The notes: generated by a model from the sequence alone, not told the origin. Shown: positions 1-64,000, counted from the first letter of the stretch. The stretch: DNA of 64,000 nucleotides from Nitrosopumilus sp. K4 (GCF_018128925.1 NZ_CP067007.1:1094164-1158163); one strand, 5' to 3'. Numbers and translations: made by a program.

Positions 1-1
1 T

Positions 2-244
2 CAACTACGAGGAGAGTTAGAATTCAAAGACATTGAAGGATACCTAATAAAGAAATCCACAGTATCACAATTAGCAGTAGATAACGTAGTAGAAATCACA
101 GGCGGTCCATTTAAGGGAATGAAAGCCACAATCACCAGAATTGATGCAGAAAAAGAAGAAGCAACAGTTGTTCTTTTGGATGCATCATACCAATTGCCAG
201 TCACAGTAGATGCAAACTATCTCAAACTATCAACTGAGGCTTAG
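2..244 (+). CDS. spt5: Transcription elongation factor Spt5/NusG, C-terminal part (truncated by window edge)
   Basis: The frame enters from the left edge and stops at 242-244, giving about 80 residues. It contains a KOW motif with the core VVEITGGPFKGMKATI followed by short beta strands, as in the C-terminal half of archaeal Spt5, which with Spt4 clamps RNA polymerase for processive elongation. The uL11 gene starts 35 bp further on, the conserved archaeal nusG-rplK neighbourhood, so the identification is firm. The NGN domain must lie outside the window. Confidence 0.9.
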   Translation, partial: QLRGELEFKDIEGYLIKKSTVSQLAVDNVVEITGGPFKGMKATITRIDAEKEEATVVLLDASYQLPVTVDANYLKLSTEA

Positions 245-279
245 GAAGGATTAAATTTTTCATATAGAGACGAATCAAC

Positions 280-759
280 ATGGGAGAACAAAAAATTTCA
301 TCATTGGTAACAGGAGGAGCAGCATCTGCAGGTCCACCTTTGGGTCCAGCACTAGGTCCTCTTGGCGTCAACATCATGGAAGTAATCAACGCAATCAATG
401 ACAAGACAAAAGACTTTGAGGGAATGAAAGTTCCAGTTACAGTAATTGTAGATAGCGATACCAAGAAATATGAAATCGAGATTGGTATCCCATCAGCTGC
501 TGCACTAATCATGAAGGAGGCTGGAATCCAGAAAGGCTCTGGCGCTTCCGGTACAGAGTGGGCAGGAGATGTATCAATGGATGCAATAGTCAAAGTAGCA
601 AACACCAAACTAGAAAAATCATATGCAACATCACTAAAGTCAGTTGCAAAGACAATCATTGGAACCTGTCTTGCACTTGGAGTCAAAGTAGAAGGAAAGA
701 CTCCAAAAGAGATCACTGCCGAGGTAAACGAAGGCAAGTGGGACGAAAAATTCCAATAG
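280..759 (+). CDS. rpl11: Large ribosomal subunit protein uL11
   Basis: The 159-residue product opens with MGEQKISSLVTGG and the glycine/proline-rich segment GPPLGPALGPLGVNI, the hallmark of uL11, the protein that shapes the GTPase-associated centre at the stalk base. The C-terminal rRNA-binding half (ALGVKVEGKTPKEIT) is present and the length is normal for archaea. It follows spt5 directly. In most archaea uL1 and uL10 come next; here they begin 5.3 kb downstream, so the operon has been opened by an insertion or rearrangement. Confidence 0.97.
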   Translation: MGEQKISSLVTGGAASAGPPLGPALGPLGVNIMEVINAINDKTKDFEGMKVPVTVIVDSDTKKYEIEIGIPSAAALIMKEAGIQKGSGASGTEWAGDVSMDAIVKVANTKLEKSYATSLKSVAKTIIGTCLALGVKVEGKTPKEITAEVNEGKWDEKFQ

Positions 760-787
760 AATTTTCAATCTTTTCTCAATTTTATAA

Positions 788-1276
788 CTACTCTACAATG
801 GTTATGATTCCCTTCATGTCAGGATGAATGGAACAATAGTAATCAAAAGTACCAGTTTGGTTTGCCAAAAAAATTATCGAGTCAGACTGGAAATAGCTCA
901 GATCTTTTGTGTGTACATTGAATGCATCGATGTTTAGATTGTGTTTGGAGAGTTTGTTTGGTAAATTTTTCTCCTCATTGATAAGATGAATCTGGACAAG
1001 GTTTCCTTTAGCTGCAGTAAGTTCAGGAGACAGGCCTTCAGAGAACGGAAGAGACTTTCCTCCCCTGGTAGTTTGATAGTGATAATTCCCTTGAGATGAT
1101 TTTACTGCCTTTAGAGATATGTTAGTAGATGGTGCAAACACAAGCCCCTCTGAATTGACGGGACTAAATGATTTTAACGCAAAAAAGCCTATCAAGACAA
1201 AGACACAAAACACCACACCAATAGAAATAACATTTCCTTTAGAATATTTGGAAGTTTTTTTGCGTTTTTTGTTCAC
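788..1276 (-). CDS. Membrane-anchored cupredoxin (plastocyanin-like)
   Basis: A short basic N-terminus is followed by one transmembrane helix and an extracytoplasmic cupredoxin domain. Counted from the longer ATG at 1291 (167 residues), the helix spans about 21-41 and the type-1 copper ligands are a histidine in KHNLN (117) and Cys153, His156 and Met159 in CSIHPDM near the end. Such small blue-copper proteins are proposed electron carriers in ammonia-oxidising archaea. I prefer the GTG at 1276 (162 residues) because the palindrome at 1312-1324 and its TATA box then have the same spacing as in neighbouring genes; the ATG at 1291 would lie upstream of the expected transcript start. Confidence 0.85.
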   Translation of the reverse strand: MNKKRKKTSKYSKGNVISIGVVFCVFVLIGFFALKSFSPVNSEGLVFAPSTNISLKAVKSSQGNYHYQTTRGGKSLPFSEGLSPELTAAKGNLVQIHLINEEKNLPNKLSKHNLNIDAFNVHTKDLSYFQSDSIIFLANQTGTFDYYCSIHPDMKGIITIVE

Positions 1277-1311
1277 GTAAAAAAAATGCATTTAGTGGAT
1301 ATATAGAATAA

Positions 1312-1324
1312 TTAACATTGTTAA
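1312..1324. promoter_or_regulatory. Palindrome TTAACATTGTTAA, site 1
   Basis: Near-perfect palindrome between the divergent cupredoxin and C2H2 genes. It ends 36 bp before the C2H2 ATG (1360) and 36 bp before the GTG at 1276 of the cupredoxin. On the minus strand a TATA box (CTATATAT, 1306-1299) follows six bases later. The position just upstream of TATA suggests an activator or overlapping regulator site. Confidence 0.75.
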
Positions 1325-1359
1325 GGTACTTCTAATACAAGTAATTTCCAAGTACAATC

Positions 1360-1515
1360 ATGGCATTTTCCAAAACATGTCCAGTTTGCAAGCAGGACTT
1401 TTCCTCACTTTTAGATTATACGTTACACATCAAGGATAGCCACAGCAAAGCACATCCTGAAGAATTTGTAAGCAATAAAGAAGAGATCAAGTGGTCATTT
1501 CGCCAACAAGATTAA
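1360..1515 (+). CDS. C2H2 zinc-finger microprotein
   Basis: The 51-residue product has a single zinc finger: Cys7-x2-Cys10-x12-His23-x4-His28, followed by an acidic/basic tail. It is too short to be anything but one finger plus a tail, and its target (DNA, RNA or protein) cannot be told from sequence. The ATG lies 36 bp after the palindrome, with a TATA-like TTCTAATACA at 1330-1339, so the transcript is probably leaderless. A very similar arrangement is seen for the C2H2 gene at 3142. Confidence 0.75.
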   Translation: MAFSKTCPVCKQDFSSLLDYTLHIKDSHSKAHPEEFVSNKEEIKWSFRQQD

Positions 1516-1516
1516 G

Positions 1517-1681
1517 TTACTGGGTCTTTCGCAGAATAAACTGCATTAGAGCTTCTCTTTGATATTCAATTCCATGTTCATCTTCGGTGTGTTTGCCAAA
1601 ATCTTGAATGACTTGGTCAACTTCACCTTCTGCTTCAAAGTCACACTCAAAACCATAGTCATTGCAACGTAATTTTATCAA
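1517..1681 (-). CDS. DUF1059-family small protein
   Basis: The product has the DUF1059 pattern: a conserved LRCNDYGFECDFEAEG start with two cysteines seven apart, then a helix and a KHTEDEHGI histidine-rich stretch. The function of the family is unknown. Start choice is uncertain: TTG at 1681 gives 54 residues and matches the usual family N-terminus (first Cys at residue 6), whereas TTG at 1699 gives 60. The gene is tail-to-tail with the C2H2 gene (one base between stops) and has its own palindrome at 1721-1733. Confidence 0.7.
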   Translation of the reverse strand: MIKLRCNDYGFECDFEAEGEVDQVIQDFGKHTEDEHGIEYQREALMQFILRKTQ

Positions 1682-1720
1682 GTCTAATTTTTTTCCCAAA
1701 TTCCGGCTAATATAGTTCAG

Positions 1721-1733
1721 TTAACATTGTTAA
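1721..1733. promoter_or_regulatory. Palindrome TTAACATTGTTAA, site 2
   Basis: Same 13-mer as site 1, extended to GTTAACATTGTTAAC (1720-1734). It lies 40 bp upstream of the TTG at 1681 (22 bp from the TTG at 1699) of the DUF1059 gene. A TATA-like CTATATTA follows on the minus strand. Confidence 0.7.
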
Positions 1734-1757
1734 CTAAAGTTTCAGTGGCAATTCAAT

Positions 1758-1876
1758 TAATGCAGAAGCAAAGGAAATATGCCAAGCGTCTATTGGCAGA
1801 AAATGAAACCTAGGATGACTTGAAAACGTAAGATGTGTATCCATATTTCCTATTGGAGTAGATTGCTTCTGCATTA
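1758..1876. repeat. Imperfect long inverted repeat, possible structured RNA
   Basis: Arms TAATGCAGAAGCAA (1758-1771) and TTGCTTCTGCATTA (1863-1876) are perfectly complementary over 14 bp. A second matching pair, GGAAATATG (1773-1781) and CATATTTCC (1842-1850), nests inside, and a small GCCAA/TTGGC hairpin (1781-1797) sits in the loop. No reading frame of note crosses it. It could be a small RNA, a fossil of a small transposable element, or a processing signal; the sequence does not decide. Confidence 0.5.
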
Positions 1877-1910
1877 CGTAATCAGAGTATTTTTGGTATT
1901 TAGGAGAAAC

Positions 1911-1923
1911 TTAACAATGTTCA
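1911..1923. promoter_or_regulatory. Imperfect palindrome TTAACAATGTTCA, site 3
   Basis: One mismatch from the TTAACAATGTTAA consensus. Its last base is exactly 36 bp before the ATG at 1959, the spacing seen at sites 1 and 5, with a TATA-like TTTTATTAG between. Confidence 0.6.
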
Positions 1924-1958
1924 TTTAGTTTTATTAGAAATTCAACGGGTCTGATCTC

Positions 1959-2066
1959 ATGAAGAAGAAGAAAGAGGAGAAAGAAGATGAGAATCTTGCA
2001 GATAAAAAAAATGAAGACTGGTGGAGATTGGAGAAATCCCAGATAGGAAGGAGGAAATTTTCATAA
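1959..2066 (+). CDS. Small highly charged protein (35 aa), unknown
   Basis: The frame encodes 35 residues with a KKKKEEKEDE start and a tryptophan pair (EDWWRLEKS). No family is recognised. Support for its being real is indirect: the palindrome and TATA box are placed upstream of its ATG exactly as for the two C2H2 genes, and the next gene starts two bases after its stop, a typical coupled pair. It could instead be only a translated leader of that gene. Confidence 0.45.
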   Translation: MKKKKEEKEDENLADKKNEDWWRLEKSQIGRRKFS

Positions 2067-2068
2067 TC

Positions 2069-2257
2069 ATGACATTTACTTGTCACGGAGTTTGTGAATA
2101 TCATAAAACAAGGCGATTATCTACAAATGTAAAATATGAGAATGGGCAAAAACGCTGTACATTGTGTTCTGTTTTTTTAGAGACAGATAATCGTCATTGT
2201 CCATGTTGTGGCGTACGTCTTAGAACTAAATCAAGGAACAGAAAACATGCAGAGTAA
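2069..2257 (+). CDS. Zinc-ribbon microprotein (62 aa)
   Basis: The ATG at 2069 is preceded by AGGAGG (2048-2053 region), a good ribosome-binding site, and starts two bases after the preceding stop; the longer frame from 2021 has no such support. The product has Cys5 and Cys9 near the start and a zinc ribbon of Cys30-x2-Cys33 with Cys44-x2-Cys47, ending in a very basic tail (RTKSRNRKH) that would suit nucleic-acid binding. Function unknown; small ribbon proteins of this kind are abundant in the lineage. Confidence 0.7.
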   Translation: MTFTCHGVCEYHKTRRLSTNVKYENGQKRCTLCSVFLETDNRHCPCCGVRLRTKSRNRKHAE

Positions 2258-2262
2258 AACCA

Positions 2263-2275
2263 TTAACAATGTTAA
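2263..2275. promoter_or_regulatory. Palindrome TTAACAATGTTAA, site 4
   Basis: Perfect copy in the reverse orientation of sites 1 and 2. A TATA-like ATAAATA follows at about 2283-2289, predicting a transcript start near 2310 and a leader ahead of the membrane-protein gene at 2358. Confidence 0.7.
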
Positions 2276-2311
2276 GTACCGGATAAATACCAAATCAGAG
2301 AAGGAAAAAAG

Positions 2312-2365
2312 ATGAAACTGATGTGCTTTCAAGATTTAGAATCGGAGGTAAAACTTCATGTCTGA
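2312..2365 (+). CDS. Possible 17-codon leader peptide
   Basis: ATG at 2312 lies 37 bp after the palindrome, close to the 36-bp rule of the block. The frame codes for 17 residues and its TGA overlaps the ATG of the next gene, with GGAGG (2346-2350 region) serving that gene. Translational coupling is plausible, but a chance frame of this length is common, so this is weak. Confidence 0.25.
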   Translation: MKLMCFQDLESEVKLHV

Positions 2366-2726
2366 TATTGGCAGAGACATTCTAAGCTCCATGGATCTTT
2401 TCATTGAAAAGATTCAGCACCTTAAAGGAGTCATGCTGGGGGTTTCACTGTCTGCGCTTATTTTGGCACCCTTGGCAATAGGAATTTCAATTTACCTTAT
2501 CACCCACCCAAGATTCTATCATATAGTTGAAAACGAATACGAGTTTGCATCATTGCTCATAGTTCTTCTAACAGTGGTTTTGGTTACATCAGGTGTTTGG
2601 CTTGTTACAGGACTCCAGCAATTCAAATCCCTTAGCTCTTGGAATAAGAGGTATTACAACTACATCAAGAGAAAAGAAGATCTTGACAAAGACATTTCAT
2701 CAAAATTTCATCTAGACGAAGAATAG
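2358..2726 (+). CDS. Two-helix membrane protein, unknown
   Basis: The 122-residue product has an amphipathic N-terminus, two hydrophobic segments at about residues 25-48 and 64-86, and a charged C-terminal tail (KRKEDLDKDISSKFHLDEE) probably in the cytoplasm. I do not recognise a family. GGAGG stands about nine bases before the ATG, which marks a leadered transcript from the palindrome-bearing promoter at 2263. The 3' end overlaps the convergent winged-helix gene by 15 bp. Confidence 0.7.
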   Translation: MSDIGRDILSSMDLFIEKIQHLKGVMLGVSLSALILAPLAIGISIYLITHPRFYHIVENEYEFASLLIVLLTVVLVTSGVWLVTGLQQFKSLSSWNKRYYNYIKRKEDLDKDISSKFHLDEE

Positions 2727-3044
2727 ACATCCAAGATTTAGCGAAGGTCCTCGTTTTCCATCACGTGGGAATAGTTTTTCATATGGCTCCAGTATCTCAT
2801 GGCAGAAATCCATTCCTTTGTTTGTAACCTTGAAGATAGTAATTGTTCTTTTTCCATCTATTTTCTCTATTCTCTGGATCATTTCATTTTCTTCTAGGTT
2901 ATCTAAGATAGCTTTGTGTTTTGATATGTTTAATCCACAAAAACTAAACAAGGCAGTCTGGTTAAGTTCACCGTATTCAGAAAGAGTAAGAATAATGTCT
3001 TTTATGATATAGATTCTATCTCTATATTTTTTGGAAACTGCCAA
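2712..3044 (-). CDS. Winged-helix DNA-binding protein
   Basis: The 110-residue product reads as an archaeal winged helix: an RDRIYIIKDIILTL helix, a second helix with GELNQTALFSFCGLN, a recognition helix (KHKAILDNLEENEMI) and a wing (GKRTITIFKVTNKGMDF). It is a plausible transcription factor. It lies at the centre of the five TTAACAwTGTTAA sites, which makes it the first candidate to bind them, an inference from position only. The start is a TTG at 3044. Confidence 0.75.
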   Translation of the reverse strand: MAVSKKYRDRIYIIKDIILTLSEYGELNQTALFSFCGLNISKHKAILDNLEENEMIQRIEKIDGKRTITIFKVTNKGMDFCHEILEPYEKLFPRDGKRGPSLNLGCLFFV

Positions 3045-3093
3045 TAATAATACTTGAAATTATGATATTTTACTATTATTACAGTTATGGGCA

Positions 3094-3106
3094 TTAACAA
3101 TGTTAA
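3094..3106. promoter_or_regulatory. Palindrome TTAACAATGTTAA, site 5
   Basis: Perfect copy between the divergent winged-helix gene (50 bp away) and the C2H2 gene, whose ATG at 3142 is 36 bp beyond the site. TTATAA at 3115-3120 is the matching TATA box. Confidence 0.75.
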
Positions 3107-3141
3107 GCAACTGCTTATAATCTGAAATTGCTTAGGGATGT

Positions 3142-3315
3142 ATGAAAGCAAGGCTATCAATAAAGAAGAGCTTGACAAAGAACATCTTCAAAAAAGAACA
3201 AGAATTTTCAAACAAATGCAAAATTTGCGACATGGAGTTTCCAAATCCAGAGAGAACAAAAAAGCATATGATAAAGGCTCATTCAAAACCAAAACGCGAA
3301 AAGCAGGTGAGATAG
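3142..3315 (+). CDS. C2H2 zinc-finger microprotein (57 aa)
   Basis: This frame encodes a basic 57-residue protein with one finger: Cys26-x2-Cys29-x12-His42-x4-His47 (CKICD ... KHMIKAH) flanked by lysine-rich ends. A longer overlapping frame (3138-3350) in another phase has no recognisable feature, so I regard it as the shadow. The ATG is 36 bp after palindrome site 5 with TTATAA at -27 to -22, indicating leaderless translation. The stop is three bases before the Lrp-type gene, whose ribosome-binding GGTGA lies inside the end of this one. Confidence 0.75.
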   Translation: MKARLSIKKSLTKNIFKKEQEFSNKCKICDMEFPNPERTKKHMIKAHSKPKREKQVR

Positions 3316-3318
3316 CAT

Positions 3319-3876
3319 ATGGCCAAAGCTTATGTCATGATGTGCTGTGACGTAGGTTCTGAAAGCGAGGTAATTTCATCACTAAAGAAAATCAAGGGCA
3401 TACGAGATGCTCACGGAACATTGGGTCTGTACGACATTGTTGCCCAAATTGAATCACCATCTGAGGAAGAAATTCAAAAAACAGTCACGGGAGTTATCCG
3501 TAAAATGCCCAAAATACACACAACAATGACCCTAACACGCTCAGAATCAGGGGAATTGTTTGAGGCATCTGAGAAATTCATAGGAAGCATGCTTGGACAA
3601 AACAGTGCAAAGGCCTATGTTGTAATGTACTGTGAGAAAGGCCAGGAATACTCCACACTAAAAAACCTCAGTCACATTCCAGAAGTAAAAGAAGCAGATG
3701 TTGTTTTCGGATATTATGATGTAATATGTAAGGTAGAGACCCAAGATGAAAAAACATTAGACCATGTAATTACCAAGGCAATCAGAACTTTGCCCAACAT
3801 CAGAACAAGTATGACGCTAAATGTAATCCAAGAGCAAGAAAAGCATCTAGTAAACGATACTGCAAAAACAACCTAG
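3319..3876 (+). CDS. Tandem Lrp/AsnC ligand-binding (RAM) domain protein without HTH
   Basis: The 185-residue product consists of two copies of the AsnC-type RAM fold: residues about 1-75 (KAYVMMCCDVGSESEV, GLYDIVAQIE) and about 93-170 (KAYVVMYCEKGQEYS, GYYDVICKVE). There is no DNA-binding helix-turn-helix, so it may sense an amino acid or small ligand and act on a partner, for instance the complete Lrp protein at 5405-5866. It is probably co-transcribed with the C2H2 gene just upstream. Its stop overlaps the stop of the convergent RHH gene by four bases. Confidence 0.85.
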   Translation: MAKAYVMMCCDVGSESEVISSLKKIKGIRDAHGTLGLYDIVAQIESPSEEEIQKTVTGVIRKMPKIHTTMTLTRSESGELFEASEKFIGSMLGQNSAKAYVVMYCEKGQEYSTLKNLSHIPEVKEADVVFGYYDVICKVETQDEKTLDHVITKAIRTLPNIRTSMTLNVIQEQEKHLVNDTAKTT

Positions 3877-4529
3877 TCTAAGAAAAGCTTGTGAGGACTC
3901 TCTTTTGTAACATGGAACTTGTACAGTTCATTTTCTTTTAGAATGTAAAACGGATCATGCATCAAAAACAGCTCCATTGCATCCTTGACTGAAGAAGACA
4001 TTACGTCTTCGGCTTTGTAAGGACAGAAGAATATTCCAGGAAGTGGATCCTTGTCATATGCCCGCTCTATCTTTAGTGCATCATCAATTGATGAGGATGC
4101 AACATCAGCCAAGACAAAATCAATTGCAAACAACGGTTTCTGTTTTGATGCTTTGGCAATTTTTTCACCTATCTGGGTACAATACTTTATTGGGTTTTTT
4201 TCAGGTGCAAAAGGCAGTACGGTTCCATCAAACCATCCAAGTTTTGGTAGTGACTTTTTAGAAACATGATCAGGTGAAGAACAAAATGCTCTGAACCATC
4301 CTTGTTCCTGTGCAATCTTGTCAACTGACTTTAGCAGGTTGACTACTGCCTTGTCATCATCATAAATCAAGAGAATGTGTTTTTTTGGAATTTGTGATTT
4401 TTGCAATAGCCACTTGTCAATTGCGTCTTTGACAATAGAGTTGATTGACACCCCCATATCATCGGCAATCTTTGTCAGATCAGAATGTTCCTTTTCATCA
4501 ATGTCTCTGATGTGTAGATCTTTTCCCAC
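3873..4529 (-). CDS. Ribbon-helix-helix DNA-binding protein with uncharacterised C-terminal domain (paralogue 1)
   Basis: The first ~45 of 218 residues (LHIRDIDEKEHSDLTKIAD, MGVSINSIVKDAIDKWL) form a ribbon-helix-helix DNA-binding unit of the CopG/Arc class. The remaining ~170 residues are an alpha/beta domain with the landmarks KKHILLIYDDDKA, GWFRAFCSSP, LGWFDGT and a KLF end, which I cannot assign; it resembles a signal-sensing domain. A paralogue with the same layout lies at 26978-27637. The GTG start at 4529 is about 27 bp after a TATA box (4560-4551) and 35 bp from palindrome GGTACCGCGGTACC. Confidence 0.75.
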   Translation of the reverse strand: MGKDLHIRDIDEKEHSDLTKIADDMGVSINSIVKDAIDKWLLQKSQIPKKHILLIYDDDKAVVNLLKSVDKIAQEQGWFRAFCSSPDHVSKKSLPKLGWFDGTVLPFAPEKNPIKYCTQIGEKIAKASKQKPLFAIDFVLADVASSSIDDALKIERAYDKDPLPGIFFCPYKAEDVMSSSVKDAMELFLMHDPFYILKENELYKFHVTKESPHKLFLD

Positions 4530-4563
4530 AAGTACATTGAACGTGCCTAGTATATAATCTAAT

Positions 4564-4577
4564 GGTACCGCGGTACC
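4564..4577. promoter_or_regulatory. Perfect palindrome GGTACCGCGGTACC
   Basis: A 14-bp perfect palindrome in the divergent promoter between the RHH gene and the small ORF at 4620. Its near edge is 35 bp from the RHH start, immediately upstream of that gene's TATA box. Confidence 0.8.
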
Positions 4578-4599
4578 GTTTTACTAATACTTATATTAT

Positions 4600-4613
4600 G
4601 GTACCATGGTACC
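4600..4613. promoter_or_regulatory. Perfect palindrome GGTACCATGGTACC
   Basis: A second 14-bp palindrome, centre 36 bp from the first. It lies between the TATA box ACTTATATT (4589-4597) and the ATG at 4620, where binding would block transcription start. The pair looks like an operator for the RHH protein. Confidence 0.8.
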
Positions 4614-4619
4614 ACTTCT

Positions 4620-4775
4620 ATGAACACAGCCCTACCAGGTAAAAAAATCATAGAATGGAAGTCGGCATTTTATTCGATGGAAGATTCTCAAAACAAGGAT
4701 GCAAGAATTCTTGCCAGTCTGATAACTGGCCTTAGTGCAGAAATCAGAGCAAGACAGCATCTAGGAGTAGCATGA
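4620..4775 (+). CDS. Small helical protein (51 aa), unknown
   Basis: The frame encodes 51 residues, MNTALPGKKIIEWKSAFYS followed by an amphipathic helix (DARILASLITGLSAEIRARQ). No family is recognised. The ATG is 26-30 bp downstream of a TATA box and the OsmC gene follows within 11 bp, so the pair forms an operon whose promoter carries the two GGTACC palindromes. Confidence 0.6.
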   Translation: MNTALPGKKIIEWKSAFYSMEDSQNKDARILASLITGLSAEIRARQHLGVA

Positions 4776-4785
4776 GGTGAAAAAG

Positions 4786-5349
4786 ATGGCACAAGTTACA
4801 GAAAAAATCGTAAACGGGGTAAATGTCACAGGTCTTTTTGAAACAATAGAGACAATCAAGGAAAAGCCAGAGGTTGGAAAATACAATTTCCGTGCAACAA
4901 ACAAGTGGATTGGCGGGACAGAAAACCACACTACTGTAAATGATTTCTACGGTGCATGTAAGACATTTTCAAGGAAAAAACCGCATGTCTTTGTAAAAGA
5001 CGAGCCAGAATCATTGCTGGGAACAGACAAAGGTGCAAACCCAGTGGAATACCTCCTAGCAGGACTGGCAGGATGTGTGACAACTAGCATAGTGTGCCAT
5101 GCTGCTGCAAAAGGAATCAAGATTCACTCCATAGAGTCAAAACTTGAAGGAGACATTGATCTTCAAGGACTGTTTCAAATAGATGAAAATGTCAACCCAG
5201 GATACAGGGGCATAAACATCTCCTTTAAGATCAAGGCAGATGCAACAGAGAAAGAACTTGAGGAACTAGTCGAGATTGCAAAAAAAGTCTCACCAGTTGC
5301 AAACACAATTTCAAGACCCACTCCAATTAACATGTCACTTGAAAAATAA
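4786..5349 (+). CDS. OsmC family protein
   Basis: The 187-residue product has the OsmC core: GTDKGANPVEYLLAGLAGCVTTS around residue 90-110 with the reactive-type cysteine in AGCV, a second cysteine in IVCHAAAKGIKI, and the C-terminal AKKVSPVANTI. OsmC/Ohr proteins reduce organic hydroperoxides, though here a longer N-terminal extension and the second cysteine context are not those of classic Ohr. Start ATG 4786 is preceded by GAGGTGA; the GTG at 4777 is part of that site. It is probably controlled together with the small gene upstream. Confidence 0.85.
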   Translation: MAQVTEKIVNGVNVTGLFETIETIKEKPEVGKYNFRATNKWIGGTENHTTVNDFYGACKTFSRKKPHVFVKDEPESLLGTDKGANPVEYLLAGLAGCVTTSIVCHAAAKGIKIHSIESKLEGDIDLQGLFQIDENVNPGYRGINISFKIKADATEKELEELVEIAKKVSPVANTISRPTPINMSLEK

Positions 5350-5404
5350 ATGACATGCTAGGGGTTTGGCAGACACCATAAAGGCATTTCTGCCAAAAAA
5401 TCCC

Positions 5405-5866
5405 TTATTGTTTTTTGGTCAGATATACGGGGTCTTTGTCGGTTCTTTGCAATTCGACAAAGGTCTCTGTATTTTGGATTCCTTCAATTTTTCCAATCTT
5501 TTCAATTACAATTTCATGCAAAGTCTCCAGATTCTCAGTGAATATCTTTATCATCATATCAAATCTTCCAGTGACCTCAGATATTGAAACTACCTCAGGA
5601 GTATCCATGAGTTTTTTGTAGATTACCTCTTTTGACTTTGGATCACGGTTTATTCCAACTGAGGCCTTTACAGTAATGCCCAACAAAGAATCATCAATCA
5701 CAATGGTGAATTTTTTGATAAGCTTCTTTTTCATCAGTCTCTTGATTCTGCTATACAGAACAGATGCGTTGATTCCCAGTTTTTTTGACAGGGTAGGGAC
5801 AGAAATTGAGCCGTCTTTTGTCAATTCAAAAAGTAATTTCATATCCAAATCATCAAAACGATGCAA
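5405..5866 (-). CDS. Lrp/AsnC family transcriptional regulator
   Basis: The 153-residue product is a complete Lrp: helix-turn-helix at residues about 8-50 (MKLLFELTKDGSISVPTLS, LGINASVLYSRIKRLMKKKLI) and a RAM ligand domain (VGINRDPKSKEVIYKKLM, VTGRFDMMIKIF). It likely binds DNA as dimers or octamers in response to amino acids. It stands alone with its promoter facing uL1, about 170 bp away. The helix-turn-helix-less RAM proteins at 3319, 16490 and 16736 could be its partners. Confidence 0.9.
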   Translation of the reverse strand: MHRFDDLDMKLLFELTKDGSISVPTLSKKLGINASVLYSRIKRLMKKKLIKKFTIVIDDSLLGITVKASVGINRDPKSKEVIYKKLMDTPEVVSISEVTGRFDMMIKIFTENLETLHEIVIEKIGKIEGIQNTETFVELQRTDKDPVYLTKKQ

Positions 5867-6034
5867 TGCGATGAAAAATCATGTCTGCGATTTAATAAAT
5901 GTAGATTTAGACCAAAAATAGGCAGGGAATTATAAAAATTTGCATCAAAACATGTAATTTTTTAAAATTAAATCAAAATCACAGTCGTCGATCTCTAAAC
6001 GATTTTAAGTAGGCTTTCTCGAAAATTGTTCGTA

Positions 6035-6697
6035 ATGATTACTGAGGTTCAGCTCGTAGACATGATAAAAGCTGCCAAGGAGGCTACAAAGCAACGAAAG
6101 TTCAAACAGTCAATTGAATTGATTACAGTCTTCAAGGATATCGATGTCAAGAAAGGCTTTGCCCTCAATGAAGTAGTTCAGCTTCCAAAGACTAGTTCAC
6201 CGGCTACTGTTTGCGTAATGGCAACAGGTGAGATGGGACAAAAGGCAAAACAAGCAAATGCAGATGCAGTCATTGGAACAGATGAACTTGATAAATTTGC
6301 ATCAGACAAAAGAGCATCTAGAAAATTCATTAACAAATATGATTTCTTTTTGGCAGACACACAAGTTATGCCAGTAGTTGGTAAGACACTAGGTCAGCTT
6401 TTGGGCCCTAGAGGAAAGATGCCAACACCAGTTCCATTTAACGCACCAATTGATTCATTCCTTTCAAGATTTAGATCATCAATCAAAGTCAGAGCAAGAG
6501 CAACACTCTCATGTTCTGTAAAGATCGGAGACGAGTCAATGGAAGATTCAGATTTGGCAATCAATGCAAATGCAGTTCTCAATGCAATCAAAAACAAGCT
6601 TCCAAACGGCGAGAAAAACATCAAAAGAGTCATGATCAAAACGACAATGGGCAAAGTAATCAAGCAAGTAGAAGAGGTCAAGAAGAAACATGCATGA
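6035..6697 (+). CDS. rpl1: Large ribosomal subunit protein uL1
   Basis: The 220-residue product has the uL1 signature GKTLGQLLGPRGKMPTPVPF and the expected rRNA-binding first domain. uL1 forms the stalk next to the E site and in archaea represses its own operon by binding its mRNA. ATG 6035 is preferred to the upstream TTG 6026 because a TTTTAAGTA box sits about 25-33 bp before it, implying a leaderless start. It overlaps uL10 by eight bases. Confidence 0.97.
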   Translation: MITEVQLVDMIKAAKEATKQRKFKQSIELITVFKDIDVKKGFALNEVVQLPKTSSPATVCVMATGEMGQKAKQANADAVIGTDELDKFASDKRASRKFINKYDFFLADTQVMPVVGKTLGQLLGPRGKMPTPVPFNAPIDSFLSRFRSSIKVRARATLSCSVKIGDESMEDSDLAINANAVLNAIKNKLPNGEKNIKRVMIKTTMGKVIKQVEEVKKKHA

Positions 6698-7556
6698 GAA
6701 CAGAACAGAATATCCAAAAAAGAAAGCCCAGATGTATCAGCAATTACAAGAGCTTCCAAAAAAGTACAAAGTTCTAGCTGTTGTAAAAATGACCAAAGTC
6801 AGATCAACTCAGATTCTTCCACTAAGAAAAACGCTCAAAGACGACGTATTGTTTTTTAGCATCAAAGACAAGATTGCAAAAAAAGCACTGGAGACACTTG
6901 ATGTTCCAGGAATCAAAGACATTACAGATGAGCTAAAAGGACAATTGCTTTTCTTGTTTACAAACATGTCACCATTCAAGCTAAACGTATTGCTTGCCAA
7001 AAACAAGATCATGATGGCAGCAAGAGGCGGAGACACTGCAAGTTTTGACATTGTAGTTCCAGCAAAGAACACAGGAATTGCCCCAGGACCAATGCTTACA
7101 GAATTCAAGGAAGCAGGCATTCCAACAAAGATTGACCAAGGTACAATCTGGATTGCAAAAGACACCACTCCAGTAAAGAAAGGAGAGGCAATCAATGAGA
7201 AGCTAGCATCAATTTTAGGTAAATTAGACATCAAGCCCGTAGAGGCAGGAATTTCACTATACACTGCACTTGAGGACGGTCTCAAGTATGCTCAAGAAGA
7301 GATGGTCATCGATGTTGAAAAGATTGCAAACGAGTTTGCACAGGCACACCAAGAGGCAGTCTCATTATCAATTGAGGCAGCATATGTCACACCAGATAAC
7401 ATCTCACAAATCTTGGCAAAGGCAGCACAAGCAGCACGCTCTGTATCAGTAGAGTCTGGATTCATGACAGATGAAACAAAAGAGCAGATATTGCAAAAGG
7501 CAGACTCTCAGGCAAGATCACTTGCAGGCCAGGCAAAAGACTACACACCTGCATAA
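6690..7556 (+). CDS. rpl10: Large ribosomal subunit protein uL10 (P0)
   Basis: The 288-residue archaeal-type uL10 binds 23S rRNA through its N-terminal half (KKYKVLAVVKMTKVRSTQIL, RGGDTASFDIVVPA, GPMLTEFKEAGIPT) and carries L12 dimers on its helical C-terminal spine. It ends DYTPA, without the acidic MGLGALFG-type tail common in other archaeal P0 proteins. The start overlaps the end of rpl1, so the two are translated together. The L12 gene that normally follows is at 33567-33881 instead. Confidence 0.97.
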   Translation: MHENRTEYPKKKAQMYQQLQELPKKYKVLAVVKMTKVRSTQILPLRKTLKDDVLFFSIKDKIAKKALETLDVPGIKDITDELKGQLLFLFTNMSPFKLNVLLAKNKIMMAARGGDTASFDIVVPAKNTGIAPGPMLTEFKEAGIPTKIDQGTIWIAKDTTPVKKGEAINEKLASILGKLDIKPVEAGISLYTALEDGLKYAQEEMVIDVEKIANEFAQAHQEAVSLSIEAAYVTPDNISQILAKAAQAARSVSVESGFMTDETKEQILQKADSQARSLAGQAKDYTPA

Positions 7557-7753
7557 ACAATTCTCATACACTCAAGGTTAGAACAAAACAAGCAAAAATT
7601 ATTCAAGAACAAAAATCATAAGCAACAAATGAACATTATAAGAAACCAAAGCAATTCACAAATTTGAAAAATAAGAGAGGGTTAGATTTTTCCAATAAAT
7701 TGAATTTTTGATTTTAATATCTAGTTTAAATTCATGACAAGGTATTTGAAATC

Positions 7754-8191
7754 ATGAATGAAAGATTTGATTTTGAGCAGATTTTGGTACCATACAATGC
7801 AACTTTTGGTGCTGAAAAAGGACTAAAGGCAGCTGTTGATTTTGCAAAAAAAGTCGATGGGAAAATTACATTAATCACATGTGTTGAAAACCAGTCAATT
7901 CTGTCATTTTTTAAAAAAGGGAAAAATGAAAAATTCATAGAACAAAAAAAGATCATCGACAACGAATTAAGAAAAATAGAATCCAAGATTAAGGAGATAA
8001 GACCAATAAAACATGTAATTTTAAAGTCGTCTTTTGCTCCTGAAACCATCGTTGAGTATGCTCAAAAAAACAAAATGGACATTGTAATCGTAGGCCAGAC
8101 ACAACTAAGTAAATCAGATATAAAATACCATGAGAGCATGGCAAACTATCTCACAAAAGGTTTGAAATGCCCCCTTCTAATCATAAAATAA
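7754..8191 (+). CDS. Universal stress protein (UspA family)
   Basis: The 145-residue product has the Usp Rossmann-like fold: ILVPYNATFGAEKGLKAAVDFA at the start, a central ILKSSFAPETIVEYA, and MDIVIVGQT near the end. The ATP-binding G-x2-G-x9-G(S/T) motif is not intact (GQTQLSKSDI..), so nucleotide binding is doubtful. It follows 197 bp of AT-rich non-coding DNA in which I see no gene. The DUF389 gene lies 94 bp downstream on the same strand. Confidence 0.85.
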   Translation: MNERFDFEQILVPYNATFGAEKGLKAAVDFAKKVDGKITLITCVENQSILSFFKKGKNEKFIEQKKIIDNELRKIESKIKEIRPIKHVILKSSFAPETIVEYAQKNKMDIVIVGQTQLSKSDIKYHESMANYLTKGLKCPLLIIK

Positions 8192-8285
8192 AACATTCAA
8201 AACCAGAAAGGCAAATTACTGAACCTCAAATACAGCATGAAGTTCTGCAAAAGAGTATTATTTCAGAGAGGAGGAAAGCAACAGT

Positions 8286-9287
8286 TTGCGTAGAATAGAG
8301 ATTGTGTGTTATGAACAACAAGGGGCAAGTGCGGAGTATATTTTCAAAAAATACAAAATTCCCTTTCATATGGAGCTTGCAATTTCAGATGATCAGAAAC
8401 TGTTAAGATACATAGGAGTTGCCCCCGATTCAATATCAAGTTCAATTACAAATGAGTTAAACAAAATAATTGATTCTAGAAAAAAAGAACTGTACGTAAC
8501 AAGCCAAATCATAGAGGCAACACTATCAGACTATCTTACAAATTTAGAAAAAGAATATTCTGAGAAAGAAATCAAGGTAAAGAAGAAGAAATTACTTGAA
8601 GAGTATCAATCACTGATAGATCCAAATGTGGATTTTAACAAAAATCTCCTCTTCATGATCGTCATAGCTGCAGGAGTTTCAGTAGTAGGTTTGTTTGCAA
8701 ACAATGCCTCTTTGGTTATTGGGGCCATGTTGATTTCACCACTGTTAGGTCCAATCTCTGCTTTCTCTTTCAATACGGCAGTAGGTAAAACAAACAAGAT
8801 GTTAAAGGCGTTAGTCTCTGGCATGATTTTATTAGTAGCAGTTATCGGTACAGGTGCACTAATTACAATTATCGCATTGCAGTTTGCAGACTTGCCCCTC
8901 ACCGATGAGATATTATCCAGAACCGTAATATCACCTGTTTTTCTGGGTGTGGCAATAGCATTGGGTTTGGCAGGTGGGATTGCAATGTCTACAGACATTC
9001 CCGGGATTCTCGTAGGAGTTGCAATAGCTGCAGCGTTGGTTCCACCAGCAACTGTTGCAGGCATCGGAATTGCACTTTGGGATTTGGATATTTTTTCCAG
9101 TGCGTTGACTCTGACTGCTGCAAACATCATAGGACTGGTTCTTGGAATGATGGTGGTATTTTTTATGGACGGAATTTCACCCAGAAAGTTTTACGAGAAG
9201 GAAAAAGCACGAAACCACATGATAGTTGCAATCACTATTTTTGTAGGATTAAGCATGCTTTTGGGAGTTTTATTGTTAAAATCATGA
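8286..9287 (+). CDS. DUF389 / TIGR00341-type membrane protein
   Basis: The 333-residue product has a ~120-residue soluble N-terminal part and about six to seven transmembrane helices with the DUF389 pattern: NNASLVIGAMLISPLLGPI (about residue 140), then GLAGGIAMSTDIPG and GVAIAAALVPPATVAGIGIA. Function unknown; probably transport. The start is a TTG at 8286; no in-frame ATG lies near. Pairing with a Usp gene upstream hints at a stress-linked role. Confidence 0.85.
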   Translation: MRRIEIVCYEQQGASAEYIFKKYKIPFHMELAISDDQKLLRYIGVAPDSISSSITNELNKIIDSRKKELYVTSQIIEATLSDYLTNLEKEYSEKEIKVKKKKLLEEYQSLIDPNVDFNKNLLFMIVIAAGVSVVGLFANNASLVIGAMLISPLLGPISAFSFNTAVGKTNKMLKALVSGMILLVAVIGTGALITIIALQFADLPLTDEILSRTVISPVFLGVAIALGLAGGIAMSTDIPGILVGVAIAAALVPPATVAGIGIALWDLDIFSSALTLTAANIIGLVLGMMVVFFMDGISPRKFYEKEKARNHMIVAITIFVGLSMLLGVLLLKS

Positions 9288-9417
9288 ATATGCATAGTAG
9301 AACTCGCAGCACAACGCTCTAAATATTCCATCATAGATTACTCAAACAATAGATTACAATAATCAAATCAAAAAAAAGAATTTATCTTTGTCGAGATTGA
9401 AAAATAAATATGGAGAC

Positions 9418-10476
9418 CTATTTCTCAATAGGCTCTAGTACTACTGTATAGGACACAGTAAATGGATTTGTGTTCATGCTATGAAATGCTATTCCATGGC
9501 CTGAAAATTCCCAAGTTCCGCCAGTTCTGTCAGCTTTTACGAACGTAAATCCGTATGTCTTGTCATCTGCAGTCCATGTAGGCTGTCCTTTGTTATCACC
9601 AGGTCCCAGAGGACCAATAAGTGAAACAAACTGGATTGGTTCGGATGCAACAAATGTAACCCTTCCGCGATAGAATTCATCGCCAGGTGGAAGTATCATT
9701 GCAATCTGGTGTCCTTCATGTCCTAATGCAGGGCTTTTACTTGAAGTCATGCTTGCAGAATGTATTGTCTTTGATGGTGTGATTTCCTTGTATGTAACAG
9801 AGTATGTAACAGTGAATGGTTCTGAACTCATAGAATGTATTGCAACTGCTTTTCCATTAAATGTCCATATTCCTGAATCAGATTTTTGATCAATCAGAGA
9901 CAGACCATACTTTGTCTTTCCATCAGTAGTCCAAAACAATTGTCCCTTGTCATCGCCTTTTGCCAGAGGACCGTGTAATGCCACAAGCTGAACATTTTCA
10001 GATGCAGTATATGTCAAGTGTCCCTTGTAGATATTTTTACCAGGTGGAAGTATTATTGCAAGTTGGTGCATCTCATGTCCTATTCCAGGATCTTTTTGCG
10101 AGGTGATTGTTCCAGACATTGTCTTCCATACGGGCTCTTGCAGACGTTTTTCAGCATACTGCTTTGCTTCTTCTTCATGAGATTCTGAGGGTTCTGTGTA
10201 TTTTTCAGATTTTGTGATTTCAGATTTTATTTTCTCTTCAGCCTTTTTCTCAGTTTTTACCTCTTCTTTCTTTTTAGATTCTGTTTTAGTTTGTGTGTCA
10301 CCTGCTTCAGAGCACAAACGATCTCCACAAACTTTGTCAGACCCAGTCACAGGATTTGGGTTTCCTTTGCTTTTCATTGCATAGGAATCATCAAACAAGC
10401 TAAAAGTTCCCGCAAATGAACTTGTTAACAGAACAGTTGTTAGAATTATTACTTGAACAAGTCTAGTCATTGACAT
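9418..10476 (-). CDS. Secreted protein with two tandem beta domains
   Basis: A signal peptide (MTRLVQVIILTTVLLTSSFA) is followed by a Lys/Glu-rich linker of about 70 residues and two homologous ~105-residue domains. Each repeats GHE.HQ.A.ILPPG, a TASE/VASE strand, LHGPL or LIGPLGPGD.KGQ, and end with HSM...PFTVTYSV / PFTVSYTV. The conserved histidines could bind a metal, which is an inference. ATG 10476 (or 10470) is preferred to 10509. No family recognised. Confidence 0.7.
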   Translation of the reverse strand: MSMTRLVQVIILTTVLLTSSFAGTFSLFDDSYAMKSKGNPNPVTGSDKVCGDRLCSEAGDTQTKTESKKKEEVKTEKKAEEKIKSEITKSEKYTEPSESHEEEAKQYAEKRLQEPVWKTMSGTITSQKDPGIGHEMHQLAIILPPGKNIYKGHLTYTASENVQLVALHGPLAKGDDKGQLFWTTDGKTKYGLSLIDQKSDSGIWTFNGKAVAIHSMSSEPFTVTYSVTYKEITPSKTIHSASMTSSKSPALGHEGHQIAMILPPGDEFYRGRVTFVASEPIQFVSLIGPLGPGDNKGQPTWTADDKTYGFTFVKADRTGGTWEFSGHGIAFHSMNTNPFTVSYTVVLEPIEK

Positions 10477-10670
10477 GTATTGTCTTGGTAATATTTTAAG
10501 ATGATACATATTTTCATATATAATAATTAAGAGTCTTCAAAAAACAAGGCAAAATATTTTTAATCACTTTGTATTATGATCTTTTATCCAATATGGGATT
10601 TTTGTATTGTGAATATTTCATCTTTGATAATCATGAATCACATAATATTCCATCATAGGGTGAAAATTTC

Positions 10671-11954
10671 ATGTCCGAATTAAAACGGCATATGGGATTG
10701 TTCCATCTGACAATGTATGGGGTAGGTCTAATTTTAGGTGCTGGAATTTATGTTCTGATTGGAGAGGCTGCAGGTATTGCAGGGGATTCTGTATGGATAT
10801 CTTTTATGCTTGGAACTATTGTGGCAATCTTTGCAGGATTAAGTTACGCTGAGCTTACATCTGTATTTCCAAAAGCTGCTGCAGAATATACTTTTGTAAA
10901 AAGAGCATTCAAGAATAATTTTCTAGGATTCCTCATAGGGTGGTTAACTGCCATCACATCTGTAATAACTGCATCAGTAGTCGCATTAGGTTTTGGCGGT
11001 TACTTGTTAAAGTTCATAGACATCCCAATTATCTTGTCTGCAGCAGGATTGATTGTTGCGTTATCTGTTGTAAATTTTATAGGGATACGGGAGTCTGCTT
11101 GGACAAATACTGTTTTTACGATAGTTGAAGCCGCAGGCCTTATTTTGATCATAGTTATTGGTTTTACATTTGTATCTCCAGAACCGGTTGATTACTTTGA
11201 CAGTCCTACTGGATTATCAGGAGTTGTCATTGCCTTTGTCTTGGTGTTTTTTGCTTTTATCGGATTTGAGGACATGGCAAATGTTGCAGAAGAAGTAAGA
11301 CAGCCAAAAAAGAATCTACCACGTGCAGTTATCCTTTCTGTAGTAATATCAGGAGCAATATACATTCTAGTTGCTTTGGCTGCAGTTAGAGTTGTAAATT
11401 GGCACGAACTTGGTCTTTCAGCAGCTCCAATGGCAGACATTGCAAGTAAGGCACTAGGTGAAAAAGGAAACATCCTACTGTCGTCTATCGCATTGTTTGC
11501 TACTACAAATACAGTATTGATAACATTGGTTGCAGGTGCAAGAATTTTTTATGGTATGGCAAGAGATGGTTCACTACCGTCAAAACTAGGATTGGTACAC
11601 TCAAAAACTAAGACACCTTGGATAGCAGTGCTCGGAATTATGATTGCATCTGCCATCTTTACGTTGGTAGGAGATATTGTTATTGTTGCAAACATCACTG
11701 TGTTTGCCATAGTCATTACATTTGCAATGATTAATCTTGCAGTTATTGTGTTGAGGTATACCGAACCAGACATCGAAAGACCATTTAAGATCCCATTTAA
11801 TATCAAGAGATTCCCAATACTTCCACTATTTGGATTAGCAATTACAGTATACATGATGTTTCAGTTTGAATTTGAAATAGTTGTAGTAGGTTTAGGGATT
11901 ATAGGGGCAGGTTGTGTCGTGTATTTGATCTATGGCAAGAAGAAAAGAAAATAG
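10671..11954 (+). CDS. APC-superfamily amino-acid permease
   Basis: The 427-residue product has about 12 transmembrane helices and the amino-acid transporter hallmarks: HLTMYGVGLILGAGIYVLIG at the first helix with the unwound GAGIY motif, and FAFIGFEDMANVAEEVRQPKKN in the sixth helix region. It most likely imports amino acids or related amines by cation symport. It stands alone; the ZIP transporter gene converges on it 37 bp away. Confidence 0.9.
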   Translation: MSELKRHMGLFHLTMYGVGLILGAGIYVLIGEAAGIAGDSVWISFMLGTIVAIFAGLSYAELTSVFPKAAAEYTFVKRAFKNNFLGFLIGWLTAITSVITASVVALGFGGYLLKFIDIPIILSAAGLIVALSVVNFIGIRESAWTNTVFTIVEAAGLILIIVIGFTFVSPEPVDYFDSPTGLSGVVIAFVLVFFAFIGFEDMANVAEEVRQPKKNLPRAVILSVVISGAIYILVALAAVRVVNWHELGLSAAPMADIASKALGEKGNILLSSIALFATTNTVLITLVAGARIFYGMARDGSLPSKLGLVHSKTKTPWIAVLGIMIASAIFTLVGDIVIVANITVFAIVITFAMINLAVIVLRYTEPDIERPFKIPFNIKRFPILPLFGLAITVYMMFQFEFEIVVVGLGIIGAGCVVYLIYGKKKRK

Positions 11955-11991
11955 TTTTTTGCAATTTGGATAAGGCAAAACAAGAAATTGA

Positions 11992-12774
11992 TTATCCTAA
12001 AGAAACATCAAGAATCAGCATGACTATCAAGCCTATCATCAACATGACAGTAGGCAATGAACTTGTTTTCTCCTTTCGTGTCTCAGGAATTATCTCGTGT
12101 GCAATAACAAAGACCATTGCGCCTGCTGCAAACCCCATTGCATAAGGTAACAATGTTGAAAATACAGATACCCAAATCGCACCAATAATGGCAAGAGGAA
12201 TCTCCACTCCGCCTGACAAAAACCCATAAAAAAAAGATTTTCGCCTAGAATATTTTTCAGTGGACAGCAAAGAGAAGCTTACTGCCAACCCTTCTGGTAT
12301 GTTTTGGATCCCTATTGCAAACATTAGCACCAACGCGTTTGCGATGTTTTCAGCTCCAAAACCCACTCCAACTGCCAATCCTTCTGGAAGGTTATGCAGT
12401 GTTATTGCAAACACAAACAACATGATTCCATGCATTTGTCGTGGGGAGAACTTGTGTGTGGGGCTGTAGCTATGAACGCCTGCTTTTCCAACCCATCTGT
12501 CACCTAGAAAAATGAAAAGACCTCCCAATCCAAGCCCCACAGAAACAGGCAAAAATCCACTCATCTCGGTTGCAGGAATGATCAAGCTGGTAAAGCTTGC
12601 AGCAAGCATTACTCCTGCAGCAAGACCCAGTGATGCATTGATGATCCTAGATGAGATGTTTTTTACAACAAAAACACTTGTAGCACCAAGTACATTCATC
12701 GATGCAAGAAAAATTCCTCCTAAAATTGCCAGATAGAGAGGATCAAAATCTTTGACGTATTCAATAATCTCCAA
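11992..12774 (-). CDS. ZIP-family divalent metal transporter
   Basis: The 260-residue product has about eight helices and the ZIP metal-site sequences: ITLHNLPEGLAVGVGFG in helix IV and IGIQNIPEGLAVS in helix V, with a histidine-containing loop (HSYSPTHKFSPRQMHG) before them. It would carry zinc, iron or manganese into the cell. The zinc-protein richness of the window makes zinc an attractive guess, but the sequence does not fix the metal. Confidence 0.9.
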   Translation of the reverse strand: MEIIEYVKDFDPLYLAILGGIFLASMNVLGATSVFVVKNISSRIINASLGLAAGVMLAASFTSLIIPATEMSGFLPVSVGLGLGGLFIFLGDRWVGKAGVHSYSPTHKFSPRQMHGIMLFVFAITLHNLPEGLAVGVGFGAENIANALVLMFAIGIQNIPEGLAVSFSLLSTEKYSRRKSFFYGFLSGGVEIPLAIIGAIWVSVFSTLLPYAMGFAAGAMVFVIAHEIIPETRKEKTSSLPTVMLMIGLIVMLILDVSLG

Positions 12775-12907
12775 GCAACATCTTGAATTACATTAAAAAA
12801 ATTAAATGCATTGTTTGCCACAGTACAGGAACATGCACAAAGTATTTTCCTAAATCAGCAAGATGCCTGTTATTTTAGGATAAAAAGAAACAAGATGTGA
12901 AAAACAG

Positions 12908-13204
12908 TCATCTTGTCGGATTCATCATTGCAGCTCGCTCTCTGACCTTTTTGTCAACTGGAACTACAAGGTATTCATCAGGTTCTGCATCACAACTGCC
13001 GATGTTTACGGCAAAACCATCCATGGTTTCAGCAATGCATCCATCTGCAGTAACTGCAATCACTCTTACTCTTTCCATATTTTCTTCGGGTGCAACATAC
13101 CACATCAGATATGCAAAGAGAATAATCGCACCTGCTCCAATCACCCCACCTATGAGATATAACGAACTTCTGCCAGAGTTTTTTGCCCCTGAATTAAAAG
13201 ACAC
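12908..13204 (-). CDS. Single-pass membrane protein, unknown
   Basis: The 98-residue product has one helix (about residues 17-38, LIGGVIGAGAIILFAYLMW) and a small extracytoplasmic domain with two cysteines (DGCIAE, GSCDAEPDEY) that could form a disulfide. I do not recognise a family. It sits alone between the ZIP gene and the secreted protein at 13329. Confidence 0.6.
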   Translation of the reverse strand: MSFNSGAKNSGRSSLYLIGGVIGAGAIILFAYLMWYVAPEENMERVRVIAVTADGCIAETMDGFAVNIGSCDAEPDEYLVVPVDKKVRERAAMMNPTR

Positions 13205-13294
13205 ATCAAATGTAGTTTCTAAATCACATAAAAGGAAATAGATGTAAAAAAGGAATCATTCTAGGATTCTAGAACAAGAATCAAAAATTGCCCA

Positions 13295-13311
13295 TTAGTT
13301 AAATTAACTAA
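13295..13311. promoter_or_regulatory. 17-bp palindrome upstream of secreted-protein gene
   Basis: TTAGTTAA-A-TTAACTAA, perfect 8-bp arms around one base, ending 18 bp before the ATG at 13329. The position is that of a repressor site near the transcription start. Confidence 0.55.
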
Positions 13312-13328
13312 CATAAATTTTTCATAAC

Positions 13329-14573
13329 ATGATTAAAGCAACAGCAATATTTTTCGGAATGATTGTTTTAGGAACAGCACCAATTGCATTTGCTGATTCT
13401 GAAAAAATAGAATTTGCTGGATATTTAGAAGAGACACTTGGACATTTCTGGGCACTGGAGCAAAACCTAGATGACAAAAATGCAGAACTGGCTTTAGTTC
13501 ATGCAACACATCCAATTGCAGAGCTCTACGACCTGATGAGGCCACAACTGCAGACAGTTGATCCTCAACTGGATTCTCAAATCAAAGAAATTTTGTTGGA
13601 TTTGCAAAACAAGGCAAACACCAAAGTTTCAAGAGAGCAAGCTCAGAGTGCAATTGATGATGCAAAGCAGGCAGTAAAGTCAGCTAGAAATGCAGTTGTC
13701 GGAGAGGAACTAAGCAGTAGCGTAGAAACAAAACTAGTTTTGATGAAGGGCCTTCTTGAGACATCCATTGCAGAATACGGTGAAGCAGTATCTGATGGAA
13801 TGATAACTGAGATGGCTGAATTTCAGGACGGTTCTGCATTTGTCTGGAGATCTCAGCAAATATTCAACGAGGTAGAGTCAGAACTTCCAGAACACGAAGT
13901 CGAAGAAATTGACGAACTGTATGAATCACTTTGGTCAGCATATGACAACAAGGCAAATCCAGTAGATGTAGAAACACTGGCTGGTGGAATAATTCACGAA
14001 ATTGACGAGATTCTTGGAATTGAAGACGAAGAGTCGGGATTGCTAGCATATGTTGATACCATAGAGGATCTGCTAGAGGAGACAAAAACAGAGTACAGTG
14101 CAGGTAATTCTGATGTCGCACTAAGTCTTGCTACAAAAGCATATCTTGACAACTATGAGTTTATCGAAGGACCATTGGCACAGTCTGGCAACGCAGAACT
14201 AATGCATGAAGTTGAGATCTTGCTTCGAGAAGAGCTTCGAAACATGATAAAGACTGATGCTCCTGCATCTGAGATAAATGCCAAAGTAGATTTGATCTTG
14301 AAAAAAATTGAATCAATAGAAGAGATCTTAGAAACAGTAGAGCCATCCCAAACATCATCAAAAATGATGCATCAGGGACAAATGATGCATAAAGGACAAG
14401 AAATGAGACATTACCCTCCACACATGCAGGTAAGAAACGGAATCAACCCATCGGATGTTACATGCAACAACGGAATGGAACTGATGATGAGAGTCTCAAA
14501 CGGCGCACCAGTATGCCTCAAACCATCTTCAGTTGAGAGATTGATGATGGTAGGATTCTGTGACTATTTCTAA
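13329..14573 (+). CDS. Secreted helical protein with C-terminal two-cysteine module
   Basis: The 414-residue product has a signal peptide (ending GTAPIAFADS), a long, acidic, mostly helical body without recognised domains, a Met/His-rich stretch near residues 340-365 (MMHQGQMMHKGQEMRH) suited to copper binding, and a final ~43-residue module GINPSDVTCNNGMELMMRV ... PVCLKPSSVERLM..GFCDYF. That module recurs in the proteins at 14628 and 28646. It would act outside the membrane, possibly in metal handling. Confidence 0.7.
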   Translation: MIKATAIFFGMIVLGTAPIAFADSEKIEFAGYLEETLGHFWALEQNLDDKNAELALVHATHPIAELYDLMRPQLQTVDPQLDSQIKEILLDLQNKANTKVSREQAQSAIDDAKQAVKSARNAVVGEELSSSVETKLVLMKGLLETSIAEYGEAVSDGMITEMAEFQDGSAFVWRSQQIFNEVESELPEHEVEEIDELYESLWSAYDNKANPVDVETLAGGIIHEIDEILGIEDEESGLLAYVDTIEDLLEETKTEYSAGNSDVALSLATKAYLDNYEFIEGPLAQSGNAELMHEVEILLREELRNMIKTDAPASEINAKVDLILKKIESIEEILETVEPSQTSSKMMHQGQMMHKGQEMRHYPPHMQVRNGINPSDVTCNNGMELMMRVSNGAPVCLKPSSVERLMMVGFCDYF

Positions 14574-14627
14574 GCCTCTTTACTTTTTTTTCTCAATGTT
14601 TAATTACTTGAAAAATTAACGAGTTTC

Positions 14628-15911
14628 GTGAAATCACTTAGTGTTTTCTTTGTATTATTTTCAGCATCATTATTGTTGTTTTCAGGAATTGCATCTTCAT
14701 CATATGCTGACATTGTTCCGCCAAAACACCAACAAAAAATCGGCATTCCAGCAGAAGATGTCATTTGTGATAGCGGGTTATTCAAGGTTATCAGAGAAAG
14801 AACAAACACAGTAGCATGTGTAGATCCTGCAAACGTGTCTAAACTAGTTGCAAAAGGATGGGCAAAAAAAGTAGATGAGAAATTACTTTCAGATGCAATG
14901 AATAGAAAAAGCATAGAGGTTGGCTCTATTACCGTTTTAGAAAAAGTTCCAGTCAGAGTAAATGTTGGCAAGCTTGCATCAGGCACTCCAATTTCCGGAT
15001 ACGACATCGTCTTTGAGGTCTGTGCAACTAAACCAATCTATGCACCAGACATTGTTATTCGCTCAGACAGTGAGACAAAAAGAATTGAAATGGTAGAATC
15101 AATCGGTGCAGACTCTTGTGAGTTAGGAGTGGCAAAAATAAAGGCAGCCGATAAGAGTACAATTACTGCAACACTGCTAAACAAAGGCGATGTTTCACAA
15201 AAAGTAATGGACTTGCAAAATGAGCTAAACATGCTAAAGCAGCAGCTATCAGAAACAAGACAGGGATTCAAAGGCGGACAAGGTTCTGACTCACAAAAAC
15301 AAGGAACAAAGATTGCAGACCTGAGAAAACAAGTCAACGATAAAAGAGAAGAACTTCACAGATTATTGTTTACGATTCATGCTCCACAAACAGACAAACA
15401 AAAGCTAGAAAAATATACTTTTTCAGGTAAGGTAATTGAAGGAGAGTCCTCAACACTTCTTTCAGTAACTGAATCAATACAGACACCAGGACTGTATGAC
15501 GTAGTCTTTGAAGCATGCGCAGGAAAGACAACTGTCAGATTACCAGTAGTTACAATAATTTCAGATACAAATTCTGCCAACATAAAACTGGGAGACAAGA
15601 TATCTGCAAACTCTTGCCAGATGACATCAGCAAAAATTGAGGCCAATGACAAGTCATCAATTAGCGTAATGCCGGCAGGAAACGAGAAATCATCTAACAA
15701 GGCTGCAAATCTTGAGATGATGATAGGAAGCCTTCAAAACGAGCTAGTCCAAGAAAAACAACGCCTAAAGGCATTGATTCACAATTCAGACAGACCAGAC
15801 AACTTTAAAGAATTACTTGATGCCCAGGTCTCAAAGATAGTTGAGCTAAGAAAGCAAATCACAAATGCTAAAGCAGAATTCAACAAGATTCTATACCAAA
15901 CATACAACTAG
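14628..15911 (+). CDS. Secreted protein with two-cysteine module and coiled coils
   Basis: The 427-residue product starts with a signal peptide (FFVLFSASLLLFSGIASSSYA), then the two-cysteine module (GIPAEDVICDSGLFKVIRE ... VACVDPANVSKLVAKGWAKK), followed by two homologous segments, each a beta domain with a cysteine pair (VFEVCATKP/DSCELG; VFEACAGKT/NSCQMT) and a long coiled coil (LQNELNMLKQQL; LQNELVQEKQRL). The start is GTG at 14628, 54 bp after the preceding gene. It resembles an envelope scaffold; function unknown. Confidence 0.7.
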   Translation: MKSLSVFFVLFSASLLLFSGIASSSYADIVPPKHQQKIGIPAEDVICDSGLFKVIRERTNTVACVDPANVSKLVAKGWAKKVDEKLLSDAMNRKSIEVGSITVLEKVPVRVNVGKLASGTPISGYDIVFEVCATKPIYAPDIVIRSDSETKRIEMVESIGADSCELGVAKIKAADKSTITATLLNKGDVSQKVMDLQNELNMLKQQLSETRQGFKGGQGSDSQKQGTKIADLRKQVNDKREELHRLLFTIHAPQTDKQKLEKYTFSGKVIEGESSTLLSVTESIQTPGLYDVVFEACAGKTTVRLPVVTIISDTNSANIKLGDKISANSCQMTSAKIEANDKSSISVMPAGNEKSSNKAANLEMMIGSLQNELVQEKQRLKALIHNSDRPDNFKELLDAQVSKIVELRKQITNAKAEFNKILYQTYN

Positions 15912-15926
15912 AAAATAAGAAAAGAA

Positions 15927-16331
15927 GTGAAGTCTAAAGCCTCAATAATAATTGGAATTTCCATCGTAGGGGTAATGGTAGCATTGTTTTTCATTCCAAC
16001 TAACGAGTTTGGTTCATACAATCCCAAGTCGCCGCCGCCAATTATTGTTCTAAGCAGCACCCCAGATGATTTTAAGATAAATCCGATACAATGCTCCATA
16101 GAATCAGACACAGTAGTTTTTGGATTTGCCATAGAAAACAAACTTGATGAAGACTATAGATTAGAGATTCACTTGGGACTAAATGACGAAAACGATCAGC
16201 CGTTATCCAAAGAGGCAATCCTAGTTGAAACACATGCAGGAGAGACAATCATTGAAGAACATGAAACACCATTTAATCCAGACATGAACACTTGTGTAAT
16301 TGAACTAAAGCGTTCAGAGAAAATCAAATAG
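15927..16331 (+). CDS. Membrane-anchored small protein, unknown
   Basis: The 134-residue product has an N-terminal helix (about 5-24, ASIIIGISIVGVMVALFFI) and an extracytoplasmic beta-rich domain with two cysteines (IQCSIES, NTCVIELK). The GTG start is 15 bp after the preceding stop, so it is probably co-transcribed with the secreted coiled-coil protein. Family not recognised; the fold may be an immunoglobulin-like domain. Confidence 0.6.
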   Translation: MKSKASIIIGISIVGVMVALFFIPTNEFGSYNPKSPPPIIVLSSTPDDFKINPIQCSIESDTVVFGFAIENKLDEDYRLEIHLGLNDENDQPLSKEAILVETHAGETIIEEHETPFNPDMNTCVIELKRSEKIK

Positions 16332-16489
16332 GGCAGACAAATCAAAAATACATTATTGGGAAATACATCTATGGAAAAAACTAATGGCAATGTTTTCTAT
16401 ATATATGTGTAATAAATTGGAAACAATTTGAACAAGTATTAATCAAAATTATGGATTATCTTAAATAATGTTCATGACCATTTTAGGTG

Positions 16490-16729
16490 ATGGCTACAGC
16501 ATATGTTTTGATAAATTGTCAGTTAGGCAAAGAAGGGTGCATAATTGAAAATTTGAAGCATATTGATTCTGTAAAAGAAGTACATGGAACGTTTGGTGCA
16601 TATGATGTTATTGCAAAAATTGAAAATGACCAAAAAGACAAGGTACGCGAAACTGTAACATGGAGTATTAGAAAAATGGAAGACGTACGTTCTACACTGA
16701 CTCTTATGGGCATAGAGGGACAAAATTAG
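16490..16729 (+). CDS. Single Lrp/AsnC ligand-binding (RAM) domain protein
   Basis: The 79-residue product is one RAM domain: TAYVLINCQLGKEGCIIENL, VHGTFGAYDVIAKIEND and RSTLTLMG, with no DNA-binding part. Such stand-alone domains bind amino acids or form mixed oligomers with full Lrp proteins. ATG 16490 is preceded by AGGTG and is preferred to GTG 16487. The tandem RAM gene begins seven bases downstream, so both are made from one transcript. Confidence 0.85.
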   Translation: MATAYVLINCQLGKEGCIIENLKHIDSVKEVHGTFGAYDVIAKIENDQKDKVRETVTWSIRKMEDVRSTLTLMGIEGQN

Positions 16730-16735
16730 CGCAAA

Positions 16736-17263
16736 ATGTCTGAATATTACATATTGTTTGCAAACGAAACTGGAACTGATGATTCGGTAATATCCAAATT
16801 AAGAAACATAGATACTGTCAAGTCAGCACATGGTGCGTTTGGTCAGTATGATGTCATTGCAAAAATTGAATCAGACAACCAATCAAAAGCAGAGCAGGAC
16901 ATAACCAACAAAATTCGAAAAATCCCCCAAGTTCGCTCAACGTTAACTTTAGAAGTAAACGGAGTTGGATTTAGAAAAACAAACGAGGTTGAAAATGAAA
17001 TTCTAGAAATGCACTCAGTGGTTGCATATGTTATGATTCATTGTAGCTCTTCAGACGAATCAGAAGTTATTGAAGAATTGAAAAATATTCCAGAGGTAAT
17101 TGAGGCAAGTGAATTGACAGGCTCATTTGAGATAATTTGCAAGGTTGTTGCACCAAGCTACAATGAAATTTCAGAAGTGATCGCAAACAAGATAAGAAAA
17201 ATAAAAAACATCAAATCAACTACGACCCTGAATATTGTAGGCAATCAAGGGTTTCAAAAATAA
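16736..17263 (+). CDS. Tandem Lrp/AsnC ligand-binding (RAM) domain protein
   Basis: The 175-residue product has two RAM domains (EYYILFANETGTDDSVISKL, GAFGQYDVIAKIE; VAYVMIHCSSSDESEVIEEL, GSFEIICKV) and no helix-turn-helix. It is closely related in layout to the protein at 3319-3876. Linked to the single-domain gene just upstream, it suggests a two-subunit sensor assembly. Confidence 0.85.
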   Translation: MSEYYILFANETGTDDSVISKLRNIDTVKSAHGAFGQYDVIAKIESDNQSKAEQDITNKIRKIPQVRSTLTLEVNGVGFRKTNEVENEILEMHSVVAYVMIHCSSSDESEVIEELKNIPEVIEASELTGSFEIICKVVAPSYNEISEVIANKIRKIKNIKSTTTLNIVGNQGFQK

Positions 17264-17269
17264 AACTCA

Positions 17270-17428
17270 CTAGTGTGTCATTAGGTAATTCATCTTGTCT
17301 TTGACATGAGGCGTTGGATTTGCACATTGTCCACATTTTGGATTTACTACCTCTGCATCATAATCTACCTCACCTATGGTTTGTTTACATTTAGAACATC
17401 TAATGGGCCTGGTATCATAAATATTCAT
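17270..17428 (-). CDS. Zinc-ribbon microprotein (52 aa)
   Basis: The 52-residue product has two CxxC knuckles: RCSKCKQTIGEV (about residues 11-14) and NPKCGQCANPTPH (about 31-34), a minimal zinc ribbon, and ends KDKMNYLMTH. It begins nine bases after the stop of the next upstream microprotein, so the two form a small minus-strand operon converging on the RAM genes. Confidence 0.65.
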   Translation of the reverse strand: MNIYDTRPIRCSKCKQTIGEVDYDAEVVNPKCGQCANPTPHVKDKMNYLMTH

Positions 17429-17437
17429 CACAGAACC

Positions 17438-17542
17438 TCATTGATCAACCCAACCGTTACAGGAAACGCAGATCATCATACCGTCTTCATTTTCATATAC
17501 TTGTGAACCAGGTGGACATTCACATCTTAGAATTTCTTCCAT
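17438..17542 (-). CDS. Zinc-binding microprotein (34 aa)
   Basis: The 34-residue product, MEEILRCECPPGSQVYENED followed by GMMICVSCNGWVDQ, has a CxC and a CxxC pair that would complete one zinc site. It is the first gene of the minus-strand pair with 17270-17428. Short, but the cysteine spacing and operon arrangement support it. Confidence 0.55.
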   Translation of the reverse strand: MEEILRCECPPGSQVYENEDGMMICVSCNGWVDQ

Positions 17543-17653
17543 ACAATATGATACACACAGTTGTATTAGAACTCGAATTATTTGATCTAAAAGATTGTTT
17601 AATTATCGTAATTTTTCTAAATGATTTTTTAGTAAAAGCATAAGCTATGATAA

Positions 17654-17755
17654 ATGTCATCAACTACAATATGTCACATGAAAGACAAGAGAGAAGATGA
17701 GAAAGAAAAACTAAAAGAAAAAATTGAGAAAGGCGAAATGATGGAATTCACATAG
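17654..17755 (+). CDS. Small charged protein (33 aa), unknown
   Basis: A 33-codon frame rich in Lys and Glu (KDKREDEKEKLKEKIEKGEMM) whose stop is one base before the start of the roadblock-like gene. It could be a translated leader or a small protein. Evidence is limited to the frame and tight spacing. Confidence 0.35.
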   Translation: MSSTTICHMKDKREDEKEKLKEKIEKGEMMEFT

Positions 17756-17756
17756 C

Positions 17757-18149
17757 ATGGCATTTGAAAACCTGTTGCAGCGAATCATGGATTCAGATGT
17801 AAACATCAGACACAGTATTGTAACAGATTTGGAAGGAAACATCATTGCAGTGAATCATCGTGAGGGAATCACAAATTATCTATCTACAGAGGAGACTGCA
17901 GCATCATTGAAGAGAGCAGCTAGTGCATGGAAGGCAAGAAAACAACTCAGTCCAAAAATTGGAAGGGGTCTTTATGCAGTTGCTGCATTTGAAAAAATTA
18001 CCCGAATCACTTTTCCACTAGAAGACACCAACCTAATTTTTGTCAGTTTAGGTTCAGATACAATTAGGATGGATCTTCACGAAGGAGGACAAAAGCAGAT
18101 CATTGAACACGTACTCAATATTCTAAGTGGCGATCCAACAAAGGCATAG
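17757..18149 (+). CDS. Roadblock/LC7-like protein
   Basis: The 130-residue product has the alpha/beta pattern of roadblock/LC7 proteins: an N-terminal helix (FENLLQRIMDSDVNIRHSIV), TDLEGNIIAV, an internal helix ending AARKQL-type (AASAWKARKQLS), a second beta hairpin (AVAAFEKITRITFPL, NLIFVSLG) and a final helix. Archaeal homologues pair with small GTPases, but no GTPase gene is adjacent. The assignment rests on pattern reading and could be wrong. Confidence 0.5.
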   Translation: MAFENLLQRIMDSDVNIRHSIVTDLEGNIIAVNHREGITNYLSTEETAASLKRAASAWKARKQLSPKIGRGLYAVAAFEKITRITFPLEDTNLIFVSLGSDTIRMDLHEGGQKQIIEHVLNILSGDPTKA

Positions 18150-18249
18150 AAACTAGGATTGAAAAGTTCAAACTAAACAAATGTTCACAGATCCAAAGAT
18201 CAAACTAAAATATTATTTTGTGATAATATTACAAGTGGGAACAGTAAAC

Positions 18250-18354
18250 ATGGAGCACTACCAGAGGTTTTTTTGCAAGAAATGCGGCAAGCTTGACAGG
18301 TATTGCAAGTGTTGTTTAGAGAACACTACTGAACAAATCAATACAGCATCATAA
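18250..18354 (+). CDS. Cysteine-rich zinc microprotein (34 aa)
   Basis: The 34-residue product MEHYQRFFCKKCGKLDRYCK followed by CCLENTTEQINTAS has Cys9-x2-Cys12 and Cys19-x-Cys21-Cys22, enough for one zinc site. Neighbours on the same strand start 52 bp downstream. Too short for family assignment. Confidence 0.55.
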   Translation: MEHYQRFFCKKCGKLDRYCKCCLENTTEQINTAS

Positions 18355-18405
18355 TCAAGCCAAGATTTCAGCAGGGGTTAAAAGTTATCAAGTGCATATA
18401 ATATC

Positions 18406-18834
18406 ATGGATGAAACCGAGTCGGACTCTTCTGAAAAAATTTCTGTATGTGACATCATGAAGTCAAATACTTCACAAATAATAAAAAAAATGGAATCTCA
18501 AGTCCCCTCAAGAATACAAGAGTATTCTGATCTTTACTCAGCATATCTGCATACTTTAGATACAATGTTTAGTTCTTGTTACTTGTCTGAAAAAAAATTC
18601 TTCGAGGGTCTAGACATTGACCAAAATGCCCTTAAATTATTTCAACAAACATCACAAGTATTTTCAAAGTCAGTTATTGAACAGCTTGACATGTATGCAA
18701 AATATAGGCAAGAACTAACAAAAATGCAAGTATCTGGGATTAAAACATACGATAAATTCCTGCTTTCAATGATGGAGTCATATACACAGTATCTAGATCA
18801 GTTTAACAAGTTGGTTTCACAAAATAAAAAATAA
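18406..18834 (+). CDS. All-helical protein, unknown (phasin-like length and composition)
   Basis: The 142-residue product is predicted wholly helical, with many Gln, Ser, Tyr and Met residues (LFQQTSQVFSKSVIEQLDMY, MMESYTQYLDQFNKLV). In size and amphipathic pattern it resembles phasins or polyhydroxyalkanoate synthase accessory subunits, but no synthase gene is near, so this is only a possibility. Confidence 0.5.
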   Translation: MDETESDSSEKISVCDIMKSNTSQIIKKMESQVPSRIQEYSDLYSAYLHTLDTMFSSCYLSEKKFFEGLDIDQNALKLFQQTSQVFSKSVIEQLDMYAKYRQELTKMQVSGIKTYDKFLLSMMESYTQYLDQFNKLVSQNKK

Positions 18835-18938
18835 ATTCATTTCATGTCTTATTTTTGATTACAAAAGCACAATGTCCTGTGTGGGTTTTAATTACACTGT
18901 TAATATTAAGGGGACAGAAAGTTGCTTTACCTGATAAA

Positions 18939-19793
18939 ATGACTCAACTAAGATCAATAATGAAAACGCCTATCTTCATTGAAGATACTGCATCGCTGTC
19001 TCATGCCATTTCCAAGATGCTGAAGGAAAACATCAGCAGGCTGATAATCAAAGGCAATGAACACCACGCAATTATCACTGAAAAAGACATTGGGTTATTC
19101 TTGCTAGGCGATGAATCTGAAAAGAACCTAGATGAGATTCCAGTTTCTCAAATAATGAATCGAATCACGTCTGTCAATGACGCAATGGATGTTGAGACAT
19201 GCATTGAGATAATGCTTGAAAGAGGAATAGGCTCCTTAGCTGTTACAAAAAGCAATGAGGGAATTGTTGGAATAATAACAAAAACAGACATTGCACAATA
19301 TTACATTCAAGAATGTGCAGGCAAGCACACTGTAGGGGATTTAATGACTGTAACCTACATTGCTATGCGCGATGAGGACTATCTAAAAGACGTTGTTGCA
19401 AAAATGATTGAAGAGAAAATTTCTAGAGTATTTCTAAAAAACGAAAACAACGAGCCGGTAGGAATTATGACGTTTCGGGATTTGTTTCATGTTGCATTAG
19501 AGCAGGGAAATTCTGATGCAGTGCTAGATAACTCAGATGATGCAATATCTGTAGTTTTTACACGAAAGGGATTTCTATCAGAATCTGGGTTTGGAAAAAC
19601 CATCAAGGCAAAAGATGTGATGACTAAAACATTTGAGACAGTGGACTTTACAGAGGACCTTGTTGTGGCATGTGAGAGCATGGTTCAAAACAGGATCAAC
19701 GGAGTAGGTGTGCGAATCAATGGAAAACTAGCTGGAGTAGTAAGCAAGACAGATATCATAAAGGCAATCCATGTAGATAACAAATCCAAATAG
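18939..19793 (+). CDS. Four-CBS-domain regulatory protein
   Basis: The 284-residue product is made of two CBS pairs. Each repeat shows the helix-strand pattern and an ITEKDI, IITKTDI, IMTFRDL or VVSKTDI ending (about residues 55, 115, 185, 275). CBS pairs bind AMP, ATP or S-adenosylmethionine and sense energy state; with no other domain attached it would act on a partner. ATG 18939 (MTQLRSIMKTP) is chosen because the preceding in-frame codons from a TTG at 18855 look non-coding. Confidence 0.85.
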   Translation: MTQLRSIMKTPIFIEDTASLSHAISKMLKENISRLIIKGNEHHAIITEKDIGLFLLGDESEKNLDEIPVSQIMNRITSVNDAMDVETCIEIMLERGIGSLAVTKSNEGIVGIITKTDIAQYYIQECAGKHTVGDLMTVTYIAMRDEDYLKDVVAKMIEEKISRVFLKNENNEPVGIMTFRDLFHVALEQGNSDAVLDNSDDAISVVFTRKGFLSESGFGKTIKAKDVMTKTFETVDFTEDLVVACESMVQNRINGVGVRINGKLAGVVSKTDIIKAIHVDNKSK

Positions 19794-19859
19794 CAATTTG
19801 TTTTTTAATCCAATTTTTGAGTTAATGGAGCAGTTTAAAAATTTCAAAGACAATAGTAT

Positions 19860-20333
19860 ATGAGATTGAACATTAGAAACGCAACAGAAAAAGACATTCC
19901 ATCAATTTTAGAGCTTCTCTACGAGCTTGGCAGACCAGAGCCAATCGACAACAAGGAGATTGCAGTGTTCAAAAACAAGGTCAAGGATTATTTTTCAGAT
20001 CCATCAAAATTTATCCTAGTTGCAGAGACAGATTCAGAAGTCATAGGACTGGTAAGCATCATACTTCTTAGGAGACTAAATCATGCAAAGTTTGAGATGT
20101 ACATTCCAGAACTAGTTGTAAAAAAGAAACACAGGTTTTCAGGAGTAGGCAAAAAATTAATCTCAAAGTGCATCGAGATTGGCAAAAAGAAAAGTTGCTA
20201 CAGAATACGTCTAGAGTCAGGCAATCAGAGAAAAGAATCCCACAAGTTCTACAGCGGTCTTGGTTTTGAGCAATCAGGGCTGTCATTTAGCAAGAATCTG
20301 CTAGGAGAAAAGATGGGAATCAATGAAATGTAA
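19860..20333 (+). CDS. GNAT-family N-acetyltransferase
   Basis: The 157-residue product has GNAT motifs: an N-terminal NIRNATEKDIPSILELLYEL, a motif-A region with the acetyl-CoA loop (VVKKKHRFSGVGKKLISKCI, i.e. the R/Q-x-x-G-x-G/A pattern) and motif B with IRLESGNQRKESHKFYSGLGF. It transfers an acetyl group to an amine of unknown identity. Single gene, 66 bp after the CBS protein. Confidence 0.88.
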   Translation: MRLNIRNATEKDIPSILELLYELGRPEPIDNKEIAVFKNKVKDYFSDPSKFILVAETDSEVIGLVSIILLRRLNHAKFEMYIPELVVKKKHRFSGVGKKLISKCIEIGKKKSCYRIRLESGNQRKESHKFYSGLGFEQSGLSFSKNLLGEKMGINEM

Positions 20334-20398
20334 GAATTCAATCACAGAGCATGACTGGATCGCAGGGGGTTTTTATTCAGTGAGAAATAATTTTCAGG

Positions 20399-20455
20399 GC
20401 GGAAGTAGGCTACCACTATTGCCATGTCAGATTCCCCTCTGACAATTACTTCCGC
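20399..20455. ncRNA. 57-nt two-stem element upstream of proline dehydrogenase
   Basis: A 9-bp outer stem GCGGAAGTA/TACTTCCGC (20399-20407 with 20447-20455) encloses a 6-bp hairpin GTCAGA/TCTGAC (20426-20431 with 20438-20443). It ends 66 bp before the proline dehydrogenase ATG. It is too short and has no T-arm for a tRNA. It could be a small RNA, a cis-regulatory leader or a terminator for the acetyltransferase gene. Confidence 0.5.
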
Positions 20456-20520
20456 AATTTCAGATTAGCACATTGTTCATTTGTGTCAAGCTAATATCAT
20501 ACTTTGACAACAATACAACT

Positions 20521-21393
20521 ATGGTGGATGCAACAAAGATGATGGAGAAATTTCTATTCAAATTTGCAAAACAATGGATTGCAGGAGACACAATTGATGA
20601 TGCGTTAAAATCTGCAAAAGAGGCATACGAAAATGGCAGACATGCAATAGTCAACAAGCTTGGAGAGTATCACAAGACAAGAGAACCCATAGAAAAAACC
20701 ATCACAGAGTATGAGAAGATAATTTCATCATTTAGAAAGTGGAAAGTCAGAGGGGCAATATCTGTAAAACCCACACAGGTTGGAATGTCAATTAATGGAA
20801 AAACATGTCTAGAAAGTTTTGAGAGACTGATTGATTCGGCTTCAAAATCCCATGTATTTGTATGGATTGACATGGAGTCATCAGATCATACAGATGACAC
20901 AATTCAGCTTTACTACGACTTGTTTTCAAGATATGAAAGGCTAGGTGTTGCGATTCAGGCCAATCTAAAGCGCAGTGTTGATGATGTAAAAGATCTCATA
21001 AGACATGGAGCAAAAATCAGAATCGTCAAGGGCGCATACAGAGAAAATGGCAAAATAGCATACAAGACAAGAGACGAAGTAGATCAAAATTTTTTGAAAA
21101 TCATGAGACTTTTGTTTAAAGATGCAAATGAGTTTGGCGTTGCTACTCATGACTCAAAACTAATCGACGAGGCCATTTCATTATCAAAAAAATACCAGAA
21201 AAAATTTGAATTTCAGTTGCTAAAAGGAGTAAGAGACGAACTAAAACCAGAACTTGTGAATCAAGGGTTCATAGTATCAGATTACATCCCATATGGAACA
21301 AACTGGCTCCCATATTCAATCAGGAGGTTGCAGGAAAGAAAGAGAAACATACTGCTTTTGGGAAGTTCGTTTATTCAATCGCACAAGGTTTGA
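20521..21393 (+). CDS. Proline dehydrogenase (PRODH), monofunctional
   Basis: The 290-residue product has the PRODH TIM-barrel landmarks: VFVWIDMESSDHTDDTI, GVAIQANLKRS, KIRIVKGAYRE, FGVATHD, FEFQLLKGVR and the C-terminal substrate motif YGTNWLPYSIRRLQER. It oxidises proline to 1-pyrroline-5-carboxylate with FAD. ATG 20521 is chosen; upstream in-frame codons lack protein-like sequence. The next enzyme of the pathway is encoded opposite at 21375-22940, the two genes overlapping tail-to-tail by 19 bp. Confidence 0.93.
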   Translation: MVDATKMMEKFLFKFAKQWIAGDTIDDALKSAKEAYENGRHAIVNKLGEYHKTREPIEKTITEYEKIISSFRKWKVRGAISVKPTQVGMSINGKTCLESFERLIDSASKSHVFVWIDMESSDHTDDTIQLYYDLFSRYERLGVAIQANLKRSVDDVKDLIRHGAKIRIVKGAYRENGKIAYKTRDEVDQNFLKIMRLLFKDANEFGVATHDSKLIDEAISLSKKYQKKFEFQLLKGVRDELKPELVNQGFIVSDYIPYGTNWLPYSIRRLQERKRNILLLGSSFIQSHKV

Positions 21394-22940
21394 GTCTGAG
21401 ATCTCATAAATTGTTGCAAGTAATATTCCCCTCCTGCTCCTTTGCCAGTAATCCCAGAACTTTTCCAACCAACAAAGGGCTGACTTTGCACAAGAGCAGC
21501 AGTAGTAGCACTTGACTCTCTATTTGCATAGACAGTCCCAGCTTGAATTTTTTCAAAGAATTCGTTTACCTGGTTTTTGTCCTCTGAGAAAATTCCTGCA
21601 GTAAGGCCATATTCAGATTTGTTTGCAAGTGCAATTGCCTGATCAAAATCATCATACGTATCAATGCACAAGAAAGGCAAGAACAGTTCCTCAGTTACAA
21701 GTTTGTGATCTTTTGGAAGATCAGTGACAATTGTTGGCTGAACAAAGTAACCGTTTTGATGCTCAGAGTCTGCAATTTTGTTTCCTCCGAAAATTATTTT
21801 GCCGTCTTTTTTTGCAAGACTTACAGCGTTTTGGAATTTTGATACAGAGTCATTGTTAATTACCGGACCCAAAAATGTTTCACGGTTCCACGGCATGCCA
21901 ATCTTCAACGAATTACTCTTTTCGACAAGTTTTTTGAGAAACTCTTGGGAAACATCCTTTTGCACATAAACTCGAGAGCATGCACTACATTTTTGTCCCC
22001 CAAACCCAAATGCGGCACGCATGACGCCTTCAGATGCCTTGTCCAAATCAGCATTTTTTGTAATAATTACAGGGTTTTTTCCTCCCATTTCAGCAATGTA
22101 TGGTTTTGATGTTTTTTCGGTAAATTTTTTGAAACCAGACATTCCAACTGCTTGAGAGCCGGTAAATGCAATTCCGTCAACATCATTGCTTTCAATGAGA
22201 GTTTTTCCAACAACATCCCCATCACCAGTAACAAAATTGATTGCACCTTGGGGAATCTTGCCCACTAAAGAATCTACAAAAAAGTATGAAGAAAGAGGTG
22301 TAGCACTAGCCGGTTTTAGGACAGCGGTGTTTCCCGTAAGCAGTGCACCAGTAGTCATTCCAATTGCTATTGCAGATGGAAAGTTAAACGGGGCAATTAT
22401 TCCCCAGACACCATAAGGCTTTAGAACAGTCTTGGTTTTTTCATGAGGGTTTGGATGAGGTGTTTGTTTGCAGAATCCTTCATTTTTCTCAAGTTGAAAT
22501 GAATAAAATCTCATAAAGTCTATTGCCTCATCCACATCGTTTATTGCCTCAACCCTAGTTTTTCCATTTTCAAAAGACATCCAGGCTGCAAGTTCAAACT
22601 TTATTTTAGAAAATTCATCAGCAGTTTGTTTAAGAACATCAGATCTTTTTTGATATGGCAGGCTACTCCACTTTTCAAAGGCGTTTTTTGCAGAAGATAT
22701 TGCTTTTTTTGTTTGTGATTCATCTAGTTTTGGAAAAGTGCCAAGTACAAGTCTAGTATCAGAAGGGGATCTTACATCAAAAGTATTTTCTGAGAAAATT
22801 TCTTTGCCATTAATTATACAAGGATATTGTTTGCCAAATTTTTTTTTAACACGGTCTACGGCATCATCAAACTTGTTGTGAAATTCATTTTCTTTTCCTT
22901 GTGAAACTGCCTTGCCCCAAGTATATTCATTTTCAAACAT
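21375..22940 (-). CDS. 1-pyrroline-5-carboxylate dehydrogenase (aldehyde dehydrogenase family)
   Basis: The 521-residue product has the ALDH fold: IIAPFNFPSAIAIGMTTGAL, GIAFTGSQAVG, the glutamate motif AEMGGKNPVI and the catalytic cysteine in FGFGGQKCSACSRVYV. The extra cysteine context QKCSACSR and the long N-terminus are typical of P5CDH, which oxidises glutamate semialdehyde to glutamate. Pairing with PRODH makes the assignment strong; together they convert proline to glutamate. Confidence 0.92.
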   Translation of the reverse strand: MFENEYTWGKAVSQGKENEFHNKFDDAVDRVKKKFGKQYPCIINGKEIFSENTFDVRSPSDTRLVLGTFPKLDESQTKKAISSAKNAFEKWSSLPYQKRSDVLKQTADEFSKIKFELAAWMSFENGKTRVEAINDVDEAIDFMRFYSFQLEKNEGFCKQTPHPNPHEKTKTVLKPYGVWGIIAPFNFPSAIAIGMTTGALLTGNTAVLKPASATPLSSYFFVDSLVGKIPQGAINFVTGDGDVVGKTLIESNDVDGIAFTGSQAVGMSGFKKFTEKTSKPYIAEMGGKNPVIITKNADLDKASEGVMRAAFGFGGQKCSACSRVYVQKDVSQEFLKKLVEKSNSLKIGMPWNRETFLGPVINNDSVSKFQNAVSLAKKDGKIIFGGNKIADSEHQNGYFVQPTIVTDLPKDHKLVTEELFLPFLCIDTYDDFDQAIALANKSEYGLTAGIFSEDKNQVNEFFEKIQAGTVYANRESSATTAALVQSQPFVGWKSSGITGKGAGGEYYLQQFMRSQTQTLCD

Positions 22941-22978
22941 ACCTATAGTTGGGATTTGTTGAATTTAAAGTCACAATA

Positions 22979-23818
22979 CTATTTGATTGAGGATATTACC
23001 TCACCAATCATTCTAGATGCAAGATGCGATGTTCTGTTGTTGATGTCATATGGCGGACACACCTCTACCAGATCCATTCCCAAAATTCCACGGTCTGCAA
23101 TCTTTTTGAGCAGATACATGGTATCTACACTAGACAGTCCCATTGGAACAGGTACAGAGACGCCAGGTGCATAAGACGGATCAATACAGTCCATATCAAA
23201 TGAGACATAGACATCATCTCCAAGAATATCAAGTACCTGTTGTGATATTTTTGATATGCCTTTTTCAGCAATTTCAAAAGGAGTTATCACGTGAATTTGG
23301 TTCTCTTGCAGATTATCCAGTTCTTCTTGTTCAGGCGTTCTAATTCCTATCTGAATGCTGGTTTTGGGTTCAATACAATCCAAAACATCTCCAAAAACAG
23401 AGCCATAGTAGTTCTTAGTTGAAGTTACAAAATCAGGATGAGCATCAAAATACACAAGCGATGTTCTGTTTGATTTGTGTGAGAGTTGTCGGATAATCTG
23501 TGAGCTCATTGAATGATCACCTCCTATCGATATCGGAATTTTAGAATCAGAAAATATTTTTTCAAATGTTTGTGGAATCTCATTTCTAGCAATATTTCCA
23601 TAATCACAAACATGTTTGGAAATTCCATTTACAGGCAGACCAAGTGATTTCTTTTCATTTCTTGTGTAAGAGTCCATGAGATTGGACGCAATTCTAATTT
23701 GATCAGGAGCTTTTGAGGTTCCCTCTCTCATAGAATGTGATTGGGACTCGTCTGGAATTCCAATAATAACAACGTCACTGTCAACGTATTGGGAATTATC
23801 CCAGCATATTTTTTCCAT
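22979..23818 (-). CDS. Ureohydrolase (arginase/agmatinase family)
   Basis: The 279-residue product carries the di-manganese motifs ISIGGDHSMSSQ, LVYFDAHPDF and VYVSFDMDCIDPSYAPGV, with the fifth ligand glutamate in MDLVEVCPPYD. It hydrolyses a guanidino compound (agmatine, arginine or similar), releasing urea; the substrate cannot be told from these motifs. It lies 38 bp downstream, in reading direction reversed, of the P5CDH start region, suggesting linked arginine/proline breakdown. ATG 23818 is used. Confidence 0.88.
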   Translation of the reverse strand: MEKICWDNSQYVDSDVVIIGIPDESQSHSMREGTSKAPDQIRIASNLMDSYTRNEKKSLGLPVNGISKHVCDYGNIARNEIPQTFEKIFSDSKIPISIGGDHSMSSQIIRQLSHKSNRTSLVYFDAHPDFVTSTKNYYGSVFGDVLDCIEPKTSIQIGIRTPEQEELDNLQENQIHVITPFEIAEKGISKISQQVLDILGDDVYVSFDMDCIDPSYAPGVSVPVPMGLSSVDTMYLLKKIADRGILGMDLVEVCPPYDINNRTSHLASRMIGEVISSIK

Positions 23819-23929
23819 CAATCTAATGCAACATACATGGATAATAATCTGACTTGTTTGCCATCGGTGAGAAAATATTCAAAAATGCACCATGGCATGT
23901 TTGTGCATGCAGAACATTACAAAATATGT

Positions 23930-24055
23930 TTATAGTTCCAAAGGTTCACGGTTTTCTGAACCACATGCTGGACAGTTAGATATTGGTTTGAGTCCAATTT
24001 CACGATTAAAAACACAACCACAGTCAGCACAGACTCTAAGATCAGCTTTTACCAT
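23930..24055 (-). CDS. Zinc-ribbon microprotein (41 aa)
   Basis: The 41-residue product has Cys9-x2-Cys12-x-Cys14 (RVCADCGCVF) and CPACGSEN: a rubredoxin-like/zinc-ribbon pair of knuckles. It starts right beside the end of the TFB gene (36 bp) on the same strand. Nothing else can be read from it. Confidence 0.65.
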   Translation of the reverse strand: MVKADLRVCADCGCVFNREIGLKPISNCPACGSENREPLEL

Positions 24056-24091
24056 GATACAATATACATTTGAAATCTATTAAGCATTGTA

Positions 24092-24979
24092 CTAGACAAC
24101 TTGTCTGAGACTCTTACAACGGTTTCTTACAGTCACTTCTGTAATTCCTGCTGCATCGGCAATGTCTTTTTGAGTTCGAATGTCTCCTGCATAAACTCCT
24201 GCCAGATACAATGCAGATGCTGCAACACCCATCGGATGTTTTCCTGCCAAAATGTTTTCTTTTTCTGCTTTCTTTAGAATTTTTATTGCATCACGCTTTA
24301 TTTTTTCAGATACATCTGCATTGCTTGCAATCTTTGAAATGCATGAAACAGAATCCACCACAGGCATTCTAAGTTCAAGTTCTCTGAAAATCAATCTGTA
24401 GCTTGTTGTGACTTCCTTTCTTCTAATCCCAATAGCATCAGCTACCTCATCAAGCGTTCGTGGTGTTTCAGACTCACGGCATGCAGCGTACATGGATGCT
24501 GCAACCACTGCCAGAATAGAACGGCCTCTAATGAGGCTCTTGTCTAAGGCTTTTCTGTAGATGTATGCTGCTTTTTCAGCTATTGCATCAGAGAGGGAAA
24601 GTTTTTCCTTGAGTTTTAGAATTTCACCTAATGCATGTCGAAGATTCCTATCGTCGCTGGTTTTAACCCTGCTTCTACTATCCCATTTTCTCAGTCTGCC
24701 AATAGAAGATCTCATGGATGCAGACAAGGTATTTCCTGAAGAGTCCTTATCAGCAGAATTAATCACAGTGCTCAGACCACGATCATGTCGAATCAGGGTG
24801 GATTTGTCACCTGTGTGAGATTTGTTTACAGAATCGCTAAAGGTCCTATCAGGTCTTCTGTCAGTAACTTTTTCATCCACTACCAATCCGCAGTTTGAGC
24901 AAACAATCTCCTGGGACTCTATGTCAGTCACAAGGGAATTTTTTCCGCACCTAAGACACGTCTTGTCCTGAGAACTCAT
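24092..24979 (-). CDS. tfb: Transcription initiation factor TFB
   Basis: The 295-residue product has an N-terminal zinc ribbon (CLRCGKNSLVTD ... CSNCGLVVDE), a B-reader/B-linker region (DRRPDRTFSD) and two cyclin repeats (AAYIYRKALDKSLIRGRS and ASALYLAGVYAGDIRTQKDI with the DNA-recognition helix GITEVTVRNRCKSL). TFB links TBP at the TATA box to RNA polymerase and reads the BRE. Thaumarchaea carry many TFB copies, so this is one of several. Confidence 0.96.
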   Translation of the reverse strand: MSSQDKTCLRCGKNSLVTDIESQEIVCSNCGLVVDEKVTDRRPDRTFSDSVNKSHTGDKSTLIRHDRGLSTVINSADKDSSGNTLSASMRSSIGRLRKWDSRSRVKTSDDRNLRHALGEILKLKEKLSLSDAIAEKAAYIYRKALDKSLIRGRSILAVVAASMYAACRESETPRTLDEVADAIGIRRKEVTTSYRLIFRELELRMPVVDSVSCISKIASNADVSEKIKRDAIKILKKAEKENILAGKHPMGVAASALYLAGVYAGDIRTQKDIADAAGITEVTVRNRCKSLRQVV

Positions 24980-25197
24980 ACCAGAACAAGCAATTCACAA
25001 TGTGATGCATACGTCTTCAATGTGTTATGTAGTTGAGGTAAAGGAAGATGTCGAGTAGAAACATCTGTAAAATATTTTATGTTAGTCTTGCCCATGTTGG
25101 CAAAACATTATCATGCAACCTGTTATAAAATCATCGATTGGATTTTTAGACATTCAAAAAATATTTTTTGCAATTTTTTATTGTTAAAAGAAAAAAA

Positions 25198-26472
25198 TTA
25201 GGAAACTATGATTGTTCCTCGCATACTAGTATGCAATGCACAAAAATAGTCATAAGTTCCCTTCTCATTGAGAGCAAGTTCAAATTTTTCTCCATGCTGC
25301 AAAAGACCGCTATCAAATCTACCGTCAAATTCGGTAGTTCCTTGCTTGACAGATGTAACTGTATGCTGATTTCCATCTACGTTGTCAAAGGTAATGGTTT
25401 GACCAGCAGTCACCTTGATCATATTTGGGACATAAAATGGAGATTCTAGCCCTACAATGCCCACAGTGTTTTCTTTTGTACTTTCTACAGGTTTCATGTT
25501 TTGCATGCTTTGGAGCATTTCGTTTTCATGTACTTGGATTACAAAAATTGCTGATGACTCACCAAAATTTGGAACCGAGTACGGAATAGAGCTCAAATCT
25601 GCAGAAATTATGTAGGTTCCTGGCTGGGAAAATGTGTGGGTAGTTGCCATCGCACCTTTGTGACCATGGTATGCACCATGTAACGGAATAGGAGCTGAAG
25701 GCTGTTCTCCAGATGCAGATGGATAATGATAGTATCCACGACGTACTGTCAGTTGACCGTCTACATGTGTTGCGTCTTCCCCAGTTTTTGCATCATCCAC
25801 ATCAATGAGTATGGTGGTTGGTTGACCTACAACAATTCGTTCAGGTTTTGTAGTGAATTTCACCAAAACTTCAGTGTCTGGCTGAGAGCCTTTTAGAACA
25901 ACAGTTTTTTCTTGATTTACCACATCAACTGTAAATTCAAAGGTTCTTGTGCCAAAATTATTTTTTGGATCTTGTTCAAACTTCAAAATATCCCCTGAAA
26001 CTACTGCTCTAGTTTGACCTAGCTCAGGAATTGGCATTCCAAGCATAAAGGAGCCTGATGAGGAAACAGTGTACTTTATTGTATATGTTCCAGATCCAGG
26101 AAAACTATCTTTGAAGTTCATTACACCAAAATGTCCATGGAGCGTAGTTGATTTGTGAACAATCTCTCCATTTGGACCGCTAACAGAATATGCCCAATCA
26201 GTATGAGATAGATTTGCACCAAGATCTGAATCAAGTACTCTTGCATTAATTGGAACTAATTTCCCTGCAGTGATTGTTTGAGGAACATTGAATTCTAGTG
26301 AAATATTTTCTTGTGTTTGAATCTGAGTTGTCATTTGCATGTTTTTTTGTTCCATAGTATTTTGTTCTGCAAAAACATCTTGTAATAGTTCTGCTGAAGA
26401 TGGAACAAACAAGGCCATCAAAGCTATTGATAGAATTGCTGTTGGTATTCCCATGAGTTTTGTTCTTGTCAT
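25198..26472 (-). CDS. Secreted multidomain protein with C-terminal cupredoxin
   Basis: The 424-residue product has a signal peptide (LMGIPTAILSIALMALFVPSSA), two or more immunoglobulin-like domains with histidine-rich loops (TLHGHFGVM, PLHGAYHGHKGAM) and a C-terminal blue-copper domain: His in NQHTV, then FCALHTSM with Cys, His and Met. It would carry electrons or copper outside the membrane, as proposed for the many cupredoxins of ammonia oxidisers. The 218 bp upstream toward TFB hold no gene that I can see. Confidence 0.85.
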   Translation of the reverse strand: MTRTKLMGIPTAILSIALMALFVPSSAELLQDVFAEQNTMEQKNMQMTTQIQTQENISLEFNVPQTITAGKLVPINARVLDSDLGANLSHTDWAYSVSGPNGEIVHKSTTLHGHFGVMNFKDSFPGSGTYTIKYTVSSSGSFMLGMPIPELGQTRAVVSGDILKFEQDPKNNFGTRTFEFTVDVVNQEKTVVLKGSQPDTEVLVKFTTKPERIVVGQPTTILIDVDDAKTGEDATHVDGQLTVRRGYYHYPSASGEQPSAPIPLHGAYHGHKGAMATTHTFSQPGTYIISADLSSIPYSVPNFGESSAIFVIQVHENEMLQSMQNMKPVESTKENTVGIVGLESPFYVPNMIKVTAGQTITFDNVDGNQHTVTSVKQGTTEFDGRFDSGLLQHGEKFELALNEKGTYDYFCALHTSMRGTIIVS

Positions 26473-26488
26473 TGTAAAATCAAATTAC

Positions 26489-26509
26489 AAAATTGTTTAA
26501 GACAATTTT
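26489..26509. promoter_or_regulatory. Inverted repeat AAAATTGT-n5-ACAATTTT upstream of cupredoxin gene
   Basis: Perfect 8-bp arms (26489-26496 and 26502-26509) separated by TTAAG, 17 bp upstream of the ATG at 26472. The position suits a repressor site over the transcription start. Confidence 0.5.
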
Positions 26510-26553
26510 ACCAAGTAAATACAGAGTAATACCCAAATTGTATTTTAAAAAAA

Positions 26554-26880
26554 TTATACAGACATTCTTGAGATAATTTCATCGAAGAGAACTTTGTTTT
26601 CTTCAAATATCGTGGATGGGAAAAATGTTGCTCCATAGTTGGCATCAAACTTGTCAATGAGATTATTTTTCTCTAAAATGTCCATATGATGTTTTATTGC
26701 TTTGTAATCCATCATCAATTCCTGAGATATCCTATGGGTGTTGTAAGGATGACTCTGCAAAAGACGCATGATCTTAATTCGTGTTTTTGCACCTTTTGAA
26801 GTTGCAAACAGGTACCAAAATGTCATTTTTGTCTCAGGATGAGACTCTGTTTGGATTGATCGAAGCGTAAGTGTATTCAT
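26554..26880 (-). CDS. ArsR-like winged-helix regulator
   Basis: The 108-residue product has a winged helix typical of archaeal ArsR-type proteins: SKGAKTRIKIMRLLQSHPYN, then THRISQELMMDYKAIKHHMDIL (recognition helix) and KNNLIDKFDANYG (wing). It is divergent from the second RHH gene and shares with it an intergenic region holding two AGCATGCT palindromes. Either protein could bind them. Confidence 0.8.
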   Translation of the reverse strand: MNTLTLRSIQTESHPETKMTFWYLFATSKGAKTRIKIMRLLQSHPYNTHRISQELMMDYKAIKHHMDILEKNNLIDKFDANYGATFFPSTIFEENKVLFDEIISRMSV

Positions 26881-26897
26881 TTAGACCTATAAATGAT

Positions 26898-26905
26898 AGC
26901 ATGCT
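26898..26905. promoter_or_regulatory. Palindrome AGCATGCT (inverse copy), site A
   Basis: Core of ATGATAGCATGCTTTCAA; its reverse complement matches site B in the pattern TTGnnAGCATGCTATCA. It lies 18 bp from the ArsR-like start, between that gene's TATA region (ACTTATAATT) and its start codon. Confidence 0.65.
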
Positions 26906-26933
26906 TTCAATTATAAGTATTATGCCAAATTGC

Positions 26934-26943
26934 TAGCATGCTA
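26934..26943. promoter_or_regulatory. Palindrome TAGCATGCTA, site B
   Basis: Core of TTGCTAGCATGCTATCAC; centre 37 bp from site A. Its edge is 35 bp before the RHH ATG at 26978, just upstream of the TATA box TTTATACTA (about 26951). This copies the geometry of the GGTACC pair at the paralogous gene (35 bp to start, 36 bp between centres). Confidence 0.7.
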
Positions 26944-26977
26944 TCACATTTTTATACTAATTCATTCTAAGAACATC

Positions 26978-27637
26978 ATGCCAAAAAAGATCCTAGTAAG
27001 AGAAGTAGACGATGAAATACACAATCAACTCAACAAGATCGCAAACGAATTGGGAGTTTCATTAAACTCCATTGCAAAAGATGCGCTTGACAAATGGATA
27101 AAACACAGATCAGAGATGCCAAAAAAGCACGATCTTATCATTTATGGAGATGAGAAAGCACTCCAGAACTTACTAAAATCAATGGACAGGTTTGCAAAAG
27201 AAGGAAATTGGTTTAGAGCATTTTGTGGACCTCCAACAAATAGTGCAGTCAAACTACTATCAAAACTCAAGTGGTTTGATGGAACAATAAAACCATACAA
27301 GACAGACCAAAAGAATATCTCAAAATATTGCGGAAGTATAATTCAAAACATCGACAAGGAATCAAAAGAAAACAATGTTTGTTGTACTGATTTTATTTTA
27401 GAGGACATTTCCCGTTCTTCATTTAAAGATGCGTTGTTAATAGAAAAGTCATACAACAAATTTCGAATAAACGGGATGATGTTTTGTCTATATCATACCA
27501 ATACATTATTGGGTGCAGGGATTGAGGACATTATGGATTTATTTGTGCAACATGATCAGATATTCATTCTAAAGGGTGACGAATTGCATAAATTGCATGT
27601 GACAAAAGAAAACCTTCACAAACTTTTCATGAATTAA
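26978..27637 (+). CDS. Ribbon-helix-helix DNA-binding protein with uncharacterised C-terminal domain (paralogue 2)
   Basis: The 219-residue product mirrors the protein at 3873-4529: N-terminal RHH (ILVREVDDEIHNQLNKIAN, LGVSLNSIAKDALDKWI), then the same domain with KKHDLIIYGDEKAL, GNWFRAFCGPP, LKWFDGTIKPY and an LHVTKENLHKLF ending. ATG 26978 stands 26 bp after a TATA box. Function unknown; the shared architecture and paired operators argue for a small family of regulators with different DNA targets. Confidence 0.75.
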   Translation: MPKKILVREVDDEIHNQLNKIANELGVSLNSIAKDALDKWIKHRSEMPKKHDLIIYGDEKALQNLLKSMDRFAKEGNWFRAFCGPPTNSAVKLLSKLKWFDGTIKPYKTDQKNISKYCGSIIQNIDKESKENNVCCTDFILEDISRSSFKDALLIEKSYNKFRINGMMFCLYHTNTLLGAGIEDIMDLFVQHDQIFILKGDELHKLHVTKENLHKLFMN

Positions 27638-27645
27638 TTTTTTTA

Positions 27646-27700
27646 TCAGGCCTCAAAAAATAGGTCTAAACATAGAGGAGATAGGTATGATGAGGCCCGA
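27646..27700. repeat. Inverted repeat TCAGGCCTCA / TGAGGCCCGA
   Basis: Arms at 27646-27655 and 27691-27700 pair at nine of ten positions with a 35-nt loop, between the convergent RHH and nitroreductase genes. It may fold in the 3' untranslated RNA of the RHH gene and help termination, which follows a run of Ts at 27637-27644. Confidence 0.35.
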
Positions 27701-27791
27701 TATAGAATCTATGAAAAGATAGTATAAAGTAGAATTTCCAAATAATATCCAAATTTAGTAAAAATAATGGCTTTAGACAAACACAAGCAGG

Positions 27792-28295
27792 TTAGACTTT
27801 TTTGAACAGGTCTTTCATCTTTTGAAATTCTTTTGGTCCTGGCTTTTCAGTAGAATATCCAATTGCCAGAATCGCCACAGGTCGCAGTTTTGTCTTTAGA
27901 GTTTGAGCAACTGCCTTTTCTTTGAAATGGCCTATCCATACGCTTGACAATCCCTGTGCAGTTGCTGCTAGCTGTGCATATGCTGCTGCAATTGTTGCAT
28001 CCTGGACTGCAAACAGGTTCTTTCCACGTGCTCCCATGTCCTTGATTCTTTTTGGATCAGTGCAAAATACCAAAACCAGCGGTGCATCGACATATCCCTG
28101 GTCATGTGTTGCCTTGACTAGTTTTTCTTTTTTTGACGCACTGACAACCTCGTACACCTGATAGTTCTGCGTTCCCATAGACGAGGGGCTCATCCATGCT
28201 GCCTTGAGAATCTTAGATATCTTTGATTTTTCAACAGCCTTTTTTGAAAAGGATCTTGATGAGCGTCTCTTTTCAATTGTTTTGAAAAAGGACAT
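27792..28295 (-). CDS. Nitroreductase-family flavoprotein
   Basis: The 167-residue product has family motifs: IEKRRSSRSFSKKAVEKSKI (FMN phosphate binding), AWMSPSSMGTQNYQ, and DATIAAAYAQLAATAQGLSSVWIG with the late RPVAILAIGY. It is expected to bind FMN as a homodimer and use NAD(P)H; the physiological substrate is unknown. The zinc-ribbon gene 28338-28505 lies just upstream on the same strand. Confidence 0.88.
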   Translation of the reverse strand: MSFFKTIEKRRSSRSFSKKAVEKSKISKILKAAWMSPSSMGTQNYQVYEVVSASKKEKLVKATHDQGYVDAPLVLVFCTDPKRIKDMGARGKNLFAVQDATIAAAYAQLAATAQGLSSVWIGHFKEKAVAQTLKTKLRPVAILAIGYSTEKPGPKEFQKMKDLFKKV

Positions 28296-28337
28296 ATTGA
28301 TACGTTTTAGGTATTGTCTATAACTTTTTTCAAAGGA

Positions 28338-28505
28338 CTAATCTAGTTCATCTAGGTAAACATCCTCAGAGTCTGTCTCAGTCACAATCTGGTCAAAGCT
28401 TGTTCCCTTGCATTGAGGACATTCTGTAATGTTTGTAGCGCCTGCCTTTTTTGAAAATACATTTCCACATGATTTGCAAATTCGCAGCTGATCCAAAGTT
28501 GCCAT
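28338..28505 (-). CDS. Zinc-ribbon protein (55 aa)
   Basis: The 55-residue product has Cys-x2-Cys knuckles RICKSCGNVF and ECPQCKGTSF, followed by an acidic tail (TETDSEDVYLDELD). It resembles the small zinc-ribbon proteins common in archaeal transcription and translation, but I cannot assign it. Its stop is 42 bp before the nitroreductase start, so the two may be co-transcribed. Confidence 0.65.
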   Translation of the reverse strand: MATLDQLRICKSCGNVFSKKAGATNITECPQCKGTSFDQIVTETDSEDVYLDELD

Positions 28506-28645
28506 GACATGATTTGAGCAAATTCCTTTTTGTGTATTGCGCTAAAACTCATTTTTGAGACAAGATTGTTTTGTGCCCATGTGTTTTGCAACAGTTGAGA
28601 ATGGTATCCTGCCTTTATATCCAAAAATAGCTCAGTTAATCACGC

Positions 28646-29830
28646 TTGAAAAGATACATGCTTGTTGCAATAATTGCACTTGTTTTAGTTCCCCTGTCTT
28701 CTGCATATGCAGATACAGTCAAGGTTCAAATCCCATCTGGCTCATCTGACCCCAATTTTCCAAATCACTTTCTGCCAGCAGAAGTTTCTGTCAGGCCAGG
28801 AGACAAGGTAGAGTGGGGAAACGCAGATTCAGTTGTACACACTATAACTTCGGGTTCTTTGTATGCAGGACCTTCAGGACTGTTTGATAGCGGACACATG
28901 GGCCCAGGTGCCAAGTTTTACGTTATATTCCAAAAAGAGCAACTAGGAGAGAACCTATACTTTTGTACAATTCATCCGTGGATGTTTGGAATTGTAAACG
29001 TAGTTGACTTGTCTAAAGAATTTCAGATAATTCACAACGTTGGCTCTGATGTGTCTTACTTTCCAGTAGATGTTGCCTACAAAGTACAGAGAAATCTTGT
29101 TAGTATACAAGTTGATCCTACAAGAAGCATGTTGATTTTTAATTTTGAAGGCAAGGTAAACAACGACAACTTTGTTGTAAGACTAGATGAAAAACTAATC
29201 AAAAATCCCCAGTCAGTATGGATAAACGACAAGCAGACAACTGACTTTGAATTAAAACAGATGAATGGAATGACGCAGCTTTCAGTTTTGTTAAATGATT
29301 CTGCAGAGCAAGTCAGGGTTGTAGGAACCAGCGTGATTGGCAAGGCAGTTCCAGAAAACATTGTTTTGATAAACCAGATTTTTGGCGTGACAGATAAAAA
29401 ATTCTACACAATGGGCGAAGACATTGTAGTATCAGGTGAGATAAAAAACCCAGTACAGTTAAGCCAGATCTCACTTGACATCATAGGTCCAAAAGAAAAT
29501 ACCGTGTATCACAAGAACATTCCACTTCCAGACACTACAAAGTTTTCAGATACAATTTCTACTAGCGGAGTGCTAAGAGACTTTGGGCAATACACGGTAA
29601 AGATTACAGGTCCTGATGCAAAGAACCTGTTTTTGCGCATAGAATACGGCCTTGCACCAAAAGAGTTTGAATCCCCACTAAAGCAGATGAAAAAAGGAAT
29701 TGATGCAGGCGACGTAACGTGCAACGAGGGACTAGAGTTGCTAATGAAGAGCACCAATGGAAAGGCAGTGTGTGTCAGCGAAGCCACTGCAAACGTACTG
29801 CTAAAAAGAGGATGGGCAGACTATTTTTAA
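28646..29830 (+). CDS. Secreted cupredoxin protein with C-terminal two-cysteine module
   Basis: The 394-residue product has a signal peptide (MLVAIIALVLVPLSSAYA), an N-terminal blue-copper domain (His in VVHTITSG, then FCTIHPWM with Cys, His, Met), a central beta-rich region of immunoglobulin type (about residues 130-340) and the final module GIDAGDVTCNEGLELLMKS ... AVCVSEATANVLLKRGWADYF. The start is a TTG at 28646. Likely exported and involved in electron transfer or copper handling. Confidence 0.85.
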   Translation: MKRYMLVAIIALVLVPLSSAYADTVKVQIPSGSSDPNFPNHFLPAEVSVRPGDKVEWGNADSVVHTITSGSLYAGPSGLFDSGHMGPGAKFYVIFQKEQLGENLYFCTIHPWMFGIVNVVDLSKEFQIIHNVGSDVSYFPVDVAYKVQRNLVSIQVDPTRSMLIFNFEGKVNNDNFVVRLDEKLIKNPQSVWINDKQTTDFELKQMNGMTQLSVLLNDSAEQVRVVGTSVIGKAVPENIVLINQIFGVTDKKFYTMGEDIVVSGEIKNPVQLSQISLDIIGPKENTVYHKNIPLPDTTKFSDTISTSGVLRDFGQYTVKITGPDAKNLFLRIEYGLAPKEFESPLKQMKKGIDAGDVTCNEGLELLMKSTNGKAVCVSEATANVLLKRGWADYF

Positions 29831-29893
29831 TCAGCAAATTTTCAAACCCATAATCAAGAACACCCTTAAGTAAAGTCAGTTTTTTTGGTATTT

Positions 29894-32851
29894 GTGAAAC
29901 GCAGATTTAGTTTCTTTGTGATATTATTTGCATTCTCTGGGTTGTTCTCTATCAGCTCATTTTCAGACGTGTATGCCCATTGGGATACGCCTCCAAGCGG
30001 GGAGCCATACCACATTACAGTAATTGTAGAGAGAATAGAATTCAATTCTGATGCAGACTATCTAGAAGACTGGACAAGCGGTGCGGACCTAGTCCTAGGA
30101 TGGCGTGCTCAATTATCAGGACATGAGGATGCAACAGGTTCGGGCACATATGCCAGAAATGATCTTGATTTGGATGATGGTGGAATCATTCCACTTGATC
30201 TAACAATAATGGATCATGATGAGTGTACGCCTCTAGGAGACTTGAGAGTGTATGCATGGGGCGCAGAGTCTGATCAGGAAAATACTCTTGACACTGATAG
30301 AATCATGAAAAGAGTAATCCAGAACGGAGACATTTCCACAGGACCACTGGAGGCAGAGCAAGAGTTTGAAGAGTCAGAAGACGAATGGATTGGATTTGAC
30401 ACAAGAAATCTTCGCGGAAGCTCAGCTGAAGGATGGTACTATGATGCAGAAGTTGTTCTGAAACTAGATGAGGATGAAACAATCGGAGTAAAGATGAAGA
30501 TTCTAAGAAACGAAGTTGAAAACACAGGCCAGTGTGATACAGCAGTTCAACCAAAAACTGCAATGTTGATTCCTGATTGGTTCAAAAACAATGCAAAGTG
30601 GTGGAAAGACGGAATAATCTCAGATGATGAAATTGTAAATGCACTTGAGACACTAATCAAACAAAATGTAATCTCACTTGAGGAGTTTACAAAAAAGCAC
30701 CCAGGAATAGAACATGAAGGAGGAATGGAGAAAGGCGGCACGTTTGTGCAACCTGCAAAAAAGATCCCAGAGTACATCAAAACAGTATTTGGATACTGGA
30801 GTGATGGAAATGTTTCAGATACAGAGATTGCAACATCACTTGGTTTTCTAGTCAGTGAAGGAATCATCAAAACTCCATCATTTTCAGAGATTTCAGGATT
30901 GGAAATTGAAGAGCAGGATATCGAGTACCGTGATGGAGATGAAGACATTACAGTAAGAAAGATGCCAGGCATTCCAAAGTATACTGATATCGTTTTAAAA
31001 CGCGGAACCATTTCTGCAATCAATGAAGCACAAGAGTGGAACAAGCTTGCATCATCGCTTTTGTTTAAGATCAAAGACGGAGAGTCAAAAATATACAAAG
31101 AAAAATCTGATGAATTATTCTCATTGTATGACTCTACAAAAGAGCCTCAATACCTCTCAGGCGCACTAGAGGCAAAAGAAAAAGCTGCAAAGGCAGCTGA
31201 TGAGGCAGCAGCTGCAGTCCAAAACTACAACAAGATTAGCAATATTGCCGAGGCTGCAAATGATGCCTACATGCAATCAGCAGACATGCCAGTAGAGTTT
31301 GAATCAGAGTCTATAGATTCAGTCAACACAGAATCAGAATATCAGGAAGCAGTAGGAAAGATCAAACAGGCAGCTGACAATGCAATTCGCAAGGCAACAG
31401 AGGCTGTAAACTTATTTTCAATGCAGGCAATAGATGAGAATCCCAGAACCCATCCTGACTTTATCTGGAATCCAACATACAATCCAGATACTGAAATAGA
31501 CGACCGAAATGTCGGCGTCAAGTACGAGGACATCAAAATAATAATAGAATCATCAGATCCACATCAGACAATTACAAAGATCAAGGTTCCAACATTAATT
31601 GAAGAGTTGTTTGATTATTCTATTTTAAACACACATCATATGATTGAGAATCTGGATGGTTCCTTTGATGTCAAAACATCTGAAGACACCGCAGAAGTTA
31701 CCAGTTATCCAGACAATGTTGCAAGACTGCTAGAGGCAGACATTACATTAAGACCAGGACAGACATCAAAGTACTGGTTACCTACACCATACATGACAAG
31801 CCTCTTTGTATCTGATCCATTTGTGTCAGTGGGAATTTTTGATGAGAATGGAAATGACATTTCCCAGTCAGTGGAAATTTTTGCAGCAGATGATCATAAT
31901 GGATTCTTTTTGCCACCATACCATGAATTGTTCTTTGTATCATTTACAAATGAAAACTCGTACCAGACAACTTTTGAGACAGCAATACAGTACAGCGGCA
32001 TCAGAGAAGATCCAGAACTTGCAATGACAGTAATTGACTCTCCAATCATATCATGGGATACAGGAGATTACTTGTTTGAAGTGCCAGAAGGATTCAACTA
32101 TGATTCGTTTGTAGATTTTGCATCAGAAGAGTTTGATTTTGATTCAGAAATGTCATTTATGGACTATCTAAAAGACGAGCAGTTGTTTTTCTCAGAATGT
32201 ATGTTGCCACCAGCAGGTAGCACAACTAGCGGCCCAGCACCCCCAGACGGTGCAAGACATAACGACAACTATTGTGGAATCAGTGCATTTGTCCACTCCA
32301 TGGAGACAACATTTCCAGGTGCATTATCACATGACATTAGAACAAGCAAGGCACAATGGGACAGGCTAGGTGACAACCTTGACCACTCTAACACATTTGG
32401 TGAGAGAGGAGGAAAGTTTGTCGATAACGTAAACAAGAACTTTGGAGACAGGGTAATCACAGGAGATAGGAAAAACTATTGCGCAGCTGAAATCGAAGAC
32501 ACCACTCCTGCAAACCTAGAGGCATGGAGCGATGTTTGTAATATCAAGATGCTAATCTATGACATTCCATCATATGGCCACTGGGTTGATATCAACTCCA
32601 TTAGCGGAAATACCATCAATTTTCAGGATTACAATTACTCACATTCAGCAACATTTGATGGAAAGGTCGTAGATTTTTCAAGCTCAGGTACAGGTGGTCC
32701 AACTTTGAGTCACTTTAAGGGAAGCAACACAAAGGCAGGAGATGGATTCTTTGAGTCAGTGCAGTTTTACGCAGTATGCGAATGCGACAAGAGTTCTGAA
32801 TCAAGAATGCCTACAACAAACTCAAAAGGCCAAAATCTAAAACTAGAATAA
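29894..32851 (+). CDS. Very large secreted protein with WKW modules and C-terminal papain/C39-like domain
   Basis: The 985-residue product (GTG 29894) has a signal peptide, an N-terminal beta domain, two short helical modules of the type IPDWFKNNAKWWKDGIISDDE (about 226 and 292), a helical Ala/Glu-rich middle and a C-terminal domain whose motifs fit a papain-like cysteine peptidase: Cys794 in NDNYCGISAF, His896 in YGHWVDI and Asp912 in FQDYNY. Secreted peptidase or autoproteolytic surface protein is an inference; family assignment needs structure comparison. Confidence 0.65.
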   Translation: MKRRFSFFVILFAFSGLFSISSFSDVYAHWDTPPSGEPYHITVIVERIEFNSDADYLEDWTSGADLVLGWRAQLSGHEDATGSGTYARNDLDLDDGGIIPLDLTIMDHDECTPLGDLRVYAWGAESDQENTLDTDRIMKRVIQNGDISTGPLEAEQEFEESEDEWIGFDTRNLRGSSAEGWYYDAEVVLKLDEDETIGVKMKILRNEVENTGQCDTAVQPKTAMLIPDWFKNNAKWWKDGIISDDEIVNALETLIKQNVISLEEFTKKHPGIEHEGGMEKGGTFVQPAKKIPEYIKTVFGYWSDGNVSDTEIATSLGFLVSEGIIKTPSFSEISGLEIEEQDIEYRDGDEDITVRKMPGIPKYTDIVLKRGTISAINEAQEWNKLASSLLFKIKDGESKIYKEKSDELFSLYDSTKEPQYLSGALEAKEKAAKAADEAAAAVQNYNKISNIAEAANDAYMQSADMPVEFESESIDSVNTESEYQEAVGKIKQAADNAIRKATEAVNLFSMQAIDENPRTHPDFIWNPTYNPDTEIDDRNVGVKYEDIKIIIESSDPHQTITKIKVPTLIEELFDYSILNTHHMIENLDGSFDVKTSEDTAEVTSYPDNVARLLEADITLRPGQTSKYWLPTPYMTSLFVSDPFVSVGIFDENGNDISQSVEIFAADDHNGFFLPPYHELFFVSFTNENSYQTTFETAIQYSGIREDPELAMTVIDSPIISWDTGDYLFEVPEGFNYDSFVDFASEEFDFDSEMSFMDYLKDEQLFFSECMLPPAGSTTSGPAPPDGARHNDNYCGISAFVHSMETTFPGALSHDIRTSKAQWDRLGDNLDHSNTFGERGGKFVDNVNKNFGDRVITGDRKNYCAAEIEDTTPANLEAWSDVCNIKMLIYDIPSYGHWVDINSISGNTINFQDYNYSHSATFDGKVVDFSSSGTGGPTLSHFKGSNTKAGDGFFESVQFYAVCECDKSSESRMPTTNSKGQNLKLE

Positions 32852-32853
32852 AA

Positions 32854-33486
32854 TCAAGACTCTCTAACCTTTGGAAGATTCCAGTTGAACTTCATTGCCA
32901 ACAGTCTGATTCCAGTAACCACTGCAATTCCAATCACAGAAGAAATTTGAGGGTCTACACCGGAGGACAGTATTGCATAAAACACAACAATTCCTACAAC
33001 ACTTGCAACTGCATACACTTCTTTGACAAATACAATTGGTATTTCCCGAACAAACACGTCACGCAATATTCCACCGCCAATTGCAGTCAACACTCCTGCA
33101 AACAGCATCGGAAGAAAGTTCAATCCAACTATCTGGTATGCAATTGATGCGCCAATAATTGAGAACACACCAAGACCTACAGCATCAAAGACAAGCCATG
33201 TTCCCATCTGTTTTTTTAGCTTGGAATACAAAAAGAACATCACCACACCAGCTGAAACGGTCAGAGAGATGTAGATAGGATCAGAAAATGCTGTAGGGAA
33301 TCTTCCAAACACAACATCGCGCGTTATTCCGCCAGCTACTCCAACTACTGATGCCAAAACAATAATTCCAAAGATGTCAGCATTGTGTGCAATTGCTTTT
33401 GATGCTCCAGTTACTGCAAACGCAACTGTTCCCAAATAGTCAAGTATGCTAATAAATCCGTCAATCTCAAAGGAAAAATCTACCAA
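32854..33486 (-). CDS. TRIC-type / UPF0126 membrane channel
   Basis: The 210-residue product has seven predicted helices formed by two repeats, each with the signature GVAGGITRDVVFGRFP (about residue 50) and AIGGGILRDVFVREIP (about 138). Prokaryotic TRIC proteins are trimeric potassium-permeable channels; other members have been linked to small-molecule export. Its stop abuts the large secreted protein's stop within three bases. Confidence 0.88.
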   Translation of the reverse strand: MVDFSFEIDGFISILDYLGTVAFAVTGASKAIAHNADIFGIIVLASVVGVAGGITRDVVFGRFPTAFSDPIYISLTVSAGVVMFFLYSKLKKQMGTWLVFDAVGLGVFSIIGASIAYQIVGLNFLPMLFAGVLTAIGGGILRDVFVREIPIVFVKEVYAVASVVGIVVFYAILSSGVDPQISSVIGIAVVTGIRLLAMKFNWNLPKVRES

Positions 33487-33566
33487 GATAACAAAACAAC
33501 AACAAGATTGCTAATTAACATTGATGAAAATAAAGATCAAAATTATATTGAAAAAAGAAAAGTTGA

Positions 33567-33881
33567 CTAGCCAAATAGAGAAGATAATCCTTCCATGGCT
33601 GCTTCTTCGGTCTTGCCTTCTTCTTTAGGTGCTTCTTCTTTCTTTGCTTCACCACCGGCTGCGGCATCTGCGCCTCCTGCTGCTGGTGCTGCTGCGGCTA
33701 CTGCAACTGGTGCAGCCTTGATAGCATCCTCGATGTTTACATCGGCTAAAGCGGCTACTAGTGCTTTTACTTGAGCGTCATTGACCTCAGCGCCAGATGC
33801 TTTTACAACTGAGCTGATGTTTTCTTCATTGACGTCTTTTTGTAGCTTGTGAAGAAGTAAAGCAGCATAAACATATTCCAT
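33567..33881 (-). CDS. rpl12: Ribosomal stalk protein P1 (archaeal L12)
   Basis: The 104-residue product has the dimerising helical N-terminus ([20 protein letters not shown]), an Ala/Gly-rich hinge, a charged Lys/Glu stretch and the conserved factor-binding tail MEGLSSLFG. It is the elongation-factor recruiting stalk protein. It lies 26 kb from uL10, its usual partner. A TATA box on the minus strand (33914-33905) stands 24-33 bp before the ATG, so it has its own, probably leaderless, promoter. Confidence 0.95.
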
Positions 33882-33904
33882 TGTATCGAGAATTTCTTAG
33901 GGCA

Positions 33905-33914
33905 TAATATAAAA
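33905..33914 (-). promoter_or_regulatory. TATA box of the P1/L12 gene
   Basis: TTTTATATTA on the minus strand, 24-33 bp upstream of the L12 ATG at 33881, with no ribosome-binding site between. Typical archaeal leaderless promoter geometry. Confidence 0.6.
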
Positions 33915-33937
33915 CTATGGCGAATCCACGCCTGAAA

Positions 33938-34447
33938 TCAGTTCAGAATTTTCAGACTGCGGCAAACAGAGTACAGTCTTCTTTTGAGATTCTTGTCAAC
34001 TAGCGTATCCATTTTGTGTTTTAGGATTCGTTTTGCCTCATCGCGCTCTGCGCCTGGTGGCAATGACAACACGTTGTTGATTAGTTCAGGCAATGATTCT
34101 CGAATCCATCCATCTAGCATGTTGTAGATTTTTGGTGGAAGCAAGTCACACTTGTCTTTGTCCAGATCCAGTACATCTGCAAAGTTGTCATGCTCTACTC
34201 TATACACTAGTGCAAGTACAATGTTGTCAGGTGTTGGATTCTCAAGTATCTCATGTGAGCGCTCTCCTGCTTTTCCCTGAGCAATCTTGTTTTTCAGACC
34301 AACAGGATTTACAATTACGCCATTGATTCCAACCTTTCGTCCGTCAACGCCAGTGATAATTCCAAAGATAAAATCATTGTATTCCCCATTTTTTCTTGTA
34401 GAAAACACATGAACGCCTTCTTTTGGCTGGGGTTTCTTTCCAAACAT
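33938..34447 (-). CDS. Conserved-looking protein, unknown
   Basis: The 169-residue product has an N-terminal beta-barrel-like part (GVHVFSTRKNGEYNDFIFGI, KVGINGVIVNPVGLKNKI) and a helical C-terminus with many basic residues (KRILKHKMDTLVDKNLKRRL). The lead-in resembles small RNA-binding or SH3-like barrels, but no family comes to mind. It is on the same strand as L12 and 57 bp upstream of it, so a role near translation is possible. Confidence 0.6.
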   Translation of the reverse strand: MFGKKPQPKEGVHVFSTRKNGEYNDFIFGIITGVDGRKVGINGVIVNPVGLKNKIAQGKAGERSHEILENPTPDNIVLALVYRVEHDNFADVLDLDKDKCDLLPPKIYNMLDGWIRESLPELINNVLSLPPGAERDEAKRILKHKMDTLVDKNLKRRLYSVCRSLKILN

Positions 34448-34546
34448 GGATAGAGTGGCATATACATTGTATTTATTGCTATCAAAGAAGACAATACAGC
34501 TTCCAAATCATCAAACTTGTCATTATAACAAAACTTTGCAAAAACC

Positions 34547-35227
34547 CTACATTCTATCTTCAAATGTTAGAATGGTTGCATCATCTCTTAGCTCAGATAC
34601 CAAATCTGATACCATCTGTCGCTGTTTTTGCAGTCTTAGAGTTTCTTTTAGTTGCGAAGACACATCCTCATAGACAGTGTTTTCGCCAATTTGAGATTTG
34701 ATGGTATCAATGTTTTCATTAAAGAAAGACATTGCTTCTCGTTCACTAATCTGAATTTCAACATCAGAGATTTCATCGATTAGCATCTGGTTGATTACCA
34801 TCTGCTCTCTGTACATCTCTAGCGTGTCATCATATGTAGAGCCAAGCTGGTCAAGTCTCTGCTCAAACTGTTGTTTTGTTAGTCCGTTTTGCAAATAATT
34901 CTCCTCTAGTTTTGCTGCTGCATCATCTAGGGCAACTGTAATTCCACGTTCTTGTGCCTCTTCTAGCAGCAGTGTCTTTGTAATTATCTGATCAAGTGCA
35001 GTAGAGTTGTTTAGTTGCTGTCCTTGCATGCTTGCCAACCTGATTGATTCGGCAACCTCATCAAGGAGAATTTTCTGGCCATTTACTTCTGCCACTATAG
35101 GATTTTCATCTGTCTGAGCTAAAGGAGTTGCATCATTTGATGAAAATGCAAGCAAGACGGCAATTGATATGATTGCAGCAGCTGCAATTCCAATTAGCGG
35201 TTTTTTGCCAAGTGGCGTTGTGACCAT
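34547..35227 (-). CDS. Membrane-anchored SurA/PrsA-like chaperone (no rotamase domain)
   Basis: The 226-residue product has an N-terminal transmembrane anchor (residues about 8-30) and a helical SurA_N-type domain: PIVAEVNGQKILLDEVAESI at the start and ITKTLLLEEAQERGITV, YREQMVINQMLIDEI later. No PPIase (parvulin) domain follows. It would help fold exported proteins, which fits the many secreted proteins here. Start and fold are clear, the exact role is an inference. Confidence 0.75.
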   Translation of the reverse strand: MVTTPLGKKPLIGIAAAAIISIAVLLAFSSNDATPLAQTDENPIVAEVNGQKILLDEVAESIRLASMQGQQLNNSTALDQIITKTLLLEEAQERGITVALDDAAAKLEENYLQNGLTKQQFEQRLDQLGSTYDDTLEMYREQMVINQMLIDEISDVEIQISEREAMSFFNENIDTIKSQIGENTVYEDVSSQLKETLRLQKQRQMVSDLVSELRDDATILTFEDRM

Positions 35228-35284
35228 CCATAAACTGTCATTTGATTTTATTTATTACTTTACGAAACAGACCACATACAAGAA

Positions 35285-36490
35285 ATGAAGATTGCAATCA
35301 TACTTTCTATCATAATATCACTTGGAGTATCAAGTGCATATGCAGTGCCATATCCAGAATACGGAGTAAATGTCAAGACAGTAGCTGAGAATCTTTCAGT
35401 TCCATGGAGTATTGATTTTGCAGCAGATGGCAGGATATTTTTTTCAGAAAGAACAGGCCAACTCAACGTAATTGAGGACGGCATCATAAAGCAGGTAATG
35501 TCACTTGATGTTGGCGGAGGAGAAGGAGGGATGCTCGGAGTTGCACTGGATCCTGACTTTGAGCAAAACCACTACATCTACATCTATTACACATACAATG
35601 ATTTTCTCTCAACAAAAAACAAGCTTGTCAGATATGTGGAATGGAATGACACACTGGTTGAAGACAAGGTACTCATCGATGAAATCCCAGGGGCACCATA
35701 CCATGACGGTGGCAGGATAAAGTTTGGACCAGATGGCAAGTTGTACATTACAACAGGTGATGCAACACTGCCAGACTTGTCACAAGATTCAGATTCAGTT
35801 GCAGGAAAAATTCTTCGAATAAATCCAGACGGTATGATTCCAGAGGACAATCCATTTGGAAATGCAGTTTATTCTATGGGGCATCGCAACCCACAGGGAA
35901 TTGACTGGGACAGATCAGGGGTGTTGGTTGCAACAGAGCATGGGCCATCAGGGTGGCGTGGAGTAGCACATGATGAAATCAACATAATACATTCTGGTGC
36001 AAACTACGGGTGGCCTGATGTAATAGGAGATGAAACATTGGAAGGTGCAACAAGTCCTGCAATTCATTCAGGCGATGACACATGGGCCCCATCAGGTGCT
36101 GCATTTTACTACGGCAACATCATACACTGGAATGGAAAGTTTTTTGCAGCAACGCTTCGAGGGGAGCACCTGCACCAAATAGAGTTTGATGAAAACTATA
36201 ACGTGATACATCATGAGAAATTATTTCCCGGAGAGTTTGGCAGACTGCGCGATGCAGTAAACGGTCCAGATGGACTGTACATAATGACTAGCAACCAGGA
36301 CGGACGAGGCAACCCAAAGCTTGGAGATGACAAGATTCTCAAAATAACACCATACTATGACACTGAGAATGGTCCTGCATGGATTCAAAACATCATAAAA
36401 TGGTACAACCAGAAACTAGTATCAGAGCAAGAATTGCTAAACGCATTTTCAAATCTTGCAACAAGAGGAATAATTGCAACAAATTCCTAA
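35285..36490 (+). CDS. Soluble aldose/sorbosone dehydrogenase-like protein (PQQ type), secreted
   Basis: The 401-residue product has a signal peptide (IAIILSIIISLGVSSAYA) and a six-bladed propeller with the family landmarks GGEGGMLGVALDPDF, PYHDGGRIKFGPDGKLYITTGD, GHRNPQGIDWD, GANYGWPD and RLRDAVNGPDGLYIMTS. Members oxidise sugars with pyrroloquinoline quinone. The last ~35 residues carry a WKW-type module (PAWIQNIIKWYNQKLVSEQE), as in the 985-residue protein. Whether PQQ is made in this organism cannot be seen here. Confidence 0.85.
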   Translation: MKIAIILSIIISLGVSSAYAVPYPEYGVNVKTVAENLSVPWSIDFAADGRIFFSERTGQLNVIEDGIIKQVMSLDVGGGEGGMLGVALDPDFEQNHYIYIYYTYNDFLSTKNKLVRYVEWNDTLVEDKVLIDEIPGAPYHDGGRIKFGPDGKLYITTGDATLPDLSQDSDSVAGKILRINPDGMIPEDNPFGNAVYSMGHRNPQGIDWDRSGVLVATEHGPSGWRGVAHDEINIIHSGANYGWPDVIGDETLEGATSPAIHSGDDTWAPSGAAFYYGNIIHWNGKFFAATLRGEHLHQIEFDENYNVIHHEKLFPGEFGRLRDAVNGPDGLYIMTSNQDGRGNPKLGDDKILKITPYYDTENGPAWIQNIIKWYNQKLVSEQELLNAFSNLATRGIIATNS

Positions 36491-36544
36491 ATGCAATTCC
36501 CAAAAATCGACAATTCTTAATATCGGTACAAGGCAGGCTCTTCG

Positions 36545-39214
36545 TTGGACAAAAGAGAGATCCTAAAGGAGTTTTCATCAGATCCTGAGAGATATTACAA
36601 TGTCAAACTATTTTCTGAGCAAGGATTTGAGCGCAAGTCATGCCAAAAGTGTGGCAGATTCTTTTGGACACTAAACTCTGGAAGGACATTGTGTCCTGAT
36701 GATGCAGATGACACTTATTCATTCATCGGCGATCCTCCAACAAAAAAGAGATTTGACTATACCCAGTCATGGAAAGAAGTAGAGTCGTTTTTTGTAAAAA
36801 ACGGCCACACGTCTGTGAGCAGGTATCCTGTTGTGTGCAGATGGCGTGATGACTTGTTTTTTACAATTGCATCAGTTGTGGACTTTCAGAGAATCATGGG
36901 CTCAAAGGTAGTCTTTGAGTTTCCTGCAAACCCGTTAGTTGTTCCGCAGACCTGTCTGAGATTCAAGGACCTGGAAAACGTCGGAGTTACTGGCAGGCAC
37001 TTTTCTAGCTTTTGCATGATAGGACAGCACAGCATTCCAGAGAATAGCGGATACTGGAAAGACGAGTGTGTTGATTTGGATTACAGGTTATTGACTGACC
37101 AGTTTGGAATAAACAAAGACGAGGTTGTCTTTGTTGAAGATGTTTGGGCAGGTGGTGGTTCATTTGGTCCATCACTAGAATATTTTGTCAGAGGATTAGA
37201 ATTAGGAAATGCAGTCTTTACAGAGTTTCAAGGAGAACTTGGAAAGCACACCACACTTGATCAGAGAATCATCGACATGGGTGCAGGCCTTGAGAGATTT
37301 GCATGGATTACCATGGGAACGCCAACTGCGTATGACTGTTGCTTTGGTCCAATAAATGAAAAATTATTCAACACAATTGGAATTGATTCAGATTCAGAAA
37401 TATTGAAAAAATACTTTACAGAGATTGCAAAGGCAATTGATAGTTTTGATGATCTAAACGATGTCAGACGTCATGCAATAAAGGCAGCAGGAATTACTGA
37501 AGACAACCTAAGCAAAATGATCACACCACTTGAAGGGATTTATCTGATTGCAGATCATTTGAGGACTCTAATCTTTGCAATTACAGACGGCGCACTGCCA
37601 TCAAACGTTGGTGGCGGATACAATCTTAGAATGATGCTGCGCCGAATCAACGGAACAATAGCTAGACTGAATCTGAAACTTGACATTGATGACTTGATTG
37701 ATACTCACATTGATTATCTCAAGGATACGTATCCAGAACTTGATGAGAAAAGAGAAGACGTCAAGGCAATACTAAGACTGGAATCAGCAAGATATGAGGA
37801 ATCAAAGGTTCACATGAAGAAAAAGGCAGACAAGATCCGAGAAAAGGGAGTCCCTACAGTTGATGAGCTAATTACATTGTACGAATCAGACGGAATCACG
37901 CCTGAATACCTCAAGGAAGTAAACGCAATTGACGAAATCCCATCATCATTTTACTCCAAGCTCTCTGACCTGCACAAGTCTGAAAAGAAAAAGGCAATTG
38001 CAGAGCTGCCACTTGACGGACTGCCTGAAACCGAGACACTATTTTACAAACATGATCCAATGGAGTTTGATGCCAAAGTCTTGCGAGTCTTTGATGACTA
38101 TGTCGTACTAGACAGGACTTCGTTTTATGCAAGAGGTGGTGGGCAAGAGCCAGACCACGGAAGCATTGCAGGATTTGAAGTTGTAGATGTAGACAAGCAT
38201 GCTGACATTATAGTTCACAAGTTACAAGGCGGAACTCCAAAGGAGGGAGAAACTGTACTGTGCAAAGTAGATGAGACAAGACGTAACAACATTACAAAGA
38301 ATCACACAAGCACTCACATCATTAATGCATCATCGCGCAAGGTCTTGGGGTCATGGATTTGGCAGCACTCGGCATTCAAAGAAGACGATCATGCAAGACT
38401 GGACATCACACACCACTCTTCACTAACTGATGAGCAAGTAAAACAAATTGAAAAAGCTGCAAATGATTTGGTAAAAGAGAACCTTCCAGTAAACATTGAA
38501 TATTTTGACAGGGGAACTGCAGAGCAAAAGTACGGATTTAGAATTTACCAGGGAGGTGTTGTTCCAGTAAAGTCTGTAAGGATCGTGTCAATTGCAGACA
38601 GGGACATTGAGGCTTGTGGTGGAACGCATGTAAAGAAGACAGGCGACATTGAGCTAATCAAAATTACAAAGACAAAGAGAATCCAAGACGGCGTTGTAAG
38701 ACTGGAATATGTTTCAGGACCTAACGCATTTGAGTATGTCAAACTACAAGAACAAGAAGAAAAAAGAAAGGCAGCCGAAGAAGCTGCAAAAGCAGAGCTT
38801 GAAAAGCAAAGAGAAGAAAACAAGCAAAAGGCAAGAGAAAAGATTCCAAAAATTCTAGAAAAAGTTCTGGCAGGTGAATCTGGCGAAATTGAAGATGTAA
38901 CTGTCAAAGACAAGTTGTGCTTTACTGCAAGTGAAAATTATGATGAGTATTTCCATCTTAACTTTGGCAAGAAACTAGTTGCACAGGATGCAAAGGCTGC
39001 AGTATGTGGAATATTTGAGTCAGGTCCGACTGTGCGTGTCATGGTGTATGCAGGCGCAGAATCAGGCGTAAATGCAGGCTCAATTGCCAAGGAGATTGCC
39101 GGTATTTTGGGCGGCTCTGGTGGCGGGGATGCCAAGTTTGCACAGGGCGGAGGAAAAGACACATCTAAAAAAGACCAGGCAATAGCCAAAGCAAAATCAA
39201 TGATTTTAGGATGA
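36545..39214 (+). CDS. alaS: Alanine--tRNA ligase
   Basis: The 889-residue product is an archaeal-type AlaRS. It has an N-terminal CQKCGRFFWTL zinc-like segment, the class II catalytic core (motif-2-like VVCRWRDDLFFTIASVVDF, motif-3-like GGGYNLRMMLRRI), the editing domain with metal-binding HTSTHI and CGGTH, and a C-terminal oligomerisation domain. It charges tRNA-Ala and clears mis-charged Ser or Gly. The start is TTG 36545. LeuRS follows four bases after the stop, an operon of two synthetases. Confidence 0.97.
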   Translation: MDKREILKEFSSDPERYYNVKLFSEQGFERKSCQKCGRFFWTLNSGRTLCPDDADDTYSFIGDPPTKKRFDYTQSWKEVESFFVKNGHTSVSRYPVVCRWRDDLFFTIASVVDFQRIMGSKVVFEFPANPLVVPQTCLRFKDLENVGVTGRHFSSFCMIGQHSIPENSGYWKDECVDLDYRLLTDQFGINKDEVVFVEDVWAGGGSFGPSLEYFVRGLELGNAVFTEFQGELGKHTTLDQRIIDMGAGLERFAWITMGTPTAYDCCFGPINEKLFNTIGIDSDSEILKKYFTEIAKAIDSFDDLNDVRRHAIKAAGITEDNLSKMITPLEGIYLIADHLRTLIFAITDGALPSNVGGGYNLRMMLRRINGTIARLNLKLDIDDLIDTHIDYLKDTYPELDEKREDVKAILRLESARYEESKVHMKKKADKIREKGVPTVDELITLYESDGITPEYLKEVNAIDEIPSSFYSKLSDLHKSEKKKAIAELPLDGLPETETLFYKHDPMEFDAKVLRVFDDYVVLDRTSFYARGGGQEPDHGSIAGFEVVDVDKHADIIVHKLQGGTPKEGETVLCKVDETRRNNITKNHTSTHIINASSRKVLGSWIWQHSAFKEDDHARLDITHHSSLTDEQVKQIEKAANDLVKENLPVNIEYFDRGTAEQKYGFRIYQGGVVPVKSVRIVSIADRDIEACGGTHVKKTGDIELIKITKTKRIQDGVVRLEYVSGPNAFEYVKLQEQEEKRKAAEEAAKAELEKQREENKQKAREKIPKILEKVLAGESGEIEDVTVKDKLCFTASENYDEYFHLNFGKKLVAQDAKAAVCGIFESGPTVRVMVYAGAESGVNAGSIAKEIAGILGGSGGGDAKFAQGGGKDTSKKDQAIAKAKSMILG

Positions 39215-39218
39215 TACG

Positions 39219-42086
39219 ATGGCAATAAACTGGAACGAGATAGAGACAAAGTGGAGAGCCAAATGGCAAGAAAGCAAGGATTTTGAGACAAATCCAAACG
39301 ATATGCCAAAAAAGTTTATCACAGTTGCATATCCGTATCCAAACTCACCGCAGCACATCGGACACGGAAGAACATACACACTAGCTGATGTTCATGCAAG
39401 ATTCTATCGAATGAAAGGATACAACGTCTTGTTTCCAATGGGATTTCATTATACGGGAACACCTGTACTTGGAATGGCAAAAAGAATCGAAGCTGGAGAA
39501 AAAGAGATCCTTGATGGATTAAGAAACATCTACCATGTTCCTGAAGATGCGATAAAGTCATTTGTAGAACCTGTAAAGATTGCAGACTATTTTCATGAAG
39601 AGATAAAGTCTGGAATGATCGAGATGGGATACTCCATTGACTGGAGACGGGAATTCACAACAATAGTTCCAGGCTATCAGAAATTTATCGAGTGGCAAAT
39701 CACGACACTCAAAGAAAAAGGCAGAATCATTCAGGGTTCTCATCCAGTCGGGTGGTGTCCAGTTGATCAAAACCCAGTATCACAGCATGACACAATGGGC
39801 GATGTTGAGCCAAAGATTGATGACAAGAACTTTTTGATAAAATTCAAGCTAGACGATTATATTTTTCCAATTACGACTCTTCGACCTGAGACAATATTTG
39901 GAATTACAAATCTCTGGGTCAACCCAAATACTGTATACAAAAAAGTTACAGTGGATGGTGAGACATGGATAGTTTCAGAAGAGTGTGCAAAGAAAATTGA
40001 ATTCTTTGAAAAGCAAGTCAAGGTAATTGGCGAGATTCCAGGAAGTGATGTTATTGGGAAATATGCAAAGAATCATGACGGACGAGATATCCCAATTTTG
40101 CCAGCTGACTTTGTAGAGCCTGGCATGGGCACGGGCCTTGTAATGTCAGTTCCTGCGCATGCCCCAAAGGACTACCAGGCACTGATGGATTTGAAGGCAA
40201 AAGGGCACGAATTAGCCTCAAAAATCGAGCCTATTCCAATCATAGTAACTGAAGGGTATGGCACCATTCCTGCAAAAGACATTTGCGAAAAGATGGGAGT
40301 ATCAGACCAATCTGATGAAAAGCTAGAAGAGGCAACAAAGGAGCTGTACCTCAAAGAGTTTACTGATGGAAAGCTCAATGACAAGTGCGGACAGTTCAAC
40401 AACGAAAAGGTCCAGTTTGGACGAGACAAGATTAGAGCATGGCTACAAGAAAACAATTACTTGGAAAAATTCCCAGTTTTAGAGAATGCTCCTGTAAGAT
40501 GTCGTTGTGGAGCTGAATGTGTTGTCAAGGTACTGAACAACCAGTGGTTTTTGAATTATGGAGATGAGGAATGGAAGAAACTAGCTCGTAACTGCTTTGA
40601 TGAGATGAACATTCTACCAAACAACATCAAGACAGAGTTTGTAGAGGTAATTGACTGGCTGCATGAAAGAGCATGTGCAAGACAGCAGGGTTTGGGGACA
40701 AAACTTCCATGGGACAATGACTGGATTGTAGAGAGTCTGTCTGACTCTGTGATTTACATGGCATACTATACCATTTCACGATTTGTAAATGATGGAACCG
40801 TTACTCCTGAGAATTTAACAAAGGAATTGTTTGATTATGTTTTGCTAGACAAGGGTGATGTGTCACTAGCTGCAAGTACTTCCAAACTTTCTGAAGACAC
40901 AATCAATGTGCTCAAAAAAGAGTTCCAGTATTTTTATCCAGTTGATTCAAGACACTCGGGTCGAGACTTGGTACAGAACCACTTGTCATTTTTTGTACTA
41001 AATCATGTTGCAATATTTCCAAAGAAACACTGGCCACAAGAAATTGTTGTCAACGGTTCAGTAATGATGGATGGTGCAAAAATGTCAAAGAGTATGGGAA
41101 ATATCATTCCATTGAGAACTGCAATTAGAGATCACGGTGCAGACCCAATCAGATTGGCAATAATTTCATCAGCTGAGCTGTTACAAGATGCTGACTTTAA
41201 CATGGAGTCAGTTTCAGGAATACAGAGTAAATTAGAATCAATGCTAGAAGAATGCGGCAAGCATCAAGCATCAGATATTGGCAATTTGGAGGCTGAAGAC
41301 AGGTGGATTCTCTCCAAAACTCAGAGTATGATCAGTCAAGTCACTGAAGCAGTAGAAAAGATGAGACTGCGAGAAGCATTACATGATATTTTGTTTACAT
41401 TCGAGTCTGATTTGAGCTGGTATACAAAAAGAATAGGCGCTAAAGAACGAAGTGATGTTTCAGGAATTTTGCATCAGATAAACTCTGCACGAGTTGCAAT
41501 GCTATCTCCATTTGCACCACATATAGCTGAAGAGATGTGGCAAAAACTAGGATACTCTGATTTGGTATCAAAGAGTTCATGGCCAAAATATTCCAAGGAT
41601 GATGTTGATGCTACTGCAATTCAAGCTGAAGAATTGCTGAAAAGCACCATAGAAGATATTGCAAATATTCTCAAGGTTACAAAAATCACTCCAAAGAAGA
41701 TCGTACTGTATGTAAATTCAGATGATACAAAATCCAAAGTTTATCGTAAGATACTGGAGATTATGGTTGGAGGTCAAAACAACATGGGAGTTGTGATGAA
41801 AGAGTTGCTTGCAAATCCTGAAACTGCTGATGCAAAAAAGATGCCAGACTTTGTACAAAAAGTAATCAAGGACTTGCATTCAGAGTCTGAAAACATCAAA
41901 AAGATGAAGTTGGAATCTGATTCATTTGATGAAAAGGAATTCCTAAAATCAGAGTTGGCAAGTATCGGTAAGAAAGAGTTTGGAGTTGATGTTACGATAC
42001 ATTCAGAGACTGATTCTGATATTTACGATCCAAAAGGAAAGGCAAGACATGCAAGACCTTTCAAGCCTGCAATTTTGATTGAATAG
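39219..42086 (+). CDS. leuS: Leucine--tRNA ligase (archaeal type)
   Basis: The 955-residue product has the class I signatures YPYPNSPQHIGHGRTYT (HIGH, about residue 45) and KMSKSMGN (KMSKS, about residue 625), a CP1 editing domain with the TTLRPETIFG segment, and an archaeal C-terminal extension. It attaches leucine to tRNA-Leu. It overlaps nothing and ends 95 bp before the first PIN-gene fragment of the mobile island. Confidence 0.97.
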   Translation: MAINWNEIETKWRAKWQESKDFETNPNDMPKKFITVAYPYPNSPQHIGHGRTYTLADVHARFYRMKGYNVLFPMGFHYTGTPVLGMAKRIEAGEKEILDGLRNIYHVPEDAIKSFVEPVKIADYFHEEIKSGMIEMGYSIDWRREFTTIVPGYQKFIEWQITTLKEKGRIIQGSHPVGWCPVDQNPVSQHDTMGDVEPKIDDKNFLIKFKLDDYIFPITTLRPETIFGITNLWVNPNTVYKKVTVDGETWIVSEECAKKIEFFEKQVKVIGEIPGSDVIGKYAKNHDGRDIPILPADFVEPGMGTGLVMSVPAHAPKDYQALMDLKAKGHELASKIEPIPIIVTEGYGTIPAKDICEKMGVSDQSDEKLEEATKELYLKEFTDGKLNDKCGQFNNEKVQFGRDKIRAWLQENNYLEKFPVLENAPVRCRCGAECVVKVLNNQWFLNYGDEEWKKLARNCFDEMNILPNNIKTEFVEVIDWLHERACARQQGLGTKLPWDNDWIVESLSDSVIYMAYYTISRFVNDGTVTPENLTKELFDYVLLDKGDVSLAASTSKLSEDTINVLKKEFQYFYPVDSRHSGRDLVQNHLSFFVLNHVAIFPKKHWPQEIVVNGSVMMDGAKMSKSMGNIIPLRTAIRDHGADPIRLAIISSAELLQDADFNMESVSGIQSKLESMLEECGKHQASDIGNLEAEDRWILSKTQSMISQVTEAVEKMRLREALHDILFTFESDLSWYTKRIGAKERSDVSGILHQINSARVAMLSPFAPHIAEEMWQKLGYSDLVSKSSWPKYSKDDVDATAIQAEELLKSTIEDIANILKVTKITPKKIVLYVNSDDTKSKVYRKILEIMVGGQNNMGVVMKELLANPETADAKKMPDFVQKVIKDLHSESENIKKMKLESDSFDEKEFLKSELASIGKKEFGVDVTIHSETDSDIYDPKGKARHARPFKPAILIE

Positions 42087-42180
42087 GTTTGAATTCGACC
42101 GGAAAAAGTACTATCTTGTTTCTGAGTTCCAATCGGATGGTTTCCGTGCTAACATCGGTTCAAAAACCAGATTTTGATGT

Positions 42181-42270
42181 CTATATTGTAGAAGATGCAT
42201 TCCATCTTTGTTCAAATTTATTATTTAGATCTTGTAGTATGTTCCCAGACGTTTTTTTATCAAATTTGAC
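42181..42270 (-). pseudogene. Separated C-terminal end of the interrupted PIN-like gene
   Basis: This minus-strand frame of 29 codons plus stop begins exactly at the left end of the 70-bp repeat (codon GTC at 42270-42268): VKFDKKTSGNILQDLNNKF followed by EQRWNASSTI. It lacks a start codon. Joined to the frame of the PIN-like gene at 47546-47827 (ending ...ERRMYL) it gives an unbroken RMYLVKFDKK beta-strand-like ending. It is therefore probably the 3' end of that gene. Confidence 0.55.
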
Positions 42271-42340
42271 GACACTGTTCAGTCTTGGGTAGATTTACCT
42301 GACTTTTTCTGACTGTTCATTTAGGGACATTTGGTGTTAA
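42271..42340 (+). repeat. Left terminal inverted repeat (70 bp, perfect)
   Basis: Starts GACACTGTTCAGTCTTGGGT and ends GGACATTTGGTGTTAA; it is the exact reverse complement of 47475-47544. The match continues to 42351 with two mismatches. The specificity-subunit stop is 11 bp further in. Confidence 0.95.
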
Positions 42341-42361
42341 GTTAGGGTGATAAACTCAAGT

Positions 42362-43432
42362 TCAGAGTTTGACAACAGTATCAATCAACTTATGAAGTTC
42401 TTGTGCGACCTTGCTTTTCATCTGGTACAATTTTTCATATTTCTCTGCAATTTCTTCTTGCTTATCAATATCATAATCCCCTGTATTATTAATTGGGATA
42501 TCTACAACCACACTTTGTAAATTGATTTTTCCTAATTTTTTGGTAAAACTATAACCCAGTTTTCTTACTTCCTTCTCCAATACATATTTCATGTAAATTG
42601 GATCAATTTTTCCAACTAATGATTTTTTGATTTTTAATACTCTATGATCTTCATTGGTGGAGAAAACACCTTCTCTGAAAAAGAATTTACCTACGGAACC
42701 GTTTCGATTCCATGTCAAACAATCACTATAATATTTTATGTTTGGAAGTTTTTTGATATGTCCTAACACCATACTTCCTGATTTGGAACATCCATAAACT
42801 GGGATTTTTCCTTTATTGTCATTACACAATCTTTTTGTCATTCCTGAGTTAGTTTCAGGGAAATCAAAAAGAGTTGAAACTTCGACAGATTTTTTCTTAT
42901 AATTGTCATTTATTTCCAAGAGTGCATTTTCAAATTCATCTCGCTGTTGTCTTAATTGCTCTTTCAGTTTTTTTAGTGAGTTGTATTTTTTTACAAGTCG
43001 TAATTGCTCGTCCTCATCAAATTCACCAGTTGCTTTAACTGGGATTTCTACATTAATCACAGTCATGTTTGATAATGATGAACGTAAAGTGCGATCAAAT
43101 CCCAATTCGTATTTCTTGATTTCTAGTTGATGTACAAGATATTCTGGAAGTATATTGGAATCAAGGATTTCAATCACACCACAATGATCGGTATTTCCAA
43201 ATTTTTCCCCTTTATGCTTTACATTAAATTCAAAATTTCCATCTATCCCCCATAAGACATAATCATTATTGAAATTCTTGATATTTGAGGTATCCTTGTA
43301 TCCCATAGGAACAAAGACATTAGCACTGTAAATTGGAATTTTTCCTGTGCTTTGAAAGACTTCGCTTAGAAGCACTCGTTTACCTATACTTAGTTTGAAC
43401 AGGGATTCATCATTTAGGGAAACTTCTTTCAT
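42362..43432 (-). CDS. Specificity (S) subunit of a restriction-modification system
   Basis: The 356-residue product has two target-recognition domains (about residues 1-140 and 180-320), each ended by a coiled-coil spacer (VKKYNSLKKLKEQLRQQRDEF and EKYEKLYQMKSKVAQELHKL), the S-subunit architecture in which each half reads part of a split site. Conserved phrases include KIPIYSANV and KIPVYGCSKSG. It overlaps the methyltransferase gene by four bases (ATGA), so the two are translated together. At 356 residues it is close to the length of BcgI B-type subunits. Confidence 0.88.
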   Translation of the reverse strand: MKEVSLNDESLFKLSIGKRVLLSEVFQSTGKIPIYSANVFVPMGYKDTSNIKNFNNDYVLWGIDGNFEFNVKHKGEKFGNTDHCGVIEILDSNILPEYLVHQLEIKKYELGFDRTLRSSLSNMTVINVEIPVKATGEFDEDEQLRLVKKYNSLKKLKEQLRQQRDEFENALLEINDNYKKKSVEVSTLFDFPETNSGMTKRLCNDNKGKIPVYGCSKSGSMVLGHIKKLPNIKYYSDCLTWNRNGSVGKFFFREGVFSTNEDHRVLKIKKSLVGKIDPIYMKYVLEKEVRKLGYSFTKKLGKINLQSVVVDIPINNTGDYDIDKQEEIAEKYEKLYQMKSKVAQELHKLIDTVVKL

Positions 43433-45651
43433 TGGAATTGACCTAACTCTTTAGTTAATTCATTGATTTTTGTTGCAACTTCTTGTGTTTTCTCTACAAA
43501 TTCCTCTAGAGTTAAAACAGTCTCTTCTTCTTCAATGCCTAATTCAATTTTTTCATCTTTTGACCACCATCTATCTACAGCCCAATGTTGCTCAGGATCA
43601 AATTTCTCTATTGGTTGAATTTTGCATCTTTTATCATCAGTGGGGAATGTACTTCTTATACCCTTAAATTGATTGAAAAGAGGCACCATAGTTTCTAAGT
43701 CATTTTCATCAATTTGGAACCTATTAACATCCAACGTTTCTCCTATATCACTGACCAAATAAGTAAACACAGGTGTTGTCTGTTCATTTTTGTGTCTTTC
43801 ATCATGTGACTCGTTTGGTTTTTTGGTTATGCATAAAATGTATGTCTTTTTAGGAGTAGTGTAAAATGCATTAATCGGGAGTGAAATTATTCCGTCTATA
43901 ATACATTCATCTCTTACAAATGCACGTAACTTACTTTCATTTCTGTTGAGAATTCCATCAGGAATAATCACAAATGCTTTTTTGTCTGGCTTCAAACTAT
44001 TGATTATCCATTCCAAAAATAGGCTTTCCACTCCTAAAGCGTTAATTTTATAAAATTTTTTGAGTGTTGCATTATTTTTTATTGCAGTTTTGTAATTACT
44101 GCTACCACTCGTTACATAGGGTGGATTAGTAAGAATCAGATCATACTTGTCATACTCTGTTTGTGCCAATGTTCCAAGAATAGTATTTGTTATGAGATTC
44201 ATTGTAGAGTTAAATAAATTCGAGAATTCTTTTGCCATTGCATCATTTTTCTTCAATAATTCAGACAGAAAAATCAACATGTTGGCTTTGGCTAGAATTA
44301 TGGTGAGTTGTTCTTCTTTCTCAAAACCTTTATCGAAACCAGAAAACTCAAGTCTAGGTATGATCTTGTTTCCTGTTATTTTGTAGTAAAAATTGACCCC
44401 GTCATCCAAAGTTTTCATTGGTTCAAGAATAAAACCGCCAACTCCACATGCTGGATCGCAAACTTTGGAGTCTTTATCTAATTTTTCAATATCTGACATC
44501 TTTATCATTGCATCTACAATATTTCTAGGAGTGAAATATTGCCCCCAATTTTTTTTACTAATGCTTTCTTTCATAAATTGTTCAAAAACCTTAGATTTGA
44601 AATCGGGATTGATATTCTTCATTTCTCCAAATGTGTTAAATCGTTTTAAGATTTTGTAAAAAGCGTCACTGTGCTCTGGAACTGTAGGATTAAGAACAGT
44701 TCCATTTATGATTGTGGTGTTATCAATCGTGGATGGTGGAAACATTTCTTTAAGATATGGTCTTACATTTTTTGTGTAATTCATGAATGCTTTAGCAGGA
44801 TCTAACGCAAAAATATCTTTGAAATTAACTTTATTTCCACTATTATCTTCTGTTAAAATATTGAGATCACTTAGATATTTGAATATGAATAACTCAACGA
44901 ATGTATAAAGACATTTTTCAGGCGTTGCACCACTTACCGACCATACATCTTGCCAAATTTGTTTTGCTAGTTTTGTAGGGTCTATTTGAATATCATCTAC
45001 AATTTTTGAATTTTTTGGTGAAAGTATATTTCTAATTTTTTCTACATCTTCCAAAGTTTGTTTTGTATTGGATGTTAATTTTTTGACATCTAATTCATCT
45101 GTCTTTTGATTAATAGCAAATTTGTTTGTGAATGGTTTGTCTGTTGTATCTATGATTATGGAATAACTTCTTTTTGCTTTGGTTGTTCTATCCTCATATT
45201 CGGTTATTTTGTTTTTTTGTTTGGGGTTAAACCAGATGTAAGAATTATTATCCGTTGCAATGCCTATTTCAGCATTTAGTATCTGACATACATCATTACA
45301 TTCTTCGATAGCATTTTTTTTATCTGCTTCCGTCTTAAATTTACCATCGTCCTTGTGTTCCAATATGCAAATAGTTTTGATTTTCTTTTTGTTTCTCCTA
45401 TCAACCAATAAACCATCAGGTTTACGGGTTTCATATTTTTTGTAATCTTTATTTGGAATGATTTTATTTTTTTTTAATTGTTTTAGAGTGGTGTTTCCTA
45501 ATAGATAGTATTCATAATTACCTATGCGTAATCCATGTCCATCAGGATATTTTGTATTTAGTTCTTCACTCACAGATACATTACCAATATCATGTTGAGA
45601 TGTCCCTTTTAAAATACAGCGATCTTTCCTTACGGATAGATTGGTTAGCAT
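43429..45651 (-). CDS. Fused nuclease and N6-adenine methyltransferase (BcgI A-like, type IIB/IIG)
   Basis: The 740-residue product has an N-terminal PD-(D/E)xK nuclease-like region (KPDGLLVD at 77-84 with Asp79, and ICILEHK with Glu98 and Lys100), a helical linker and an HsdM-like methyltransferase with DPACGVGGF (Asp399) and NPPY (509-512). Nuclease and methyltransferase in one chain plus a separate S subunit, with no helicase (HsdR) gene anywhere nearby, is the layout of BcgI-type enzymes that cut on both sides of a bipartite site. Confidence 0.8.
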   Translation of the reverse strand: MLTNLSVRKDRCILKGTSQHDIGNVSVSEELNTKYPDGHGLRIGNYEYYLLGNTTLKQLKKNKIIPNKDYKKYETRKPDGLLVDRRNKKKIKTICILEHKDDGKFKTEADKKNAIEECNDVCQILNAEIGIATDNNSYIWFNPKQKNKITEYEDRTTKAKRSYSIIIDTTDKPFTNKFAINQKTDELDVKKLTSNTKQTLEDVEKIRNILSPKNSKIVDDIQIDPTKLAKQIWQDVWSVSGATPEKCLYTFVELFIFKYLSDLNILTEDNSGNKVNFKDIFALDPAKAFMNYTKNVRPYLKEMFPPSTIDNTTIINGTVLNPTVPEHSDAFYKILKRFNTFGEMKNINPDFKSKVFEQFMKESISKKNWGQYFTPRNIVDAMIKMSDIEKLDKDSKVCDPACGVGGFILEPMKTLDDGVNFYYKITGNKIIPRLEFSGFDKGFEKEEQLTIILAKANMLIFLSELLKKNDAMAKEFSNLFNSTMNLITNTILGTLAQTEYDKYDLILTNPPYVTSGSSNYKTAIKNNATLKKFYKINALGVESLFLEWIINSLKPDKKAFVIIPDGILNRNESKLRAFVRDECIIDGIISLPINAFYTTPKKTYILCITKKPNESHDERHKNEQTTPVFTYLVSDIGETLDVNRFQIDENDLETMVPLFNQFKGIRSTFPTDDKRCKIQPIEKFDPEQHWAVDRWWSKDEKIELGIEEEETVLTLEEFVEKTQEVATKINELTKELGQFQ

Positions 45652-45652
45652 A

Positions 45653-45841
45653 CTAACTTTCCCACTTTTCTATGATTGCTCGTTTTTTCCCTTTTTGTTC
45701 TTCAATTTTCCACACTAGTAAATCACCTACATCTACTTCCAATTGTTCTGCAATATCTTCTGGTATTGTAGCCCTAACTGATTTAGAATTTGTTGATGCT
45801 CTAGCAACTTTAGAAAGTGAAGGCATTACTGATTTCATCAT
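45653..45841 (-). CDS. AbrB/SpoVT-type DNA-binding regulator
   Basis: The 62-residue product has the swapped-hairpin motif of AbrB/MazE proteins: SVRATIPEDIAEQLEVDVGD followed by LLVWKIEE. It is the first gene of the restriction-modification operon; its stop lies one base from the nuclease-methyltransferase start. It probably controls the operon (a C-protein-like role) and may recognise the ATTACCTA repeats just upstream. An antitoxin role is the alternative, but no toxin gene is paired with it. Confidence 0.8.
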   Translation of the reverse strand: MMKSVMPSLSKVARASTNSKSVRATIPEDIAEQLEVDVGDLLVWKIEEQKGKKRAIIEKWES

Positions 45842-45842
45842 A

Positions 45843-45939
45843 ATTACCTATATTACTATGTAGTCGATCTATTAAACATTACCTAATTAGAATAAATAGT
45901 AAGAATAGTAAAAGTAATGTTTATTACCTAAATTACCTA
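45843..45939 (+). promoter_or_regulatory. Four ATTACCTA repeats in the divergent promoter
   Basis: Identical octamers at 45843, 45878, 45923 and 45932, all in the same orientation, in the 108 bp between the AbrB-type gene and the transposase gene. The last two are nine bases apart. They look like binding sites that could set expression of both restriction system and transposase. Confidence 0.65.
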
Positions 45940-45949
45940 TATAGTAATT

Positions 45950-47293
45950 ATGACAGAATTACGAAAAGAGAAAGCAATTCAAATCTTCTCTACTCAATCA
46001 GTTAGAAAAATTACAAAAAATAACTATGTGGTTATGTCACAATCCAGTAACAGAGAATACATTGTTAGAAAACTATCTAATGCAGATATTTGGACATGCG
46101 AATGTCCTGACTTCACATATAGATTAACCCGAAAAGATGACAAACATTGTAAGCACATAATCAGTGTACAGATACTACAGAATTCCATAAATGATGAAAA
46201 CAAGATTGAGAGAATAGAAAGACCAAAGATATGCCCCAAATGCTATTCAACTTCCATAGTCAAAAATGGATTACGAAAAGTGAATAATGGAATAAAGAGA
46301 CAAAGATATGCATGCAAGCAATGTTCCTACAAGTTTGTCTTAGGTGAAAATGGATTTTCCAAAGTAAGTTCTGATCCAAAAATCATTACTGAATCAATAA
46401 ACCTCTACATGTCTGGAATGTCTTTTAGAAATATTTCAAGACATATCCAAATGACACACGATCAAGTGATTAGTCATACTGCAATCTACAACTGGTTCAA
46501 AAAATACATGGGAATAATCCGAGAACATGTTGATTCCATCATGCCACAAACTAGCGATGTTTGGTCATTAGATGAGATGATGCTAAATGTCAAAAATACT
46601 GAAAAGCATGGCAAGGGATTCTATGACTGGTTATGGACTATAATTGATCCACATACTAGATTTGTCCTTGCAACAGAAGTCTCAAAAAAGCGAGAAATCA
46701 TTGATGCAAAAAACATCATCAGAAAGGGAAAGAAAACCACATCAGTAAAACCAAACTATGTAATCACAGACTCCCTTCATTCCTATGAGAAGGCAATCAG
46801 ACATGAACTTGATGCAAGGGTCACAGCCCACATCAAGACAAAATCACTTTCTGACGGATTCCAAAACAGACCAATTGAGAGATATCATAACGAGATAAGA
46901 GAGAAACTAAAGGCTAGACGTGGACTGGGAAATGACAAGTCAGCAGAAGAGTTTTGCGAGGCATATAGAGTCTATCACAACTTTGTAAGACCACATACAG
47001 GACTGCCAGACAACATCACTCCTGCACAAGCCTCAGGTATTGACCTTGACTTGGGAGAGGACAAAATCAGGGAACTAATCTCACAAAGCACAGAACAGAA
47101 AAACTTTGCAACCCAGTTAGGAAAACGAATCAAGAAAGTCTCAATCTCAAATGAGGGCGACTGTATCAAGGTGATTCCTAACGGATGGATTGACAAATCA
47201 GTCTGGCGAGAGATAAATGACATTCTAAAACTGAGTGAGTTCAGTTGGCTATCCAATGGTAAGGATAGTTGCTGGATGAAACTACTAGAATAA
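45950..47293 (+). CDS. DDE transposase, IS6-like, with N-terminal SWIM and zinc-ribbon domains
   Basis: The 447-residue product has a SWIM zinc site (WTCECPDF ... HCKHI, about 48-70), a zinc ribbon (CPKCYSTSIVKNG ... CKQCSYKF, about 92-125), a helix-turn-helix region and a DDE catalytic core with Asp208 (WSLDEM), Asp274 (VITDSLHSY) and Glu310 (RPIERYHNEIRE), spacing 65 and 35 as in the IS6/IS240 family. An integration product would normally carry short target duplications, which are not seen. All catalytic residues are intact, so it may be active. Confidence 0.9.
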   Translation: MTELRKEKAIQIFSTQSVRKITKNNYVVMSQSSNREYIVRKLSNADIWTCECPDFTYRLTRKDDKHCKHIISVQILQNSINDENKIERIERPKICPKCYSTSIVKNGLRKVNNGIKRQRYACKQCSYKFVLGENGFSKVSSDPKIITESINLYMSGMSFRNISRHIQMTHDQVISHTAIYNWFKKYMGIIREHVDSIMPQTSDVWSLDEMMLNVKNTEKHGKGFYDWLWTIIDPHTRFVLATEVSKKREIIDAKNIIRKGKKTTSVKPNYVITDSLHSYEKAIRHELDARVTAHIKTKSLSDGFQNRPIERYHNEIREKLKARRGLGNDKSAEEFCEAYRVYHNFVRPHTGLPDNITPAQASGIDLDLGEDKIRELISQSTEQKNFATQLGKRIKKVSISNEGDCIKVIPNGWIDKSVWREINDILKLSEFSWLSNGKDSCWMKLLE

Positions 47294-47324
47294 TCCTAAA
47301 TACCATTTCTTTTTTTATTATTTT

Positions 47325-47459
47325 ATGTATAAAGCAATATGTGTACAATGTAGTTTTCAATTTAGAGGAAAAACCAAAGAAGATTTAGATTCAAAGTTTT
47401 TTCCACATGAAAAAGAGACTGGGCATAAACGTTACAAATGGGATCAAATTATAGAATAA
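47325..47459 (+). CDS. Zinc-finger microprotein (44 aa) inside the transposon
   Basis: The 44-residue product has CVQC (Cys6, Cys9) and later histidines in FFPHEKETGHKRY, a C2H2-like arrangement with a basic end. It begins 32 bp after the transposase stop and ends 16 bp before the right repeat, so it belongs to the mobile unit. Function unknown. Confidence 0.6.
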   Translation: MYKAICVQCSFQFRGKTKEDLDSKFFPHEKETGHKRYKWDQIIE

Positions 47460-47474
47460 TTCCATCTCCCTAAG

Positions 47475-47544
47475 TTAACACCAAATGTCCCTAAATGAAC
47501 AGTCAGAAAAAGTCAGGTAAATCTACCCAAGACTGAACAGTGTC
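47475..47544 (-). repeat. Right terminal inverted repeat (70 bp, perfect)
   Basis: Exact reverse complement of 42271-42340. Its outer part supplies the last ten codons and the stop of the broken PIN-like gene, showing that the repeat was placed into that gene. Confidence 0.95.
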
Positions 47545-47827
47545 TTAAATACATTCTCCTTTCAGCCTTATCCGCAGAATATTTCTCAATCTGTATTGCA
47601 TGAATTCTTGAATTTTCTAAAATGTCTAAGTATGCCGTATAATCTCCTGTAATTAGATTACAACACTTTTCTTCACAAAATCTCCCTATTGTCTTATCTC
47701 CACTTCCTTGTTTTGGTGCTGGTTCTGTTCCAACTTTGTAAATTATCTCATAATCTTCTTCAACTTTTGATTGATTGTCTTTAATCCATCCTAAAGCCTG
47801 TTCATCGATGAGTACTTTGTGAACCAT
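47513..47827 (-). pseudogene. PIN-like (DUF5615-type) nuclease gene, 3' end replaced by transposon repeat
   Basis: The 104-residue frame has a PIN-like start (MVHKVLIDEQALGWIKDNQS), the GDKTIGRFCEEK segment and NLITGDYTAYLDIL with acidic residues expected at the metal site. The last codons after MYL (RHCSVLGRFT) lie inside the right inverted repeat, so the original end was lost; it is found at 42181-42270. As a relative of VapC-type toxins it could be an RNase, but no antitoxin gene is next to it. Confidence 0.7.
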
Positions 47828-47832
47828 TTCTT

Positions 47833-48351
47833 CTAAAACTTCACATCGCCAAATTTTGTATTTTTAACAATAACAAAACCATCTTCCAATTTTACATGAT
47901 TTTGCATTTCGGGGAATTTTTCTTTAATTATCTCATTTGTAATCAGTTTTTTATCTTTTAAAATCTCAACCAACCCTACTATGTCAAATTTTAATCTCAT
48001 CATTTCATTTCGAATATTTTCAATCTGTTCATTTTCAAATTCTGGAGGGATATTATATACACTCAATGCAGGAACAGCTTTAAGATATTCTGATAACATC
48101 TCATCTTCCGATATTCTGTAATAATTGTCTGCTAACCCTGTGGCATGACCCATTAACATCTCAACATGAAGTGATTTCATGTGCTTTTCTGTCATTGTTT
48201 TGAAATATTTTCTAAATCCATGATCTGCCTTAAACTCATGTCTTTTTTCTCCATTTTCTAGAGGTTTTCTAATTCCCTGAGCCCATAATGCTCTTTCAAT
48301 TAACTTTTGACTTTGAATTTTCAGTTTTAATTGCTTTATCTGTTTGGGCAA
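47833..48351 (-). pseudogene. Tyrosine recombinase (integrase), N-terminally truncated
   Basis: The 172-residue frame contains the C-terminal catalytic part: His44-x2-Arg47 in KADHGFRKYF, MGH (His69) in EMLMGHATG and the nucleophile tyrosine in DNYYRI (77 or 78). The core-binding domain and the first catalytic arginine are missing. The start overlaps the helix-turn-helix gene by 56 bp, which places the truncation there. It is the remnant of an integrated plasmid or virus. The PIN gene follows five bases after. Confidence 0.75.
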
Positions 48352-48604
48352 GTAAATCCAAATTCATTTCAATTAATTTATCAAAAGATAGAACAGTTTG
48401 GTGTATTGCAAGTTTTGTTTTTTCTAGTGCATCTTTATCATTTGAAATACCATCTATTGCCTCATGAATGTATTTGTAAACGGTCTTTTTGTCATACTTG
48501 GTTTTATCAATAATGTATGATGGTGAATAGCCTAAAGTAAATAATGTAACAATATTTTTTTTAATTTCTTTTTGTTTTTGAATTTCAGGTCTTCCTTTTC
48601 TCAC
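48296..48604 (-). CDS. Helix-turn-helix protein of the integrated element
   Basis: The 102-residue product has a recombinase/resolvase-like helix-turn-helix (MRKGRPEIQKQKEIKKNIVT, TLGYSPSYIIDKTKYDKKTV) and a helical tail. It may be a copy-control or transcription protein. The gene starts 37 bp from the first of four TTATAGAACTATAA repeats, which are its likely binding sites. Confidence 0.65.
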   Translation of the reverse strand: MRKGRPEIQKQKEIKKNIVTLFTLGYSPSYIIDKTKYDKKTVYKYIHEAIDGISNDKDALEKTKLAIHQTVLSFDKLIEMNLDLLAQTDKAIKTENSKSKVN

Positions 48605-48640
48605 AAAGTTGTATTTTTTTGGAAAAATATAAGAAAATCG

Positions 48641-48726
48641 TTATAGAACTATAAAATTTTGGAGAAAAAATTATAGAACTATAATGAAAAATTATAGAAC
48701 TATAATGAAAAATTATAGAACTATAA
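48641..48726. repeat. Iteron-like array: four copies of TTATAGAACTATAA
   Basis: Near-palindromic 14-mers begin at 48641, 48671, 48692 and 48713 (steps of 30, 21 and 21 bp, i.e. about three and two helical turns). The first and last copies are parts of a 32-bp direct repeat that continues AAATTTTGGAGAAAAAATT. It may be an operator for the helix-turn-helix gene or a plasmid-like origin. Confidence 0.75.
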
Positions 48727-48811
48727 AATTTTGGAGAAAAAATTCCTGTACCATTTTTTCCCATTTAATTCCAAAGTAGATTTTTTTACTCCAACAACAA
48801 AACAAAACCCA

Positions 48812-49003
48812 GTGAACTTCAACTGTGTATTTCCAGATTGTAGCTTTAAACAAAATAATATAGAAGAGAAAGACTTTGTTGATCATCTAAGAGAATCACA
48901 CAAAGATCAAATCAAAGAGATTGCTGAAAAACAAGACATTCCGATTCACATGGCCGAAATGATAACGACATCAAACTCCAAGGTCTTCATAAATTCAGGC
49001 TAG
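48812..49003 (+). CDS. C2H2 zinc-finger protein (63 aa)
   Basis: With the GTG at 48812 the product starts VNFNCVFPDCSFK: Cys-x4-Cys, then His-x4-His in DHLRESHKDQ, followed by a helical tail. An in-frame TTG at 48731 would give 90 residues but its codons lie in the repeat array and look non-coding. The gene is just outside the island; its stop overlaps the convergent gene by four bases. Confidence 0.6.
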   Translation: MNFNCVFPDCSFKQNNIEEKDFVDHLRESHKDQIKEIAEKQDIPIHMAEMITTSNSKVFINSG

Positions 49004-49269
49004 ACAAACTTCTCATACAGCTCACCAAGCATAGAGTTTATCTTCTCGTTTTCATGGTCCCCCCAAGAGTCTGACTTTATCCTGATGTGGATGCCGTGCG
49101 ATTCCAGCTGCGACACAATCTTGGGATACATCATTCCTACAAAAAACGACTTTTTGTCCAAGTGCATCTGGTCTGCCTTGTGCTGAAAATAACTTACCCA
49201 CTCAGACTCTGTGTCCTGAAACGTCTCCAAAATAATTGACTGTATCTTCTCTTCAGTTTCCCTGTCCAT
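49000..49269 (-). CDS. Small acidic helical protein, unknown
   Basis: The 89-residue product (ATG 49269) is mainly helical (RETEEKIQSIILETFQDTES, NEKINSMLGELYEKF) with a central Trp/His segment. No family is recognised. It overlaps the C2H2 gene by four bases at the stops. Confidence 0.55.
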   Translation of the reverse strand: MDRETEEKIQSIILETFQDTESEWVSYFQHKADQMHLDKKSFFVGMMYPKIVSQLESHGIHIRIKSDSWGDHENEKINSMLGELYEKFV

Positions 49270-49304
49270 CAAACTAGAAACAAGAGATCATGCAAAATAA
49301 AGAT

Positions 49305-50168
49305 TCAAGGTATTGCGTGGTTTTTCAAGCTCTTCGATACATTGATCAGCTGCGATTCAAGCTTTTTTGGGCTGGCAACATAAAAGTCGGCATAAAAGTA
49401 CCCGTCGTCTTCGTACAGGCCAGTGTCAACTCCCCGCTCGTGCAGCAAAGACAGGGTGTTTTGCTTTTCTTTATCATCAGAGAATCTCCTCTGGCGGATT
49501 GGCTCTATGTCGCTTTTGACCAAAGAGTATCCATAATAGTCAAAGTTTTTCTGAATCTTTTCCATGTCAAATATTCTCAGTACAGAGAATGCAAAGTACG
49601 GCTCGGAGTTTGATTCCTGTTTCTTTAGCATCTCAAACAGATTGGAAAACGCATGGTGGCCAATGTAGCCAATGCAGCCAGTTGCTATTACCATGTCAAA
49701 TGGCGGCACTTCTTTGATTGGAAGTTCTGTAGAATCAAGGTTTACGCAAATTCCCTTTTTGCACAGGCCCACATCTTCGGAGAATTTCAGTGCAGGCTCT
49801 GAGATGTCTATCTGGTAAAAATCCAGGTTTTCGTTTATTGGAAGGTTTGAAAAAAACTCTTTTGTGTCATCTTTTGTTGGAGGGTTTTTTCTCAAGAAAA
49901 AGTCATCAAGCTCGTACATCTCAAGGCCATACTTCATCAGTGCAGAGTTTATCCCGTAAGAGCTGCCAATGTCAAGTATGTTAATCGGCCTTTGCAGGTC
50001 TTCGCAAAGCTTGTCTGCAATTGCAAGATAAAGGGGCTTTGTCTTGTCAGGTATGCGATACTGGAGTCTCTTCATCTCCTCAAGGTACGCAGTAGGAAAT
50101 TCTCGGGTGTAAATGTTTGAAAAATCCTTTTTTATCTCTAGCTCTTCCATGTGGATAAACGATATCAT
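49305..50168 (-). CDS. Class I SAM-dependent methyltransferase-like protein
   Basis: The 287-residue product has motif I INILDIGSSYGINSALM (about residue 62) and a later DMVIATGCIGYIG (motif-IV-like) with an FSVLRIFD strand. The methyl acceptor is unknown. A second start at ATG 50150 is possible. The aldo/keto reductase gene lies 27 bp upstream on the same strand, suggesting co-expression. Confidence 0.75.
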   Translation of the reverse strand: MISFIHMEELEIKKDFSNIYTREFPTAYLEEMKRLQYRIPDKTKPLYLAIADKLCEDLQRPINILDIGSSYGINSALMKYGLEMYELDDFFLRKNPPTKDDTKEFFSNLPINENLDFYQIDISEPALKFSEDVGLCKKGICVNLDSTELPIKEVPPFDMVIATGCIGYIGHHAFSNLFEMLKKQESNSEPYFAFSVLRIFDMEKIQKNFDYYGYSLVKSDIEPIRQRRFSDDKEKQNTLSLLHERGVDTGLYEDDGYFYADFYVASPKKLESQLINVSKSLKNHAIP

Positions 50169-50195
50169 ACCACCCGTTATAAAACCACCGGGAGG

Positions 50196-51176
50196 CTATC
50201 GGTATTCATCGCCGCAGTCGCCAATTATCTCAAAGAGGTCATTTGCTTTTGCAGTTACTGCATTGATTGCAGAAACATCATCTGAATCCAGGTTTAGCTC
50301 AAAGGTCTTGAGGTTATCTTCTCTGTGTTGTGAGATTCCAAGTCTTGCGCCAATTATCACACCTGCTACTTGCGGCCTGTCTAGTATGTAGCGAGTCGCA
50401 ATGTTTGCAATGCTGCAGTGATGCTTTTTTGCAATTCCATCCAATACTGACAGCAGTTCCTGAAACAGGCCCCATCCTCCCCATGCATCGATCATGTTCT
50501 TGTATTTCTGAAGGCTTGCAGTAACCAAGTCCATCCTAGTTGGCTCATCTGCACCCAGGTACTTTTCAGAGAAAAATCCCCCAAGCAACGTGCCATATGT
50601 CAGCAGTTTCATCCCGTGCTTTTCAAAATACGGGGCCATCAACTTTTCAGGACGTGTATCCAAAATAGAGTACTGCACTTGGTTTGATGTTATCTCAAAT
50701 CCGCTCTCAACCATGTTCCGTACTCGCTCAGTGTCAAAGTTTGTCAGCCCAATGTGTTTGATCTTGTTTTCTTGCTGCAGTTTTGAGAGATGGTGCATTG
50801 CATCAAGGTAACTCAGGTCGTTATAGTCCCACCAGTGAAACTGGACCATGTCAAGGCAGTCAGTGTTCATCTTTTGCAGTGACTGCTCGATGTAGTGAGT
50901 CACAATGGAGCTGCTCATTGGTCCGGGGTTTGGGACAAACTTTGTCAATGCCTCAAAAGAAGAGTCGACTCTCTTGCTAAACTCCCCGATAAAAGATTCG
51001 GCTGGCCCGTAAATGTCAGCCAAGTCCCATGTAGTGAATCCCGCATTGTGATAGTTTACCATCTCATTGATTGCAGTCTCTGTGTCAATCTGCCCATGTG
51101 TGCCAGATACCTGCCACATCCCGTTTAGTATTCTGCAAATCTCAAAATCTTTTGCAAGAAATATTCTTTCAATCAC
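50196..51176 (-). CDS. Aldo/keto reductase
   Basis: The 326-residue product has the TIM-barrel AKR motifs: TTWDLADIYGPAESFIGEF with the catalytic Asp and Tyr, a lysine in EALTKFVPNPG, the histidine in MVQFHWWDYND, and VIIGARLGISQHREDN binding NADPH. It reduces aldehydes or ketones; the substrate is unknown. Likely transcribed with the methyltransferase gene. Confidence 0.9.
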   Translation of the reverse strand: MIERIFLAKDFEICRILNGMWQVSGTHGQIDTETAINEMVNYHNAGFTTWDLADIYGPAESFIGEFSKRVDSSFEALTKFVPNPGPMSSSIVTHYIEQSLQKMNTDCLDMVQFHWWDYNDLSYLDAMHHLSKLQQENKIKHIGLTNFDTERVRNMVESGFEITSNQVQYSILDTRPEKLMAPYFEKHGMKLLTYGTLLGGFFSEKYLGADEPTRMDLVTASLQKYKNMIDAWGGWGLFQELLSVLDGIAKKHHCSIANIATRYILDRPQVAGVIIGARLGISQHREDNLKTFELNLDSDDVSAINAVTAKANDLFEIIGDCGDEYR

Positions 51177-51207
51177 AATAACAAGTGTGATGATTTACCA
51201 TACATAG

Positions 51208-51999
51208 TTATTTCTCGCATCCAATCCCGTCACCATCACCGTCAAACCGATGAGGATCAGAGCCTGTAACCTTAAAGTTTCTTTGTGGAATCTCCCCACA
51301 ATCCAAGTCTGGCGGATAAGATGCAATGCATACATCCGGATATGACGGGTCACAATCATTTCGCATTGTATTTGCGATAGGTTCAGACACAGGTGTTCTA
51401 GGTTTTGTACATCCATAGTTTTGGGCCCAAGACTCGCCAGAAAACTCACTTGTCTGGCAGTATTGCATGGAAATTTCTGCATGTCCATTTTGCAGCAGCA
51501 TCTCATTTATCATGCCAGTCTCACAGTACACCTTGCCCACCATCCTGTCATAGACATCAATTGGCTGCAAGTCATCTTGGTCTATTGTAACCAAGCTCCC
51601 AACAGGACAAGACATTGCAGTAAATGACTTTGCCTGATAGTACCCAGCCTCATCAACCTCAGGAGCATCAACCAAGGACAGTCGAATCTTTGCATTTTCA
51701 GTGTAGAGGGTATCACCATCAACTATTCTTGTGACCTTTTGAGTCAGACACATTGCAGCACCGGAGCACTGGTGTCTTTGCACTTGGGGTTCAGTATCTA
51801 GTACAATAGAACAGCTGGCATACTCCCATGTCCCTCCCCTTGAAAGGCAGTCAGTTCTTTTCTTGTTTTCATCAGGTGGTGCGACTCCTGCAAAATCAGT
51901 TCTCTTGTCTTTCCATGTGTCTTGAGGAACTGTTGCAAATATTGCAACTGCTGCAATCACGCAGACTCCAATTATTCCACCAATTACTGCAAGGTTCAT
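51208..51999 (-). CDS. Membrane-anchored staphylococcal-nuclease-like protein with Excalibur-like motif
   Basis: The 263-residue product has an N-terminal helix, a cysteine-rich spacer, a thermonuclease domain (VTRIVDGDTLYTENAKIRLS, LVDAPEVDE with the Arg, Asp and Glu positions of the active site, and DRMVGKVYCETG with the second Arg) and a C-terminal DGDGDGIGCE calcium-binding motif of Excalibur type. It would degrade nucleic acid outside the cell. The cysteine content suggests several disulfides. Confidence 0.85.
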   Translation of the reverse strand: MNLAVIGGIIGVCVIAAVAIFATVPQDTWKDKRTDFAGVAPPDENKKRTDCLSRGGTWEYASCSIVLDTEPQVQRHQCSGAAMCLTQKVTRIVDGDTLYTENAKIRLSLVDAPEVDEAGYYQAKSFTAMSCPVGSLVTIDQDDLQPIDVYDRMVGKVYCETGMINEMLLQNGHAEISMQYCQTSEFSGESWAQNYGCTKPRTPVSEPIANTMRNDCDPSYPDVCIASYPPDLDCGEIPQRNFKVTGSDPHRFDGDGDGIGCEK

Positions 52000-52083
52000 T
52001 TTGAATTCAAGTGATTACTGCACGTTAAAAAAATTACCAGTCAATAAAATGTATTTTAGATGGAAATGCCCAACTAAAGATCC

Positions 52084-52395
52084 TTGAACCCATTATTTCA
52101 GCTAAGCACAAGAAAGTACGACAAGGAGATACAAATTGTAAGAGATGCACTAGAGCAGCTGCAAAAAGACTGCAACGTAACTGACGGATACAAGATAGAA
52201 GAGCCCTTTGAAAAGTTTGGATGGACTTTTTTTAACATCCAGATAAGCGAAGAGATGGCCCACATAATAGAGACGACAGGAATGATGGAAGGTGCACTTG
52301 GGTTTAGAATAGGAGAGCAGATGACTAATTTTATCGGACATTACCTAGAAGAAAAAGGAAGCAACGTCAGGATAAAAAAGATAGAGTACGGATAG
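52084..52395 (+). CDS. Small protein, unknown
   Basis: The 103-residue product from a TTG at 52084 has an alternating helix/strand pattern (KYDKEIQIVRDALEQLQKDC, EKFGWTFFNIQISEEMAHII) and ends SNVRIKKIEYG. No family is recognised. It precedes a small membrane-protein gene by 43 bp on the same strand. Confidence 0.55.
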   Translation: MNPLFQLSTRKYDKEIQIVRDALEQLQKDCNVTDGYKIEEPFEKFGWTFFNIQISEEMAHIIETTGMMEGALGFRIGEQMTNFIGHYLEEKGSNVRIKKIEYG

Positions 52396-52438
52396 TATCA
52401 AAGAGTAGCATCTATTATATCCCATCATCCCAATAATT

Positions 52439-52615
52439 ATGCTGATGAGCTGGATGATAGTTTTGCCAGCTGGAGTGATTGTAGGAATATTGTTTTCAAG
52501 TGCATTTCCAGACATGGCATCAGGAATCAACGAGGCGCTATCGCCTCAGCTTTATGCACTAGGGGACTTGCTAGTTGACAGAATCAGAGATGCAGCATCT
52601 TCGATTCTAAACTAG
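52439..52615 (+). CDS. Small membrane protein (58 aa), unknown
   Basis: The 58-residue product has one hydrophobic segment at residues about 5-22 (WMIVLPAGVIVGILFSSAF) and an amphipathic C-terminus (LYALGDLLVDRIRDAASSIL). It may be an oligomerising membrane peptide. Supported by the frame alone and by its position between small genes on the same strand. Confidence 0.5.
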   Translation: MLMSWMIVLPAGVIVGILFSSAFPDMASGINEALSPQLYALGDLLVDRIRDAASSILN

Positions 52616-52656
52616 AATTGCCTTACTTTTTATGTATAGAGCGAACATTATGATAC

Positions 52657-52842
52657 ATGGTACTATTGCTTGTTGCAATTGCAGTTGGCATCATCATTGT
52701 GACAGTACTGATTGTAAAGTACACAAAGACAAACCCAAGGGCAGTGCTTGGCATGGACAGAAAATGCAACAGGTGCGGAACTATAATTGACGGAGCAGAG
52801 TGTCCAAAGTGCAAAAATAACAAAATGTCATTTGGCGTCTAG
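52657..52842 (+). CDS. Membrane-anchored zinc-ribbon microprotein (61 aa)
   Basis: The 61-residue product has one N-terminal helix (MVLLLVAIAVGIIIVTVLIV) and a cytoplasmic or external zinc ribbon of CNRCGTI and CPKCKNNK. Such tethered ribbons occur widely in archaea. The stop overlaps the next, opposite gene by four bases. Confidence 0.65.
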   Translation: MVLLLVAIAVGIIIVTVLIVKYTKTNPRAVLGMDRKCNRCGTIIDGAECPKCKNNKMSFGV

Positions 52843-53060
52843 GCCTTGTGGTTAGAGTTTTTCAGAATCTCCAAGACATCATTGTTGCTTTTAATCCAGG
52901 TTTTAAGATAAGAGTAAAACAGATTCTCCAGGTCATCTACCAAGTCCTTTAGCTTTGGGTCTAGCTTCAAGTCAGCCAGATTATCGTCGATGTGCTCAAT
53001 GATTACCTTGAGGCCCTCATTTGAGGTCTCCAGTTTCCTTATCGCATCATCTATGCCCAT
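52839..53060 (-). CDS. Small acidic coiled-coil-like protein (73 aa)
   Basis: The 73-residue product is wholly helical and acidic (AIRKLETSNEGLKVIIEHID, LDPKLKDLVDDLENLFYSYL). No family is recognised. Convergent with the zinc-ribbon gene. Confidence 0.5.
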   Translation of the reverse strand: MGIDDAIRKLETSNEGLKVIIEHIDDNLADLKLDPKLKDLVDDLENLFYSYLKTWIKSNNDVLEILKNSNHKA

Positions 53061-53162
53061 ACAGATATGCAGATTTTTTGTGATATTAAAACTTCTAATT
53101 CAAAAATATGACAATTGATCGCTTAAATGAAAACAAATAGGAAAAATCAGTCACAAAAGGGA

Positions 53163-53255
53163 TTACTCAGACTTTTGCTTTGCAGTGTCAATACCAAACA
53201 TCTCTTTTCTTTTCTTGTTTGATAGTTCACAGTAGAAAACTTGGTTTTCAAACAT
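53163..53255 (-). CDS. Possible 30-aa protein
   Basis: A short frame MFENQVFYCELSNKKRKEMF followed by GIDTAKQKSE. Its composition is protein-like but there is no RBS, motif or homologue that I recognise. Kept only because nothing else explains this stretch. Confidence 0.25.
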   Translation of the reverse strand: MFENQVFYCELSNKKRKEMFGIDTAKQKSE

Positions 53256-53316
53256 TTCTGATTTGAGAGGTCTGCATCTGTATTAATACATTGATTATTG
53301 ATTCAGGAATCTACGT

Positions 53317-53796
53317 CTACAGGTTTTCGATGTCAAGCAAGACTACAGGACATGTGACATTTTCAACGATTTTTCGTGACACGCTTCCAAGACTGAGTAG
53401 TTTTTTGACCCCTTTTAGCTTTCTTCGTTTTGCCATGATCACAAGATCAATCTTTTCGTTTTCTATCATATCCAAGATCATCTCAGCTGCATCGCCAATG
53501 TCGACTTTGATTGCAGTCTCGATGTTGTTTTCCTTGCACTGTAATGCCTTTTTTTCTATCATTTTTTCAGCTTCTTCTTTTATGGAATCATTGACATTTT
53601 TTATCCTCTCAAGCAACACATTTCTTTCTGACTCGGCCAGGCTCCATGTAGGGGGGCTGTGTACTTGCTCAATTATGTGCAAAATGTAAATTTGAGACGA
53701 GAACCTTTTTGCAATCTCTATTGCATGTCGTAGTGCCTCATCTCCTCCAGCAGTACCTGCATGCGGCACTAGAATTCTATCGTACACAAAGTACAA
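53317..53796 (-). CDS. Universal stress protein (UspA family)
   Basis: The 159-residue product has DRILVPHAGTAGGDEALRHA at the start and KIDLVIMAKRRKLKGVKKLL with GSVSRKIVENVTCPVVLL at the end. The GSVSRKIV portion keeps the S-x(2)-K-type end of the ATP-binding motif, unlike the Usp at 7754, so it could bind nucleotide. It is a single gene next to the nitroreductase gene. Confidence 0.9.
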   Translation of the reverse strand: MYFVYDRILVPHAGTAGGDEALRHAIEIAKRFSSQIYILHIIEQVHSPPTWSLAESERNVLLERIKNVNDSIKEEAEKMIEKKALQCKENNIETAIKVDIGDAAEMILDMIENEKIDLVIMAKRRKLKGVKKLLSLGSVSRKIVENVTCPVVLLDIENL

Positions 53797-53838
53797 AACA
53801 AACAGATCATAATTAAACTATCAAGTGATTTTTCAAAT

Positions 53839-54441
53839 CTAAAACGAGTTCTCAAAGACAACCTCAGATAGCGGCAGCTGTCCGCCACGTTCTAGTGCAG
53901 GTTCTGCCTTTTTTCCGACAACTACCATCATTACAATCAGGTGATTCTCTGGCAGCTTGATTATCTCAGCAAGCTCATCGTACTCAAATCCAACCATCGG
54001 ACAAGAGTCAAGTCCCATTTCTCTGGCAGACAGCATTATTGTCTGGGCTGCCATGCCACAAGAGCGGATTGCCTCATCGCGTCGGGCCTGCGGGTCGTCT
54101 GCATACTTTCTCTCAAGTGCTGCCTTGACATACTCTTGCTTTTCGGCTGGATGGTTCTTCCAGTATCGCAACGGCTCAGTCTTCCATGCATCCATGTCAC
54201 CACACAGTATCACAACTAGCGAGCCGTCCTTTGGCTGGGCCTGCCCGCGTGCTGCAACGCTGATCTTCTCTTTTACTTTCTGATCAGTTACTGTAACAAA
54301 CCTCCAGTTCTGCTGGTTGTAGCTTGTCGGTGCAAGTATGACATGTTCCATGAGTTTTGTAACGTCTTCAGGACTCATCTTGTATGTAGGATCAAACTTT
54401 TTGATTGCGCGTCTTGTCTCAATTGCCTCAAAGACATCCAT
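53839..54441 (-). CDS. Nitroreductase-family flavoprotein
   Basis: The 200-residue product has FEAIETRRAIKKFDPTYKM, HVILAPTSYNQQNWRFV and the C-terminal GFEYDELAEIIKLPENHLIV core of the FMN-dependent family, with SCGMAAQTIMLSAREMGLDS in the middle. ATG 54441 is chosen; the longer frame from 54555 runs through the hairpin repeats. Substrate unknown. Confidence 0.88.
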   Translation of the reverse strand: MDVFEAIETRRAIKKFDPTYKMSPEDVTKLMEHVILAPTSYNQQNWRFVTVTDQKVKEKISVAARGQAQPKDGSLVVILCGDMDAWKTEPLRYWKNHPAEKQEYVKAALERKYADDPQARRDEAIRSCGMAAQTIMLSAREMGLDSCPMVGFEYDELAEIIKLPENHLIVMMVVVGKKAEPALERGGQLPLSEVVFENSF

Positions 54442-54496
54442 GGAAAAACAGGACAAACAACCAAATTTAATCCAATAAAAAAAGAAAGGATTCGAA

Positions 54497-54600
54497 CTTA
54501 AGACCAACTTCCATGTGGAATGTTTGGTGACAGTTCTCTCGCTTAAGACCAACAACGCAACTGTTGCTTGGTGACAGCGATTGTCTTAAGGCCTGAAGCG
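54497..54600. repeat. Two tandem hairpin units (CTTAAGACCAAC ... TTGGTGACAG)
   Basis: Units start at 54497 and 54542, 45 bp apart, and a third CTTAAG begins at 54585. Each unit keeps an outer ACCAA/TTGGT stem and the flanks CTTAAG and GACAG but has a different inner stem: TTCCA/TGGAA in the first, GCAAC/GTTGC in the second. Differing sequences that still pair are the mark of a conserved RNA or protein-binding fold. This fills most of the 306 bp between the nitroreductase and flavoprotein genes. Confidence 0.65.
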
Positions 54601-54747
54601 TTTTGCAATCAGACGACAGACTGACCTTTTCATATTGACTATGGCAATTTGGTATTTAACCAAAACTACACAATTCTACTAGTGCCAAAAAAGATACCGC
54701 ACCACCAGATAGTGTATTTATTACGCCTCTAGGAACCAGAGAACATC

Positions 54748-55761
54748 TTGAAGATAGCAGTAATGGGAATGGGAGTAGCAGGTTCCTATCTTATGGCAAG
54801 ACTCAAGGATTCTGAACACGAAGTTGTAGGATATGAGAGAAACCCACAGGAAAGACACGACTCTATCTGCGCATGGGGAACAATAAAGCCAATACTAACA
54901 GAGTTTTGCAAAAAGACTGGCAGGGATTTTAATGATTTTCTAATTCATGACGGAAAGCAAATGCATGTCAAGATGAACAATGACGTAAAGTTTGACATCG
55001 GACTGCACGGGCTTTGCACATATGACAAGCTAGCTCTAATCAAGGATTTCATCAAGGACTCAAAAATAATCTATGGTCAAGCCCCTCCACTTGAGGAGCT
55101 GGAAAAAGAGTACGACATGATAGTTGACTGTACAGGTTTTTCCAGATCATACTTGCCAAAACTAAAGGAGGATTTCTACCTGCCAACATACGAGTACAAG
55201 GTAGAGTATGAAAACGGATTGCCATATGATGACTTTTACATAGAGCCGTTTCCCGGAATGTCAGGATACTTTTGGTATTTCCCGCTGGGTGAAAAGTGGG
55301 CCCACATCGGAGCAGGAGACTATAACAAGAACCACATCAAGGCAACTGATGATTTCTTAAAAAAACACGGAGGCAAGGTGCTGCAGACAAAGGGACGCCC
55401 CATAAGACTTGCAACGCCAGACAGGTGCAAGCCGTACTATTCAGGAAAGGTTGTAGGTGTTGGCGAGTCAATTGGCACAGTTTATGCATTGCTTGGAGAG
55501 GGAATCATCCCATCAATGCAGTGCGTTGAGATATTCCTTGAGAACATGAACGACTTTAAGGCATATGAAAAGGCTGTAGAAGAGCACTACAAGGTCTATG
55601 CAAAGGTTTTCAATTTTGTTCGAGCAAAAATCAAAAAAGATTTCAGTTTTTTCAAGTCACTGCCTGACTTTATTGCAATATTTCGCTACATGAAAAAACA
55701 CGAGGCAAGGTTTGGCATGGATATCAAGATGGCAGACCTGATGAAAGTAGCCAAGGCATAG
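54748..55761 (+). CDS. Geranylgeranyl reductase-like FAD-dependent oxidoreductase
   Basis: The 337-residue product starts with a dinucleotide fold (IAVMGMGVAGSYLMARL) and an E-R segment (YERNPQERHDSI), has the family PxxYxWxFP-type motif (MSGYFWYFPLG), and a second FAD segment VVGVGESIGTVYALLGEGI. Relatives saturate the isoprenoid chains of archaeal lipids. The start is TTG 54748. Its stop touches the stop of the convergent AIM24-like gene. Confidence 0.8.
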   Translation: MKIAVMGMGVAGSYLMARLKDSEHEVVGYERNPQERHDSICAWGTIKPILTEFCKKTGRDFNDFLIHDGKQMHVKMNNDVKFDIGLHGLCTYDKLALIKDFIKDSKIIYGQAPPLEELEKEYDMIVDCTGFSRSYLPKLKEDFYLPTYEYKVEYENGLPYDDFYIEPFPGMSGYFWYFPLGEKWAHIGAGDYNKNHIKATDDFLKKHGGKVLQTKGRPIRLATPDRCKPYYSGKVVGVGESIGTVYALLGEGIIPSMQCVEIFLENMNDFKAYEKAVEEHYKVYAKVFNFVRAKIKKDFSFFKSLPDFIAIFRYMKKHEARFGMDIKMADLMKVAKA

Positions 55762-56436
55762 CTAGCCGTTTCTTTTTGGCAGGTATGGAATTATTGCACG
55801 AACAAATTCCATGAAGTTCTTTGTCTGCAGAAATACGGTTCCAGGTCCAGTTATCTCAATTACCAGCGCCTCCCCGCCAAACAATGTTGTCTTGAAGCTG
55901 CCATGTTTTGCCACGCGGTATTGAGCAGTGGAGCTTAGGGCAACTAGCTGATAGTTATCAAGAATCATCTTTTCTCCTGCCTCTAGTTTTTTTTGCAAGA
56001 TACCGCCCCACGCGTTGACAAACATATCACCAGTGCCCATCGTCTTTAGCATGAACAGGTTGCTTCCAAAGATTCCTTTTGTGAATCCCTGCCATTTTGT
56101 ATCAAGTGTCAGTCCGCCAGAGGATCCAACAAAGGAACCAGACTGTACGATAAACTCCTCATCGACGTGAATCACCTCAATGTCACCAAGCATGTTTCCT
56201 GTCAGTCCTAGCTTGCAGTTGTCCTCATGTGCGATAAACTCATTTACAAAAAATGATTCCCCTCCAAAGGCAGCTGCCTTGAGGGATTTTAGAAATCCGC
56301 TCTTTCTCATTCTAGTGTTTGTCTCAACATCGCCTTTGATGAAAACCATTGCAGCAGCTTCGGCAGTTACAGACTCGCCCTTGTTTAGCGTAAATTCAAT
56401 TAGCCCCATTGGGTTTTTTACGATTTCATATTCCAT
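55762..56436 (-). CDS. AIM24 / TIGR00266-family protein
   Basis: The 224-residue product has the beta-rich AIM24 pattern, with VNEFIAHEDNCKLGLT, IVQSGSFVGSSGGLTLDTK, GTGDMFVNAWGGI and the closing TGPGTVFLQTKNFMEF. The family has a jelly-roll-like fold and is found in bacteria, archaea and mitochondria; its biochemical role is unclear. It is transcribed toward the flavoprotein gene. Confidence 0.85.
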   Translation of the reverse strand: MEYEIVKNPMGLIEFTLNKGESVTAEAAAMVFIKGDVETNTRMRKSGFLKSLKAAAFGGESFFVNEFIAHEDNCKLGLTGNMLGDIEVIHVDEEFIVQSGSFVGSSGGLTLDTKWQGFTKGIFGSNLFMLKTMGTGDMFVNAWGGILQKKLEAGEKMILDNYQLVALSSTAQYRVAKHGSFKTTLFGGEALVIEITGPGTVFLQTKNFMEFVRAIIPYLPKRNG

Positions 56437-56483
56437 TATTCCATTACAAAATCACTAGAAATTAAGAATTTGGCAGAATGTTT

Positions 56484-57188
56484 CTATCCAAAACTAGTAG
56501 AGCTAAAGTTCTCCCTGTTTGTTCTACTTGATGCCATGTTGTACTCGTAGATGATTTTAGAATAGTCCCTTAGTTCCTGCTTCATTGGGGAAATGTCATC
56601 GGCCAGATAAAATCCAGGGCAATCCCCTGTAAACTGGTATGTCGCATGGACTCGTGCAATGCCGTCGTTGTTTTCAAGCCACGTAGAAAACGGGTACAAA
56701 TAGCACACGCCAGGCCTGTCTGGGTGCATGGAGCAGCCTCCCTCTTCATCTAAGAATCTGCAAGATATGTGGGTCCCGTCATCGGCTTCTGTCTCGTCTT
56801 TTTTTCTTTTGAGATTAATCGTAGTCATTGTGGTCATTTGTCCAGACGGTCCAGGTTCCTGATAGGTCACAGTTAGTGTTTCATTTTTTACAAAATCAGA
56901 TGGCTTTTGGTATTTCAACCCCTTGCCAATTGTAATTAGATCATCAGATGTTAACGGAAGCCTTCCTTGTCTGTCACAGCAGTTGTGGCAGTCAGGCCAG
57001 TAGCATTTCCACAAGACGTATTTTTTCTCAGATGTAAGATACGGCAAATGAAATATCACATCTTTTACTTTTAGTGGATAGTCAGATACTGCAGAAATTT
57101 TTCCAAGCATAAAGTCTTTGAGAATAGGATCAATATCCCAATCCTTTTGCAACAAGTCTAATGATTCTTGAATTTCTTTCTGAGACAA
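56484..57188 (-). CDS. CxxCxxCC (YkgJ-type) metal-binding protein
   Basis: The 234-residue product has CYWPDCHNCCDRQG (about residue 63, CxxxxCxxCC variant) and the later CRFLDEEGGCSMHPDRPGVC with CYLYPFSTW, the cysteine pattern of YkgJ-family proteins thought to bind iron or zinc. The role is unknown. It faces away from the HTH gene at 57215 with 26 bp between starts, so the promoters overlap. Confidence 0.85.
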   Translation of the reverse strand: MSQKEIQESLDLLQKDWDIDPILKDFMLGKISAVSDYPLKVKDVIFHLPYLTSEKKYVLWKCYWPDCHNCCDRQGRLPLTSDDLITIGKGLKYQKPSDFVKNETLTVTYQEPGPSGQMTTMTTINLKRKKDETEADDGTHISCRFLDEEGGCSMHPDRPGVCYLYPFSTWLENNDGIARVHATYQFTGDCPGFYLADDISPMKQELRDYSKIIYEYNMASSRTNRENFSSTSFG

Positions 57189-57214
57189 CTATTAAGTTAT
57201 AACATATTTTGCAG

Positions 57215-57544
57215 ATGTTATTAATGTTGAGTGAAAAAGGCAAGTATGCATCAGCTACACAAAACAGAAGATTTGTCTGGAAAGAGATTGTATGGCCACT
57301 GATTTTAGAATTAAACGATGTTGCATTCTCACTAGAACAATACCAGAAAAAAAGAGACCAAATATGCAAGGAAAAAAACGTAACAATCACTCAAACATCA
57401 AGAGGTTTGGCATCACTGCTGCAAAAAGGAATCATACTAAAAGAAGACAAAATCTACTCAATTCATTTTAGACTTATTCCATACATGAGACTAAAAGCAG
57501 AATGCGATTACGCTACTGCAATTCACGAAGTCAGAATAAAATAA
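57215..57544 (+). CDS. Winged-helix-like protein
   Basis: The 109-residue product (ATG 57215) reads as a small DNA-binding protein: helix KGKYASATQNRRFVWKEIVW, then DVAFSLEQYQKKRDQICKEK, a recognition-helix candidate TQTSRGLASLLQKG and a short wing (EDKIYSIHFRLIP). Target unknown; the divergent YkgJ-type gene shares its upstream region. ATG 57224 is an alternative start. Confidence 0.6.
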   Translation: MLLMLSEKGKYASATQNRRFVWKEIVWPLILELNDVAFSLEQYQKKRDQICKEKNVTITQTSRGLASLLQKGIILKEDKIYSIHFRLIPYMRLKAECDYATAIHEVRIK

Positions 57545-57591
57545 TTTTTCAGCAAATGATTATATTCTTTGGTTGTAGAATTTTTCTTGGT

Positions 57592-57697
57592 AGCCCGATA
57601 GTCTAGCGGTCAAATAATAATTTTAGATCAAGGATTCTGCCCTCTGGATCTCAAGAGTGGATAGGCGGAGACGGCAGTTCGAATCTGCCTCGGGCTA
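57592..57697 (+). tRNA. tRNA-Gln (anticodon CTG) with two probable introns
   Basis: Acceptor AGCCCGA/TCGGGCT with discriminator A, D stem GTCT/GGAT, anticodon stem CTGCC/GGCGG and T arm GGCAG-TTCGAAT-CTGCC all fit. The anticodon CTG is at 57644-57646. Two insertions interrupt it: 18 nt in the D loop (57613-57630) and 15 nt after position 37 (57648-57662, the usual archaeal intron site). Removing both leaves 73 nt. CCA is not encoded. It lies between a convergent protein gene and uS7. Confidence 0.85.
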
Positions 57698-57719
57698 CTG
57701 GTTAAAATTTCTAAAACGA

Positions 57720-58319
57720 CTATCTGGATGCTTGTGCGATTCTTTCTAGCTCGTTTTTCTTCTTAACAGAAGGAGCGTTTGGATCGTTTGAGGCAGCCAT
57801 GATTAGCTGTTCGGCCATGTGTTCCTCAATTGGTTTTGGATTGGAAAATGTCGCCTCCTTGATTGCATCGGCGATGAATCTAAGGGCCAAGTCAACTCTT
57901 CGGATTGGGGCAACGTCAACTGATACGTGGTAAACTGTACCACCGTAAACAATTCTTGTAGTGTCTTCATTTGGTGCAGAGTTTTCTACTGCCCTAACCA
58001 AAATCTCTACTGGGTTTTGTCCAGTCTTTAGTGAAATAATATCAAATGCAAGTTTTACGTTGTTTAAAACTCTGGCTTTCTTTCCAGTCATTCTACCGGT
58101 GTTCTTTGCATATTTTTTACCAAAGTGCATTGTCTTGTTTACCAATCTCTCTACAATGTTAACATCTGCTTTGTTGAATCTCTTTAGTGCAGAGCGACCA
58201 AAAGTGTAAGGCAGAATTTGTTTTCTCAAAGAAATCGCTGTCTTGAGTCCTGGGTCTTTGACTTCAATGTCAGACATGTCCCATTTTCTAAATAATAACA
58301 AGTTCTTTGTTTGTGCCAT
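57720..58319 (-). CDS. rps7: Small ribosomal subunit protein uS7
   Basis: The 199-residue product has the uS7 core: NKTMHFGKKYAKNTGRMTGK, FDIISLKTGQNPVEILVRAV, IVYGGTVYHVSVDVAPIRRV and FSNPKPIEEHMAEQLIMAAS with the C-terminal helix. It assembles the 30S head. It follows uS12 by four bases in the archaeal rpoA-L30e-nusA-S12-S7 order. Confidence 0.97.
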   Translation of the reverse strand: MAQTKNLLLFRKWDMSDIEVKDPGLKTAISLRKQILPYTFGRSALKRFNKADVNIVERLVNKTMHFGKKYAKNTGRMTGKKARVLNNVKLAFDIISLKTGQNPVEILVRAVENSAPNEDTTRIVYGGTVYHVSVDVAPIRRVDLALRFIADAIKEATFSNPKPIEEHMAEQLIMAASNDPNAPSVKKKNELERIAQASR

Positions 58320-58323
58320 TTTT

Positions 58324-58761
58324 CTATCTCCTTGGTTTCTCTTTCTTTCCTATTACTAGTTCATGAAGTGATGTTCCGTTTACTTTGAATACTTTGAATC
58401 GTACACCAGGAATATCTCCCATTGCACCACCTTGAGTTGCACCCATACCTTGAATGTGAACTTCGTCGTGTTCATCAATAAAGTTCATTGCACCGTCTCT
58501 TGGCAAGAATGCTGTAACTGTTTTACCGTTTTTGATTAATTGTACACGAACACATTTTCTAACTGCAGAGTTTGGCTGCTTTGCTGCAATACCAACTTTT
58601 TCTAAAACAATGCCTCTGCCTTGGGGAGCTCCTCCAAGAGGATCTGCCTTTTTATCAATACCGAGTTCTCTTCGCTTGTATGTAGAGATTGCCCATCTTT
58701 GGCGCTTTCTTTTAGCGATTAAAACTCTGCCTGCAAATAATCCAAGTGGTGATTTTGTCAT
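58324..58761 (-). CDS. rps12: Small ribosomal subunit protein uS12
   Basis: The 145-residue product contains [20 protein letters not shown] and the conserved [20 protein letters not shown] segment of the decoding-centre protein uS12. It is three bases from the NusA-like gene upstream and four from uS7 downstream, an operon. Confidence 0.97.
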
Positions 58762-58764
58762 ATC

Positions 58765-59229
58765 TTACAACTCCATTGTTTGTTTTTCAGGACTGTTAAT
58801 CAGTACGCTGGTAATATCAAAATATCGCTTTGCAAGCATTCTTGCTTTCTCAGCGTTTCTTCCTTCACGTCCTACTACGATTCCTTTCTTTCTTGGATCG
58901 ACCATAACTATTGCCTGTTTTGAACCGTCTGCACGATTATTTATTTTTACTTCAGAAATTAGTTTAGAATTTAGCAGATTTGTCAAGAATTTTGCTGGAT
59001 CCTCATCAAACTCTACCAGCTCGACATTTTTCTTTACAATGTTTTGTAATGATTTGATATGAGCACCGCCCTTGCCAATTGCAAGACCCATCTTACCTGT
59101 ATTAACAACAAAGATTACACGGTTTTGTTTTTCATCTTCAACACAATCACGAGCAGTTGCCCCTGTAACATTTTGGAAAAGCGACATCATTCGCATTTGA
59201 TCAGTAGTTAGTTTGATTGATTGTGTCAT
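58765..59229 (-). CDS. nusA: NusA-like transcription factor (two KH domains)
   Basis: The 154-residue product has two KH RNA-binding domains with the GxxG loops GLAIGKGGAHIKSL and GIVVGREGRNAEKA. Archaeal NusA lacks the polymerase-binding and S1 domains of the bacterial protein; it binds RNA in transcription or ribosome assembly. It lies in the usual place between eL30 and uS12. Confidence 0.95.
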   Translation of the reverse strand: MTQSIKLTTDQMRMMSLFQNVTGATARDCVEDEKQNRVIFVVNTGKMGLAIGKGGAHIKSLQNIVKKNVELVEFDEDPAKFLTNLLNSKLISEVKINNRADGSKQAIVMVDPRKKGIVVGREGRNAEKARMLAKRYFDITSVLINSPEKQTMEL

Positions 59230-59296
59230 TAGAATTCCTTTTTATCTCCGAAAAAATTTGTCTCATTTAAACTTTCATTAGATGTCTTACACATTA

Positions 59297-59617
59297 TCAT
59301 TCTTTTACCTCAGTTTCTGTATCTTTGAGAATTGATTTGATGTTTGCATCAGATATTGATGTAAATGATATACTGGAAATTCTGAACTGTAAACCGCATA
59401 ACTTGCCAAGTGCGATAGATGTCCCTTGAAAGTTGACTAATGGTATCTTTTCTTTTTTTGCATCTGATTCAATTTTCTCAAACATTTCTTTACTTACAGA
59501 TTGAGATAATACAATTAGTTTGGAGTTTTTTACAGAACTCAATACTTGTTTAGTGCCAATTGTAACAGCGCCCTCTTTATGGGCATCCTTCAATTGCTTT
59601 TCAAGTATCTTACTCAT
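59297..59617 (-). CDS. rpl30e: Large ribosomal subunit protein eL30
   Basis: The 106-residue product belongs to the L7Ae/L30e family of K-turn binders (GAVTIGTKQVLSSVKNSKLI, then VNFQGTSIALGKLCGL). The position before nusA is that of eL30. It is separated from RNA polymerase A by two secreted-protein genes and the Sm-like gene, which is not the typical order. Confidence 0.92.
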   Translation of the reverse strand: MSKILEKQLKDAHKEGAVTIGTKQVLSSVKNSKLIVLSQSVSKEMFEKIESDAKKEKIPLVNFQGTSIALGKLCGLQFRISSISFTSISDANIKSILKDTETEVKE

Positions 59618-59689
59618 GTTTTACCTACTGTCAATTTTCCATCAGGGCTTTATAGGTTTATGGAAAATTTGTGCGTAAAAATATGAATG

Positions 59690-61402
59690 CTATTTGAATC
59701 CAAACAAAGAGGAAAATGCCATAGTTAGTTCATCAAAAAAGTTTGGAGTTTCTTTTTTTATTTCCACTTGAGATTTTTTTGGTGTTATTGGTTTTTCAAA
59801 TGCCAAAGGTTTTTCTTCAAGATCAATGTTTTGAGCGCTTAGAATTTCATCAACAGTATCAGATTGAATTTGGTTTAATTGCTCATTTACTAGTAAAAGA
59901 TTTGTTCTTGCAGTAACATAGTTTTGATTTTTCTCAAGTGCTAATCCATAGAGAGATTTTGCATCTTGCAGGTTGCCCATGTTTGCAAGTGCATTTGCCT
60001 TGTTGTTAATTGCAGGTACATAATCTGGAGAAATAGCAAGTGCTTGATCATAATACAGTATTGCCTCAGAATAAAATCCAAGTTTTCTCAAGGCAGAACC
60101 CTTGTTTACTAGAATCTCTACGTTTTCTGGGTCTTCCATAAGAGATTGATTAAAGAATTCTAGTGATTGATCAAATTTGCATAGTCTATACAATGCGGGT
60201 CCCATTCCATCATAGTATGAAATAGAGTCAACATACTTGCTAGTGTCACATTTTAGATTGATTTGGTTTAACATTATTCCAAGTGCAATGTCTTCAACGC
60301 TCAGATTATCTTCGTTTTCATTTTCTTTAGATTTTTTTTCTGCAGTTTTCTTTATTGGAGTTTCTTTTTTGATTTGTTCATTTTTTGATTCTTTCTGTTT
60401 AGTTGGTTTTTCTTGCGGCGTAGTTTGAATTATCGATTTTTTTTCTGGCGTAGATTGTTTTGGCGTTTCTGTTGTTGGTGATTCTATTAATTTATCATCT
60501 TCAATCAGATTTGTCTTTGTTGTTTTTGGTTCTGTTGTTTTTGGTTCTGTTGTTTTTGGTTCTGTTGTTTTTGGTTCTGTTGTTTTTGGTTCTGTTGTAG
60601 TTGTGTCTGATTTTGTTGTGTCTGATTTTGTTGTGTCTGATTCAGTAATTGGTTCGTTTTGTGGTTCGTCTGTTTGAACTTCTGGTTCATCAAAAATTAT
60701 TTCTTCTTCAATGGGATCTTCAATAATTTTAAAAAAATCAAATGAAACATCTTTTGATGATTCAGCATAGTGTGCCTTGATTGAATAAGTCCCATCTACC
60801 TTAAAGTTCACACCTGCAACTGCAAGAAAGTTTGTAGAGAAGCTCAAATCAGAGTTTACATTTCCAAAATAAAATCCGGCAGGAGAACCAAATGTGTCAT
60901 AGATGCCAATCAACACAGTTGGCGAATCCATGACAGACACTGTACCTAAAATTGTGATGGTATCACCATCAGTATACTGCGGTTTATCAGTGGTCAGCGT
61001 GATAATTTCAGGAGTCGCTGGTTCCTCAATGACTTGCACTCCATCAGAGTTTGTTATTACAAAGTACTCGTTTTGCGTGATTTGCCCATAGGCAAGCTTG
61101 ATTTTGTACTCTCCTGATTCCTCATAAAAGGGAGAATCTAAGAATATGGTCTTTGTAAAGAGACCATCAGGTTCAACTTCGACACTGTTTGCTGAAAGAA
61201 TTGTTCCGTTTGGATCATAGATGCTCATTGCAATGACAGGCATTCCAACATCAGATATCTGTCCTGTGACTTTGAGCGCATCTCCTGTCTGGTATTCACC
61301 TTTGTCAAATTTGACAAAGATAGATTCGGCAAATGCATCAGAGGCAGTTGTTGCAAAAACTACGGTTAACACTAGCAGTGTTACCACTTTGTATCCAAGC
61401 AC
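59690..61402 (-). CDS. Secreted protein with beta domains, Thr-rich repeat linker and TPR domain
   Basis: The 570-residue product (GTG 61402) has a signal peptide, two homologous immunoglobulin-like domains (FDKGEYQTGDALKVTGQISD; TDKPQYTDGDTITILGTVSV), a Thr/Lys/Pro-rich linker built from repeated 15-bp units (KTTEP, then TKSDT), a Lys/Glu-rich segment and a C-terminal TPR domain (KGSALRKLGFYSEAILYYDQ, KANALANMGNLQDAKSLYG). It probably spans the cell envelope and holds partners through the TPRs. Confidence 0.8.
   Translation of the reverse strand: MLGYKVVTLLVLTVVFATTASDAFAESIFVKFDKGEYQTGDALKVTGQISDVGMPVIAMSIYDPNGTILSANSVEVEPDGLFTKTIFLDSPFYEESGEYKIKLAYGQITQNEYFVITNSDGVQVIEEPATPEIITLTTDKPQYTDGDTITILGTVSVMDSPTVLIGIYDTFGSPAGFYFGNVNSDLSFSTNFLAVAGVNFKVDGTYSIKAHYAESSKDVSFDFFKIIEDPIEEEIIFDEPEVQTDEPQNEPITESDTTKSDTTKSDTTTTEPKTTEPKTTEPKTTEPKTTEPKTTKTNLIEDDKLIESPTTETPKQSTPEKKSIIQTTPQEKPTKQKESKNEQIKKETPIKKTAEKKSKENENEDNLSVEDIALGIMLNQINLKCDTSKYVDSISYYDGMGPALYRLCKFDQSLEFFNQSLMEDPENVEILVNKGSALRKLGFYSEAILYYDQALAISPDYVPAINNKANALANMGNLQDAKSLYGLALEKNQNYVTARTNLLLVNEQLNQIQSDTVDEILSAQNIDLEEKPLAFEKPITPKKSQVEIKKETPNFFDELTMAFSSLFGFK
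60521..60645 (-). repeat. Fifteen-bp tandem repeats coding for the linker
   Basis: Five perfect copies of TTGTTTTTGGTTCTG (60521-60595) and then three of TTGTGTCTGATTTTG (last copy varied) code KTTEP and TTKSD repeats on the minus strand. Such runs change length easily by slippage. Confidence 0.85.
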
Positions 61403-61449
61403 AAATAAAAAATCGTAATTTTGTATTTAATACTCACTGAGAATTTGTA

Positions 61450-62631
61450 CTATTGCACAAAGATCTCAGCTGCATTTACTGGAGACAGTGCAGTTGGTTC
61501 TGAAAGTGAAGACCATACAAATGTCTCAACAGTATGCTCGCCTGTTGTCTTTGGAATCCAAGATTGTGATACATCAAGACTTTGGTTTGGCGATACCTGT
61601 CCCTGTATCCAAGACACAGAAACTACAGTGTTTGTCGAATCCCTTACCTGAAAGATATAGACAAATTCCTGTGCAAAGTCTTGCGCATTTGAGATAGAGC
61701 CAACAATTTGCATCTGCTTGTTTATTGAAAATTCACTTATTTGGTTTCCAAAAGAGTCTGAGAACAATATTTGTGAATTGTTTATTCTCTCAGTGGCAGG
61801 AACTGCAGAATCCAGTTTTGCTACATCAGTAATTTCCTGATGATCTGATGTTGTGTATGGTTTTGGCAATGTATGATCATTGTATTTTGCATAAATGTTA
61901 TTACCAGGAGTTGCAAACAACCTGTTTCCACTAGACGGAGTGTTTTGTGTAAAGAAAATATTTGCAGCAAAGACACCGGAGCTTTCAGATGTTTCGATTG
62001 CATCAACTTCTAGTCCTGCAACATCAGCATCAGATGATACCAAGAGAGGCAAATGATCAAGTGATTCAGGATTGAGGTTCATGTCCTGGTCAATGATGCG
62101 GATTTGTGCTGTCTGGTCTGTCAAAAAATGGTCTTCTGCAAACTCTATTGTCCCCACATTCCATCTTACAGGCACAGACTCTGTTACAATAACGCCATCG
62201 GCAAACTCAAAGGATATCGTTACTGCCGAATCCCTACCAACTTCCAAAAATCCACTGGTAGGCCCGTTTCCACTGGTTCTTGGATTTGTGTCAACGGTAC
62301 CATCACCGTCTGCATCATGCAAAAACCCAGTAAGAATTACTTCGGCAGAAAATATTCCAGAGTTTACATCAGTTTCTGTAAATCGATATGGCTTAAGGGA
62401 GTGCTCCCTTGTTGAGACCTTGATTGGGTTGTCATTATCACCTCCAATAGAGTCAATCAAGTGATTGTCAGTGTTCCAGCTTGGGGCAATGATCTTCATC
62501 TTTATTTTGTCAGTCCATGTGTACACTGGCTTGTCAGTAAAGATTGGAGAGTATGGCTTGTCATAGTCAGGTATTGGCTCAGCATATGCAGGAAAAAGAA
62601 ACAATGAAAAAATCAGAAAATATTCTATCAC
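61450..62631 (-). CDS. Secreted S-layer-like protein
   Basis: The 393-residue product (GTG 62631) has a short signal peptide (MIEYFLIFSLFLFPAYAEPI) and repeated beta-domain phrases: PYRFTETDVNSGIFSAEVIL and ETSESSGVFAANIFFTQ, and IDQDMNLNPESLDHL, which resemble S-layer proteins of this group, though this one is much shorter than a full S-layer subunit. It could be an accessory envelope protein. It sits between the TPR protein and the Sm-like gene on the same strand. Confidence 0.75.
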   Translation of the reverse strand: MIEYFLIFSLFLFPAYAEPIPDYDKPYSPIFTDKPVYTWTDKIKMKIIAPSWNTDNHLIDSIGGDNDNPIKVSTREHSLKPYRFTETDVNSGIFSAEVILTGFLHDADGDGTVDTNPRTSGNGPTSGFLEVGRDSAVTISFEFADGVIVTESVPVRWNVGTIEFAEDHFLTDQTAQIRIIDQDMNLNPESLDHLPLLVSSDADVAGLEVDAIETSESSGVFAANIFFTQNTPSSGNRLFATPGNNIYAKYNDHTLPKPYTTSDHQEITDVAKLDSAVPATERINNSQILFSDSFGNQISEFSINKQMQIVGSISNAQDFAQEFVYIFQVRDSTNTVVSVSWIQGQVSPNQSLDVSQSWIPKTTGEHTVETFVWSSLSEPTALSPVNAAEIFVQ

Positions 62632-62679
62632 AAAGAAAATAGATGCTGTTATGATTTAATGTTTGAGAATAACTTGTAT

Positions 62680-62910
62680 CTAAGATTCTTCGTCTGGTAG
62701 AGATACTGCCAGGATATTGTCCCCACGTAACAAGACGGTTCCAAGTGGGACATGTTTTTCTTCAGAAACGTCTTCAGCGTCTTTTAGTGTAAGGTTCATG
62801 TGAATGTCAAAGTCTTGCAAGCTTCCTTGTATTGTTTTGTTGTTTCTTAATCGAAGCAAGATTACCTTGTCTTTGCTATTGCTCATAAGTGTGGAAATTT
62901 CATCGGCCAT
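62680..62910 (-). CDS. Sm-like (Lsm) RNA-binding protein
   Basis: The 76-residue product has the two Sm motifs: KVILLRLRNNKTIQGSLQDF with DIHMNLTLKDAE, and GTVLLRGDNILAVSLPDEES. Archaeal Lsm proteins form heptameric rings that bind U-rich RNA. It starts 11 bp after the end of RNA polymerase A on the same strand. Confidence 0.95.
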   Translation of the reverse strand: MADEISTLMSNSKDKVILLRLRNNKTIQGSLQDFDIHMNLTLKDAEDVSEEKHVPLGTVLLRGDNILAVSLPDEES

Positions 62911-62921
62911 TTTTTACTCAG

Positions 62922-64000
62922 CTAACTTCCTGCTTTTTTCTTTGATACTTGCATGTAAAGGTCAACAGTACCACTTCCAATTGGAATGTTGCTTCCAACA
63001 ATAACGTTTTCAGTGATACCCTTTAGTTGTTCAACTTCACCACCTAATGCAGCATGTGCAATTGTTGGGACTGTAATTTCAAATGCTGCTCTTGCAAGAA
63101 CACTGTCTTTGGTTCCGGCAATACCGTGTCTTCCGATTTGTTGCATGTATCCGCGTGAGCACATCAAGTCAGCTACTAACATAATGTAACGATTGTCAAC
63201 TTCAAGGCCTTGGTCTTCTAGTGTGCTGTTTAGTTCATTAATCAATGCGTTTCTTGCAGCCTCAATTCCAAGGGTTCCTGCAAGCTCAAAGACGTTGTTT
63301 GTTCTGACGTTCTTCTTGTCAATTCCCTGGACTTCCAAAACTTTTGCAATGTTTGAACCAGTGGTCTGAATAACCCATTCATCGTCTTTTTGTACCAGGG
63401 TTACACGTTCAATTTCTGGAACGCCCTTTACGGTTGTGTTTAGCACTTTGTTTCTAATTGCAATTACAGTTGGGGCATCAGATTCCTCAACTAGTTTCAG
63501 TGTGATTAACTCGCCAGTGGTTTCCATCTTGAATTTCTTGTTAGAGGATAGTGCTGCTTCTACTTCTCCAATAGTGCATCCTCTTTCTCTGAGTCTGTTT
63601 GGACTCAGGATTAGTTTAATTTCAGAATTGTAATCAGTCTCGCTGTCTGAGATTAATGCGCTAACTTTGGTCTGCAAAACATTTCTTGCAACCTCAATTG
63701 CCTTTTCTCTTGATTTCTTAGAGTCTTCATCAAGATAGATATCCATAGTGGGTGTAACTGGTTTCTTTCTTGCATCTACAAGCTCAATGAGTCTTGGAAG
63801 ACCCAAGGTTACGTTTCTTTCTTTGATTCCTGCAAAGTGGAATGTTCTTAGTGTCATCTGAGTACCTGGCTCACCAATTGACTGTGCAGTGATAATTCCA
63901 ACTGCTTGTCCTGGCTCTACCTTTGCCTTGTTGTAAAGTGTTAGTCCCTTCTTACAGACTGCCTCTACTCCATCCTTGCTTAGTTTTGAGTCAAGTAGTG
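62922..64000 (-). CDS. rpoA2: DNA-directed RNA polymerase largest subunit, C-terminal region (truncated by window edge)
   Basis: The frame continues to the right edge, giving about 360 residues of the A'' part: [20 protein letters not shown] then [20 protein letters not shown] (trigger-loop/bridge-helix side), and [20 protein letters not shown] and GVDNFIVG-equivalent [17 protein letters not shown] near the end. In Thaumarchaeota the A' and A'' parts are usually one fused gene; the window cannot show whether that is so here. The upstream direction is out of view. Confidence 0.95.

Follow-up and report, generated by a model that had tools for sequence, protein, structure and literature searches.

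The segment at 42271-47544 of the Nitrosopumilus sp. K4 chromosome (5.27 kb, five genes) is very probably a unit transposon from a long-ended thaumarchaeal family, in which one IS6-like transposase moves all the DNA between the ends. Its passenger here is a restriction-modification (RM) system. Coordinates refer to the window, the whole stretch of 64,000 nucleotides that was analysed. The family is widespread in archaea and apparently undescribed; the genes it moves are diverse and often antiviral, and its insertions tend to lie shortly upstream of gene promoters.

Ends and gene content of the unit

Over 86 nt, 95% of the bases in the two arms of the unit (42266-42351 and 47464-47549) are complementary, and a BLAST comparison of the arms gives an E value of about 4e-34. 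A chance origin of this inverted repeat was rejected. From the tips at 42271 and 47544 inward, the outermost 70 bases are identical between the arms, and the first mismatch is base 71. The perfect left repeat is found at 42271-42340 (similarity extends to 42351) and its perfect complement at 47475-47544. In the single-contig genome of 1.65 Mb, the 70-mer is present at two places, the two ends of this unit. The perfect 70-bp inverted repeats of the original prediction are confirmed. Three spaced TGTT..GGG motifs in the left repeat (starting near 42275, 42313, and 42334) are candidate transposase-binding repeats. The three-motif score of the window ends (33, where shuffles reach up to 34) is not significant alone, nor is the test significant for most other elements taken singly; when the elements are pooled, spacing peaks stand out at 28 and 37-38 bp.

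The RM operon is on the minus strand. Its first gene (45653-45841) encodes a 62-aa AbrB/MazE-like regulator (Pfam MazE_antitoxin 9.7e-5, slightly under the curated cut-off). It is followed by the gene for a 740-aa nuclease-methyltransferase (43429-45651; Pfam N6_Mtase 4.8e-31), which has an N-terminal PD...ExK motif and then the N6-adenine methyltransferase motifs DPACGVGGF and NPPY. The 356-aa specificity (S) subunit (42362-43432) has two target-recognition regions, matches Pfam Methylase_S in two stretches (3.9e-14) and is called a specificity subunit by PADLOC. The plus strand encodes the IS6-like DDE transposase (447 aa, 45950-47293; Pfam DDE_Tnp_IS240 2.7e-16, NCBIfam IS6 1.8e-30, invariant residues present) and a 44-aa open reading frame (47325-47459), which has no Pfam match above the cut-off. 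Regulator, nuclease-methyltransferase, S subunit, and transposase are thus as originally predicted, while the "zinc" name of the fifth protein comes from a C-x2-C...H...H pattern alone. The genes are packed to within 10 and about 4 bases of the 86-nt arms on the two sides. The divergent promoter region of the RM operon and the transposase (45842-45949) contains inverted repeats (45857-45882 and 45914-45939) and direct repeats (at 45878 and 45923), a possible operator of the AbrB/MazE-like regulator. This regulator, encoded between the divergent RM operon and transposase, probably controls the RM unit.

Another way to arrange such genes is a composite transposon, in which the cargo lies between two complete insertion sequences. 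IS6 elements commonly form composite structures (PMC7986276), and RM systems flanked by insertion sequences are known (PMC3031569). However, each unit has one transposase gene, and the sequences repeated on its two sides are ends of 50-107 bp rather than complete insertion sequences. A composite transposon is extremely improbable and was rejected, as there is no second insertion sequence copy in the window unit.

Transposase and relation to IS6

The window transposase consists of a SWIM-like Cys/His motif, a zinc ribbon, a helical region, a DDE core (D208/D274/E310), and a C-terminal extension of ~60 aa. Long ends, a SWIM motif, and gene capture are also features of the eukaryotic Mutator elements; the likeness is one of analogy, since the transposase family differs. 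The catalytic core is that of IS6 (NF033587, E 1.8e-30; Pfam DDE_Tnp_IS240; D208/D274/E310). The whole protein does not reach the NCBIfam IS6 cut-off (106.2 vs 125 bits). Where IS6 elements have short terminal repeats and a single gene in ~0.8 kb, the window unit has perfect 70-bp repeats (50-107 bp in most relatives) and five genes in 5.27 kb. The 8-bp target duplication typical of IS6 is absent around the window copy and exact in 32-33 of 42 relatives. "IS6-like", as the unit was first called, therefore fits the catalytic core but not the whole element, whose long ends, multigene cargo, and sub-cut-off score depart from the IS6 definition. The AlphaFold model of the transposase (pLDDT 68; best match ISCth4 with a low TM-score) agrees with a transposase fold of the generic RNase H-like kind and shows nothing more specific.

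The thaumarchaeal elements share with the IS6/IS26 family, including its archaeal members, the DDE core and its spacing, CTGT near the tip, the 8-bp duplication (in siblings of the window unit), and MITE-like derivatives. Unlike IS6/IS26 elements (ends of ~14-34 bp, ~0.8 kb), they mostly have ends of 50-107 bp and are 1.9-7.7 kb long. They also differ in the multigene cargo, the SWIM-like region, the C-terminal extension, and the fixed placement upstream of promoters. A 2021 review of IS6 gives ends of 15-20 bp and mentions one member with one passenger gene (PMC7986276). Harmer and Hall give ends of up to ~34 bp and doubt that the archaeal members belong to the family (PMC6807381).

Most named relatives of the transposase come from Nitrosopumilus and other Thaumarchaeota. 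No relative was found in the viral contigs searched, and PLSDB plasmids have at best bacterial IS6 cores, ~25% identical and aligned to no more than 64% of the query. The transposase, with its N-terminal SWIM-like and zinc-ribbon region, would recognise the long inverted ends, presumably by binding their repeated motifs, and everything between the ends would then be moved by this one enzyme.

The restriction-modification passenger

The nuclease and the methyltransferase are in one subunit and the S subunit is separate, which is the Type IIB layout, with the nuclease called by motif and not by fold. Type IIB/IIG BcgI-like systems likewise combine a PD...ExK nuclease and an N6 methyltransferase in one protein and have a two-part S subunit. 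BcgI characteristically cuts the DNA on both sides of its site; the window system is likened to it by gene layout. One protein would both cut and methylate, and the second would pick the site. The AlphaFold model of the nuclease-methyltransferase (the A subunit) is uninformative (pLDDT 43).

Homologues of the nuclease-methyltransferase at 56-57% identity are found in one other genome (G067) and on a phage-like contig, and they keep both the PD...ExK and the methyltransferase motifs. On the phage-like contig (L206:4001-7258) the nuclease-methyltransferase and specificity parts are fused into one 1085-aa chain with the same layout. Given these homologues and the conserved motifs, it is plausible that the two-gene A+S system is a complete RM unit with predicted restriction activity. 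Neither such ends nor a transposase was found with the RM homologues on phage-like contigs or with the G067 system. The RM module has therefore been exchanged independently of the ends. The original prediction would be at odds with these genes standing without repeats in the same chromosomal place; the RM homologues that lack repeats are in other places.

Related elements and their mobility

Relatives of the transposase are found in 94 of the 251 genomes searched. The nearest ones (55-71% identity) are from G058, G168 (two), G187 (two), G188, and G193, and near relatives with both flanks on the contig are all placed between inverted repeats of 74-103 bp. In a first survey, 93 loci chosen by transposase and not by cargo yielded 42 elements with inverted ends. 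The other 51 loci are truncated, decayed, at contig ends, or ambiguous; inverted-repeat calls at L082, L091, L122, L127, and L132 were left out as ambiguous. The 42 thaumarchaeal elements are 1.9-7.7 kb long (mean 4.06 kb), and most have ends of 50-107 bp. An exact 8-bp duplication flanks 32 of the 42 by a strict rule and 33 by another, against 0.02 expected from mismatched pairs. From a second set, 12 of 41 loci passed as further elements. The window unit has what defines the family, long inverted ends around one IS6-like transposase and cargo.

Further copies with other cargo had been proposed as a sign of mobility. They exist as siblings: transposases 55-71% identical to that of the window are found, wherever the contigs reach far enough, in units of like build whose cargo is unrelated. 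The exact 70-bp end is confined to its own genome among the genomes searched, and a single end, 74% identical, is present in G029.

Could the unit be a defence-island cluster that came to lie by chance between two MITE copies or solo ends, with the transposase as a chance neighbour? Solo ends and small transposase-less elements do exist, and RM genes occur elsewhere without ends. However, dozens of independent elements flanked by exact duplications repeat the order of end, cargo plus one transposase, and second end, as do all the close siblings whose contig includes both ends. Such a coincidence is very unlikely.

Empty sites provide another line of evidence. When the flanks of one sibling (L095) are joined with one copy of the duplication, the resulting sequence has an unbroken match in six other genomes of that sibling's genus. 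Empty sites are thus found for a sibling and not, in exact form, for the window copy. A self-mobilising RM transposon, as originally proposed, is borne out for this kind of unit by the sibling cargo, 8-bp duplications, and sibling empty sites; the window copy itself lacks a duplication. Judged from these sequence comparisons, the mobility of units with long ends, a transposase, and exchangeable cargo is well supported.

Smaller insertions are also present. The exact 8-bp target of L095 is occupied in four further genomes by 221-888-bp insertions with family-like tips (L202-L205), which may be MITE-like derivatives or decayed copies. A 2.35-kb transposase-less unit with 155-bp ends (L040:6475-8823) contains metabolic genes of aldo/keto reductase-like and epimerase-like kinds; it adjoins a complete element at L040, and the duplication is common to both.

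Exchange of cargo

DNA methyltransferase or RM cargo is recognised by Pfam in 10 of the 42 elements (the window, L041, L042, L043 twice, L056, L088, L097, L104, and L116). For example, L041 has a type III RM system, and L042 has a HaeIII-family endonuclease, a D12-class methyltransferase, and a GIY-YIG protein. At L043, the first element carries a methyltransferase and an S subunit, and the second carries these two functions together with a CAP12-type TIR protein and a TATA-binding protein (TBP) gene. Other cargo recognised by Pfam includes AAA_15 ATPases (L052 and L069), AbiV (L090 and L108), Fic (L095), and DUF6602 (L055), while the genes in the L040 element are of no recognised kind. Proteasome-subunit-like cargo is seen in five elements (L078:7295-8128, L092:6295-7269, L093:8321-9247, the second element of L097 at 10975-11787, and L137:10950-11759; Pfam Proteasome 1e-8 to 5e-18).

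The transposase tree of the 42 elements is not sorted by cargo. Transposases 78-85% identical are found with differing cargo or none; L098, for example, has only a transposase, and the first element of L097, with a transposase 85% identical, has a methyltransferase and S system. Element DNA has more RM-type N6_Mtase genes than expected: of the 20 in 28 genomes (counted by hand, E below 1e-10), 4 lie within the 0.3% of the sequence that the elements make up, where 0.06 would be expected.

State and setting of the window copy

The window copy has no 8-bp target duplication (outward of its two ends the DNA reads GTCAAATT.. and TTAAATAC..) and no adjoining promoter. The gene next to its right end (47545-47827, minus strand) has had its last codons replaced by that end: a G047 homologue (64% identity) continues ...YLIRIL*, while the window gene runs into the repeat. 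An exact empty site of the window copy was not found: in comparisons with same-genus genomes, the similarity breaks off at the leuS stop codon. In one same-genus genome (G003) leuS lies next to a nitroreductase gene, and in the window the two are 11.7 kb apart (42087-53838). The unit is therefore in a variable island with other genes. Within the same interval, an open reading frame at 47833-48351 resembles, by eye, the C-terminal part of a tyrosine integrase; it has no Pfam match.

The window copy has probably been rearranged since insertion, and a later adjacent rearrangement would have removed the duplication. According to the IS6 review, flanking repeats are lost by intramolecular transposition, and the missing duplication fits such a loss. 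Alternatively, the unit may be a dead relic, a former transposon of the family now immobile and fixed, and kept by restriction selection or by chance. The lack of a duplication and promoter context, the truncated neighbour, and the single transposase copy in the genome agree with a relic. On the other side, the ends are perfect over 70 bp, the transposase with its DDE triad is intact, and so are the RM reading frames. A relic is a serious but rather unlikely alternative to a copy that may still be active as a transposon.

Target choice

Beyond the duplication, typically on one flank, is a TATA-like hexamer: 33 starts fall at offsets 6-8, where ~1.1 are expected (~0.38 per offset genome-wide). 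A TATA sequence is at offset 7-9 bp in 23 of the 33 duplication-bearing elements, with 9 and 5 in the adjacent windows and 0-3 elsewhere. In 17 flanks an open frame starts 30-39 bp out (2.6 expected), and ATG peaks at offsets 35, 36, and 38. In the second set, the preset TATA pattern is present in 6 of the 12 elements. Note that the TATA spacing is common and not universal in the family, and that the window copy has neither the duplication nor the spacing.

Elements also insert next to each other. The tip of another element is directly beyond the 8-bp duplication in 18 of 92 flanks (0.64 expected). If each new insertion preserves the promoter as well as its spacing from the 8-bp target, such tandem stacking would be a natural result. 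Insertions at L078, L085, L097, and L186 are upstream of seemingly the same promoter in different genomes (GGTACCGTACCATACGGTA.. in the first three), which suggests recurrent hot spots. A TBP gene (L043:13323-13880; Pfam TBP 2.2e-31) is among the cargo of this family, whose insertions lie beside TATA boxes.

The spacing might instead come from survival, with intergenic insertions upstream of core promoters persisting and no targeting involved. Nearly all insertions are indeed intergenic. However, the peak is only ~3 bp wide, several genomes have separate insertions upstream of the same type of promoter, and the same 8-bp target is reused by different elements, all of which makes survival bias improbable. 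Target choice would rather involve recognition of the promoter complex, with the transposase targeting promoter-bound TBP/TFB. The yeast elements Ty1/Ty3 and Tf1 also insert upstream of promoters; this is an analogy, and the mechanism differs. We lean, with some reserve, towards a large undescribed thaumarchaeal family that uses promoter-bound TBP/TFB as a landing pad and inserts just upstream without breaking the core promoter. It would reuse the 8-bp target to build tandem arrays, and defence genes (RM, AbiV, TIR, Fic, and others) would be assembled and reshuffled in the process. Promoter targeting is the most novel part of the finding.

Relation to known elements and significance

Movement of an RM system in association with insertion sequences is known in E. 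coli (PMC3031569). tIS, which are insertion sequences with passenger genes, and RM systems flanked by insertion sequences have in common with the long-ended family a transposase that moves accessory genes, including RM systems (PMC3031569). The long-ended family differs in being an archaeal unit transposon with its own long ends and exchangeable cargo. Casposons and cryptic integrated elements of Thaumarchaeota are also integrated and carry methyltransferases and defence genes, and tandem insertion is reported for casposons (PMC6563490). The window unit differs from them in having a DDE transposase and neither Cas1 nor PolB; a casposon was rejected after a Pfam scan of its five proteins found no Cas1. 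According to the same thaumarchaeal survey, IS-like transposons consist of one or two genes, and archaea have yielded no composite DNA transposon with passenger genes (PMC6563490). No description of a family of long-ended cargo transposons was found in the open-access literature searched.

The family would give ammonia-oxidising archaea a carrier for defence genes, and the cargo swaps behind a constant transposase are a natural record of defence-module capture. With its fixed distance to the TATA box, insertion would offer an archaeal counterpart of the promoter-directed integration seen in yeast, and whether basal transcription factors choose the target would become directly testable in a simple system.
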